This document shows positions 1-40,357 of a stretch of DNA of 40,357 nt, one piece after another (within the stretch, counting starts at the first letter, position 1; every line of letters begins with the position of its first letter). The notes beneath the pieces were generated by a model. The model worked only from the letters and a program-made list of their open reading frames with translations, was not told the origin of the DNA and searched no databases. This DNA is from a virus. The position numbers and the translations under genes are program-made. Location: the IMG/VR virus record IMGVR_UViG_3300044846_004757, positions 1-40,357 of that record. The stretch is one strand, 5' to 3'.

Positions 1-135
1 CTCAATCACTATTTGATTTTGTCCAACCTGTTCAGGAAGCTCATCAGCCGTATAAGGCATGCCCCCTAACTCATCGCTAAAACAAAGTCTGAATCCTTGA
101 GCCATTGCCACCTTTTTAATCATGGTGTAAGGCTT
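1..135. repeat. Terminal direct repeat, left copy
   Basis: These 135 bases are repeated at 40223-40357 with one difference (G at 127, A at 40349). The change turns a TAC codon into TAT in the leftward bet gene, so it is silent. The simplest reading is that the window is a circular or circularly permuted genome of about 40,222 bp with overlapping ends. True short terminal repeats are less likely because the repeat lies inside a coding sequence that reads through the join in frame. Confidence 0.93.
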
Positions 136-540
136 ATCAGCCCAAAACTTAGTTGGTCTACCTTCCTTAGTTTTTTGTACATATTCTGAATAGAATACTT
201 CATGCACAAAAGGATGGGTAAAATCATTACGGTGAATGGTAATAATTGCTTTTAAGCTACCATCGTCCATTTTACCATCAGTAGTAACATTCCACCCAGC
301 AAGACGACCGCTTCTTTCAGCTCGCTTGATATAAGTCTCATAACCTACAATCACGCTAAAGTTGTTTCCATACTTGCTTGCATAGATTTCACGTTTAAAT
401 GGATTAAGTCCAAAACCCTGCGCAATCTCGATAAACTGAGTTACTTCGGCTTGGGTTAGATTAGAAGCAAGGTTCATGCTTCTCAAATAATTTTTGACAC
501 GCTCAATGTCAAATGCTGCTGCTTTTTCAATGCTATTCAT
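1..540 (-). CDS. bet: Bet/RecT-family ssDNA-annealing protein, N-terminal part (continues at 39905-40357)
   Basis: Leftward gene with ATG at 540-538. It is open to base 1 and continues in frame across the circular join to a stop at 39905, giving about 285 residues. Visible Bet/RecT features are LNPFKREIYASKYG (about residue 46), FSVIVGYETYIKRAERSG, and WADKPYTMIKKVAMAQGFR followed by ELGGMPYTADEL. Family members anneal complementary single strands in phage recombination, normally alongside an exonuclease and SSB; an SSB is encoded at 36710-37075. The leader is an AAC repeat and a TATCTTTA box lies 20-27 bases upstream. Family assignment is firm; the choice of Bet rather than RecT is by sequence impression. 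Confidence 0.9.
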   Translation of the reverse strand, partial: MNSIEKAAAFDIERVKNYLRSMNLASNLTQAEVTQFIEIAQGFGLNPFKREIYASKYGNNFSVIVGYETYIKRAERSGRLAGWNVTTDGKMDDGSLKAIITIHRNDFTHPFVHEVFYSEYVQKTKEGRPTKFWADKPYTMIKKVAMAQGFRLCFSDELGGMPYTADELPEQVGQNQIVIE

Positions 541-559
541 GTTGTTGTTGTTTAAAATA

Positions 560-590
560 TAAAGATACTAATTTTCATTTTATTTTGCAA
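560..590 (-). promoter_or_regulatory. Candidate promoter for the bet-like gene
   Basis: On the leftward strand TATCTTTA (567-560) resembles the Bacteroidota -7 box TAnnTTTG, with TTG (590-588) 20 bases upstream as the -33 element. It lies inside the end of the preceding gene, about 20 bases before the bet ATG. The last -7 base deviates from consensus. Confidence 0.4.
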
Positions 591-1056
591 GCGTTATCTC
601 AACAGTAGTCTTAGATGTTTTGATAGCTGGGTGTAATTCTATCAGCTCACCTGTTGATTCATCTAAGATTGTCTGTTTAGCTTTAAGCATTTTAAGTTGG
701 TCTTCCAATGCTTTTCGTTCTGTTGCAATAGCATCTTCCCTTAACTTAATTTCAGACCAAGCTTGTGTGTTTTCAAAGTTATACCTTACTCCAGCTTCCT
801 TTTGCTTAAAAGTTACACCATGCTTAACTACACCAATTTTCGCTTCCGCACCATAGGCATCAAGTTCATTGACCGCTCGTTGGCGCAATTCATCTTTTGC
901 CATTTCAATAACCTGCGCCATAAATTCAATATGAGCAAGGGTAGATAGTGTATCAATGTTACCTTGTGATGCTTCATCAATAAGTGATTGAGCAGTCTGT
1001 TTTACGAGTGTTTTGCTAAAGGTTTCATAACCTTTTGTCTGTTGTAATGTGTTCAT
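580..1056 (-). CDS. Conserved coiled-coil phage protein upstream of bet
   Basis: 158 residues, start ATG 1056, overlapping the stop of the preceding gene by 4 bases. Residues 50-70 and 95-130 look helical and charged (LREDAIATERKALEDQLKML), suggesting a coiled coil around a central segment, GVVKHGVTFKQKEAGVRYNF. The position just before an annealing protein suggests a role in recombination or nuclease control, as with Gam or Gp157-type proteins, but no diagnostic motif of those families is visible. Function unknown. Confidence 0.75.
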   Translation of the reverse strand: MNTLQQTKGYETFSKTLVKQTAQSLIDEASQGNIDTLSTLAHIEFMAQVIEMAKDELRQRAVNELDAYGAEAKIGVVKHGVTFKQKEAGVRYNFENTQAWSEIKLREDAIATERKALEDQLKMLKAKQTILDESTGELIELHPAIKTSKTTVEITLAK

Positions 1057-1391
1057 TTGATTGAGTTTAATAATTTGATTTCTATGATGTTTTTTAAAAG
1101 TGAGCCATATTCAGCGACTACTACGCCCCGAATAACTTTAAGTACAAAGGCTTGTTCAATATGCCTTAAATCTGTTCTTTGGATATGTTTACCAAGTACA
1201 TTGCCTTTGTTAAAGTGAGTCAGAATAAACTTAATTTCTATGTCACTAAATTTATGGATACAATCACCAAATAGAGGCATATCTTTGCTCACGTTGTTGT
1301 TGTTCTCACTAATAGGTGGTTCAATGCTTAGAGCGGGGCTTATTGCTTCGCTCTTTGTTTTATTTTTAGAAGGCTTCATATTCTGTTTCAT
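1053..1391 (-). CDS. Hypothetical protein
   Basis: 112 residues from ATG 1391; a longer start at 1424 is open but overlaps the upstream gene by 59 bases, while 1391 follows an A-rich leader and overlaps by 26. The N-terminal 40 residues are polar and low complexity (K, S, N, P), followed by a basic-hydrophobic segment (HIEQAFVLKVIRGVVVAEYG). It is translationally coupled to the next gene through a 4-base stop/start overlap. Not recognised. Confidence 0.6.
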   Translation of the reverse strand: MKQNMKPSKNKTKSEAISPALSIEPPISENNNNVSKDMPLFGDCIHKFSDIEIKFILTHFNKGNVLGKHIQRTDLRHIEQAFVLKVIRGVVVAEYGSLLKNIIEIKLLNSIK

Positions 1392-1911
1392 TGTTATAGT
1401 TTTGATAGTCATAAGTAAGTTCATCTATACATTCATTCCAGCTGCTACATTTTGGAGAAACCCGTATTTGACCTAAATCATCTACTGCTATCATATTGTC
1501 GCCATAGAGTAAAAATGTTTGACAAGTATTGTCATTGCGACCTATTTCTCTTGCACCCGATAGCATTAAACCGCTAATGGCTATTTTAACAGACTCATTT
1601 GCTTTTTGCAGGTTCCACTTGCTAAAATCAAGCTCATTCATGTAGAATACACCTTCTATCTTTTCACGCGAAGCATCGGAAGACTCAATAGTACATTCAC
1701 CTACAAAGTATTCATTGACAAATGTTCCGCTAAAATCAATGACCTTCGGTGGAAAGAAGTCCCAAAAAATATAGTCAGATGGGGTTAGCTCAATATGAGA
1801 CTTTTCAGCAGGTTCTACATGCGAAAGGTAGTAAAATTTAACCGCTTCCTTTGCATCTGTAAAGGGGTGAGTAATTACTGCTCCATTACGGAAAATGTGT
1901 ACTTTGTGCAT
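1366..1911 (-). CDS. Hypothetical early protein
   Basis: 181 residues. The AAACACTTAAAA leader lies directly before the ATG. Acidic, mixed alpha/beta composition, no signal peptide or membrane segment. The sequence includes FWDFFPPKVIDFSGTF near residue 50 and a Cys-Ser-Ser-Trp segment near the end. It lies between the tiny-gene island and the recombination genes. Not recognised. Confidence 0.7.
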   Translation of the reverse strand: MHKVHIFRNGAVITHPFTDAKEAVKFYYLSHVEPAEKSHIELTPSDYIFWDFFPPKVIDFSGTFVNEYFVGECTIESSDASREKIEGVFYMNELDFSKWNLQKANESVKIAISGLMLSGAREIGRNDNTCQTFLLYGDNMIAVDDLGQIRVSPKCSSWNECIDELTYDYQNYNNETEYEAF

Positions 1912-1935
1912 AATTTTAAGTGTTTAAATTGTTAT

Positions 1936-2211
1936 TTAGATATTGAATTTTTCAATCGACTTTATACGTTCTTCTCTATCAATGTAAAGTTGGGTTAAAG
2001 CTTCTCTTTCAGCATCTTGTGACCGTTCTATTTTGCCGATAAAGTAAGCAGCAAGTAAAGCTTCCTTAGAATCTAAGTTGGAGCACATAATAGATTTTAG
2101 GACTTCTTCCAAAGTATCTTTAAAGATTATAAGTCCTACGCAATAGGCTAAAATATCTAAGCCGTCAGAATCAATGTTTAATGCGTCAATGATTGTTTTT
2201 TCATTTGCCAT
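1936..2211 (-). CDS. Small hypothetical early protein
   Basis: 91 residues from ATG 2211, chosen because the repeated leader lies just upstream at 2221-2232; a start at 2244 would put that leader inside the gene. Helical and acidic: a hydrophobic middle (LAYCVGLIIFKDTLEEVL) then a charged C-terminal helix rich in Arg and Glu. Function unknown. Confidence 0.65.
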   Translation of the reverse strand: MANEKTIIDALNIDSDGLDILAYCVGLIIFKDTLEEVLKSIMCSNLDSKEALLAAYFIGKIERSQDAEREALTQLYIDREERIKSIEKFNI

Positions 2212-2260
2212 AATAGACTGTTTTAAGTGTTTTTGAGTGTGCAATAATAGGTATAAAAAC

Positions 2261-2488
2261 TTACTTTTTTAAAAATTTAAACAAATTATTTTTTTGCGGT
2301 TTATTCATTTCAAGGTGCATGAGTTGAACATAAACATGAAACGCATTTGTATTGAAAAACTCAATCTGTTCATCCGTATAGTTGTTTTGAGTCAGAATTT
2401 CAATAGCGTTATCAAGTTCATAGCTCTCTATTGTTAATCCATTTGCCAGCAATGTTTCAGCCATTAGGCTAATAGTGTTTTTTTCCAT
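2261..2488 (-). CDS. Small acidic hypothetical protein
   Basis: 75 residues, strongly helical and acidic, ending in a basic NLFKFLKK tail. A variant of the repeated leader (2499-2512) precedes the ATG. Acidic small size is common among phage inhibitors of host proteins, but nothing specific supports that here. Confidence 0.65.
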   Translation of the reverse strand: MEKNTISLMAETLLANGLTIESYELDNAIEILTQNNYTDEQIEFFNTNAFHVYVQLMHLEMNKPQKNNLFKFLKK

Positions 2489-2560
2489 TTGACTTTTGTA
2501 TTTAAGGGTTTATATTTGCTTCTGTATTTTGTTTGTGTAAGTTTTAAGTGTTTATGTATA

Positions 2561-2597
2561 AGCAGCCCCTATGAAACGTTGTAGGGGCTGCTTTTTT
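2561..2597. terminator. Strong stem-loop, terminator-like
   Basis: A perfect 11-bp stem (2561-2571 with 2582-2592) and a 10-base loop are followed on the rightward strand by six T. It lies between two leftward genes. Read leftward it has no U-tract, so it would be a weak terminator or an RNA-stabilising hairpin there. Read rightward it is a canonical intrinsic terminator that would stop antisense transcripts. Confidence 0.6.
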
Positions 2598-2602
2598 ACT
2601 TA

Positions 2603-2881
2603 TTAAGCGTTTTGGTAGAATTCAACAGCCGTACCATAGGAATAAAAAAAGTGTTCCTCACCTGTTTCATAGTCAGTACATAGATATTCTACACCGTTAC
2701 CGAATGATGAGCAAATAGATACGCCATTTTCAAGTGCTATGTAAACATAACCTGAATTTGGGTTAAACCCTATTTCCATTATTTCATCGCCAGCACAATC
2801 ATGCGCATAAGCATCTAAAACGATTGATAATGATTTTGCCTCACAATAGGCAATGGATTGAGTGAAATTGTGTAATTGCAT
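2603..2881 (-). CDS. Small hypothetical early protein
   Basis: 92 residues; exact AAACACTTAAAA leader at 2894-2905. The middle (GFNPNSGYVYIALENGVSICS) looks like beta strands and the end is YGTAVEFYQNA. Cytosolic, acidic, three Cys. The hairpin at 2561-2597 follows its stop. Function not recognised. Confidence 0.65.
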   Translation of the reverse strand: MQLHNFTQSIAYCEAKSLSIVLDAYAHDCAGDEIMEIGFNPNSGYVYIALENGVSICSSFGNGVEYLCTDYETGEEHFFYSYGTAVEFYQNA

Positions 2882-2903
2882 TTTGATTTGATTTTTTAAG
2901 TGT

Positions 2904-3134
2904 TTATTTTAGTTTTGACAAAATATAATCTTGTGTATAGTGCATGTAGTCTTTTTCGCTTATTTCGTACATTTTACCTTTGTATTCGATTTTAAAAACG
3001 TATTGCCTACCTTGTTTTTTATAGTCAATAAAAGTATATTGATTATTTAATGGAGTTAGATAAGTACGTCCTTTTCTTGCATCTAAAACACTTTCTTTCT
3101 TTTTGTATTTACCAACTTGATTATGTTGCATCAT
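2904..3134 (-). CDS. Small basic hypothetical protein
   Basis: 76 residues, Lys/Tyr-rich and basic, with a predicted beta core (YVFKIEYKGKMYEISEKDY). Its ATG overlaps the TGA of the short upstream gene (3131-3134), indicating translational coupling. Its stop lies in the next gene's leader motif. Confidence 0.6.
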   Translation of the reverse strand: MMQHNQVGKYKKKESVLDARKGRTYLTPLNNQYTFIDYKKQGRQYVFKIEYKGKMYEISEKDYMHYTQDYILSKLK

Positions 3135-3277
3135 GGATTGATTTTTTTATACATACTCAATAACTCATTTTTCATTTGCTCATATTGCAGTGGATTTTTT
3201 TCAATCCATACGCGCTCACAATTTTGTAATTGATAATTCAGAATAGAGAATTTTTCCTTAATCATTTTTGTGTTCAT
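3131..3277 (-). CDS. Very small hypothetical protein, 48 aa
   Basis: Short reading frame, ATG 3277 to TGA 3133-3131, beginning MNTKMIKEKFSILNYQ and ending MYKKINP. An AACCCTTAAAA-type leader lies at 3288-3299, the stop overlaps the next ATG, and the frame fills an otherwise empty 150-base gap. Composition is helical and basic. Function unknown. Confidence 0.6.
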   Translation of the reverse strand: MNTKMIKEKFSILNYQLQNCERVWIEKNPLQYEQMKNELLSMYKKINP

Positions 3278-3289
3278 AGTGTTGATTTT

Positions 3290-3541
3290 TTAAGGGTTAT
3301 AGATAGCCATAAATTTGCGCGGGTTAATTTCACTTGATAGAATAACCCAATTATTTGCTTCTAACAAGTTTTTACAGGTATTCTCATAACCTGAATATGC
3401 TTCATCAATTTCAACATCGAATGAGTATTCAAGTTCTTTTATATCGCATTTTTTTAAGTCAGATATATAGCCTGTTTTCCAATTATTTTGAAAGAAACGG
3501 TTATAAGATAGTGAAGCAGTTCTTTTTTGTTGTGTGGTCAT
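3290..3541 (-). CDS. Small hypothetical early protein
   Basis: 83 residues with an acidic middle (KKCDIKELEYSFDVEIDEAY) and an aromatic, Asn-rich remainder. A leader variant at 3552-3563 precedes the ATG. The stop lies within the leader of the following 48-aa gene. Not recognised. Confidence 0.6.
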   Translation of the reverse strand: MTTQQKRTASLSYNRFFQNNWKTGYISDLKKCDIKELEYSFDVEIDEAYSGYENTCKNLLEANNWVILSSEINPRKFMAIYNP

Positions 3542-3563
3542 AGTATTGATTTTTTAAGGGTTA

Positions 3564-3716
3564 TTAATTTACGCTCCAAACATAGATACCCTTTTCAGAA
3601 TATCTTGGAAAGGTTATAAGTTGGACTGTATTGTACTTATTGTATAAGTTACCTTGAAATTTGCTTGCAACCATCATAGAAGCAAACGACTTGCGAATGA
3701 ATTTTTTTGTGTGCAT
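3564..3716 (-). CDS. Very small basic protein, 50 aa
   Basis: Reading frame from ATG 3716 to TAA 3566-3564; begins MHTKKFIRKSFASMMVASKF and ends GIYVWSVN. Net basic and aromatic. It fills the gap between two leftward genes, with a T-rich leader upstream. Function unknown. Confidence 0.5.
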   Translation of the reverse strand: MHTKKFIRKSFASMMVASKFQGNLYNKYNTVQLITFPRYSEKGIYVWSVN

Positions 3717-3735
3717 GGTAATAAGATTTTTGTGT

Positions 3736-3927
3736 TTATAGTGAGTGTGTATTGCCTTTATAGATAAACGCGGTTGCGATTTTGTCAGGAAAGTTTTTTT
3801 GGAAACGATTGTTTCTTTTGCTTACTTCATATTTGATAGTAGATAGGTTCCACCTACCATCAATATACATTTGACCATCGGTTGCAATAATTTCGATACC
3901 GTTTCTTACTAATTGTATTCTGTTCAT
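3736..3927 (-). CDS. Small hypothetical protein
   Basis: 63 residues from ATG 3927, preferred over a longer start at 3996 because the leader variant (3937-3948) and a good promoter (3967-3996) lie in between. Sequence begins MNRIQLVRNGIEIIATDGQM; looks like a small beta-rich, basic protein. Confidence 0.6.
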   Translation of the reverse strand: MNRIQLVRNGIEIIATDGQMYIDGRWNLSTIKYEVSKRNNRFQKNFPDKIATAFIYKGNTHSL

Positions 3928-3966
3928 AATAGTATTTTTTAAGTGTGTTATGTTTTTTTGACTTTG

Positions 3967-3996
3967 CAAAGATAAACAATATTTTATGCAATGCAA
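3967..3996 (-). promoter_or_regulatory. Bacteroidota-type promoter, leftward
   Basis: TATCTTTG (3974-3967) matches the -7 consensus TAnnTTTG and TTG (3996-3994) lies 19 bases upstream as the -33 element. It is followed by the repeated leader and the ATG at 3927, giving a short untranslated leader. It would serve the downstream half of the tiny-gene island. Confidence 0.6.
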
Positions 3997-4053
3997 GTTT
4001 TTTTTTATTTTTTTTGTTTATTTTTTATGTACCCGATAATAGGTATTTTTGAG

Positions 4054-4317
4054 TTATGCGGTAATAGCGTTTTTTGCCAGCTCAATTTGCGCTCGTTTCA
4101 ATTTAGTGTGTAAAGCATCAGCCATAAAGCGAAAAGCGAAATATTGATAGTGTCGCCCTACCCTACCTTTTTTCACAAGGTCAAAGGACACAAAGAAACA
4201 AGGCTTGTTTAGTTGCAACCTGTTATGGCACAAGCCTACATTGACTCCATTAATTGAGTCAAAATTGAGAGTTTCAACTTGTTTCTTTTCTTCAGAATAA
4301 AAATAGATTGTTTGCAT
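4054..4317 (-). CDS. Small basic hypothetical protein
   Basis: 87 residues. Beta-rich first half (VNVGLCHNRLQLNKPCFFVSF), then a basic helix (LHTKLKRAQIELAKNAITA). Leader variant at 4326-4337. The roughly 125 AT-rich bases downstream before the next gene contain the promoter and leader described above. Confidence 0.6.
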   Translation of the reverse strand: MQTIYFYSEEKKQVETLNFDSINGVNVGLCHNRLQLNKPCFFVSFDLVKKGRVGRHYQYFAFRFMADALHTKLKRAQIELAKNAITA

Positions 4318-4394
4318 AGTGTATTTTTTAACTGTTTAAATTTTGATTGTAATGGCTCAAAATTGAGCGCAAATTAGTTTTGAAGGGTAGAATA

Positions 4395-4426
4395 AGCCCC
4401 TGACTTTTCAAAGGGTTAAAGGGGCT
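4395..4426. terminator. Stem-loop after a small leftward gene
   Basis: A 7-bp stem (4395-4401 with 4420-4426) encloses an 18-base loop, just beyond the stop of the 55-aa leftward gene. There is no U-tract on the leftward strand, so its action as an intrinsic terminator is uncertain. Confidence 0.35.
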
Positions 4427-4440
4427 GAAAATTGATTTTT

Positions 4441-4608
4441 TCAATACATAGCCGAAAGGCTGCATTCATATTCACTTTTGTATAAAAAAATACCTTTGTA
4501 GTATTTATGGCCGTTTCTTATTTCGACCTCGTTTTTTTTCAGGTCAACACAACTGTATTGACCCGTTTTTTGTCCTGTATAGTCACGTTCACAATAATAA
4601 TATTTCAT
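4441..4608 (-). CDS. Very small hypothetical protein, 55 aa
   Basis: ATG 4608 to TGA 4443-4441. Begins MKYYYCERDYTGQKTGQYSC and ends ECSLSAMY. Tyr-rich with three Cys, beta-like. The start is preceded by an A-rich leader, as in neighbouring genes, and a hairpin follows the stop. Confidence 0.55.
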   Translation of the reverse strand: MKYYYCERDYTGQKTGQYSCVDLKKNEVEIRNGHKYYKGIFLYKSEYECSLSAMY

Positions 4609-4616
4609 GTTTTTTT

Positions 4617-4781
4617 TTAGTTGTTGGTTGTTTCTTCTATCGTTGGTTGGTTGTTGCCACGCCTTAACAGGTTAGAATATTTCAACGCGTCGATGTACGA
4701 TTGAAAAGAAAAGGAACGTGTTGATACATTAGGCCAACGGCCAACGGTATATTTTACCAAATAACTTTTTTGTGTGTTCAT
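4617..4781 (-). CDS. Very small hypothetical protein, 54 aa
   Basis: ATG 4781 to TAA 4619-4617; begins MNTQKSYLVKYTVGRWPNVS and ends with an Asn/Thr-rich tail. It shares the ATGAACAC start seen in several neighbours. Function unknown. Confidence 0.55.
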   Translation of the reverse strand: MNTQKSYLVKYTVGRWPNVSTRSFSFQSYIDALKYSNLLRRGNNQPTIEETTNN

Positions 4782-4793
4782 AGTGTTCATTTT

Positions 4794-5003
4794 TTAGTTA
4801 GCAGTAACAAGATAGAAAAAATATTTTTTGTTCGGTAAATTGCCCTCTGGATATACTCTCAAATAAATACCCTCAGGTTCATAGATATAGTAAGCGTGAG
4901 GCCGTTCGCATGAATAACCCGAACCTGAAAATAGTTCTTTGACTCCATGCCAAGAAATTATTTTTTCAATCTTATCGTGACATATTTTTTCGTTTGTATT
5001 CAT
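4794..5003 (-). CDS. Small hypothetical protein
   Basis: 69 residues; exact repeated leader at 5007-5018, 3 bases from the ATG. The first half is helical (MNTNEKICHDKIEKIISWHG), the second Tyr-rich beta (HAYYIYEPEGIYLRVYPEG). Not recognised. Confidence 0.65.
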   Translation of the reverse strand: MNTNEKICHDKIEKIISWHGVKELFSGSGYSCERPHAYYIYEPEGIYLRVYPEGNLPNKKYFFYLVTAN

Positions 5004-5070
5004 GTTTTTTAAGTGTTTAATATAGGCGGGTATATTTCAACCCGCCCTTGTTTATTGATGAATTGATGTA

Positions 5071-5346
5071 TTAATAAACCCGCACGCAATAAAGTGCGAC
5101 CGTTCCGCAAGGGCTTAATTTGATAAGCTCGCCAGCTACATTTGAAATATGTCTGGCACCGTCCCAAACTTTGCTGTTTACTCGCATAAAGTCATGCAAT
5201 GATATTACGCCCCGTTCCGTTTCTATATAGTTACTATTTTCGGCCTCATCTTCATAAAGAGTCAACATATCTTGTTGGTTGTCAATTTCAAGTTCGTAAA
5301 AGTTTACGACGTCGCAACGTTGGAAAAAAACTGTTTTGTGTAGCAT
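5071..5346 (-). CDS. Small hypothetical protein
   Basis: 91 residues, acidic N-terminal two thirds with a basic end. It contains a repeated-strand pattern (VVNFYELEIDNQQDML). Leader variant at 5358-5369. From here to 6612 the genes are visibly more GC-rich than those at 2-4.6 kb, suggesting a different recent source. Confidence 0.65.
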   Translation of the reverse strand: MLHKTVFFQRCDVVNFYELEIDNQQDMLTLYEDEAENSNYIETERGVISLHDFMRVNSKVWDGARHISNVAGELIKLSPCGTVALYCVRVY

Positions 5347-5374
5347 GGTATTGTATTTTTTAAGTGTTGAGTGT

Positions 5375-5668
5375 TTAATTTAATTCTGAAAGTAGTTTGT
5401 TGATACGTTCGCAAGTGTCGGCTATATTATAAGATTGAAATACGATGCCGCCCCCGTAACGTTTAGCGGTATATTTTCGCCCGCCTAATTTGTTGGCACG
5501 TTTGCAAGCAAGTGCGTAAAGTTGGGTGTAATTAGTCAGGCCGTATGAGTTCCGCTCGTTGGTTGTTAGCAGGTCGAAAAGGTGGCATATATAGCGCGGG
5601 TTGCCATAAATATCTAATGTAGTGCGGGTGAAATTGTCAGGGGTGACGGGTTGAAAGTGTGTGTTCAT
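5375..5668 (-). CDS. Small basic hypothetical protein
   Basis: 97 residues, basic. Central part ALACKRANKLGGRKYTAKRY is strongly positive and could contact nucleic acid. The end has a helical NIADTCERINKLLSEL. The gene is separated by 4 bases from the upstream gene's stop. Not recognised. Confidence 0.65.
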   Translation of the reverse strand: MNTHFQPVTPDNFTRTTLDIYGNPRYICHLFDLLTTNERNSYGLTNYTQLYALACKRANKLGGRKYTAKRYGGGIVFQSYNIADTCERINKLLSELN

Positions 5669-5672
5669 GTTA

Positions 5673-5888
5673 TTATTTTTTTAGTATTAGTTTCAAGGTT
5701 AAATGAAAGTCACCGCAGATAGCATAGGCCAAATTAGTTTGTGACGGTTTAAATTCTTGTTGTGGGTAAGGTAGATTGTTTTTTATCCCGTGGAAGATTT
5801 CAACGGCCGCTTCAATGTTTTCTGTTGAGTAAGTATCGGTTGAATTGTGCAACTCGTTGAACGAGGAAATTTCAAAAATGTATGGCAT
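5673..5888 (-). CDS. Small acidic hypothetical protein
   Basis: 71 residues, acidic. Start ATG 5888, with a degenerate leader (TTTTAGGGGTTA on the rightward strand) at 5899-5910. Segment IEAAVEIFHGIKNNLPYPQQ is helical. No recognised domain. Confidence 0.6.
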   Translation of the reverse strand: MPYIFEISSFNELHNSTDTYSTENIEAAVEIFHGIKNNLPYPQQEFKPSQTNLAYAICGDFHLTLKLILKK

Positions 5889-5957
5889 AAGGTTTATGTT
5901 TTAGGGGTTAATAAGGGGCGGCACAATTAACCGCCCCGTGTTTATTTGCTTGTTGTT

Positions 5958-6149
5958 TTACTTTGCCTTGTTTACTGTATAGCCAAGCTCAGCGGCTACA
6001 TAGTTGATGTGTTTAGATGTAGTGACCGACCACCAACCGCGCGCGGTTACTGTTTTCATTTTGTGGTCAATAGTTGCAACGTGTGTTAAGTAGCTGAAAA
6101 CGTCGCAACCGTCAACGCGCAGGTTCTCTTTGTATCTTGTGAGGTTCAT
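5958..6149 (-). CDS. Small basic hypothetical protein
   Basis: 63 residues, basic, with a Trp pair in VTARGWWSVTTSKHINYVAA. Possibly a small nucleic-acid-binding or inhibitor protein, but no motif decides it. The gene is GC-richer than the arm average. Confidence 0.6.
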   Translation of the reverse strand: MNLTRYKENLRVDGCDVFSYLTHVATIDHKMKTVTARGWWSVTTSKHINYVAAELGYTVNKAK

Positions 6150-6174
6150 GTTGTTGTGTATTAAGTTGTTTGTT

Positions 6175-6375
6175 TTAGTTATTTGACCAACCGCAACCCT
6201 TGTTATTGGTGTTCATGTAATGGCCGCCCGTGTGTTTATGTGAGAGGTGGCGTTGGTAACCGTTGCCCGTGTTGCGTGTTGTGCCGCATGATGCAAGCAA
6301 GCAAGCAAGCAAGGCGAAAAGGGTAATACATACGACGATGTTACGTTGTGTTAGGGTGTGAAGTGCTTTGTTCAT
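6175..6375 (-). CDS. Small phage lipoprotein with repeat-encoded signal peptide
   Basis: 66 residues. A basic start is followed by a hydrophobic stretch (IVVCITLFALLACLLASC) ending in a lipobox LASC near residue 30, so export and lipid attachment are likely. The mature part is short, His/Asn/Gly-rich and ends KGCGWSNN. The signal-peptide core is encoded by five GCAA repeats (6293-6312). Exact repeated leader at 6386-6397. A surface role such as superinfection exclusion is inference only. Confidence 0.7.
   Translation of the reverse strand: MNKALHTLTQRNIVVCITLFALLACLLASCGTTRNTGNGYQRHLSHKHTGGHYMNTNNKGCGWSNN
6293..6313. repeat. Tetranucleotide repeat (GCAA)5 in lipoprotein gene
   Basis: Five tandem GCAA units followed by G, lying in the signal-peptide codons of the leftward lipoprotein gene. 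Gain or loss of one unit would shift the frame before the lipobox. Confidence 0.85.
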
Positions 6376-6414
6376 TGTGTTGTTTTTTTAAGTGTTTATT
6401 GTGTTGTGTATTGA

Positions 6415-6612
6415 TTAGCCTACAAAGATTGAGTTAAAATGTATGACAACGTCCCACGCGTCGCAGTCGCTTGCCTTTACTCGTTTAATCCATTCCGTCT
6501 TTGACTGCTTAAGAGTTAAGCCGTTGTCAGGGCTTAATATTACATGGGCGTAAAGTGTTGTATCTCTTTGAAGTGCTGAGATAAATTCTTTTCTTGTTAG
6601 TGTTGTGTTCAT
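6415..6612 (-). CDS. First gene of leftward arm, small hypothetical
   Basis: 65 residues, starting MNTTLTRKEFISALQRDTTL. Helical N-terminal half, Trp-containing C-terminal half (SKTEWIKRVKASDCDAWDVV). It is the first gene left of the divergent region and so probably among the earliest expressed. Function unknown. Confidence 0.65.
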   Translation of the reverse strand: MNTTLTRKEFISALQRDTTLYAHVILSPDNGLTLKQSKTEWIKRVKASDCDAWDVVIHFNSIFVG

Positions 6613-6657
6613 TTTGTGTGTTTATTAGTGGTTAGTGGTTCATTGCCTAACCCGATA

Positions 6658-6665
6658 CGAAGATA
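6658..6665 (-). promoter_or_regulatory. Possible -7 box for the leftward arm
   Basis: TATCTTCG on the leftward strand differs by one base from TAnnTTTG and lies 46 bases before the first leftward ATG (6612). No clear TTTG is seen at the expected -33 distance (TTAG instead). Confidence 0.3.
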
Positions 6666-6776
6666 CTACAAATAAACGTTGATCCTAAAAAAAAGTCACT
6701 TTTATATCGATATTTTTATGCAATTGGTCGAATTTATTTAGTTGGTTGAAAATCAATGAGTTACGTGTTTATTATG

Positions 6777-6792
6777 TGTTCCACGTGAAACA
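6777..6792. other. parS-like site 1
   Basis: TGTTCCACGTGAAACA, identical over 16 bases to the Bacillus subtilis Spo0J (ParB) site. Near-perfect palindrome around CACGTG. Confidence 0.85.
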
Positions 6793-6805
6793 ACGTGAAA
6801 AGTAG

Positions 6806-6821
6806 TGTTCCACGTGAAACA
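6806..6821. other. parS-like site 2
   Basis: TGTTCCACGTGAAACA, a second exact 16-base match, 29 bases from site 1. A half-site (CGTGAAAA) lies between them at 6795-6802. Confidence 0.85.
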
Positions 6822-6843
6822 ATGCAGGGTTGAAACGGTCAAA

Positions 6844-6859
6844 CGTTCCACGTGAAACA
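6844..6859. other. parS-like site 3
   Basis: CGTTCCACGTGAAACA, 15 of 16 matches to the consensus. Confidence 0.8.
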
Positions 6860-6958
6860 AGAAAGGAACAAACGAACGACCAACACGAAAGGGTGAAGGA
6901 AAAAACACGATGAACATTTGTCTTCCAAATTCACAGAACTCACTTTTCTCGTTTTATT

Positions 6959-6974
6959 TGTTCCACGTGAAACG
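6959..6974. other. parS-like site 4
   Basis: TGTTCCACGTGAAACG, 15 of 16 matches; followed by site 5 after 7 bases. Confidence 0.8.
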
Positions 6975-6981
6975 TGTTGAT

Positions 6982-6997
6982 GGTTCCACGTGAAACT
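6982..6997. other. parS-like site 5
   Basis: GGTTCCACGTGAAACT, 14 of 16 matches; the central 14-base core is intact except at its first base. Confidence 0.75.
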
Positions 6998-7000
6998 ATT

Positions 7001-7033
7001 TGTTCCACGCGGGGGGTTGCAACCCGTGAAACG
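7001..7033. other. Split parS-like site 6
   Basis: Left half TGTTCCACG (7001-7009) and right half CGTGAAACG (7025-7033) are separated by 15 bases that include the palindrome GGGTTGCAACCC. It looks like a parS site interrupted by an insertion; a further CGTGAAACG follows. Confidence 0.6.
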
Positions 7034-7169
7034 TGAAACGAAACAGGGGGGGGTACCAAGGGAAAAGTTGGTGAGTGTCGACCTTCTCCATCACCCGCTA
7101 TTTTTTTGAAATTTGAGTCTGAGGTCTTGGTTCGGAATTTTATGCAACCGTGGTTCTTTGGATTCGTAT

Positions 7170-7177
7170 TATCTTTG
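7170..7177 (+). promoter_or_regulatory. Candidate late promoter -7 box
   Basis: TATCTTTG matches the Bacteroidota -7 box exactly and ends 19 bases before the small terminase ATG. No convincing -33 TTTG is present at 19 bases upstream, so an activator may be needed. Confidence 0.5.
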
Positions 7178-7196
7178 AATAACAAAACGAATTGAT

Positions 7197-7700
7197 ATGA
7201 AAGACGACAATAAGAAAATTGACAAGGACGAGCAGAAGAAGTTGGATGCGATTGATTTGGTTACGCGTGTTTGTGCCCATTATGAGAGCGGCAATTACAC
7301 CATTGCTTCGTGTTGTAGTAAGGAGGGTTTTAGCGATAGAGCCTTCCATAAGTACTGCGCTAAGTATACGGAGTGTTCTGACATATATAAAAGCGCCAAA
7401 AGAGAGGCATTAGCGGCATATAAAGGCGAGCTGATAGAGAAGGCTCAGTCAGCCTTAGAAAAGGCCATAGAAGGCTATTATATCGAAGAATCAGAGGTGG
7501 TTGAACGCTTCAATAAGATAGGCGACCCAGCAGGAAGGGTTGAGAGCAAGAAGAGGGTGTTTATTAAGCCTAATGTGACTGCTATCATCTTTGCGTTAAA
7601 GAACTGTGACCCAATGAGTTGGAACAATGAAGGAATGCACGAGGCTGTTGCTGATGAGCAAGTGTTTAAGATTGGCGACCAAGTTATTAAGTTTAGCTAA
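7197..7700 (+). CDS. terS: Terminase small subunit
   Basis: 167 residues. A charged N-terminus is followed by a helix-turn-helix region (about residues 27-65: VCAHYESGNYTIASCCSKEG then GFSDRAFHKYCAKYTE) typical of small terminases, which use such domains to bind the packaging site. The rest is helical and could oligomerise. It is the first rightward gene and lies two small genes before the large subunit. The family shows low sequence conservation, so the call rests on the HTH, size and position. Confidence 0.8.
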   Translation: MKDDNKKIDKDEQKKLDAIDLVTRVCAHYESGNYTIASCCSKEGFSDRAFHKYCAKYTECSDIYKSAKREALAAYKGELIEKAQSALEKAIEGYYIEESEVVERFNKIGDPAGRVESKKRVFIKPNVTAIIFALKNCDPMSWNNEGMHEAVADEQVFKIGDQVIKFS

Positions 7701-7712
7701 GTTTATCTAAAA

Positions 7713-7937
7713 ATGGATAATATGACTAAAGCTGAGTGGAACGTTGTTAGACGCTTTGCGAGTAATGTTATTCGCGAGCATGGAGGTATCTTACCAGCAC
7801 TTGCCTATACTGAATATGTTTTGGCTAAGCTTGAATTAACGATATGCCAAATGGAAATAAATGAGAAGTTGGGTAATGAATACAAGTTTTATTGTAATGT
7901 GTATGATGAGATAGAGGAAAGGATTTGGTTGAATTGA
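7713..7937 (+). CDS. Small hypothetical protein between terminase genes
   Basis: 74 residues, helical and acidic (RREHGG-like turn then LAYTEYVLAKLELTICQ). It lies 12 bases after terS and 1 base before the next gene, clearly in the operon. Function unknown. Confidence 0.65.
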   Translation: MDNMTKAEWNVVRRFASNVIREHGGILPALAYTEYVLAKLELTICQMEINEKLGNEYKFYCNVYDEIEERIWLN

Positions 7938-7938
7938 T

Positions 7939-8217
7939 ATGTTTGAGCTGCCTAAATATATTAGAGGTAGGCTTAGCTTTACTGTTGAGGAGCTTGAGCT
8001 TTTGATTGAGCTTATATGCAAGGATTGTGTAAGCATTAAGATGGCTGATAGGTTTATACAGGCGAGGCTAACTGATTATGAGTTGCTTTATCGTAGTAAT
8101 ACGATGAATGACTTTGAGATGGAGGATTATATGGACTGGAAAGATGTTGAGACTTACTTTGACAGTCACAAATTATCTTTTGAGCGTCAATATTTTAAAA
8201 GAAAACTATGGGTGTAG
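7939..8217 (+). CDS. Small hypothetical protein before large terminase
   Basis: 92 residues, helical; begins MFELPKYIRGRLSFTVEELE. Its last 10 bases overlap the large terminase start, so translation is probably coupled. Not recognised. Confidence 0.65.
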   Translation: MFELPKYIRGRLSFTVEELELLIELICKDCVSIKMADRFIQARLTDYELLYRSNTMNDFEMEDYMDWKDVETYFDSHKLSFERQYFKRKLWV

Positions 8218-9485
8218 TATTTGAGCCTTTTCCAAAACAAGAGCAGTTTATTAGGGCTGCTCTAAGTGGTGACTATAACTACTTGATGTACGGAGGAGCA
8301 GCGGGTGGCGGGAAGACGTATGTAACAATGGCTATTGCTATTATGCTTGCTAAGTTCTACCCTGGAAGCAGGTCTTTTGTAGTGAGGGAAAGTTTGCCAC
8401 GTCTTAAAAAGACTTCTATCAAAAGCTTTTTTAAGCTATGCCCTAAGTCTTTTGTCAAAAAGTACAATCAGCAAGACAAACTTGTGATGTTTAAGAATGG
8501 TAGTGAATTACAGTTTATCAGTGAAAACTACCAAAATGACAAGGATTTGACGCAGTTTGATGGATTGGAAGGTAACTTTTTTTTCCTTGAAGAAGGACAA
8601 GAGCTGCAAGAAAGGACGTTTAACAAAGCTATCCTGCGCTGTGGGCGTAATATCATTACTCCAATGCCTCCTAAACTCATCTGTGTTACTTGCAATCCAT
8701 CCCAAAACTGGACTAAACAAAGATTCTACAAGCCTTACGTAGAACAGAATATGCCAGATAAGCATTTCTATTTACCTGCTACAATGGCTGATAATACTTT
8801 ATTGCCTGAAGACTACATTGAGAGCTTGAATAATTTGGATGAGATTACTCGTGCAATCTTTGTGGATGGTAACTGGGATGCAGTTGATGTTGACAGACCA
8901 TTTGCCTATGCCTTTGATAAGGAAAGGACAGTAAGGCCAAATCTAAAGTACAACCCTAATGAAGACTTGTACTTGTCATTTGACTTTAACGTAGACCCAA
9001 TTACTTGCATAGCTGCTCAGCACTATGGTGGCAAGATTAGAATACTCAAAGAGTTTAGACTACGTAACTCAGACATCTTTGCTTTATGCGATGCGATTAA
9101 AGCCGAGTATGGCAACATGCCTTTTATAGTCACAGGTGATGCAAGTGGAGCAAATCGTAGTGCGATGACCAAAGGTGCGATGAACTACTACATGATTATC
9201 AAAGAACAACTGCAAATCACACGAAGCGCATTTAGAGTACCATCCTTCAATCCATCTATTAAGAACTCTCGCGTTTTACTTAACTCGCTACTTGAAAAAC
9301 ACCCTGATTTTTTAATTGATGCAAGTTGCCAGTTCTTGGTTGGTGACTTAATGGCTGTTGAAAGCAATGAATCAGGGGCGATTGACAAGGCAAGAGACGC
9401 AACAAAGACTCACTTGCTTGACTGCTTCCGCTATTATTTGTGGTCATTTCATAGTAACTTTGTGAAATATCTAAAACAGCAATAA
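8208..9485 (+). CDS. terL: Terminase large subunit (ATPase/nuclease)
   Basis: 425 residues. The ATPase half has Walker A GGAAGGGKTY at residues 29-38 (Lys36) and a Walker B-like FFFLEEGQE at 124-132, where the usual Asp-Glu is Glu-Glu. The nuclease half has LSFDFNVDP near residue 257, VTGDASGANRS near 308 and RDATKTHLLDCFRYYLW near the end, matching the RNase H-like acidic triad of large terminases. It pumps DNA into the procapsid and cuts it. Start ATG overlaps the preceding gene by 10 bases. Circular redundancy of the window would fit headful packaging. Confidence 0.95.
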   Translation: MGVVFEPFPKQEQFIRAALSGDYNYLMYGGAAGGGKTYVTMAIAIMLAKFYPGSRSFVVRESLPRLKKTSIKSFFKLCPKSFVKKYNQQDKLVMFKNGSELQFISENYQNDKDLTQFDGLEGNFFFLEEGQELQERTFNKAILRCGRNIITPMPPKLICVTCNPSQNWTKQRFYKPYVEQNMPDKHFYLPATMADNTLLPEDYIESLNNLDEITRAIFVDGNWDAVDVDRPFAYAFDKERTVRPNLKYNPNEDLYLSFDFNVDPITCIAAQHYGGKIRILKEFRLRNSDIFALCDAIKAEYGNMPFIVTGDASGANRSAMTKGAMNYYMIIKEQLQITRSAFRVPSFNPSIKNSRVLLNSLLEKHPDFLIDASCQFLVGDLMAVESNESGAIDKARDATKTHLLDCFRYYLWSFHSNFVKYLKQQ

Positions 9486-9486
9486 A

Positions 9487-9606
9487 ATGCCAAAGAAACT
9501 TGAACGCTGCGTCAAAGACGTAATCAAATCAGGACAATCAAAAAGCGGTGCTTATGCTATTTGTAACGCAAGCCTAAATAAATCAAAGAAAAAAGGTAAA
9601 AAATAA
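9487..9606 (+). CDS. Very small Lys-rich phage protein, 39 aa
   Basis: ATG 9487, one base after the terL stop, to TAA 9604-9606. Reads MPKKLERCVKDVIKSGQSKS, then GAYAICNASLNKSKKKGKK. The CVxDVxxxGxSxxxAYAICxAS pattern recurs in phage structural-region proteins, sometimes as a tail on larger proteins. Very basic C-terminus. Function unknown, but the pattern makes it a credible real gene. Confidence 0.75.
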   Translation: MPKKLERCVKDVIKSGQSKSGAYAICNASLNKSKKKGKK

Positions 9607-9611
9607 GTAGA

Positions 9612-10196
9612 ATGAAGCTATTTAAGAGAAAACAACAACAAAACGAGAGTGTAAAAGTAGAATCTGTGGTAAAAACAGGTTCTCAAATACCACTAAAAGC
9701 TATTTTTTTGGATAAAGAAGGTAGAAATTGGTATGAGTTTGAAAATCCAATGACTATTCCTGCAAAACGCGCTATTGCAGCTGAGGTTGCCACCAAGATG
9801 CAGGAGATGAATATTACAAAAGAGAATTTAATTCAGCTCATGGGAAAGATGAAGGAGTATGCGAATCAGGGAAAGATAGTTGACCTATTTGCAATCTTAC
9901 ATGAGATTGAGTTTAGATTGAATTTTATCGCTGAAGAAGAGACTTTGATTAACCTTGCTGCCTGTTATTTTGTAATTGATGGCGAGGATGAAACTGATTT
10001 TAGTGAAATAGACAAAATCAAGAAAGTAAAATACATCAAAGAAAACAAGGAGGCTTTCAATTTTTTTGTCCAAAGGGCGTTCGAGTACACAACGAATTAT
10101 TCAGACATGTCAGAGATAGATATACAAGAGTATTTGCTTCAGAACGCCCTAAACGCGGAACGACTAAAGAAAGTTTTGCTGGGCAGGAGATACTAA
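9612..10196 (+). CDS. Putative tail assembly chaperone (G-like)
   Basis: 194 residues, acidic and helical. It lies immediately before a second short frame and then the tape measure gene, the position of lambda G/GT-type chaperones. The segment MTIPAKRAIAAEVATKMQEM and LIQLMGKMKEYANQGKIVDL are predicted helices. A T TTT TTT heptamer in the right phase lies at 10061-10067, and the -1 frame is open from 10007 through 10405, so a -1 frameshift could extend it into the next frame. The function rests on position and on this arrangement. Confidence 0.6.
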   Translation: MKLFKRKQQQNESVKVESVVKTGSQIPLKAIFLDKEGRNWYEFENPMTIPAKRAIAAEVATKMQEMNITKENLIQLMGKMKEYANQGKIVDLFAILHEIEFRLNFIAEEETLINLAACYFVIDGEDETDFSEIDKIKKVKYIKENKEAFNFFVQRAFEYTTNYSDMSEIDIQEYLLQNALNAERLKKVLLGRRY

Positions 10197-10219
10197 AATA
10201 CATTGATGACATCAATCAC

Positions 10220-10408
10220 ATGAATCAACTTATATGTGATAACAAGGTGTCTGAGATGAAAGTGTTAGAATCTTTGAGTGTTGATGAGTATTATATGACG
10301 CTAAGCACTTATATTCGAATTGCGGAAGAAAGAGCTGAAGCGATGGATGGTTCAACATCAAGTGGTGGCGACAACAACAACCAAAAACGAACATCACTAA
10401 GAAAATAA
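10220..10408 (+). CDS. Putative tail chaperone C-terminal part (T-like), likely frameshift product
   Basis: 62 residues from its first ATG, but the frame is open upstream to 10007 and is in the -1 phase relative to the preceding gene. Sequence upstream of the ATG (FAGQEILKYIDDINHMNQ) looks protein-like, which supports expression as an extension rather than from 10220. It ends 4 bases before the tape measure ATG, with a low-complexity GG/N/K tail. In lambda-like phages the T part binds the tape measure. Confidence 0.55.
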   Translation: MNQLICDNKVSEMKVLESLSVDEYYMTLSTYIRIAEERAEAMDGSTSSGGDNNNQKRTSLRK

Positions 10409-10412
10409 CACG

Positions 10413-13400
10413 ATGGCAGTTAAGAACGTCACTTTTGAAGTAACAGCAAATACACAAAATGCGCAAGCGTCTTTAAGTGCGCTTATTGCACAGCTTGACC
10501 AAATAAAGAAAAACTCAACCATTTCTTTTACCCAATCAACTGGCAATATTGATGCGCAGATAAAGTCTTTAACTACAAAGCTTGATAAACTTGCAAGTGA
10601 TAATCAAAAGCGTATTGATAGTGAAACAAAAAGTGTAACTGATAATCAAAAGACACAGACAAACGCTGTAAAGAGTGCTATTGATGAGCAGAAAAGAGCT
10701 TATGAAAACTTTGCAAAGTATAATGCTGATGTTTTAAAAAAGGAGCAAAAAGCTTTTCAGGAAGCACAAGCGGCAAAAATAAAAGCAGCAAGAGACACTA
10801 AAAAAGCTGAGCGCGAACAAATCGTTCAACAGGCGGCTACTGATAAGACTTCTAACAAAAAACAAGTAGCATCAACTGCTTATGCGCAGGTTTCTGAATC
10901 AGTAAAACAGCTTAATGCTCGTTCAAGAGAACTTGGCGCGCAGCTTATACAACTTGACCAAGCTGGTCAAAAGAACTCGGTTACTTATAAGTCATTAGCA
11001 AAAGAATATGCAACAGTAAAAGCTGAGGCTGATAAGGCAAGTGCAGCTTTAAAACAATTAAATAGCAATTCTAATTTACAACCAAGCGTACAAAAGTTAG
11101 GTGGTCTTTCTGGTGCTATCAATTTTATATCACGCTCAGTTGCTAACTCATCTGCAAACTTTGTACGCCTACAAAACGTAATTGCGCGTACAGGTGTTGC
11201 TCTTGGTGCTGTATCTATTGGTGCTGCTGTGCTTTCATTTGGACGCGCTGCTATTAATGCTGCAAAAAATTATGAAACCCTAAGTGTTTCGTTTGGAACT
11301 TTGATAGGAAACGCAGTGCTTGCTCAGCAAAAGATTAAAGAGCTTCGCACTTTTGCCGCAGAAACTCCATTTACAGTTGATGATGTATTTCAAGCATCAA
11401 GAACGCTTTTAGGATATGGTGTGACAGTTGGTGAACTTATTCCTACTATTAAAACTCTTGGTGATGTTGCAGGTGGTGTTGGCGTTCCACTTGAAAGACT
11501 TGCTCTTGTATTTGGGCAGGTACGTGCAGCAGGTCGTTTGTATGGACAAGATTTGCTTCAGCTCGTTACAGCTGGCTTCAATCCACTTGCTGAAATATCA
11601 CGTACAACAGGAGAATCTTTTGATTCACTTAAAGACAAGATGCGTAAGGGTTTGATTACGTTTGATGATGTTCAAAACGCATTTAAGACAGCCACAAGTG
11701 AAGGTGGAAAGTTCTTTAATCTTACAAACGCCCTTGCCAATACAACTACTGGTCGTCTTGCCCGTTTAAGTGAAGAGTATAATGAACTTTTAAAACAAAT
11801 TGGTGAAGGATTGCTTCCTGCATTTAATGGTCTTATTAATTTTGGTAGGGCTTCACTTGAGTTTTTTAGAGAACTACCAAAAACAATTAAAGAAAATTCA
11901 ACAGTATTTACTCTTTTAACAGCGGCAACAACAGCTTTAACCGCTTCTTATTTTGCTAACTCTTTAAACGTAGTATCTAATACCGTTAAAATAGGAGCAA
12001 ATACAGTCGTTAAAATTGCTAATAGAGTTGCAACTGCTGCACAAGCTGCTCAAAATGTAGTTGCAACACAGGGCATATCAGCTCAAACTGTTGCTCAAGC
12101 AGGTTTAACTTTTGCTACCAGAATAGGAACTTCTGCCATTAATGCTTTTAAAGCGGCTTGGGCATCTAATCCTCTTGGTCTTATTGTTACCGCTTTAACG
12201 ACTGCGGCTGCCGCATGGTATTCTTTTAGTGACGCGGTTGACACAACTACTGATAACTTTATTAATGCTGATGAGGCATTTAATGAGTTTCAGGTCAATT
12301 CACAAAAGGCTATTGATTCAGAAACAGCTGCTACAAAAAAGTTATTTGATACAGCAAAAGATGGAAATAAGTCTTTTAGTGAAAGACAGAAAGCTGTTGA
12401 TGAGATAAATAAAAAATATCAAACAAGTATAAAGCTTACGGGAGACCAAGAGAAAGATGTAAAATTAATTGAACGTGCTTGGCTTGATGTTGAACAAGCA
12501 ATTGTAGCTGTAAATCAAGAAGCAGCTTCTACCGCAATAATTGCTAAATTAAATGACCAAATAGCAGATGTACAACTTCAACTTTTGAATTTGGGTTCTG
12601 AGGCAGGTATTAAAATTCCAATTGAATTAATTACATCAGATGAAGAAAAAAGTGGAGGATTTGAAAAAACAAAAGCATTAATTCAGGGTAGACTTGATGA
12701 GTTAAGTAAATTAAAGCCAAGCAATTTGGTAATAGGAGAAGCAATTGCATTCGGTGGATTTGGCCCAGCTTCAACAGCTGGATTACTTTCTTTTAATGAA
12801 GCTATTAATAGTCAAATAAATGCAGTTGAGCCACTTAATTTACAACTTGAGAAGTTAATTGAATCTTATGGAACGCTTGGGGCATTTGCACAACAAGCAC
12901 TTCCTAAAGGTAGTAATATTGCCACTCCTACTATTGATGAGGATGCTGCAAAAAAAGCAGCAAGAAGATTAAAAGAATTTGAAGAGCAGTATATTTCATT
13001 CCTTGACCGTATTCGCAAAAACAATGAAGACATTAAAAAACAAAACATTGAATTTGAGTTTGTTAACGCTGCTGATTTTGAAGAGGAGATTATTAAGTTG
13101 CAACAACTTGATAGAGTTAATCAAGACACAGTAGACAGAGAGATTGATAGAGAGATTGAATCAGTTCGACAAAGAGAGATAACTGAACAACAAAAGAATA
13201 CTCTTATATCTCAACTTGAAATTATTCGTGGACAAGAACAGGAAAAAAGAGCTAATGATTTAGAAAAAAGGCTTTATGAAATTGAACGCGATGGTCTTGT
13301 TGCGAGAAGAAAGCTTGCTAACGAACTTGGCGACCTTTATGCAGGACTTACAATTCAAAGGCTTGATACAGAAATTGAATCTCTTGACAGGCTCAGAGAT

Positions 13401-15029
13401 GAAATTGATAACTTTTATCTTGACATCTTTGAAGATAATCCATTTGCTAAGGGCAGATTCATTACTGCCCCAAGAATAGAATTTGGTGGTACTGAGTTCC
13501 AGTTTGAAGACGCTCAGGCTGATTTGGAAGAATTGAAAAAAACAATCAACGACCTTAACGCATTAAATATAACGGGTGGTCTTGCGGATGATGATTTACA
13601 AGAAACCAAATTAAGTGCGATTAATGAGTTTAACGAAAAGTATAAAACTACAATAAAGCTAACAGCTAATGAAACAGACCAAGTAGAAGAGTTAAGTAAG
13701 GCTTATGATGATTTAAAAAAATCTGCTCAAGCTTCATTTACTGAAAGGAGAAAACAGAACATATTCCAATTCTCTCGTGGCGTTCAAGAAAGAGGGCAGG
13801 AAGACCCATTTGTTAGAGCTATTGAAGATAGTCAGCGTGAATACTTCTCGCTTTTAAGTGAACAGGAAAAACAAGAAGTTAAAAGAAGAGAGGACAAGAG
13901 AAATGCTGAAATTGCATTATTAGATGAAAATTACGCATTAAACCTCAAGGCTGTTAATGATGAAAAGAAGTTAAAGAAAGACGCATTAGATGTAGAACTT
14001 TTATTGATAAAGGCTTCTTCCACATCACAAGCCGAAAAGGATAAAAAAACAAGATTAGCCAACATTCAATATCAGATAGAGATTGGAAACATTGAGAAAG
14101 GATATGCTGATTTGAATAAAGAGATTGAAAAAAATATTGCGGTTGAATCTGATAAGGGTCTTAAAATAAAGAAAATCAATATAGAGTCCGAAACAGAAAT
14201 TGAGGGTGTTAGAAAGACGTTTGCCCAAAGAAGAGCTGAAAGAGCTAAAAAAGATACTGATTCAATAGAAGAAAATAACGAGGCTCAACTTGCTGTAATA
14301 AAAGAAGAGAGAGATGCAAGAATACAGGCGTTAGAAGATATTACACAGGCGTTTCTTGATTTTCAAAAAGTCTTTATTGATGGTCAGATACAACAGACTG
14401 AAGCTGCTATCAATGCTCAACAGAAAAGAGTAGATGCAGCCAAAGAGATTGCTGACAAGGGCAATGTGATTCTGTTAAAAGCTGAAGAAGAAAGACTTGA
14501 CAAGTTAAATCGCCAAAGAGCTAATTATGTACGTCAACAGCAAAATCTTGCTGCTGTTGAAATTGCGGTAAATAGTGCGATTGCCGTAGCAAAAGCAGCA
14601 GGTCAGCCAGGTGCTCCATTTACAATTGTGGCAATCTTAGCTGCAATGGCTGTTGGTTTTGCTCAAGCAAGGGCGCAAGCAAATGCGGCAGCTACATTTG
14701 CAAAGGGTGGTTACACAGGTGATGGTCATCAATTCCAAGAGGCAGGTACTGTTCACAAGGGCGAGTTCGTTATGAATGCACAAAAAACTCGTCAGTATCG
14801 TCCGCTTTTGGAAGCTATACATTCGGGAAGACACCCTGAGCTTGGTAAATCTGTAAATGACAAAGTGTTTGTTGTCAACAGCAAATCAAGTGATGAAAGA
14901 CTTGAAAGAATTGAACGTGCTATTCGCGAACAACAGGGCATGCAGCTGTCAATTGATGAGAATGGAATTAATGGTATTGTTTCTCGCATTAGCTACAAAC
15001 AAAAAAGAATAAACAATAGAGCACGATGA
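10413..15029 (+). CDS. Tape measure protein
   Basis: 1538 residues, the longest gene. The conserved tape-measure N-terminal domain spans about 290-440 (FAAETPFTVDDVFQASRTLL; QDLLQLVTAGFNPLAEISRT). Coiled-coil rich regions flank it. Hydrophobic segments lie near 262-280, 580-600 and 1395-1420. The end has AKGGYTGDGH and HKGEFVMNAQKT, common in tape measures. A segment near 665 (EINKKYQTSIKLTGDQEKDV) reappears diverged near 1075 (EFNEKYKTTIKLTANETDQV), suggesting internal duplication. The protein sets tail length and may help DNA entry. Its stop overlaps the next ATG. Confidence 0.93.
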   Translation: MAVKNVTFEVTANTQNAQASLSALIAQLDQIKKNSTISFTQSTGNIDAQIKSLTTKLDKLASDNQKRIDSETKSVTDNQKTQTNAVKSAIDEQKRAYENFAKYNADVLKKEQKAFQEAQAAKIKAARDTKKAEREQIVQQAATDKTSNKKQVASTAYAQVSESVKQLNARSRELGAQLIQLDQAGQKNSVTYKSLAKEYATVKAEADKASAALKQLNSNSNLQPSVQKLGGLSGAINFISRSVANSSANFVRLQNVIARTGVALGAVSIGAAVLSFGRAAINAAKNYETLSVSFGTLIGNAVLAQQKIKELRTFAAETPFTVDDVFQASRTLLGYGVTVGELIPTIKTLGDVAGGVGVPLERLALVFGQVRAAGRLYGQDLLQLVTAGFNPLAEISRTTGESFDSLKDKMRKGLITFDDVQNAFKTATSEGGKFFNLTNALANTTTGRLARLSEEYNELLKQIGEGLLPAFNGLINFGRASLEFFRELPKTIKENSTVFTLLTAATTALTASYFANSLNVVSNTVKIGANTVVKIANRVATAAQAAQNVVATQGISAQTVAQAGLTFATRIGTSAINAFKAAWASNPLGLIVTALTTAAAAWYSFSDAVDTTTDNFINADEAFNEFQVNSQKAIDSETAATKKLFDTAKDGNKSFSERQKAVDEINKKYQTSIKLTGDQEKDVKLIERAWLDVEQAIVAVNQEAASTAIIAKLNDQIADVQLQLLNLGSEAGIKIPIELITSDEEKSGGFEKTKALIQGRLDELSKLKPSNLVIGEAIAFGGFGPASTAGLLSFNEAINSQINAVEPLNLQLEKLIESYGTLGAFAQQALPKGSNIATPTIDEDAAKKAARRLKEFEEQYISFLDRIRKNNEDIKKQNIEFEFVNAADFEEEIIKLQQLDRVNQDTVDREIDREIESVRQREITEQQKNTLISQLEIIRGQEQEKRANDLEKRLYEIERDGLVARRKLANELGDLYAGLTIQRLDTEIESLDRLRDEIDNFYLDIFEDNPFAKGRFITAPRIEFGGTEFQFEDAQADLEELKKTINDLNALNITGGLADDDLQETKLSAINEFNEKYKTTIKLTANETDQVEELSKAYDDLKKSAQASFTERRKQNIFQFSRGVQERGQEDPFVRAIEDSQREYFSLLSEQEKQEVKRREDKRNAEIALLDENYALNLKAVNDEKKLKKDALDVELLLIKASSTSQAEKDKKTRLANIQYQIEIGNIEKGYADLNKEIEKNIAVESDKGLKIKKINIESETEIEGVRKTFAQRRAERAKKDTDSIEENNEAQLAVIKEERDARIQALEDITQAFLDFQKVFIDGQIQQTEAAINAQQKRVDAAKEIADKGNVILLKAEEERLDKLNRQRANYVRQQQNLAAVEIAVNSAIAVAKAAGQPGAPFTIVAILAAMAVGFAQARAQANAAATFAKGGYTGDGHQFQEAGTVHKGEFVMNAQKTRQYRPLLEAIHSGRHPELGKSVNDKVFVVNSKSSDERLERIERAIREQQGMQLSIDENGINGIVSRISYKQKRINNRAR

Positions 15030-16804
15030 AAGCACCAGTTATAATTAAGTTAAATGGTACAATAATCACAGGCGATATAGATGGTATAGACAGTTTTAAT
15101 ATTACTTATCGACAAAGTGATGATGAAGGAATCTTAATAAAATCTTATAGTGCTGAGCTTACTTTTTATGATGATGGATATGATATTATAAAAACGGAGT
15201 TGATTGATAATGCAAATGGTTTTATAAATAAAATAACAGCTGAAGTTTATGATGAATGTTGTGGAAGGCTTGTTTTTAAAGGTGTTATACGAGGCGACTC
15301 ATTAGATTGGTGTGAGCCTGAATGTTGGGTTACTTGTCAAATAGTTGAAGAAAAGCCCGAATTAAGTTGCATACAGTCAACTCTTATTTATGATGGTCTT
15401 TTAAATGTAGAACAGAAAAAAGTAAGATACTGCGTTGAGATGCGACCTCAGTTTATTGTAGAGATACTTTTAGCTGTTTTTTCTATTGTTAATTCAGTTA
15501 TATACCTTATTCTTTTACCATTATCATTAGCTGTTATTGTAATTCAAAGCTTGCTATATGGTCTTTGTTCTCTTTTTTGCGTAATTCCTCTAACTGGATG
15601 CACCCAAGAAACATGTAACGATGGGGTATGGACGAATCCTGATAATGCTTTTAGTGAAATATCAGGTTGGCTTGATGGCTTTCAAAATAGACTTATTCAA
15701 TGTCAGTGGTATCATCCAACTGCGCTTGTAAGAGACTACATTAAAAACGTTTGTGATAAATGTGGTTTAACTTTTAAAAGCTCAATACTTAACGATTCTT
15801 CATCACCTTATTACAATCTTTTGCTTTTTTCAGCCCCAGTTCGCAGAGGATATAAGCCTGAAGAAACAAATGGTCTTTTAATTTCAGAAAACCTACCTAT
15901 TGAAACACTTGATTCACTGATGCAAAGACATCTCAAGCCACTTTTTAATGCAAGGTATTGGATAATCAATGGAGAGTTCATATTTGAAAGGAAAGACTAT
16001 TTTGCAAATTCAAGCACATGGATTGACTCCGAACAACTTTTGCTTAATGGAAAAATATTAGAAAATAAAATTTGTTTTTCATGGATTGATTATAAAAAAT
16101 ATGCTTATGGTAGATATACTTATTTGCAAGATGGCTCAGATATACTTGCTTATGAGGCGGCGAATCGTTTTAACACTATTGTAGAATGGAATAACCCTCC
16201 ATCTGAAGCGCAATCAGGGTATCTTGATAAACAGTTTCTTTCGGGTATAGCAAGATTTAGAGATGATTGGGCTGGTTATGAAGCAACAGGATTTGGTGGT
16301 TTTGTTAATGTGGCACTTGGCAATGCGCTTGAAAATTCAAAAAACTTGCTTTTAATGTCTCAACACACAGCTTTTAACTATAAGTTTTTAATTTGGGATT
16401 CATCATCATCAATAGATGAGGCAAGAATTGAAAGAGGCTATTCAAATTCTTTTACAGGTGGAATCGTTAGAGAAAATGTTTTTTATAATATTGGAGATGT
16501 AGAGATAATTGAGGAAGATTACCCTCTTCCTGATGATAAGTTATTCAACTATCCAATGTGGTTTAATGAAAACAATGCAAATAATCTTTACACTTTATTT
16601 CATTATATTGATAACCCAAGGTCTCCAGGTGTTAAGTTGTTTAATTTCAATTTCACTTTTGAGTTTGATTGTGCTGAGTTTGATAGTTTAGATTTTTCAA
16701 AAAACATTCGTTTAAGGGTTGGAAATAACATTAAATTTGGAGAGGTGAAAGAATTGACTGTTGATTTTATGAAAAGGACTATTTCTGTAAACGGCATCGT
16801 TTAA
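15026..16804 (+). CDS. Putative distal tail protein
   Basis: 592 residues, directly after the tape measure with an ATGA overlap, where distal tail and baseplate proteins usually lie. The N-terminal 120 residues are beta-rich. Residues about 145-185 are strongly hydrophobic (VEILLAVFSIVNSVIYLILL), unusual for a virion protein and possibly a membrane-interacting segment. Cys pairs (DECCGR; CEPECW; CTQETC) are frequent. The C-terminal half is Tyr/Asn-rich. I cannot place it in a named family. Confidence 0.6.
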   Translation: MKAPVIIKLNGTIITGDIDGIDSFNITYRQSDDEGILIKSYSAELTFYDDGYDIIKTELIDNANGFINKITAEVYDECCGRLVFKGVIRGDSLDWCEPECWVTCQIVEEKPELSCIQSTLIYDGLLNVEQKKVRYCVEMRPQFIVEILLAVFSIVNSVIYLILLPLSLAVIVIQSLLYGLCSLFCVIPLTGCTQETCNDGVWTNPDNAFSEISGWLDGFQNRLIQCQWYHPTALVRDYIKNVCDKCGLTFKSSILNDSSSPYYNLLLFSAPVRRGYKPEETNGLLISENLPIETLDSLMQRHLKPLFNARYWIINGEFIFERKDYFANSSTWIDSEQLLLNGKILENKICFSWIDYKKYAYGRYTYLQDGSDILAYEAANRFNTIVEWNNPPSEAQSGYLDKQFLSGIARFRDDWAGYEATGFGGFVNVALGNALENSKNLLLMSQHTAFNYKFLIWDSSSSIDEARIERGYSNSFTGGIVRENVFYNIGDVEIIEEDYPLPDDKLFNYPMWFNENNANNLYTLFHYIDNPRSPGVKLFNFNFTFEFDCAEFDSLDFSKNIRLRVGNNIKFGEVKELTVDFMKRTISVNGIV

Positions 16805-16819
16805 TAAAAAAGCAAGAAA

Positions 16820-19800
16820 ATGAGCATACATAGGTTTGTACTTACAGATGGATTGAACCCAGTAGAATCAGGATTGAATAATGGATTATTATGTAACTGT
16901 TCTTTTTGTCAAAATCCAGTTTTGACCTTTGTAAATCAACACAATACTCCTCTTACACTAACAAATGTAATTATTGATACAGCATCTTTTGGTGATGGTG
17001 TGGCTGTTTACCTATGGGAGATTAATGGGAATCCTATATCATATCCATATACTGTTTTTGAAGGGCAGTCTATTCAAATAGAATTTGAGGTCTGTTATAA
17101 TTATCAACCTACCTCAGCTTTTTCAATAACCTTAGTTACAGCAGAGCATAATAGCGACCAAGCTTATGAATTTGATACTGAATGTCTTGATATTGATGAT
17201 TTTTTTTCTCAATTAGTTGTTTTTTTCGGAAGTGTTCCAGCTGATACAACAGCAAGTCAAACTATTCAGTTCACCAATAACTCAATGGCTCCCTATGTTG
17301 TTGCTGTTGATTTTGAAGGTTGTGGAGCAGTTGGACTTGCAATGGTTCCAAGTGAGGTTACGGTGCAACCTGGTCAAACAGTAGATTTAGATTTTGAATG
17401 GACACCACCAAATGAAGGTCAAACATTAAATTGCGCTGGTTATTCTTGTACTACGGCATTATTATTTAATGGAACATCAACAGCAGCTCCTTTAATCCAT
17501 AGATTAGAAATAGTAGATGGTGGGTTAAATCCCAATGGCACTAATTACCTTAATTGTTGTGTAGCTTATCAAAACACATTTGTAACATTCCAAAACACAC
17601 ACAATACACCTGTAACTTTAAATGACTTTTTTATAGTTGATGCAGGAAGTGGTGTGAATGTTTCATTTGTTGCTCTTTCAGGACAGCCACCATCATTTCC
17701 AACAATAAACCCTGGAGAAACGATTGTATTTGAGTTTTCGGTTGGTTGGGACACAGTAACAAGCCCATTGTCTTCTTGGACTTTCCAATTAGACACAATT
17801 GAGCATGGTAATGAAGCTATATACACATTTGCAATGGAGTGTGTTGATTTATCTTCATTATTTAGTTCTACTTCATTTGACTTTTCAAATACAGTTGTAA
17901 ACTCTACAAATACCAAGTCTGTTACCGTAAACAACATAACAATTGGTGAATTAGACATAAACATAGATACAAGTGGATGTGGTTCTCCTGACCCTGAACA
18001 ATTTCCATACCCATCAATAATACCACAAGGTGAAATTGGAACCATGACTTTAACGTGGTCGCCAACTAACGTTAGTGATTCTGTTTCTTGCGCTCCATCT
18101 TGGTGTACTGTTGATTTTAGTATTACGGGAGATGTTTTTGAAGAGCCATGTGAATGTCTTTGTTGCTTAGATATTGAAATACGCACAGAGGGGAACTATT
18201 TGCCTCCTCAAACTGGATTTTGCGATACAACTCTTTTGTATCAAACAGCAAGTATCTTAGAGCAAAAGACTGTTGTTTTTAAGATGAAGTATGATGTTGG
18301 TTTGGTAACTGGATGGAGTATTCAGTTTAATCCTTCATTATTTAGCTTTACTTGCTCAGAGGAGTTTGATGGAACTACTGATTTCCCTACAAAATATTAC
18401 ATTCAATATTTATCAGGAGCGCATCCTGATGGAGTTGCTCAGACAATGAGTTTTGTTGGCGCAGGGATGAATGCTTTGAATTTAAAGAACTGGCAAGTAT
18501 TTTTTAGACCTGTAAATGCTATAAACGGCACATTCAATATTGAGTTTACGTTTTATATGCTTCAGGACTATGAAGGGTTTATCACAAATATGACTTGGTC
18601 TAACTTAAACAAGTTTAAAAGGTCTACTATATCATCTCCTACTGATTGGCTAAATACTTTCCAATCAGTATACAACATTAAAGATAAATTTCTTCAGGCC
18701 GCTTTCTTACTTAATGACCCAGCTACTCTTGTAGACGGCTCTATTTTCAAGTGTGTTACTTACACTTGCTCAAATTATGCAGCAAGATTTTATAACAAAA
18801 GCTTAGGAGATAGCCCATCTGAATTTTTAAATCCTTCATTTACCTTATATAGAAATGGCATTGCTGTTTCTAATTTTTCAACTTTACAGAATACGCAAAT
18901 CAAATTTGAAGTTGATATACCTGCTTTTTATGGTAACTCTGCTTCCGTTGTAATCTTTCATCTTTTTAACGCAAGCAGTGAAGATAACAATGTTGATTTT
19001 TTAAATTCATCGGACACATCAAGAACAAGGGTATTTACACTTACTGGAACAGGGGTTTTAGATAATCATTTTATAAGACCATCAACATTTGCAAGTGGTA
19101 GCGGAAGTTGTACTTGCACTATGTATGTGGACACAGGTCTAAACCTAACTGATAAATATAGAGTTGCTGCTATTGTTTATGGTTCAGCTGGAACGATGGT
19201 AAACACATTTATATCTCAAGAAATAAGTGTTACCAATTTTCCAACGAGAGATTGCGATTGCAAGCCTGAAACCACATCAGAATTTGGTCAATATTGGCAA
19301 TTGCATCAAGAGGATTGCTTTATGCCTGTTGGAAAAGAAAGAATAAATCATCGAGTTACTGTTACTTCAGGTGATTTTATCATTTGTATGCGCGACTTGG
19401 GTATTACAATGACCGATTGGAGAAGTCAATTAACATCTGTTAAATTAAACATTTACAAGAGAAAGCAAAACTTCCCAACCAATAGTCAAACTACATTTTT
19501 CCAATACGCAAGCTATCAATCAGTAAGAAACCCTGGCTTCTTCGGTGGATTTAATAACTTAGGTGGAATAGGAAGTTTAGATTCGGGTGGAATTGTAGTT
19601 CAGGATTCAGGGGCTAATGAAGTAGATATTTTTATAAATAACATAAGAGTTCCTTGGGAGAATAATTTGTTTTCGGGTTCTTCAGGTCAGGTATTGGTTG
19701 CAAACAACATATCTTACATGCTAAGAACACCTGCTGGTGCTCTTTCTGCTTCCTATGTTTCTACTAATAATATTCTTGAATCATGGATTGGCAAAGATAT

Positions 19801-20692
19801 TTATTTTGAATATGTTTTTTCCTTTGATTTAGAACCTCAAGTTGGTGAAACATTCATTTGGAATGTCGTTAAGGCTTATAAAGTAAACGCGATTGACTTT
19901 GAGCCAGCTAACTCAGGATTTGACCAAGTAATTACTGATGTTACAATTGAAGGCATAGACCCAGCTACGGGAATTTATGTTCCTATTGAAGAGCCAATAT
20001 GCTATTCGGATTATGAAAGTATAAAGTTGACTTATCAAGCAAACAGAGAAGGTAACTTCATATTCTTTATGGAACCTGAGCCTTTTGGCAAACCTTATCT
20101 GATTGAAAATGATGAAACTTTTAGTCCTGCGTTGATGGCACAGCAAAGTAATCCTATTGTAATATCAATGGACACTTCTTTTGACCCCGTGACATTTACA
20201 GCATCGGTTATTTTAGATTCACAACAATTAGTAAATAACAAAAAATATCTTTTCTGCGGATACATTAGCTTCCCTGATGCTGCTGCTATTTGTGAGTATT
20301 TTTTGTTACACCTTGACCATGTTGGCTCAGGAATAACTATGGCTCCTTTGACAACAGGAGATACATTCCAATTGATATTTAATAATTCAGGCTTAAATAG
20401 ATATAGATACGGAACTTCTCAAAGCGGAGAAACAACATTCCCTGTCCCTGGAGATACATACGTGTTTGAATATTCATTTAATGTTCCAACGACACGAATT
20501 ATGAATGTGTGGCTGGGTCAATGGAGTTTTTCAGGTGCTCCACAGGTAATTCTACCAATTGGCTCAACATCAGGAAGCGTTAGTTTTGTTTGGGGTGCAT
20601 CAATAAACGGAGAATGGACTGTTCAAATTACAACTGGAACTGATATGACTGCTATTGGAAGCTTTAAAATTGGAAACGCTTTGTGTCCATAA
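16820..20692 (+). CDS. Large tail/fibre protein with repeated ASH-like domains
   Basis: 1290 residues. Residues about 4-215 and 226-435 are a tandem duplication, each beginning HR(F/L).(L/I).DG.LNP and containing FVNQHNTPLTLTN / FQNTHNTPVTLND. Within each copy the second part (TIQFTNNSMAPYVVAVDFEG; VTVQPGQTVDLDFEWTP) resembles ASPM-SPD2-Hydin (choice-of-anchor D) immunoglobulin-like folds. Cys clusters (CNCSFC; CECLCCLD) occur at domain joins. The rest is long beta-rich, Asn/Thr/Ser-rich sequence typical of fibres. Likely a receptor-binding or tail-tip structure; exact role inferred from position. Confidence 0.65.
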   Translation: MSIHRFVLTDGLNPVESGLNNGLLCNCSFCQNPVLTFVNQHNTPLTLTNVIIDTASFGDGVAVYLWEINGNPISYPYTVFEGQSIQIEFEVCYNYQPTSAFSITLVTAEHNSDQAYEFDTECLDIDDFFSQLVVFFGSVPADTTASQTIQFTNNSMAPYVVAVDFEGCGAVGLAMVPSEVTVQPGQTVDLDFEWTPPNEGQTLNCAGYSCTTALLFNGTSTAAPLIHRLEIVDGGLNPNGTNYLNCCVAYQNTFVTFQNTHNTPVTLNDFFIVDAGSGVNVSFVALSGQPPSFPTINPGETIVFEFSVGWDTVTSPLSSWTFQLDTIEHGNEAIYTFAMECVDLSSLFSSTSFDFSNTVVNSTNTKSVTVNNITIGELDINIDTSGCGSPDPEQFPYPSIIPQGEIGTMTLTWSPTNVSDSVSCAPSWCTVDFSITGDVFEEPCECLCCLDIEIRTEGNYLPPQTGFCDTTLLYQTASILEQKTVVFKMKYDVGLVTGWSIQFNPSLFSFTCSEEFDGTTDFPTKYYIQYLSGAHPDGVAQTMSFVGAGMNALNLKNWQVFFRPVNAINGTFNIEFTFYMLQDYEGFITNMTWSNLNKFKRSTISSPTDWLNTFQSVYNIKDKFLQAAFLLNDPATLVDGSIFKCVTYTCSNYAARFYNKSLGDSPSEFLNPSFTLYRNGIAVSNFSTLQNTQIKFEVDIPAFYGNSASVVIFHLFNASSEDNNVDFLNSSDTSRTRVFTLTGTGVLDNHFIRPSTFASGSGSCTCTMYVDTGLNLTDKYRVAAIVYGSAGTMVNTFISQEISVTNFPTRDCDCKPETTSEFGQYWQLHQEDCFMPVGKERINHRVTVTSGDFIICMRDLGITMTDWRSQLTSVKLNIYKRKQNFPTNSQTTFFQYASYQSVRNPGFFGGFNNLGGIGSLDSGGIVVQDSGANEVDIFINNIRVPWENNLFSGSSGQVLVANNISYMLRTPAGALSASYVSTNNILESWIGKDIYFEYVFSFDLEPQVGETFIWNVVKAYKVNAIDFEPANSGFDQVITDVTIEGIDPATGIYVPIEEPICYSDYESIKLTYQANREGNFIFFMEPEPFGKPYLIENDETFSPALMAQQSNPIVISMDTSFDPVTFTASVILDSQQLVNNKKYLFCGYISFPDAAAICEYFLLHLDHVGSGITMAPLTTGDTFQLIFNNSGLNRYRYGTSQSGETTFPVPGDTYVFEYSFNVPTTRIMNVWLGQWSFSGAPQVILPIGSTSGSVSFVWGASINGEWTVQITTGTDMTAIGSFKIGNALCP

Positions 20693-20710
20693 AACAATTA
20701 TCTTTGAAAT

Positions 20711-21778
20711 ATGCTACTTTTTAATAGTTACAGCGAAAAAAAGGCTATATTTTGTGATGCAACAGAGATTTGCTATTATGACGACCCAAATTCAAGAATT
20801 TATTGCCATGAAATCAACTCGGTGTGTGGTTTTTGTGGTAAATTGATAGTCACAAATGGACTTGTTCTTTGTGATGCTTCAGATTCTTGGAATTGCAATC
20901 TCTGTGGAAACGACTTGCCTTTTTGGATTCCGTATCAACAGAATGATACGATAGATTTTCAATTCCATCAGCCTTACAACATGTCAGTAATGGATTGTGT
21001 TCATGGTTGGTATCCTGAAAATCTAATAACTCCAGCAAATGACAATGCTCTTGCTTCTTTTGAAATATTGACCTGTTGCGATGATGAACCTCTTCCTATA
21101 ACAGAGGAGATGATTGATGTTATTGCTCCTTTTCAGTATGTTGGAGAACACATAACATACGACTATTCGGGCAATCAAACGATTACTCCAATTCAAATGA
21201 TTCGATTCAATCTAAATGCTATTAGGTTGTATTTGCAACAGGAAGGATTGGAAGATTGTTTTTATTTCAAATTCAGCTTTTCAGGAAACAATCTTTGTCT
21301 TGGTGCATCTACTAATGTGCAGTTTTTTTACTCAGAGCCTTTCAAATTTGTAGATTGCGCTGATAAAAACGCAAGCCAAGTAATTGAATCAGAATATCCA
21401 AAAGATGACTGTTTCAAAATGTATTATGGAAGTGATTTTACAGCAGGATATGGAACGCCATTCCAATATTCAAACAGAATCAGAGTGCCTGGTTATTTTG
21501 AGCAAACAAACTTCTCTATTACAAAAGAAATCATAAACACCTCTTTGAGAACTGTTATGACTCAAAAAGGTGAAATTTGGCAATTAAGAACTCACCACTT
21601 GCCTGAATCTTTTGTCAGAAATTTAGTAAGTATTTTATCGGGTAAAAATGTATATGTTAATGGCATAGAATACCAAGTTCAAGGTGACATAAACAAAAAC
21701 AATGAGACTGGCTCACAATGGTATTTAGAAGTTAATTTTGAAAAAATTGATTGTAATAAATCACTCTCTTGCACATGA
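20711..21778 (+). CDS. Cys-rich putative virion protein
   Basis: 355 residues. Within the first 85 residues are CDATEICYY, CGFCGKL, CDASDSWNCNLCG, resembling zinc-ribbon or disulphide knuckles. The remainder is beta-rich and aromatic. It lies 18 bases after the fibre gene and its TGA overlaps the portal ATG (21775-21778). A TATCTTTG box at 20699-20706 is too close to the ATG to be a normal promoter. Function not recognised; tail or adaptor protein likely by position. Confidence 0.6.
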   Translation: MLLFNSYSEKKAIFCDATEICYYDDPNSRIYCHEINSVCGFCGKLIVTNGLVLCDASDSWNCNLCGNDLPFWIPYQQNDTIDFQFHQPYNMSVMDCVHGWYPENLITPANDNALASFEILTCCDDEPLPITEEMIDVIAPFQYVGEHITYDYSGNQTITPIQMIRFNLNAIRLYLQQEGLEDCFYFKFSFSGNNLCLGASTNVQFFYSEPFKFVDCADKNASQVIESEYPKDDCFKMYYGSDFTAGYGTPFQYSNRIRVPGYFEQTNFSITKEIINTSLRTVMTQKGEIWQLRTHHLPESFVRNLVSILSGKNVYVNGIEYQVQGDINKNNETGSQWYLEVNFEKIDCNKSLSCT

Positions 21779-23523
21779 TAAACATTGAAGATATAAATAT
21801 AATTCTTACGGATAAAAAGTATCGCCCTGATTACTACCACGAGTGGTATGATGTGCGCGAGACAATGTTCGTACATACTCGCGGTAAAAAGCCAGGGAAG
21901 ATATTGACTGAGCGCAGACCCAATGAAGACCCTGAGATAAAGAAATATCGCGAGATGATATATGAGCCAATCACAAAAGGCTCTATTCAAAAGGCTATTG
22001 ATAAGCTTTATCGCATATTCCAAAACGCAAACTTCTCAATCCAAGTCAGCGATGAGCTGAATGCTTATTTGAGTACGGTTAAGTTCAATGAGAACTTCTT
22101 CTACTCATACATTCAAAAGTTTGTTGTTCCGCGCATGATTGAAGACCCTAATGGTTGGATTGTGTGGATTCCAGTAGGTGAAGGCCTTACAAATCCATCT
22201 GTCAAAGTTGATGTCGAGCCTTTGATTATCTCTACGGAGCAAATCAAATACCTTGATAAAAATCACATCACTTGGCTTGATGACAAAGAAAAAAGTCGCA
22301 TTAAAAAGTCAAATAAATTTGTAAATGAGGGTCTTGTTTACTACACTTTGACTGATACAGGGTTTTACAAGCACATTCAATTTGGTGATGACCGCAAACT
22401 TCAGTTTGAAATAATTCCTATTTACATGCACAACATTGGCAAAGTGCCTGGTTGTGTGCTTGGTGGTGACTTGACTCCTGAGAAGTACTTTGAGAGTTAC
22501 TTTAGTGCGTTTGTGCCTTTTGCAAACGAGGCTATTCGTCAATACTCTGATTGGCAAGGCGTTATGACTACATCAGCGTTCCCATATCGCGAAGAAGTTG
22601 GTGAGACTTGTGATGCGAAGGGATGCCGCGATGGTATCATTTACGATTCAGAGAACGAAGAGCATGACATGTGCCGCAGATGTAATGGAACAGGACGCAT
22701 AGTATCTCGTTCACCTTATGGTGTGTTTATCAGAGAGAAAGGCAATGCTGCATTTACGGGTGAATCAGGAAGCGACCCTCTTGTTCGATTTATCAGTCCG
22801 CCCGTTGACATTATTCAGTATTCAGGTGATGCTTGGCAAACTTTGCTTAAAAAGGCTGAGGATGCTTTGCACTTAAATATGATTGATGAGGCACAGAGTG
22901 GTGTAGCTAAGATTATTGACAGAGAGGATTCATTTGCTCAGCTCACTAAGATTAGCAACAACATATTTGATGAAATCATTTACAAGTCGCTTGTCTATGT
23001 TGAGGCTTATCGCAATGTAACAAACCCACAGGCTCCTAACATCATCAAGCCTATTTCATTCTCAATGAAGACTGAATGGGATTTGATGCAAGAGATTATA
23101 AACCTAACTGACCGTAACGCTCCTGTTTCTTTCCTTATTGAGACAACAAAAGATTTGGCTCGTAAGCGTTTCAGCGGAAATAAAGCTGTGTCTCGCATGG
23201 TTGAGGTTTTGGTTAGTTACGACCCAATTTATACCATCAGCGCAAAGGATAAGATTAGCATGATGCAAGCTGGCATTATCGAGAAGGAAGATGTGATGAA
23301 ATCGCTTCATGCTTATAAAGCTTTGTCATCAATTGTTGCTTCAAATGGAACAATAGTTCTTGAGCAGCCACTTCCTGATATTTTTGCTATGATTGACGCT
23401 TATCTTGCGCCAATGATTGCTGAAAGTGAAGATGAATCAAATGACATGGAGGATGAGTTAAATGACAATAGTGTTGATAGCTCAGATACTATGGAAAGAC
23501 CAATGAATAACAGTGCTTTGTAA
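21775..23523 (+). CDS. Portal protein
   Basis: 582 residues from ATG 21775, overlapping the preceding TGA. Portal-like layout: helical N-terminus, a central beta/alpha body (EIIPIYMHNIGKVPGCVLGG) and a long helical stem then acidic C-terminus (ESEDESNDMEDELND). Residues about 279-303 hold CDAKGC...CRRCNGTGR, a DnaJ-type zinc finger that in my experience recurs in portals of Bacteroidota phages. Portals form the dodecameric channel at one capsid vertex. It is followed by a small protein, scaffold and capsid, supporting the call. Confidence 0.8.
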   Translation: MINIEDINIILTDKKYRPDYYHEWYDVRETMFVHTRGKKPGKILTERRPNEDPEIKKYREMIYEPITKGSIQKAIDKLYRIFQNANFSIQVSDELNAYLSTVKFNENFFYSYIQKFVVPRMIEDPNGWIVWIPVGEGLTNPSVKVDVEPLIISTEQIKYLDKNHITWLDDKEKSRIKKSNKFVNEGLVYYTLTDTGFYKHIQFGDDRKLQFEIIPIYMHNIGKVPGCVLGGDLTPEKYFESYFSAFVPFANEAIRQYSDWQGVMTTSAFPYREEVGETCDAKGCRDGIIYDSENEEHDMCRRCNGTGRIVSRSPYGVFIREKGNAAFTGESGSDPLVRFISPPVDIIQYSGDAWQTLLKKAEDALHLNMIDEAQSGVAKIIDREDSFAQLTKISNNIFDEIIYKSLVYVEAYRNVTNPQAPNIIKPISFSMKTEWDLMQEIINLTDRNAPVSFLIETTKDLARKRFSGNKAVSRMVEVLVSYDPIYTISAKDKISMMQAGIIEKEDVMKSLHAYKALSSIVASNGTIVLEQPLPDIFAMIDAYLAPMIAESEDESNDMEDELNDNSVDSSDTMERPMNNSAL

Positions 23524-23547
23524 CCAAACAACAATCAATTATATTTG
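23517..23547 (+). promoter_or_regulatory. Bacteroidota-type promoter for the head genes
   Basis: TTTG (23517-23520), exactly 19 bases, then TATATTTG (23540-23547): a full match to the -33/-7 consensus. It overlaps the portal stop and lies 14 bases before the next ATG (23562). Confidence 0.75.
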
Positions 23548-23561
23548 TAAAAAATTAAACA

Positions 23562-23822
23562 ATGAACAAGATTAAAGTTTTAAACGTCAAGACAGGCAAG
23601 GTGTCTATTATGACCAAGTTTGCTGTTGACCAACTTAAAAAGGGTGGTCACTTTAACAATTTTGAGATTCTATCAGATAAACCTACAACCGCCCCTGCCA
23701 AGCCTAAGCCAGTAGTGAATGAAGAAGTAGTAGAAGAAGAAACCTTCGTAGATAGTGGTGAAGAAGCTAATGACGAGCCATCAGAAACAAAGCGTACATA
23801 CCGTAAACGTAAAGAACAATAA
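23562..23822 (+). CDS. Small head-region protein
   Basis: 86 residues. A basic beta-like N-terminus (MNKIKVLNVKTGKVSIMTKF) leads to a Pro/Ala linker, an acidic stretch (EEVVEEETFVDSGEE) and a basic end (KRTYRKRKEQ). Such bipolar proteins between portal and scaffold may be capsid accessory proteins. It starts directly after a good promoter. Confidence 0.65.
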   Translation: MNKIKVLNVKTGKVSIMTKFAVDQLKKGGHFNNFEILSDKPTTAPAKPKPVVNEEVVEEETFVDSGEEANDEPSETKRTYRKRKEQ

Positions 23823-23827
23823 CAACT

Positions 23828-24634
23828 ATGAAAAACATTGAATCATTTTTGAAGAAGCTTGGTGTACCATCAAGCACTATTGCTAAGTTAAGCAGTGAAG
23901 AGGAAATTGACGTAGAACCTTTTGTAAATGGATTTAAGTCATCTATGCAGGATGTTTTCTCCAACGACCCATCCTTTATCCAACCAATCAAAGACGAGGT
24001 TAGAGGAACTGAGCTTTCTAAGATTGAGCATAAGGTTAAAAAGACTTTTGGCTTGTCTCCTGAAGAGATTAAGGACAAAAAGTTTGATGAAATCATTGGC
24101 CTTGCTTATGAAAAGATGAAAAACATACCACCACATGGCGCTGAAGAGCTTCAGAACAAACTTATGGAGCTTACAAAGGAGAATAAGCGTCTTGTGGAGG
24201 AGGTTATTCCCGCAAAGGAATCTGAATCGCAGAACGCTATTAAGCAATACAAAAAATCTAATCTTTTGCGCTCTACTTTGTCAAAGCGTGATTTGATTGT
24301 CAAGGCAGATGCTATTTTACCTGCTGTTGAGAGCTTTTTATCGTCAAAATATGACTATGATGTGCTTGATAATGGTGAAATTGATGTAAAAACCAAAAAT
24401 GGTTTAAAACCTTTGAACCAAGATGGCACAAAATCACTTACCTTTGACGAGTTGATTGATAATCACTTATCAGAATTGCAGGTGATTAAACAATCAAACG
24501 CAGGAGCATCAGCTGCACCTGCAAAACCAAATGTAGTAAGTAGTGAATCACCAAAATTCAACTTGCCACACTTGGAAAAAGCACAAGCCAACGCTGAGCG
24601 TCTTTCTTCAATGAAGACTTTCGGCAAGGAATAA
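23828..24634 (+). CDS. Putative capsid scaffolding protein
   Basis: 268 residues, acidic, largely helical. A coiled-coil segment (EELQNKLMELTKENKRLVEE, about residues 104-123) and an Ala/Pro-rich linker near 225 are followed by a C-terminal basic/helical end. This composition and its place between portal and major capsid protein fit a scaffold, which assembles the procapsid and then leaves it. No protease domain is visible. Assignment by position and composition. Confidence 0.7.
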   Translation: MKNIESFLKKLGVPSSTIAKLSSEEEIDVEPFVNGFKSSMQDVFSNDPSFIQPIKDEVRGTELSKIEHKVKKTFGLSPEEIKDKKFDEIIGLAYEKMKNIPPHGAEELQNKLMELTKENKRLVEEVIPAKESESQNAIKQYKKSNLLRSTLSKRDLIVKADAILPAVESFLSSKYDYDVLDNGEIDVKTKNGLKPLNQDGTKSLTFDELIDNHLSELQVIKQSNAGASAAPAKPNVVSSESPKFNLPHLEKAQANAERLSSMKTFGKE

Positions 24635-24638
24635 AACG

Positions 24639-24695
24639 GAGCGGAGGCTCTAACACTCGCACCCTGGGTTTTGCGCACCACAGCGCATCGGAGTG
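24639..24695 (+). ncRNA. Candidate structured RNA element before the capsid gene
   Basis: GC-rich for this genome. It can form GAGC/GCTC (24639-24642 with 24647-24650), then a closing stem CACTC/GAGTG (24654-24658 with 24691-24695) that encloses ACC-CTG-GGT (24661-24669) and TGCGC/GCGCA (24672-24676 with 24683-24687): a possible three-way junction. A terminator hairpin follows at once. Could regulate capsid expression or mark an RNA 3' end. Inference from pairing only. Confidence 0.45.
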
Positions 24696-24706
24696 AAATA
24701 AAATTC

Positions 24707-24749
24707 AGCTCATTCAATTGGATTTACTTCTATTGAGTGGGCTTTTTTT
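24707..24749 (+). terminator. Intrinsic terminator between scaffold and capsid
   Basis: A 12-pair stem with three G-U pairs (24707-24718 with 24732-24743), 13-base loop and a T7 run. It separates capsid expression from the genes upstream; partial read-through or a separate capsid promoter is implied. Confidence 0.75.
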
Positions 24750-24790
24750 ATGCTTCGGAAAATTTAATTAACTAATTTAAAAACAGAAAA

Positions 24791-25813
24791 ATGGCTTTTA
24801 CAGAAGGTTTATGTCAAAACCTGCAAGTCAATTTGAATGACGTAGCAGGAAACAATGCGCCACAGCTGAAGCGTGACCGCGTTGGTTATTTGGATGCGAT
24901 TGTATCGCAAGAAAACACAGCAGGAGTAGAATTGCTCCCGATTCCTACAAACGGTAAGTCTCGTAAGGTTCAAGTTAACTACGCTCAGCGTGGTGTTGAG
25001 GCTGAGGTTGCTCTTACTTGTACAAATAACTGTACATCTACTAACGAACATGCTCCAAAAGAAACTATCGTTGAGGTAGATAACTGTTTGGAAACTTCAT
25101 TGCTTTTCGTCGAGGACGAAATGCGCAAACTTTGCGAAGCTGATTCTTTGTGGGTTTCACAAACTATCATGGGTCAAATGAACGCTATCAACGTAGCTCT
25201 TGACAAGCAAATGCTCGCACTTCAGGCTACTAATTTCGGTAACTTCGCTGATGGTACTGCTTTGAAGAGCGTTAAGCTTTTTGAAGATACTACCAATGCT
25301 TCACGCGCTATTGCAACTGCTCAAATTCGTCACCAATACGATTTGGTTGGTTCATCAGGTGCGCCAATGATGATTGGTGGTGGTAACTTGGATTTGTTTG
25401 CTAAGGTGAACCAAATCGCTTGTTGCAATTCAACTACTGGTACTGACATGTCTCGTTGGACTGATTACATGTACTACAATGACCGTTTCGCTGAGTCTGT
25501 ACTTGGTGCTGGCAACTTTGCTGTACTTGCTCCTGGTGCTGTTCAACTCATCACTTGGAATCGTTACGCAGGTGACTACGCTAAGCGCAATGACGTGTTT
25601 GAACACGGAACAATCACAGACCCATTCACAGGTTTGACTTACGACTTGAAAGTACACTACGATGATTGTGCTGACCGTTGGACTATCAAACTCCAATTGC
25701 ATTGGACTATGTTCTTCCTTCCAACTAATGCGTTTGCAGCAGGTGACGATAACTCAGGTGTAAACTACACGTTCAACTTCGAAGATTGCTCAACAATCGT
25801 AGGTTGCGACTAA
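24791..25813 (+). CDS. Major capsid protein
   Basis: 340 residues, following the scaffold and with a higher use of C-ending codons than neighbours, as for a highly expressed gene. It contains TNGKSRKVQVNYAQRG near residue 55, a helical region (FVEDEMRKLCEADSLWVSQT) like a capsid spine helix, and a C-terminal beta region ending CDCSTIVGCD-like (EDCSTIVGCD). Ten Cys, including CTNNC and ACC, are notable. The fold cannot be proved by eye, but HK97-like is expected. Leader is A-rich (AAAACAGAAAA). Confidence 0.82.
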   Translation: MAFTEGLCQNLQVNLNDVAGNNAPQLKRDRVGYLDAIVSQENTAGVELLPIPTNGKSRKVQVNYAQRGVEAEVALTCTNNCTSTNEHAPKETIVEVDNCLETSLLFVEDEMRKLCEADSLWVSQTIMGQMNAINVALDKQMLALQATNFGNFADGTALKSVKLFEDTTNASRAIATAQIRHQYDLVGSSGAPMMIGGGNLDLFAKVNQIACCNSTTGTDMSRWTDYMYYNDRFAESVLGAGNFAVLAPGAVQLITWNRYAGDYAKRNDVFEHGTITDPFTGLTYDLKVHYDDCADRWTIKLQLHWTMFFLPTNAFAAGDDNSGVNYTFNFEDCSTIVGCD

Positions 25814-25843
25814 TAATTTTTAACTTTAAAATCATAAAATAAA

Positions 25844-26386
25844 ATGGCACTTTGTCCTTCAACATGCGCACCCCCGCTACCCGAATCAATCACAGGTGGT
25901 TGTGGTATTACTACCCGTAATGGTGGTATCTCTAAAATCGCATTCGTAAAATGCGACTACATTTTTACTGATATATCTAATCGTACTGAGTGGGAAACCG
26001 CAGTTGCGAATGAAGATGTAGTTTTCTCAGGTCTATTGCTTGCTCAAAAGCCAAAGGGTAGCTTTACCAAGAAGCGTATCTCTTCTTGCGCTCCTGAGCA
26101 GCTTGTAGGTAAAGAAAACCAAATTACTTTCCAAGATTACAATAGTGACCCTGAAGATTGTAAAGACGTTACTTTTTGGAACACTATCGTAAATGCTTCT
26201 TCATCTTATCAAATGGGCTATTACACTTGTGATGGTTACTTCTATGGTTTGGTTGAAGAGTTCTCAATCGAGGTTGACCAAGTAATTGAAGACAATACTA
26301 CTGGTAACATCTTCTTTGATGGAACTATTTCATGGTTGGACTTGAACATGCTTTGTGGCGTTCAAGTTAACCTGAATGGCCTCTAA
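25844..26386 (+). CDS. Putative major tail (tube) protein
   Basis: 180 residues, directly after the capsid gene and before a strong terminator. C-rich codon choice as in the capsid gene suggests high expression. Begins MALCPSTCAPPLPESITGGC; a beta-rich body has NQITFQDYNSDPEDCKDVTF and ends in TISWLDLNMLCGVQVNLNGL. Eight Cys in 180 residues. Size, position and beta-rich pattern fit a tail tube subunit; a head protein cannot be excluded. Confidence 0.6.
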   Translation: MALCPSTCAPPLPESITGGCGITTRNGGISKIAFVKCDYIFTDISNRTEWETAVANEDVVFSGLLLAQKPKGSFTKKRISSCAPEQLVGKENQITFQDYNSDPEDCKDVTFWNTIVNASSSYQMGYYTCDGYFYGLVEEFSIEVDQVIEDNTTGNIFFDGTISWLDLNMLCGVQVNLNGL

Positions 26387-26411
26387 TACTTGTTATTGTT
26401 TTGGTTAAAAG

Positions 26412-26437
26412 AGTGGGCTTAATCGCCCACTTTTTTT
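26412..26437 (+). terminator. Intrinsic terminator after the capsid/tail-tube operon
   Basis: 7-bp GC-rich stem (AGTGGGC 26412-26418 with GCCCACT 26425-26431), 6-base loop, T7 run. It closes the two most strongly expressed structural genes. Confidence 0.85.
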
Positions 26438-26439
26438 AT

Positions 26440-26447
26440 TACATTTG
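26440..26447 (+). promoter_or_regulatory. Candidate -7 box after terminator
   Basis: TACATTTG matches TAnnTTTG, follows the terminator at once and lies 14 bases before the next ATG. No TTTG at the -33 position. Confidence 0.45.
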
Positions 26448-26461
26448 AAAAAAAGAAAACA

Positions 26462-27256
26462 ATGCCAATTAATATAGATAATTGCATAGAACAAAACAAA
26501 ATCACTGAGTCTTACAAGTTGATAACAGATTGCTGTTGTCAAATTTCATGTTATTTGACTAATCAGGATGATTTTCCTATAACCATTTTAGATTTATCTT
26601 TTTCTTCAACATTTGGTGTTGGAAACATATTTATTGATAGTATTCCTCTTTCCTTGCCATTAAACTTAGACCCTTTTCAAGTTGTTACACTTGACTATAC
26701 TGTTTGTGCACCATCAACTGAAAGTGTTGACACGCTTACTTTAACAATTCTTGATAATGTGGCAGGTATAACAGATTTCATTTATTATCTTGAATCTATT
26801 TTGCCATCTTCATTTATCACTCCAACTTCATTGAATTTTGGAAATGTTGCGGTTGGAAATGGCTCTGCTCTATATATAAATGTTCCTGATACACTTCTTT
26901 GTTGCAATGACTTTTATGTTAGCACTCTGACAGCTCCTTTTGGAGATGTTGGCGGTGTAACCGTATGTCCAGGTGGAGGAAGCCAACAAATCATGGTAAG
27001 CTTTGCTCCAACTGAACTTGGTCTTGCAACTCAGGATTTGACCATAACTATCAATGAGTGTAATTCTATCCTTGTCCCACTTTCAGGTAACGGCATAGAG
27101 CCACCATCAGGAAGCACAACTCCACAAAAGAATAAGGTTGACCAAACCACAAGAGTTGAAGCTTGCTCTCCTCGCACATCAAACAATCGCTGTGAAACAG
27201 CAAAGACAATAAAATCAGCTATTAAGGCTAATGCAAGGCGATTCGGTAAACGATAA
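26462..27256 (+). CDS. ASH-domain virion protein
   Basis: 264 residues. Starts with a Cys-rich segment (DCCCQISCYLTNQDDFPITI). Residues about 115-215 read as an ASPM-SPD2-Hydin/choice-of-anchor D domain: TSLNFGNVAVGNGSALYINV, then QQIMVSFAPTELGLATQDLT and LVPLSGNGIEPPSG. The C-terminal 45 residues are basic and low complexity. It shares this fold with the large fibre protein at 16820-20692 and probably decorates tail or head. Twelve Cys. Confidence 0.6.
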   Translation: MPINIDNCIEQNKITESYKLITDCCCQISCYLTNQDDFPITILDLSFSSTFGVGNIFIDSIPLSLPLNLDPFQVVTLDYTVCAPSTESVDTLTLTILDNVAGITDFIYYLESILPSSFITPTSLNFGNVAVGNGSALYINVPDTLLCCNDFYVSTLTAPFGDVGGVTVCPGGGSQQIMVSFAPTELGLATQDLTITINECNSILVPLSGNGIEPPSGSTTPQKNKVDQTTRVEACSPRTSNNRCETAKTIKSAIKANARRFGKR

Positions 27257-27267
27257 AAAACAACAAC

Positions 27268-27759
27268 ATGATTGAATTTAAAGAAAAATTGGACAACGTA
27301 AAGACTGAGATTAATCTCGCTATTACAGAATTTTGGAAGAATATATCGCCTCATACCGTTCAAGTGCTTGCTGGAAAATGTGATGAAGAGACAGCGAAAC
27401 ACATCACCTTACAGGGAGGCACTCTTGGTGAAGTGAACCAAGCTCGTGCTATGGCTAATCTTTTTCCTATTGATTCAAAGGTAAATCTTAAAATAGCTAA
27501 GCCAAAGTTTGCTGATTACCTTAAAAAAGGCGATGGTGCTTTGGTTGTAGTGCGTTCAAATGGATTTAGACATAAGAATAACAAAAAGATTCAAGCTTCA
27601 CTTGATTGGGTTGCTGAAACGCATCCAACTGTGACAGTTGAAATAACTGAGAACGACCGCTATGATACTTTCTTTTTCCACATCAAAAAGAAGAAAGAGA
27701 AAGAGGTAGCAGTTGAAGACACACAACTACAAGAGCCTGAGCCAAATGAAGGAGCTTAA
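27268..27759 (+). CDS. Hypothetical protein, late arm
   Basis: 163 residues. Helical N-terminus (LDNVKTEINLAITEFWKNIS), mixed middle, then a very basic run (HIKKKKEKE) and acidic Glu/Pro tail. It overlaps the amidase start by 14 bases, so it is in the same operon. An AACAACAAC leader precedes the ATG. Not recognised; could be a tail or lysis-linked protein. Confidence 0.65.
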   Translation: MIEFKEKLDNVKTEINLAITEFWKNISPHTVQVLAGKCDEETAKHITLQGGTLGEVNQARAMANLFPIDSKVNLKIAKPKFADYLKKGDGALVVVRSNGFRHKNNKKIQASLDWVAETHPTVTVEITENDRYDTFFFHIKKKKEKEVAVEDTQLQEPEPNEGA

Positions 27760-28255
27760 ATATCTCATTATTCATTGCACAGCCACTCGTGAGGGTCAAA
27801 ATATCGGTGCTGAGCATATAAAAGCTTGGCATACTTCACCTCCACCTGCTGGTAGGGGATGGAGTAAAGTTGGTTATTCAGATTTAATCTTACTTGATGG
27901 TGATAGACACAAGTTTGTAAATCACGATGGCGATAAGTGGATTGAATCAAATGAGATTACTAATGGAGTAAAGGGAATGAACTCAGTATCTCGCCATGTT
28001 TGCTACGTTGGCGGTGTCTCTGTTGATGGCAAAAAGGCTAAAAACACTCTCACAAATGCCCAAAGCCAAACTTTAGAGAGTATAATCAGAGAAGTAATCG
28101 CTTATAAGCCCGACATATTGATTGCTGGGCATAATCAATTTGATAATAAGGCATGCCCTTCATTTTGGATTCCAACATATCTCAAGATGATTGGCATTGA
28201 CGATAAAAATATTTACAAAAAAGACCCATTCGGCTATGCTACCAAATTGTCTTGA
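27746..28255 (+). CDS. N-acetylmuramoyl-L-alanine amidase (endolysin)
   Basis: 169 residues from ATG 27746; a TTG at 27713 would add 11 residues and is less likely. Amidase_2/T7-lysozyme type: IIHCTAT with His10, KVGYSDLI with Tyr44, SRHVCYVGG near 85, GHN with His129 and NKACPSF with Lys135 and Cys137. These match the zinc ligands (His, His, Cys) and the Tyr/Lys catalytic pair of T7 lysozyme. It cleaves the bond between the sugar chain and peptide of peptidoglycan. No signal peptide, so release needs the holin encoded downstream. Confidence 0.93.
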   Translation: MKELKYLIIHCTATREGQNIGAEHIKAWHTSPPPAGRGWSKVGYSDLILLDGDRHKFVNHDGDKWIESNEITNGVKGMNSVSRHVCYVGGVSVDGKKAKNTLTNAQSQTLESIIREVIAYKPDILIAGHNQFDNKACPSFWIPTYLKMIGIDDKNIYKKDPFGYATKLS

Positions 28256-29177
28256 AGATTTTATAGGCGTAAAGTGCCTAACCGCAAATCCAAAGAGCGG
28301 ATTATGGATAAATGACCTTGAGGGCATTAATATCCGTATGGCTGCTGATATAGCCGATAGTGGTTATATGAGCGGACTTCAGTTACTGCAAAACAAAGTA
28401 AACTTTGCAAGTGAAATAGTAATGCAAGAGCTTAGCGGCTTTATGTTGCCTTATTTTAGGATTAACAGCATTCTTGATGAGCTTGCTCTTGGCGATTTTA
28501 ACTCTAACTATCTTGCGCCCGCTTCAATTGACAGGGGTATAAAGGTTACAGTTAAAAACACGCGAATGATGCGCATTTTTGTTGGAAATGTTACAATCAG
28601 AATCCAACAGGCTAATACAACTCACTCGTTTCAGATTGTTGACGGCTTTAATTCTACATCATTCTCTTTTACTACTGATGGAAATGGTGAGGCTACTGTT
28701 TTTGCCAATTACATGTCATCCAATCGTGATATTTATATCTTGATGGACAACACGTCAATTAATCCAGCTGATACGGATATAAAAAGTGGTTGTAGCTGTT
28801 CGTCTAAGTCATCTCAATACATGCTTGCTAATGGATGGAGTGGAGGTGGTGTTGGAAACAATTCTTTTGGCATCAAGGCTCAAGTAAATGCTGAATGCCG
28901 AATAGATGAGCTAATGTGCATTATATCTCAGCACTTACGCTTCCCAATTCTTTATAAGGCTGGCCTTGAGATTGTAAAAGAGGCTAAAGCTACTGATAGA
29001 CTAAATAGTGTGACATTGCTTGACAACGATAAGATAAACTTTTTGTACGAAGAGTTTACCAATCAGTACAACAATCACATGAAGCTTGTGGTTAATCAAT
29101 TGCCTGAATTGATGAAACGAATTGACGACATCTGCGTAATATGTAATCAATCACGATACGTTTACGGCAACCCATAA
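28236..29177 (+). CDS. Putative virion protein with GLWINDLEGI motif
   Basis: 313 residues from ATG 28236 (20-base overlap with the amidase gene). N-terminus LPNCLEDFIGVKCL and SGLWINDLEGINIRMAADIA resemble a conserved type of uncharacterised protein seen in Bacteroidota phages. Middle is beta-rich, with CSCSSK near residue 195. The end is helical with a CVIC pair. Probably a head-tail connector or tail protein; this is inference. Confidence 0.6.
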   Translation: MLPNCLEDFIGVKCLTANPKSGLWINDLEGINIRMAADIADSGYMSGLQLLQNKVNFASEIVMQELSGFMLPYFRINSILDELALGDFNSNYLAPASIDRGIKVTVKNTRMMRIFVGNVTIRIQQANTTHSFQIVDGFNSTSFSFTTDGNGEATVFANYMSSNRDIYILMDNTSINPADTDIKSGCSCSSKSSQYMLANGWSGGGVGNNSFGIKAQVNAECRIDELMCIISQHLRFPILYKAGLEIVKEAKATDRLNSVTLLDNDKINFLYEEFTNQYNNHMKLVVNQLPELMKRIDDICVICNQSRYVYGNP

Positions 29178-29184
29178 AAACAAA

Positions 29185-29204
29185 GCCCCACTCGTTAGCG
29201 GGGC
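29185..29204 (+). terminator. GC-rich hairpin after virion gene
   Basis: GCCCC (29185-29189) pairs with GGGGC (29200-29204), with two inner pairs. No T-run follows, so it may stabilise or process RNA rather than terminate. Confidence 0.4.
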
Positions 29205-29272
29205 GATGTGAAACTTTAACCTATTCTATGATGAGAATAAACAAATATAAACTAATAAAATAAAAAGTCAAC

Positions 29273-29374
29273 ATGAACAGCAACATTAAAGCTTGTGGAG
29301 CTTGTGGCAAGCCTTCACGACCAGCAGCACGACCCGTAACAGCGCGACCACGACCAACATCACGACCCAAATAG
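29273..29374 (+). CDS. Tiny CxxC and Arg-Pro-rich protein, 33 aa
   Basis: ATG 29273 to TAG 29372-29374 with an A-rich leader. Begins MNSNIKACGACGKPSRPAAR, then continues with RP, RPRP and SRPK. The CxxCGK knuckle plus Arg-Pro repeats suggest nucleic-acid or membrane-surface binding. It is the only sense frame in the 215-base gap before the holin. Confidence 0.55.
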   Translation: MNSNIKACGACGKPSRPAARPVTARPRPTSRPK

Positions 29375-29434
29375 GTTTTAAAGAGAACATTTTTGAAACT
29401 CAAGTCGTATATTAAACCTACGTTGCAGGGCGAT

Positions 29435-29929
29435 ATGAAATCCATTGCAATAGAAGTTTTATGCTTGAATTTCAAAAAAGATGTTCTATTGATAACCGTT
29501 GTAGGTGGATTCTCAATTGGTGCTTTCACGGGCTTTGTAGAGGATTGGATTTTCTCTCCCGCAGCATCATTGTTTGCTTTACTTGCATTAATCGCTGCTG
29601 ACCATATAACAGGACTTGTTGTAGCATGGAAAAGAGACGCGGTTGATACAAGAAAGGCACTATCTATCTTTTGGAAACTGTTATCGCATGTTGGTCTTTT
29701 GATGTTCGCAAATAATCTTGCAAAGGGTAGCGTGTTTCTTGGGTGGTTGAATGAAGGCATCTTCGTTCCTATTGTCTTAGTAAATATGCTTTCTTTGATT
29801 AAGAACTTGTCTTTGCTTGGATATATTAAGAGGGATTTCGCCCAATGGATAAACAAAAAAGTTGATACATATAAAAATGAGAGTATATCTAACCATACAG
29901 ACGATAGCAATCGTACTATTCCTGAATAG
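29435..29929 (+). CDS. Holin
   Basis: 164 residues from ATG 29435; a TTG at 29393 would add 14 residues. Four hydrophobic segments (VLLITVVGGFSIGAFTGFV; ASLFALLALIAADHITGLVV; two more after residue 80) and the DHITGLVVAWKRDAVDTRKA signature, where D..TG...A......(S/T)RKA is typical of the Phage_holin_4 family. Holins open the inner membrane so the amidase reaches peptidoglycan. It lies 1.2 kb after the amidase and overlaps the spanin gene. Confidence 0.85.
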   Translation: MKSIAIEVLCLNFKKDVLLITVVGGFSIGAFTGFVEDWIFSPAASLFALLALIAADHITGLVVAWKRDAVDTRKALSIFWKLLSHVGLLMFANNLAKGSVFLGWLNEGIFVPIVLVNMLSLIKNLSLLGYIKRDFAQWINKKVDTYKNESISNHTDDSNRTIPE

Positions 29930-30317
29930 TTGCATAACAAAAGAGGCTTGTGATAGAAGGTTTCCCTTGGAACGGGAAGTTCAAACCTATTACAAAGACA
30001 CGGTTATTGTTACTCAAACGCGCACATTTGATACTCTCGTGCAATACAAGCGGCTTGACACCCTAATTATTCACGACCATCAGACCGATATTAGAACGGA
30101 ACTGATGTTTTTGCCAGGTGATTCGGTCTATGTGGAGACAACTTGTCCACCCGACACAGTTAGAGTAGAAAAGGTTCTTGAGATTATAAAGGAAAAGGCT
30201 ATTGAGCAGGTAGATGAAACTAAAAACGCTATCAGGTGGATTGCCATATTCTGTTTTGCCTTATTTTTAGCAATAGGTTCAATTGCGTATCTCATTAAAA
30301 CGATAAAAGGACGATGA
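29877..30317 (+). CDS. Putative unimolecular spanin (lipoprotein with C-terminal membrane anchor)
   Basis: 146 residues from ATG 29877, chosen because it gives a clean lipoprotein signal peptide, MRVYLTIQTIAIVLFLNSC, with the lipidated Cys at 19. The middle (about 30-120) is periplasmic-looking, and residues about 120-142 form a transmembrane segment (WIAIFCFALFLAIGSIAYLI) with a basic tail. An outer-membrane lipid anchor plus an inner-membrane anchor is the layout of u-spanins such as T1 gp11, which fuse the two membranes at lysis. It overlaps the holin gene by 53 bases. Confidence 0.7.
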   Translation: MRVYLTIQTIAIVLFLNSCITKEACDRRFPLEREVQTYYKDTVIVTQTRTFDTLVQYKRLDTLIIHDHQTDIRTELMFLPGDSVYVETTCPPDTVRVEKVLEIIKEKAIEQVDETKNAIRWIAIFCFALFLAIGSIAYLIKTIKGR

Positions 30318-30790
30318 ATATAGAACAAACTAAAAGCGCAATAAGAAAGCTTTCTCGTTCATTAGACCCAGTAAAAGGGACTTTTGTTTTGAATCCAATG
30401 AAGATTCTTGAGAAAAAAATTAAGGAAAGGGTGTTTGTGAAAGGTTTATCTACTGCTGGCGAAGATAGACCATATTTTAGTGCAAAGTGGGTTGCAATAC
30501 GTAAAGAAAGAGGAAGGCAAGTAGAAAAAGTTGACCTCTTTTATCAGGGAACTGGAAAAGCAGACGAGCATTCAACTCCACCATCATTGTATAGAACTAT
30601 TAAAACAGCAAAAGAAGGTAGTGCTGTTCAAATGGGGGTTGACAATGACTTTAACTATTTTCAAAAACTTGGTCAGGAAGAGGGTTATAGAGGCGATATA
30701 TTGCAGCCAAGTGACTCTGAGATAGAATACCTTATGAACACAATACAATCTGAGGTTAATGCCTTAATAGAAGACATATTTGCCCAATGA
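30314..30790 (+). CDS. Putative tail-completion / virion morphogenesis protein
   Basis: 158 residues with ATGA overlaps at both ends. FSAKWVAIRKERGRQVEKVD, LFYQGTGKADE and QMGVDNDFNYFQKLGQEEGY follow the pattern of gpS / HK97 gp10-like tail-completion proteins (a ...W...R...G...VDL..TG core). Such proteins sit at the head-tail joint. Moderate confidence, based on pattern and on a terminator-like neighbour. Confidence 0.55.
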   Translation: MNIEQTKSAIRKLSRSLDPVKGTFVLNPMKILEKKIKERVFVKGLSTAGEDRPYFSAKWVAIRKERGRQVEKVDLFYQGTGKADEHSTPPSLYRTIKTAKEGSAVQMGVDNDFNYFQKLGQEEGYRGDILQPSDSEIEYLMNTIQSEVNALIEDIFAQ

Positions 30791-31341
30791 AAGATATTAT
30801 TAATTGCCTTGCATCTGATTTAATGAAAGCAATCTCTTTTAAAAAAGGTATTGCTATTGCTCGTTTAGATGAAGAGGGTAGAGTTTTAATACAAGAGCCA
30901 AACGTGAATGAATTTCGCTTTGCTGGCTTAAATGATTATGACGATGCTTATTTTTACATTAGACATCGCGCAACAGGGGAGATTAGTTATGGTGATTCAT
31001 CTCAGAAAAAGTTTACAGGCATTCAAAATTTTGTGAGAGTTACCTATCAAATGCGCATAGTTGCTTGCATGAAGGGTGCTGACCCGTATTCTCTTGAAAG
31101 CCAAATACGTTATGTGCTAATGAATGCTAACTTGCCAAATTCATCAACATTTGCCAATGCTGCTATTAGCCCTGTATCTTCTCAAATTGATTCTATCCAA
31201 GTGTTATATGAAGAGTCAAAACAAGGAAAACCATTTGACAAAAACTTGATTTTTGTGGCTCACGACTTCAATTTGACAGCTGATGTTGATATGGCTCTTG
31301 AATTTTACTGTGAAAACCCGTGCTTTAATGCTGGGTGCTAA
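30787..31341 (+). CDS. Putative tail terminator protein
   Basis: 184 residues. Helical start, beta core (VRVTYQMRIVACMKGADPYS), later LIFVAHDFNLTADVDMALEF and a Cys-rich end. Size, mixed alpha/beta pattern and pairing with the tail-completion gene fit a tail terminator, but no diagnostic motif is seen. Confidence 0.5.
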   Translation: MKDIINCLASDLMKAISFKKGIAIARLDEEGRVLIQEPNVNEFRFAGLNDYDDAYFYIRHRATGEISYGDSSQKKFTGIQNFVRVTYQMRIVACMKGADPYSLESQIRYVLMNANLPNSSTFANAAISPVSSQIDSIQVLYEESKQGKPFDKNLIFVAHDFNLTADVDMALEFYCENPCFNAGC

Positions 31342-31342
31342 T

Positions 31343-31350
31343 TATATTTG
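31343..31350 (+). promoter_or_regulatory. Candidate -7 box
   Basis: TATATTTG matches TAnnTTTG, 18 bases before the ATG at 31369. The expected -33 TTTG is missing. Confidence 0.4.
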
Positions 31351-31368
31351 TAACTTAAAGCAAAGACA

Positions 31369-31665
31369 ATGAACTGCGGATGCAATAAAAATATAGGTTG
31401 TTATGTAACTGGAGACGACATTCAATTTGGAATCAACGCTCCTTTTGATGGCTTTTATACTTTTGAAATAATGAGCAATGGTTCATTTAGCGATGAAGTT
31501 GTAGAATTTGAAGTTGGCGACCCAATTGTTCTTCCTTTTACATTTAACGAGAATAGCACTACTCTTATTAAGATAAAGACACCTTCAGGAAGCCCAGTTC
31601 CTTATTTGACAAGTGCTGATGGTGCTTGCTGTTTTGAGGTTCAAGGAATAATTCCAATTTGCTAA
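31369..31665 (+). CDS. Small Cys-rich virion-like protein
   Basis: 98 residues. Begins MNCGCNKNIGCYVTGDDIQF and ends with ACCFEVQGIIPIC; the middle is beta-rich (FEIMSNGSFSDEVVEFEVGD), like an Ig-type or small adhesion fold. It is separated by 1 base from the next gene. Function unknown. Confidence 0.6.
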   Translation: MNCGCNKNIGCYVTGDDIQFGINAPFDGFYTFEIMSNGSFSDEVVEFEVGDPIVLPFTFNENSTTLIKIKTPSGSPVPYLTSADGACCFEVQGIIPIC

Positions 31666-31666
31666 T

Positions 31667-32065
31667 ATGAAAAAGTTAGAAATACCTATATCTATATTCT
31701 CAGGAATCTGTGTTGGAGCAATACTTACGGCATTCTTGTCGTCAACCACTATGCTTCAAGAGGTTTATATGGTTACATTCGTATCTATTGCTGCTGCTTT
31801 GATGACAATCTTTATTGATTATCTCATCAGCCCAAAGCAAATCTTTGGGTTTTGGCAAAATGCACTCAAGGCAATCGAAAATAGTCCATTTAAGCCGTTT
31901 GCAAAACCATTGGGAACTTGCATATATTGTATGAATGTCTACGTATTCACGGCTTGCTTTGTTGTGCTATATATTCATACAAAAAGCTCCTGGTGGTATT
32001 TTATCCCAGGAGTTTCTTTGTCTCACGTTGCTTTGGCTTATATTGATAGGAAGATTAATTCCTAA
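31667..32065 (+). CDS. Small multi-span membrane protein (DUF1360-like)
   Basis: 132 residues with hydrophobic segments near 7-25, 33-53, 86-103 and 106-124. PLGTCIYCMNVYVFTACFVV carries the C-x2-C-x6+ membrane motif of DUF1360-type phage membrane proteins. It is the last rightward gene and overlaps the stop of the convergent leftward gene by 4 bases. Possible roles are superinfection exclusion or lysis support; neither is shown. Confidence 0.65.
   Translation: MKKLEIPISIFSGICVGAILTAFLSSTTMLQEVYMVTFVSIAAALMTIFIDYLISPKQIFGFWQNALKAIENSPFKPFAKPLGTCIYCMNVYVFTACFVVLYIHTKSSWWYFIPGVSLSHVALAYIDRKINS
31987..32019 (+). terminator. Terminator-like hairpin inside the last late gene
   Basis: CTCCTGG (31987-31993) pairs with CCAGGAG (32006-32012) and is followed by TTTCTTTG. 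It lies within the last 80 bases of the final rightward gene, where transcripts from both arms converge. Confidence 0.45.
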
Positions 32066-32457
32066 AACATCTGCATTTGCTTACGGGCATATTTGCTAAA
32101 TCGTAGAATCTCTACTTCTTTTTCAGCCTTCTCTCGTATTTCTCTAATAGCTGCTTCGCGTTGTTTAAGACTAACAATCCAAGCCTCAATTTCAGCTACG
32201 TCGTCTGAATAAAAGTATCCATTGCTGGTAGCTATTAAGTTTGGTAGACCATTGGTACGTAGAAATTGAACAACTTTTCTAACTCTTGGCTCAGTGATTT
32301 TCTTATCAAATGCTGTTTTGATTAGCTTTATAATATCTCCATTTTTTACCACATTCTCTTTGCCTTTGTTGTGCATAAACCATTGACCGAGAAATTCAAC
32401 GTATTCAAGTTCTTGACTTGTTAGTTCGATTGTGATTTTTTCAAAGTTCTTTAGCAT
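32062..32457 (-). CDS. Putative winged-helix DNA-binding protein
   Basis: 131 residues, last gene of the leftward arm. Residues about 5-95 (TIELTSQELEYVEFLGQWFM; TEPRVRKVVQFLRTNGLPNL; IATSNGYFYSDDVAEIEAWI) read as a winged-helix fold with a basic recognition helix and a beta wing. The rest is a charged helix. Likely a regulator or replication accessory protein. Its start overlaps the preceding gene by 17 bases. Confidence 0.6.
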   Translation of the reverse strand: MLKNFEKITIELTSQELEYVEFLGQWFMHNKGKENVVKNGDIIKLIKTAFDKKITEPRVRKVVQFLRTNGLPNLIATSNGYFYSDDVAEIEAWIVSLKQREAAIREIREKAEKEVEILRFSKYARKQMQMF

Positions 32458-32704
32458 CTTCTTGTATTTTGAGTTTATCGTAATTATAAAGTGTGTTGTA
32501 GTATTCGCTTGATGTCTGTACCTTGCCCTTCATCTTATTCTCTTGTCCTTCTACATAGGCAAGTCTTATTTGCTGACTTTCTTGTGATAGTAGTGCTTCA
32601 GCCTCATCAAGAGCGACTTTAAAGACTACTTTCATCGTTGGTGCTTGGCAAGACTCCTGTGCGTCTTTAATCCGAGCAATAAACTGTTGCATTGCTGTTT
32701 TCAT
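32441..32704 (-). CDS. YYN-family small protein, paralogue 1
   Basis: 87 residues. Fits the shared pattern of seven paralogues in this arm: M(K/x)T(A/P)...Q.(L/F)I, then E..QI..AY..G, and YYN..Y near the end (here QQIRLAYVEGQ and EYYNTLYNY). Helical, acidic. AACAACAACAATG leader. Function unknown; such proteins are common in Bacteroidota phages. Confidence 0.7.
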   Translation of the reverse strand: MKTAMQQFIARIKDAQESCQAPTMKVVFKVALDEAEALLSQESQQIRLAYVEGQENKMKGKVQTSSEYYNTLYNYDKLKIQEDAKEL

Positions 32705-32714
32705 TGTTGTTGTT

Positions 32715-33077
32715 TTAGTATTCTAAATAAGTATTAACTGCATTCATAAAGTCGTCAAATGAGCGGCAAACCTTTACGCAATAGCCAGCATCTTGTAAAA
32801 GAGCGTGACAGGCTACTTGATTGTCCGATAGTTTGCCTTTAGATGTCTTCATTTCGATGAAAAGGGCATGATAAGCTCCCGATGGCATACAGATTATTAG
32901 GTCAGGTATGCCGAGCATCGCTCCTTCTCGTTTGAGTATGTTCCATCTTCTCGCCCTTTGAACAGGTGTGCCGCCAAGAAATGCTCCGTTTGGAAAAGAA
33001 GCGATAACGTGTTTTGGAAAGCTGTACTTAAACCATTCCACGCACTTCTGTTGAATATCGCTTTCTTCGTGCTTCAT
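32715..33077 (-). CDS. VRR-NUC family nuclease
   Basis: 120 residues, the usual size for stand-alone phage VRR-NUC. Motifs in order: ESDIQQKCVEWF (start), FPNGAFLGG near 30, GAMLGIPDLIICMP with catalytic Asp near 59, FIEMKTSKGKLSDNQ with the E-x-K pair near 74-76, and a final GYCVKVCRSFDDF. The PD-(D/E)xK nuclease fold resolves branched DNA in relatives and may support recombination with the Bet-like protein. ATGA-type overlap with the preceding gene. Confidence 0.9.
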   Translation of the reverse strand: MKHEESDIQQKCVEWFKYSFPKHVIASFPNGAFLGGTPVQRARRWNILKREGAMLGIPDLIICMPSGAYHALFIEMKTSKGKLSDNQVACHALLQDAGYCVKVCRSFDDFMNAVNTYLEY

Positions 33078-33355
33078 TTCTTCTTGAAATACTTGTTAGC
33101 GAGAGTAATTGTCTTTCCTATCTGACTGCCCTTCTTCCAATTTATTTCATTAATCTTTTGCTTAGCTGTCTTAGGCTCTCCGTGACGAGCGAGGAATGAC
33201 TTTACTTGAGCTTTTGTCTTTCCACCCTGTGTTCCCCACTTGCCACGCTGAGTATCTTGACCACCTTGGATGATTCGTTTATCTCCATTTACCGAGCACT
33301 CTGCTTTCCATGCTTTGCCCTTAGCGGTTGCTTTTGTGATTTTACATTTAGCCAT
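33074..33355 (-). CDS. Small basic conserved phage protein
   Basis: 93 residues, very basic (about a quarter Lys/Arg), Gly-rich around GGQDTQRGKWGTQGGKTKAQ. Looks like a nucleic-acid-binding protein. The overlap with the nuclease gene by 4 bases suggests coupled translation. Not recognised further. Confidence 0.65.
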   Translation of the reverse strand: MAKCKITKATAKGKAWKAECSVNGDKRIIQGGQDTQRGKWGTQGGKTKAQVKSFLARHGEPKTAKQKINEINWKKGSQIGKTITLANKYFKKK

Positions 33356-33356
33356 G

Positions 33357-33644
33357 TTAGTCTTTTATAAAGCTCCCACCGACTGTTTTGCCCGTTCTAC
33401 TCTTGATTGTATCATAGGCTGATTCAAGAGCGGCATCGTAGTCGATTCCAAGCTGTTTGGCTAAGATAATCAAAACCACTTGAATGTCGCCTATGGCATC
33501 TATCTGTTCAGATGGCTTGTTCTTGAGAATTGCTGCGCAAAGCTCACCTACTTCCTCCATCAACTTGATGGTTTGTGCTTTTGCGTTCTCAGGCTTGAGT
33601 AATTCTCGCTGTTCAGCCCATTTAAGTATATCTTTTCTATCCAT
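33357..33644 (-). CDS. MazG-like nucleotide pyrophosphohydrolase
   Basis: 95 residues. Carries KLMEEVGELCAAILKN (EExxE) and EQIDAIGDIQVVLIILAKQL (ExxD..D) typical of the all-alpha NTP pyrophosphohydrolase fold, then a short C-terminal end SRTGKTVGGSFIKD. Phage versions are thought to hydrolyse NTP/dNTPs or signalling nucleotides and so shift host metabolism during infection. Single-domain length is normal. Confidence 0.88.
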   Translation of the reverse strand: MDRKDILKWAEQRELLKPENAKAQTIKLMEEVGELCAAILKNKPSEQIDAIGDIQVVLIILAKQLGIDYDAALESAYDTIKSRTGKTVGGSFIKD

Positions 33645-33991
33645 TATTCTGCAAATTGATTTATTGGCACTTCAAGTATGTGTGATATTTTATTTAGCGT
33701 TTCAATGCTAAACTTTTTGCGTTTTACATTCTCAATCTTTGAGTATTCACCCTGGGTGACACCCATTTGTTCTGCCACCCAAGCTTGCGTGTAATTGCGG
33801 CCAATCCTTATCTCTTTTATTTGGCTTGCTATCTCACTCGGGTCTTTTAGCTTGAGACTTTTCTTTACCTCACGCAAGACAACATCAATAGCTTTGTAGA
33901 GTGTTTGTGGTTCGTAATAATAGTCATCATACTCGCCACTTCGCCAAAGTTGATTCTTCTCAAGTATTTCTATCGCCTTCTCTAACTTCAT
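33644..33991 (-). CDS. XRE-family HTH transcriptional regulator
   Basis: 115 residues. An N-terminal extension (about 1-50) precedes a Cro/CI-type helix-turn-helix from about 57: IKEIRIGRNYTQAWVAEQMG, VTQGEYSKIENVKRKKFSIE, then LNKISHILEVPINQF. Probably a phage regulator; there is no peptidase domain as in CI/LexA repressors. It overlaps the MazG gene by one base. Without an integrase, a lysogeny repressor is not the default reading. Confidence 0.85.
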   Translation of the reverse strand: MKLEKAIEILEKNQLWRSGEYDDYYYEPQTLYKAIDVVLREVKKSLKLKDPSEIASQIKEIRIGRNYTQAWVAEQMGVTQGEYSKIENVKRKKFSIETLNKISHILEVPINQFAE

Positions 33992-34005
33992 ATCTATCTT
34001 TTTAG

Positions 34006-34100
34006 TAGTCAGGACAGGACTCGAACCTGCACGCGCACCGAGTATGCGTCGTATGAGTGCGCTTACTACGCTTAGCGTCTACCAATTTCGCCACCTGACT
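34006..34100 (-). tRNA. Class II tRNA-like gene (Leu-like body), abnormal anticodon/variable region
   Basis: 95 bases leftward. Acceptor AGTCAGG/CCTGACT pairs fully. D arm TGGCGAAATTGGTAGACGC is typical of bacterial tRNA-Leu. T arm GCAGG-TTCGAGT-CCTGT is good and the discriminator is A; CCA is not encoded. Between D and T arms are 44 bases rather than about 30-35. The variable arm can form ACG(A)CGCA-TACTCGG-TGCGCGT, but no good 5-bp anticodon stem with U33 is found. Possible readings include UAA (G33), GUA (A33) and AAG, so identity is undecided. Confidence 0.75.
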
Positions 34101-34104
34101 ATGA

Positions 34105-34329
34105 TTATTCTTTTCTTTTATAAGTGTTCATGTAATACTTTTCGGCACCATCAATAGCGTTTGCCGCACATTCTACCGTTTGGTCATTCAAACATCTTTT
34201 GTGAATGTAAGCTGCTTCAATCTGTTCGCGCTCCATTGATTTGGCTTGATTGATTTCATCAGCCCATTCCCTTGTATTGTTTTCAAATATGCTTTGAACC
34301 AACCATTCAACCGCTGTCATTTTACTCAT
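34105..34329 (-). CDS. YYN-family small protein, paralogue 2
   Basis: 74 residues: TAVEWLVQSIFEN, then MEREQIEAAY and EKYYMNTYKRKE. Most like its neighbour paralogue 3, with which it shares EREQIE.AY, indicating a recent tandem duplication. ATG overlaps the TGA of that gene. MTAVEW at 34320 is an alternative start. Function unknown. Confidence 0.7.
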   Translation of the reverse strand: MSKMTAVEWLVQSIFENNTREWADEINQAKSMEREQIEAAYIHKRCLNDQTVECAANAIDGAEKYYMNTYKRKE

Positions 34330-34529
34330 TGCTCACCTCCTTTGTATGTTTCGTCGTAGTATTTTTCTGGGTCTGCCATACCCACTGCCAAAGCAAACAT
34401 TGCCTGTGTATATGCTTGTTCAATTTGCTCACGCTCCATCTGTAAAGCCTTTTCAAAATCTCTTTTATACAAATAAGGCTGATTTTCAAGTAGCTTTTGA
34501 AGCCACATGACTGCTGTTTCTTCTTTCAT
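34326..34529 (-). CDS. YYN-family small protein, paralogue 3
   Basis: 67 residues: ETAVMWLQKLLEN, QMEREQIEQAYTQ and PEKYYDETYKGGEQ. Start codon overlaps the stop of the 52-aa gene upstream. Helical, acidic; function unknown. Confidence 0.7.
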   Translation of the reverse strand: MKEETAVMWLQKLLENQPYLYKRDFEKALQMEREQIEQAYTQAMFALAVGMADPEKYYDETYKGGEQ

Positions 34530-34684
34530 AGATAGATTGGATTTTTGGTTTCTTTGTAAAGCTGGATGTTGATTGTCTTTAAACGCTTTTGTATTCTTTG
34601 CTTTACGAATTGGCTTTTAGACTCTGACGATTCATATAGCAGCAAGAGACGCTTTTCGCGAAGTTCATCAATTTTATTTTGCAT
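34526..34684 (-). CDS. Very small helical protein, 52 aa
   Basis: ATG 34684 to TGA 34528-34526. MQNKIDELREKRLLLLYESS then a basic helix (KQRIQKRLKTINIQLYKETK). It fills the gap between the HAD gene and paralogue 3 with a 4-base start/stop overlap. Likely coiled coil; function unknown. Confidence 0.6.
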   Translation of the reverse strand: MQNKIDELREKRLLLLYESSESKSQFVKQRIQKRLKTINIQLYKETKNPIYL

Positions 34685-34700
34685 GTGTTTGTGTTTTAAG

Positions 34701-35009
34701 TTATCTAAACATCACACCAATCGCCTTGGTGTTTCTCTCAATCTTATCGAGTTGCTCTTTGTTGTTGTCATAATGGACAGCAATTCTATATTTCTGAATA
34801 AACTTCCACTTGTCTTTTCCATTAGTAAAAACAACATGTGATTTACTGATTCCAAGTCTTTCAGCAATCTTGTAAGCTGAATCATCATCAGACTGAGTTC
34901 TCGCAGTCACAATCCAAACATCATCGCCTGATATAACTCTTTTCTGAGCAAGTCTGCGCCCTTTACCCTCGGTTAGAACGCCATCAACATCAAATGATAC
35001 TCGTTTCAT
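34701..35009 (-). CDS. HAD-superfamily hydrolase
   Basis: 102 residues. Motif I is FDVDGVLTEG near residue 6-15 (nucleophile Asp7, DxDGV). VWIVTARTQ near 31 is motif II (Thr). KDKWKFIQKY near 66 gives the motif III Lys, and AVHYDNNKEQLD near 77 the motif IV acidic site. This is a minimal HAD without a cap domain, similar to phage proteins annotated as phosphatases. Substrate unknown. A promoter lies just upstream. Confidence 0.82.
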   Translation of the reverse strand: MKRVSFDVDGVLTEGKGRRLAQKRVISGDDVWIVTARTQSDDDSAYKIAERLGISKSHVVFTNGKDKWKFIQKYRIAVHYDNNKEQLDKIERNTKAIGVMFR

Positions 35010-35013
35010 GGTG

Positions 35014-35044
35014 CAATACTATTTCTTTTTGGAATAAAAGTCAA
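35014..35044 (-). promoter_or_regulatory. Promoter candidate for the HAD gene
   Basis: Leftward TTGACT (35044-35039), 17 bases, TAGTAT (35021-35016) looks like a sigma70 promoter. The same segment read as Bacteroidota type gives TTG-N20-TAGTATTG. It lies in one of the few gaps of the leftward arm, 5 bases before the ATG, so the leader would be very short. Confidence 0.4.
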
Positions 35045-35064
35045 GAAAAAAGTAGATTATTTTA

Positions 35065-35277
35065 CTACTGATTATCAAACGTGGTGTCGTAATACTCAAA
35101 GCCATCCATGCTAACTCCTTGTGAGATATTGGTCATAGCTGCTTCATAAGCACTTGCTATAATCTGTCGCTCAAGGTCAAGCATGTCATAAAATGCTTTC
35201 TCTGCTACTTGTACTGTTGTTGCGCCATTAAGTCTATCAATTAACTCTCTGACTGCTGTTCTTGTTGGTGTTTTCAT
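35065..35277 (-). CDS. YYN-family small protein, paralogue 4
   Basis: 70 residues: MKTPTRTAVRELIDRLN, LERQIIASAYEAA and FEYYDTTFDNQ. Start overlaps the TGA of the upstream paralogue. Function unknown. Confidence 0.7.
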   Translation of the reverse strand: MKTPTRTAVRELIDRLNGATTVQVAEKAFYDMLDLERQIIASAYEAAMTNISQGVSMDGFEYYDTTFDNQ

Positions 35278-35525
35278 ATATTGTTGTTGTTTTTTACGTA
35301 TTTTTTGTTGTAGTAAATCGCTCCTGCATCAAGTGGCATTATCGCGTTAAACATTCCGTGCTTTTGTCCTTCATTGAAAGCTGTTATAATGGTTTGCTTT
35401 TCATCTCGCTGAAGGTCGATAGCAAGGTCAATTAAGGAATCAAGAAATTCTTTTTCTTTTGCGCTTTTTGACATGTCCTGAGTCAAGGCTAAGTTGCATA
35501 TCAATTCTTGCATTGGAGTTTTCAT
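35274..35525 (-). CDS. YYN-family small protein, paralogue 5
   Basis: 83 residues: MKTPMQELICNLAL, DEKQTIITAFNEGQKHGMFN and AIYYNKKYVKNNNNI. Its first 86 bases overlap the tail end of paralogue 6 in another frame. Closest to paralogue 7 in the GQKHG/GKRDG segment. Confidence 0.68.
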   Translation of the reverse strand: MKTPMQELICNLALTQDMSKSAKEKEFLDSLIDLAIDLQRDEKQTIITAFNEGQKHGMFNAIMPLDAGAIYYNKKYVKNNNNI

Positions 35526-35730
35526 TTGGGTCGGAGTAAAATCTGTTAAAGTAATCCACAGCTTCTATTTTTAAATCTTTCTGAGCGGTAATAATCCCTG
35601 CCTCATAAGCCCCAGCCACGCATTCTTTTTCAAGATTAAGCAGCTCCTTTATTTTTTGTACAATTTGACAATCTAAGCAATGTAATTTGTCGCCTGTTAG
35701 CTCTAAAAATGTTTGGATTGGCGTTTTCAT
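35440..35730 (-). CDS. YYN-family small protein, paralogue 6, with extra C-terminus
   Basis: 96 residues. MKTPIQTFLELTGD, LEKECVAGAYEAGI and VDYFNRFYSDP complete the family core by about residue 69. A further 27 residues, ending in a basic KKRKRKRIS, are read across the start of paralogue 5. The extension is probably the result of stop loss, giving an unusually long overlap. Confidence 0.65.
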   Translation of the reverse strand: MKTPIQTFLELTGDKLHCLDCQIVQKIKELLNLEKECVAGAYEAGIITAQKDLKIEAVDYFNRFYSDPNENSNARIDMQLSLDSGHVKKRKRKRIS

Positions 35731-35942
35731 TGGTTATATCTTGAATTAAAAAAACTTTCGGGTTTCTGATGCACATTCAATAATCCATCTCTTTTACCGT
35801 GTAAAAAAGCTTCCTCAATCTGCTTTCTCTCCTCAACAAGAAGCTCTTCAATTACGTTTTTAATATTGCGTAACTGAAAAAGACAACCTTGTTCTTTATT
35901 CTCCCTTATATCATCAATCAGCAATTGAAGTGGTGTTTTCAT
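35727..35942 (-). CDS. YYN-family small protein, paralogue 7
   Basis: 71 residues: MKTPLQLLIDDIREN, EERKQIEEAFLHGKRDGLLN and ESFFNSRYNQ, where the YYN motif has become FFN. Overlaps genes on both sides. Function unknown. Confidence 0.7.
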   Translation of the reverse strand: MKTPLQLLIDDIRENKEQGCLFQLRNIKNVIEELLVEERKQIEEAFLHGKRDGLLNVHQKPESFFNSRYNQ

Positions 35943-36201
35943 CCTTTTTCAATTTAGATGAATCAAATTTATACAATTTTTCATCTTTTCTAATAAGTTT
36001 TCTCAGTCTAATATCAGTAATTTTTAATCTGAGCTTATCAAAAATATACAAGGCAGCCCCAGTTGTTCCTGTTATATTCATTAGGTACAATCCAAAGTAC
36101 AATACTGCTGTAAGTATAGCAAATGCTACAACCGTAACTAAGACAAGTGGAAATGTCCAAGTAAGAGCAATCTTTTCTTTTAAAGTTGTTGTTTTTTTCA
36201 T
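35914..36201 (-). CDS. Small inner-membrane protein
   Basis: 95 residues. Residues about 13-42 form one or two membrane spans (FPLVLVTVVAFAILTAVLYF). The rest is basic and cytosolic (RLRKLIRKDEKLYKF). It overlaps paralogue 7 by 29 bases. Possible superinfection-exclusion role, unproven. Confidence 0.65.
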   Translation of the reverse strand: MKKTTTLKEKIALTWTFPLVLVTVVAFAILTAVLYFGLYLMNITGTTGAALYIFDKLRLKITDIRLRKLIRKDEKLYKFDSSKLKKDENTTSIAD

Positions 36202-36214
36202 AATTCTAAGTTAG

Positions 36215-36281
36215 AAGCACATGCAGGATTCGAACTTGCATCAGCGATTAACACCGTTTTTCCATTTAAACTAATGTGCTT
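36215..36281 (-). tRNA. Short tRNA-like gene with reduced anticodon arm
   Basis: About 66-67 bases leftward. Acceptor AGCACAT pairs fully with ATGTGCT (plus one more A-T), U8 A9 are present, the D arm GTTT-AAATGGAA-AAAC is good, and the T arm GCAAG-TTCGAAT-CCTGC has one mismatch. Only 16 bases lie between D and T arms, against about 23 in a normal class I tRNA. A 4-bp stem with loop GTTAATC would present UAA (Leu), but there is then no proper variable loop. Function as a decoding tRNA is doubtful. Confidence 0.65.
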
Positions 36282-36301
36282 GCCATTAAAAAGAAGCGAG
36301 T

Positions 36302-36691
36302 TTAATTTTGGTAAACGTATGTTACTACGCTCTGTGCATCAATTACAACACCATCTTTCTTTAGCTGATAGTCAGTAAGTTGGTCATCATAAATGTTTCC
36401 GTTTACTGGGTCATAAAACGTAATTCCCGAAGAAGCCCTTACCTTAAATGGTTTTGTAAAGTCAACATTCTCAACTTGTCTGTCCATTTGATTCATGTTC
36501 GTGAATGTTTCTCCATAAATATCAGTATATGTAAACTCACAGTAATTCAAAACTGATAGTGGACTAAAACCCGACACGAGCTTGATGGTGCAAGGAACTG
36601 GCTCTGATGCCGTATTGCTATCTTCTTTAAGCTCTTCTTTTTTGCATCCAAAAAGACTTAAAGTCAAAATAATAAAGGTGATTTTTTTCAT
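36302..36691 (-). CDS. Phage lipoprotein
   Basis: 129 residues. MKKITFIILTLSLFGCKKEE is a lipoprotein signal peptide with lipobox LFGC (Cys16). The mature part is acidic and beta-rich (FKVRASSGITFYDPVNGNIY). The AACAACAACAATG leader is shared with other genes of this arm. Encoded next to SSB among early genes, it may block superinfecting phages at the surface, but no direct evidence exists. Confidence 0.75.
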   Translation of the reverse strand: MKKITFIILTLSLFGCKKEELKEDSNTASEPVPCTIKLVSGFSPLSVLNYCEFTYTDIYGETFTNMNQMDRQVENVDFTKPFKVRASSGITFYDPVNGNIYDDQLTDYQLKKDGVVIDAQSVVTYVYQN

Positions 36692-36709
36692 TGTTGTTGT
36701 TGTTTTTGA

Positions 36710-37075
36710 TTAGAAAGGAAGGTCTGCTGGTGTATCGAGAAGGTCATTCTTTGCTGATGCCTTTTCTCCTCCCGCTGATGAGATAATCTCAATATTGTCG
36801 CTGATGATGGATACAAAGAGTTTTTTCTGATTCTCTTTGTCTGTGTACTCATCCATTTGGATTTTACCTTCAACTAAGACTTTTGTGCCTTTCTTGATGT
36901 AGTCACGTACAAATGTGGCTGACTTACCAAATACGGTTACTGTAAACCATTGTGGTGGTGCATCCTTTTTGAATTTGTCGTTTACTGCGATTCGAAAATT
37001 GCAGATGTCAGTCTTTTCAGTTGACTTAAATTGTGGGTCTGCCCCAACGTTTCCTGATAAAATTGCTTTGTTCAT
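36710..37075 (-). CDS. ssb: Single-stranded DNA-binding protein
   Basis: 121 residues. OB fold over residues 1-100: MNKAILSGNVGADPQFKSTE, NFRIAVNDKF, QWFTVTVFGKSATFVRDYIK, KGTKVLVEGKIQMDEYTD and LFVSIISDNIEIIS. The C-terminus ends LLDTPADLPF, the acidic tip used to recruit partner proteins. It coats single strands during phage replication and recombination, working with the Bet-like annealing protein. Confidence 0.95.
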   Translation of the reverse strand: MNKAILSGNVGADPQFKSTEKTDICNFRIAVNDKFKKDAPPQWFTVTVFGKSATFVRDYIKKGTKVLVEGKIQMDEYTDKENQKKLFVSIISDNIEIISSAGGEKASAKNDLLDTPADLPF

Positions 37076-37076
37076 G

Positions 37077-37181
37077 TTATTTACTTTTATTTACTTGTTT
37101 GATTACGTCTCTTACAGCATCAATGATTAAGATTATAAGCACGATGCCAACTAATAGCAGTGTATATTGATATTTTTCCAT
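37077..37181 (-). CDS. Tiny single-span membrane protein, 34 aa
   Basis: ATG 37181 to TAA 37079-37077. MEKYQYTLLLVGIVLIILII then a basic tail ending QVNKSK. The ATG overlaps the TAA of the upstream lipoprotein gene (TAATG), so translation is probably coupled. A short membrane peptide beside a lipoprotein suggests a paired envelope function. Confidence 0.6.
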   Translation of the reverse strand: MEKYQYTLLLVGIVLIILIIDAVRDVIKQVNKSK

Positions 37182-37450
37182 TACCAAGGTGATTGTTCGT
37201 TAATACAGATTCTTTCTCCCACTGAATATGCGCTCCAAACGAGCTGGTCAACGCAGAATGTCTTTGAAGCTCCTGAGCAGTCGTTCTCAACTATAAACCA
37301 ATAGCATTGGTTAGCTGAATCAATCCCATCTTCACAAATGATTCCGCAGTTGCAACCTTGGTCTTCACCATATCCTTGTGGCTCATCTTTGTCGCAAGCA
37401 TAGACAAAAAAAGCTGTCCACATTGCAATGATTAATAAAACTTTTTTCAT
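37181..37450 (-). CDS. Small Cys-rich lipoprotein
   Basis: 89 residues. MKKVLLIIAMWTAFFVYAC is a lipoprotein signal peptide with Cys19. The mature part has nine further Cys-containing positions around CNCGIICEDG, NQCYWF, NDCSG and TFCVDQ, suggesting a disulphide-bonded periplasmic or surface domain. AACAACAACAACAATG leader. Envelope defence against other phages is plausible only by analogy. Confidence 0.72.
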   Translation of the reverse strand: MKKVLLIIAMWTAFFVYACDKDEPQGYGEDQGCNCGIICEDGIDSANQCYWFIVENDCSGASKTFCVDQLVWSAYSVGERICINEQSPW

Positions 37451-37474
37451 TGTTGTTGTTGTTGTTTTTTGTAG

Positions 37475-37738
37475 TTACTTAATTCCAGGTCGCACAATCT
37501 TGAGAGGCTTAGCATTTGGATTGATGATAGTGCTTTCACTTACAATCAGCTGGTGATGTTCGCACCATTGCTTGAATGTTTTGCCACTTTCATGCTTGGC
37601 TTTTTGGATTCCGCGACCCTTTTCATCTTTTTTCTGCTCACCATTCTCATCAAGCTCAGGTTCAAATGTGCATTCATTGAAGTACATGTTCTTCAAAATG
37701 AACATAACTGCTGCTGGATAATTTACTAATTCATTCAT
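37475..37738 (-). CDS. Hypothetical protein downstream of replication genes
   Basis: 87 residues from ATG 37738 (8-base overlap with the upstream gene); a start at 37762 would overlap by 32 bases. Hydrophobic helix at the start (YPAAVMFILKNMYF), then a charged linker (DENGEQKKDEKGRGIQKAKH) and a beta-like end. Probably a replication accessory protein by position; not recognised. Confidence 0.6.
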   Translation of the reverse strand: MNELVNYPAAVMFILKNMYFNECTFEPELDENGEQKKDEKGRGIQKAKHESGKTFKQWCEHHQLIVSESTIINPNAKPLKIVRPGIK

Positions 37739-38600
37739 ACTGTTCTTGTTTAAATTGTTCAATAATTTGGCGTAAATCTCGTTTATTTTTAATTAAGTCA
37801 TCGTAAAAACTTTTTACACACATCTCGTAGCACATCTTCTTAATCTCACCTTCAAAGACATTTTCATACCCCTCTTTCAGCACCTTTTCAGCAAGAACTC
37901 TCATTGACTTTGCGTCATCTTTGCTGGTTGGCTTTTTGACCTGATTGCGCTGCTGATGTAACTTTTTAGCTGTTTCATACACACTTTTCTTGTCATCAAG
38001 GCTCATCTGAATCAGTTTCAGATTGTCTTCAAGAGTAGAAAATACTGCGCTAAATCCGCTAAGAGTTCCCTGCAATACACCGCTGTCCCGATACAATTCA
38101 AACTTTTTTACGATATAAGTTTCTACAAATTCATAGAAAATTAAGCTCTTTTCCTGCTCGGTCATTTCAGATTCTATTGGTGCTTGCTCCAGCTGTGACT
38201 TGTATTCTCTCATTGCATTTGCTTTGTAAGTATTGTAACCATCCATGATTCTGCCGACATAAGCAGCACTAAAATTTTGGAAGTGTTCTACATCACAATT
38301 TAGCTTTTTTGACGCTGCAAGTTTAAATGCAATTCTGAACTCTTCAGGACTAAAATATCCAAGTTCACTCTTGACGAAATCAAACAATACCATTTTTTGC
38401 GATTCTGAGGGCATATTTTCCGCTTTAATTCCAATTAAGGTCATAACATACCTTAGTGCCTGTTTGAGTGGCTCTAAATCGCTTAAATCGCAAATTCGGT
38501 TTTGATGGGCTGCAATTACGATTTCTCGTCCGTTAAAAGTTCCGAAGCGCATCTTCGTAATTTGCTCCTCGATTGTTGTGTTTGTTGGAAGGTGATTCAT
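37731..38600 (-). CDS. Putative replication protein / helicase loader
   Basis: 289 residues, helical. The segment about 95-135 (FRIAFKLAASKKLNCDVEHF; NFSAAYVGRIMDGYNTYKAN) resembles a helix-rich module found in Bacteroidota phage replication proteins. It follows the initiator gene and overlaps it by 68 bases, as lambda P follows O. No Walker A is present, so it is not a DnaC-type ATPase. Helicase loading is inferred from position. Confidence 0.55.
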   Translation of the reverse strand: MNHLPTNTTIEEQITKMRFGTFNGREIVIAAHQNRICDLSDLEPLKQALRYVMTLIGIKAENMPSESQKMVLFDFVKSELGYFSPEEFRIAFKLAASKKLNCDVEHFQNFSAAYVGRIMDGYNTYKANAMREYKSQLEQAPIESEMTEQEKSLIFYEFVETYIVKKFELYRDSGVLQGTLSGFSAVFSTLEDNLKLIQMSLDDKKSVYETAKKLHQQRNQVKKPTSKDDAKSMRVLAEKVLKEGYENVFEGEIKKMCYEMCVKSFYDDLIKNKRDLRQIIEQFKQEQYE

Positions 38601-39474
38601 TGGGTTGTCGGTTTAACCAGTTGTTGAGTGTGAGATAGACGCTGACATACTTGCTTGGGAGTTGCTTAAAGTTCTCCATTCGCATTAGCACTTCAGCAAT
38701 CTGCTGGTTGGTGAATTTGCAAAGAAGCTTTTCGCATTCGTCTGATGAGATTTGTTTTTTGAGTTTTGAGACTTGGGGGAAGTTGTCCTTGATGTAAACT
38801 TGAAGCGGGTGACTGATTACGATTTCAGATTTCCTTTCTTTCTTTTCATCTTTTCTTTCTTTATCATTACTTAAAGGTATATTATTATTATAACCTATAT
38901 TATCTATATTATCTATATTAATATTATTATATATATATATAGGGTCATTTTTTTCATTTTGCTTAACCAAAATCTGATTTTGCTTAACCAAATTTACGTT
39001 TTGCTTATCCAAAATTTCATTTTGCTTATCCAAATTTGGATTTTGCTTAAGCAAATTTGAGTTTTGCTTAACCAAATTGTCAACCAAAATTTCATTTTGC
39101 TTATCCAAAAGTTTCAGATTCGGATTGCCACCAAGCCTACCTGAGACACTTCTTTTCTCACTTATTTTCTGCGCATTGACCATTGTCTTAGAAAAATAAC
39201 GATTTTTTTCATCTTTTTTTATGATGTTGTATCGTCTAAGCTCCATAAAACAATTATCAAATTCTTTTGCGTCATAACCAAGTGTTTTTTGAAGCATTTC
39301 TTCGTCCAAAATTGTATCTTCAATAAGCAAATAACCTCGCTCGTTTGAAAGGTGCATCAGGCACAGAATATCAATCCAAAGACCCCTTGCACCCGCGCTG
39401 CACAAACGCAAGCGGGAGTCGCTCATCCAGTCGATAGGATAGAACGCAAAGGACTCTTTTTTTGACTTTCTCAT
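38533..39474 (-). CDS. Replication initiator protein containing origin iterons
   Basis: 313 residues. N-terminal 110 residues form a winged-helix initiator-like domain (FYPIDWMSDSRLRLCSAGAR; GLWIDILCLMHLSNERGYLL; FMELRRYNIIKKDEKNRYFS), as in phage O/DnaD-type proteins. Residues about 120-175 repeat LxKQNxxL, encoded by the 21-bp iterons. Next is an Asn/Ile-rich stretch encoded by the AT tract, then a C-terminal domain (about 215-300) likely to contact the loader. It should bind the iterons within its own gene and open the adjacent AT tract. Confidence 0.78.
   Translation of the reverse strand: MRKSKKESFAFYPIDWMSDSRLRLCSAGARGLWIDILCLMHLSNERGYLLIEDTILDEEMLQKTLGYDAKEFDNCFMELRRYNIIKKDEKNRYFSKTMVNAQKISEKRSVSGRLGGNPNLKLLDKQNEILVDNLVKQNSNLLKQNPNLDKQNEILDKQNVNLVKQNQILVKQNEKNDPIYIYNNINIDNIDNIGYNNNIPLSNDKERKDEKKERKSEIVISHPLQVYIKDNFPQVSKLKKQISSDECEKLLCKFTNQQIAEVLMRMENFKQLPSKYVSVYLTLNNWLNRQPNESPSNKHNNRGANYEDALRNF
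38879..38943. other. AT-rich tract, probable DNA-unwinding element
   Basis: About 65 bases almost free of G and C, made of TAT/ATA repeats including a TA run of 12 bases near 38930-38941. It abuts the iteron array and encodes Ile/Asn/Tyr/Asp, an unusual composition that suggests selection on DNA rather than protein. Confidence 0.65.
38957..39110. repeat. Iteron array, probable replication origin
   Basis: Seven copies of TTTTGCTTAnCCAAAw start at 38957, 38978, 38999, 39020, 39041, 39062 and 39095. The first six are spaced by exactly 21 bases (two helical turns); the seventh follows after 33, with a partial copy between. Next to an AT-rich tract and inside the initiator gene, this is the layout of lambda ori in gene O. 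Confidence 0.8.
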
Positions 39475-39902
39475 TGTGAAATTACACTTAAAAAACGTTC
39501 GTACTTTTTATCCTTCTTTCTGCGCTGTCCATTGACGATTTTAGAGACGAAAGTCAGGCTAAATTCATCATGGTCAAGACAAAAAGTTCTTACATTTTTA
39601 AACTTAGAAAATATGATGGCGCGGATATTTTTACGCTCCTCTTCAGTCATGATTTGGTTAGACATTTGGTTAAGCAAACCGTCAACCAAAACTTTTATCT
39701 CACTAATCATCTTTTCCTCTGTCTCTTTTTTAAGTCTACCGACAAAAAGCATGTTCATTTTAGAGTAAGAAATATTTGCAAGCAAGGCAAAGTTTTGGAT
39801 TGAGCCATACTTGGAACGGATGTCTTTTTTCAGTTCTTTTCTGATTTCAATCATTGGATTTGTGATTTGTACTTCCACAGTTGTTTCTACTTGGTTATTC
39901 AT
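39471..39902 (-). CDS. Protein with duplicated HTH-like domain
   Basis: 143 residues, basic. Two halves look alike: about 20-68 (ELKKDIRSKYGSIQNFALLA; NISYSKMNMLFVGRLKKETE) and about 90-140 (NIRAIIFSKFKNVRTFCLDH; FSLTFVSKIVNGQRRKKDKK). Each fits a small helix-turn-helix, like paired Cro/regulator domains. It lies between Bet and the initiator and carries an inverted copy of the iteron (39665-39678). It may bind the origin or control the arm. Confidence 0.65.
   Translation of the reverse strand: MNNQVETTVEVQITNPMIEIRKELKKDIRSKYGSIQNFALLANISYSKMNMLFVGRLKKETEEKMISEIKVLVDGLLNQMSNQIMTEEERKNIRAIIFSKFKNVRTFCLDHDEFSLTFVSKIVNGQRRKKDKKYERFLSVISQ
39665..39678. repeat. Inverted iteron copy
   Basis: TTTGGTTAAGCAAA is the exact reverse complement of the iteron core TTTGCTTAACCAAA, located 555 bases from the array within the neighbouring gene. 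TTTGGTTA at 39653-39660 is a half copy. Confidence 0.6.
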
Positions 39903-39904
39903 AA

Positions 39905-40357
39905 TTATTGATTTTGATTATTTAAACGTTCAATTTTATTTGCTCCCGCTTCCAGTATCTCTTCATCTGTTTCCTCCCTTAATAGGTCAGCCACCTCATC
40001 TACGGTTTCACAATCCTTTATCTTCTCAATCATGTTATCGTATCTATCGAATTTAGCTATAACTGCCTTACGTTCTGTAACAAGGGTTTTAAACTCCTCA
40101 TTGGAATGAAGTTCAGGATTTGATTTCCATATTTCTGCAAGGCAATCCATTTCAACGCATACAAGGATTTTGTCATATACCTCCTGATTGGAAACGATTA
40201 AAGGTTTTTTCTCCTCTTTAGGCTCAATCACTATTTGATTTTGTCCAACCTGTTCAGGAAGCTCATCAGCCGTATAAGGCATGCCCCCTAACTCATCGCT
40301 AAAACAAAGTCTGAATCCTTGAGCCATTGCCACCTTTTTAATCATGGTATAAGGCTT
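39905..40357 (-). CDS. bet: Bet/RecT-family annealing protein, C-terminal part (gene continues at 1-540)
   Basis: Open leftward frame entering from the window end; bases 40223-40357 duplicate 1-135. Beyond the core domain the C-terminal ~140 residues are acidic and helical (VEMDCLAEIWKSNPELHSNE; DCETVDEVADLLREETDEEI), a region variable in the family and possibly used for binding SSB or a nuclease. Stop at 39905, two bases after the next gene's start. Confidence 0.88.
   Translation of the reverse strand, partial: KPYTMIKKVAMAQGFRLCFSDELGGMPYTADELPEQVGQNQIVIEPKEEKKPLIVSNQEVYDKILVCVEMDCLAEIWKSNPELHSNEEFKTLVTERKAVIAKFDRYDNMIEKIKDCETVDEVADLLREETDEEILEAGANKIERLNNQNQ
40223..40357. repeat. Terminal direct repeat, right copy
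   Basis: Copy of bases 1-135 with a single synonymous difference (A at 40349). It marks the circular overlap of the assembly. Confidence 0.93.

Follow-up and report, generated by a model that had tools for sequence, protein, structure and literature searches.

A dense array of host-type parS sites next to the terminase genes of a Bacteroidota phage without ParB

The IMG/VR record IMGVR_UViG_3300044846_004757 was analysed over its whole length of 40,357 bases (the window), and it belongs to a tailed phage, here called the window phage. Between its divergent arms lies a cluster of sequences that match the bacterial chromosomal centromere parS, which raises the question of what a phage that encodes no ParB gains from them. 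The 14-base parS core GTTCCACGTGAAAC is present without mismatch five times at positions 6777-7040, each time on the + strand. Sites 1 (6777-6792) and 2 (6806-6821) agree with the 16-mer TGTTCCACGTGAAACA at 16/16 positions, while site 3 (6844-6859, CGTTCCACGTGAAACA) and site 4 (6959-6974, TGTTCCACGTGAAACG) agree at 15/16 and site 5 (6982-6997, GGTTCCACGTGAAACT) at 14/16. The departures are confined to the outermost base or bases, and the core is identical in 5/5. Downstream of site 5, a split copy on the + strand (7001-7033) consists of TGTTCCACG (7001-7009) and CGTGAAACG (7025-7033), separated by a 15-base insertion that overlaps the palindrome GGGTTGCAACCC, and it is followed by a further + strand half-site CGTGAAACG (7032-7040). 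These copies, including the split one and the half-sites, had been described in an earlier sequence-only reading and were all recovered. The sites are spaced 23-115 bases apart, and the array is not a simple recent tandem duplication, since the flanks of the five cores differ.

The cluster stands far above the background of the genome. Matches with at most three mismatches numbered 12 in the whole window against 0.47 expected, with a maximum of 4 in 100 shuffles, and a perfect core appeared in 0/300 shuffles of the intergenic region. Half-sites (GTTYCAC/GTGRAAC) reached a density of 22 per kb at the array and 0.25 per kb in the remaining genome, and no further site with two or fewer mismatches was found elsewhere in the window-phage genome. 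Compared with the chromosomal-type parS TGTTNCACGTGAAACA, two sites match at 16/16 and five at the 14-base core. The array sites are thus most likely genuine parS, as judged from their sequence, and the window phage is the densest parS example in this survey. GC skew tracks gene direction in the window phage and does not place a replication origin at the array.

A circular overlap of 135 bases (1 mismatch) joins the two ends of the record, and RecT stays in frame across it. The genome is therefore complete at 40,222 bp, which makes the absence of ParA and ParB meaningful. That neither gene occurs in the 40 kb had been noticed from the letters, and profile searches agreed: ParB_N (PF02195) gave no match in the window phage even at E = 10, and Pfam scans of about 40 ORFs yielded no ParA, ParB or integrase. 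The phage therefore lacks the own ParA or ParB gene that a self-encoded phage or plasmid ParABS would have, and it combines parS with the absence of a phage ParB, which is one feature of phi29-type hitchhiking. No replication, copy-control or lysogeny gene serving a plasmid state was identified in it. The leftward (early) arm is headed by a gene of unknown function (6415-6612, - strand) on one flank of the array, and the leftward genes include SSB, RecT, a replisome-organizer-like protein, VRR-NUC and MazG. On the opposite flank, the late arm opens with the terminase small subunit TerS (7197-7700, + strand, phrog_309, E 1.4e-10), which starts 157 bases past the last half-site. The large subunit TerL (8208-9485, + strand, phrog_979, E 2e-29) and a tape measure protein of 1538 residues (at 10413) lie further along.

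Cellular genomes with a related TerL belonged exclusively to Bacteroidota. A putative -7 promoter element of the late packaging arm, of the TATCTTTG type (TAnnTTTG, 7170-7177, + strand), was read from the sequence and is kept in three close relatives (L015, L020, and L023); TAnnTTTG is a promoter element typical of Bacteroidota. Judged by its cellular TerL relatives and its late promoter type, the window phage is a Bacteroidota phage. The core GTTCCACGTGAAAC was found in 52 of 118 Bacteroidota genomes, and the reversed control in 2. A Taibaiella MAG contains one ParB and four exact 16-mers in the same orientation, 0.7-1.2 kb apart, which lie within 2.6 kb and adjoin mnmG (gidA). The comparison with the parS of a candidate host, which had been suggested as a check, thus returned a 16-mer identical to that of the phage, with the host group matched at the level of the phylum, and the claim that the sites are of the chromosomal type holds, as Bacteroidota chromosomes use the same 16-mer. 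Phage and chromosome share multiple copies in one orientation and differ in that the phage has no parAB and a far tighter spacing. The canonical site was absent from three Cytophagales-type genomes and from Larkinella, so the host of the window phage is probably not among them. In the Taibaiella MAG, one chromosomal parS overlaps a predicted gene start (L212, 8320-9003, MFHVKQ...); gene starts may have been called incorrectly in that region, or the site may be read as coding.

Given the identity of the sites, the lack of a phage ParB, and the use of the same 16-mer in the host phylum, loading of host ParB onto the phage DNA is very likely. From this we infer binding, spreading, and a benefit to the phage. 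Host ParB would recognise the array as a host-type centromere, a parS cluster; once phage DNA enters the cell, host ParB-CTP clamps would be loaded on the five cores, from which they would slide outwards along both arms of the genome. The phage genome would thereby join the ParA/nucleoid machinery of the host, possibly together with SMC. The benefit would most likely be retention: the genome would sit with the host origins and be inherited by the daughter cells or, in another form, be held over in slow-growing or starving cells. Neither integration nor phage-encoded par genes would be needed, as is the case for phi29 with Spo0J. For this reading as a whole, a host-type centromere that loads host ParB, most likely for retention, we estimate a probability of about 0.6. 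As the use of the array, we favour retention or partition in the absence of par genes, at even to slightly better than even odds, since it is the known use in phi29 and the window phage has no integrase.

To our knowledge, phi29 is the sole precedent for host-type parS on a ParB-less phage. Meijer et al. in 2005 reportedly described its parS sites together with the host Spo0J, with host ParB carrying the phage genome into the spore. Four exact parS sites are present in phi29 (EU771092), which like the window phage is a ParB-less virus with exact host-type parS. However, the phi29 sites are scattered, some of them within genes, whereas those of the window phage are densely packed, in the same orientation, into a single intergenic region by the terminase genes. 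The host of phi29 is a sporulating member of the Firmicutes, whereas for a Bacteroidota phage spore trapping is an impossible use. P1, mycobacteriophages, and the Staphylococcus epidermidis phage Lacachita also have partition sites on phage DNA and no integrase, but they encode their own ParA and/or ParB and the window phage neither. Mycobacteriophages of this kind are phage-plasmids or extrachromosomal prophages with their own parABS (PMC7157519), while Lacachita encodes ParB (PMC10286716). A literature search, with preprints and many journals outside its range, brought up the phi29 citation in PMC8597652 and no other account of parS in phages that lack ParB. Host-type parS on a ParB-less phage is thus already known from phi29, while the dense same-orientation array in a Bacteroidota phage, the evidence of a widespread and patchy trait, and the recurrent location by terminase genes or in terminal repeats are new.

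Paired parS, defined as two sites 1-31 bases apart, occurred in at least 119 IMG/VR stretches, with 0 for the reversed-motif control. These stretches fall into about 43 families, an approximate number because the tblastx grouping of 50 loci may be chained. Outside ORFs of at least 80 residues lay 66% of the paired sites, though 85% of the DNA was in ORFs. ParB_N gave no match in 71 of 78 paired-parS records tested and in 22 of 27 records of at least 30 kb; many viral records are fragments, in which the absence of ParB is weaker than in the window phage, and some parS-bearing viral contigs may in fact be pieces of host DNA. Searches of named phages with 30-mers built on the two principal parS variants matched 181 and 326 records (152 and 227 at ≥99%), and among the matches listed for a reversed-motif probe none lay on the motif half. 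Many of the parS-bearing phages have just one or two sites. When the intergenic region was compared in full with named phages by BLAST in distant mode, every match was driven by parS.

The hosts of isolated phages with exact parS span many ParB-bearing genera, with Bacillus, Listeria, Lactobacillus, Enterococcus, Pseudomonas, Vibrio, Arthrobacter, Gordonia, and Microbacterium represented; gut microviruses were found as well. Phages of Pseudomonas putida KT2440 are among those with an exact parS, one of them being vB_PpuM-Kassivere (PP496416). Enterobacterial hosts accounted for 0/120 rows, drawn as two evenly spread samples of 60 in which related phages are not independent. Two gammaproteobacterial families are without chromosomal par genes (PMC7022226), and as enterobacteria lack them, this zero serves as a natural negative control. 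On these sequence counts, parS in ParB-less phages appears widespread and patchy, and with so many other ParB-less phages carrying the site, recruitment of host ParB is probably the best reading for the window phage. If host ParB does load, a few dozen bases of DNA would be enough to give a virus partition, positioning, or persistence without a gene, and gene-based lifestyle predictors would have nothing to detect. Carrier or pseudolysogenic states in phages without integrase and par genes would then have a possible explanation, and the phi29 case would be extended beyond sporulating Bacillus to many phyla. Two bajarodino viruses (PQ006134.1 and PQ006099.1), microviruses of 5.8 kb and too small to fit a ParB, showed ten BLAST parS matches each, which correspond to about five palindromic sites.

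Recruited host ParB could also act mainly as a regulator, with clamps that spread over the divergent early and late promoters and lower their activity, possibly in response to the state of ParB or CTP in the host. The array lies between divergent arms at about 95-160 bases from a probable promoter on each side, and in Pseudomonas aeruginosa ParB at intergenic parS represses neighbouring genes (PMC7022226). However, the late TAnnTTTG element is overlapped by no parS, and the sites of other phages are found in terminal repeats or genes and not generally at divergent promoters, which makes regulation unlikely as the main use, although it and a role at the packaging end are the chief rivals of retention.

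The nearest large ORF to parS was a terminase in several unrelated phages. The distance from parS to TerL was 38, 188, and 434 bases in L177, L116, and L160, which share one TerL family, 60 bases in L100, 14 bases in L152 (on the downstream side), and 277 bases in L099, while in L182 parS lies 413 bases from TerS. A marine family (L177, L112, and about 30 other loci) carries twin parS sites, TGTTTCACGTGAAACA N7-9 TGTTCCACGTGGAACA, about 38 bases 5' of TerL, in an alignment that is biased because the loci were chosen by motif; spacing and site variants differ among its subfamilies (L116, L138, and L160). To remove this selection bias, the marine TerL family was sampled again independently of the motif, and a perfect upstream site was present in 11 of 31 loci at ≥70% identity and in 1 of 35 below 70%. 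One-mismatch upstream sites were absent from this sample, and just 2 sites occurred across 182 kb of other sequence. Such all-or-nothing sites at a constant position fit a selected, optional element. Like the window phage, the marine family has perfect parS in a short pre-terminase gap, no ParB found, and a patchy distribution. It differs in its one or two sites at about 40-140 bases from TerL and in its terminase family, and it has no sequence relation to the window phage.

Terminal repeats are a second recurrent location. An exact parS lies within the direct terminal repeat of phiPsa374 (NC_023601.2, 389-404), and Vibrio phi 3 and Ochrobactrum OH phages have parS in their terminal repeats. 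In the related Pseudomonas phages PN09, psageK4, and UAVern, an exact parS was seen near the start of the record. Beside the array of the window phage, a G8 tract (7046-7053, + strand) is the sole G or C run of seven or more in the genome. Most close relatives have a run at the same position, of G in some and of C in others, and unrelated parS phages (L099, L182/L191, and L082) have a G or C run near their sites. The G8 tract may be part of the packaging site.

This placement would suit ParB at a putative packaging end, with a role in protecting or organising the genome end, in loading SMC, or in marking concatemers by the terminase site. The terminase neighbours listed above (TerL in L177, L116, L160, L100, L152, and L099, TerS in L182), the terminal-repeat sites of phiPsa374-type, Vibrio phi 3, and Ochrobactrum OH phages, and the unique G8/C8 tract by the array, with its counterparts in L099, L182, and L082, all point in this direction. 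However, in many cases no non-coding gap is larger than the one before the terminase genes, so this location may be permissive and not causal, and phi29 and Listeria phages have their sites elsewhere. Such a function is improbable as the explanation of the array. A broader proposal is offered tentatively, as a possibility short of even odds: host-type centromeres by the packaging end could be a strategy that ParB-less phages use in general, have evolved more than once, and exchange freely, and in which host ParB (and SMC) would be loaded onto terminal DNA soon after entry and would anchor, segregate, or protect the genome.

A related TerL is encoded by 71 viral loci, about 20 of them at 94-97% identity. 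Conservation of the sites in related phages, which had been put forward as a check on the sequence-only reading, was not found: none of these about 20 loci has a perfect parS, and no parS with two or fewer mismatches occurs at the array position among the 71. In L015, L020, and L023 the entire intergenic region can be aligned to the window phage, with the common blocks TCCTAAAAAAAAGTCACTTTTAT; TGAAGG..AAAACGCGAT..ACATTT; and GGGGGTACC..AGGGAAAA. A DNA pattern for this shared backbone returned the same three loci and nothing further. At the places of sites 2 and 4 they have palindromes that are 2 or 3 mismatches from the core, with degenerate palindromes aligned to site 2 in all three and TTTTCATGTGRAACG-type sites aligned to site 4 in L015 and L023, and their best parS match has a P of 0.007-0.12. 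The aligned region and the degenerate palindromes place the array in an old phage backbone, in which the perfect parS would be recently gained, or lost in other relatives. The array reads as an optional, fast-evolving element. Loss of the sites in close relatives had been named in the sequence-only reading as a refuting result, but it is not taken as one here, as the unrelated marine family is equally patchy, with sites perfect or absent. The function cannot be essential, given that close relatives are without perfect sites.

The degenerate palindromes at two aligned positions would also fit operators of a phage-coded regulator, with a coincidental match to parS, and the phage does code for an XRE-type protein (33644-33991) and an HTH protein (39471-39902). 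However, two 16/16 matches to the host centromere are very improbable by chance, and the identical 16-mer occurs in dozens of unrelated phages. L012 and L033 encode the HTH protein at 69-73% identity but lack the sites, which is evidence against this protein as the binder; the co-occurrence of sites and cognate regulator across relatives that a repressor and its operator should show failed for this protein. A phage repressor that uses the palindrome as its operator, raised earlier as a finding that would overturn the parS reading, is thus very improbable. It is hard to credit that the array is a decoy that titrates host ParB and disturbs host chromosome segregation: five sites per replicating genome would exceed the few chromosomal sites, but many phages have just one or two, and the phage has no evident gain. 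A functionless relic of captured origin-proximal host DNA, or a misassembly, would account for the array missing from relatives and for the single orientation seen also in the Taibaiella chromosome, but is scarcely tenable for perfect cores with diverged flanks, spaced at 23-115 bases against 0.7-1.2 kb in the host and set inside an intergenic backbone common to relatives.

Some minor observations concern other parts of these genomes. Further relatives of the window phage have other palindromes, found by eye, that are centred on CCGG or GATC. An early protein of the window phage (5375-5668) matches Pfam Phage_TreK, a Staphylococcus phage terminal-repeat-encoded protein, and has homologues in L020 and L023. 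Large proteins with Asn/Pro-rich beta-type repeats, by eye like choice-of-anchor D, are encoded at 16820-20692 and 26462-27256.
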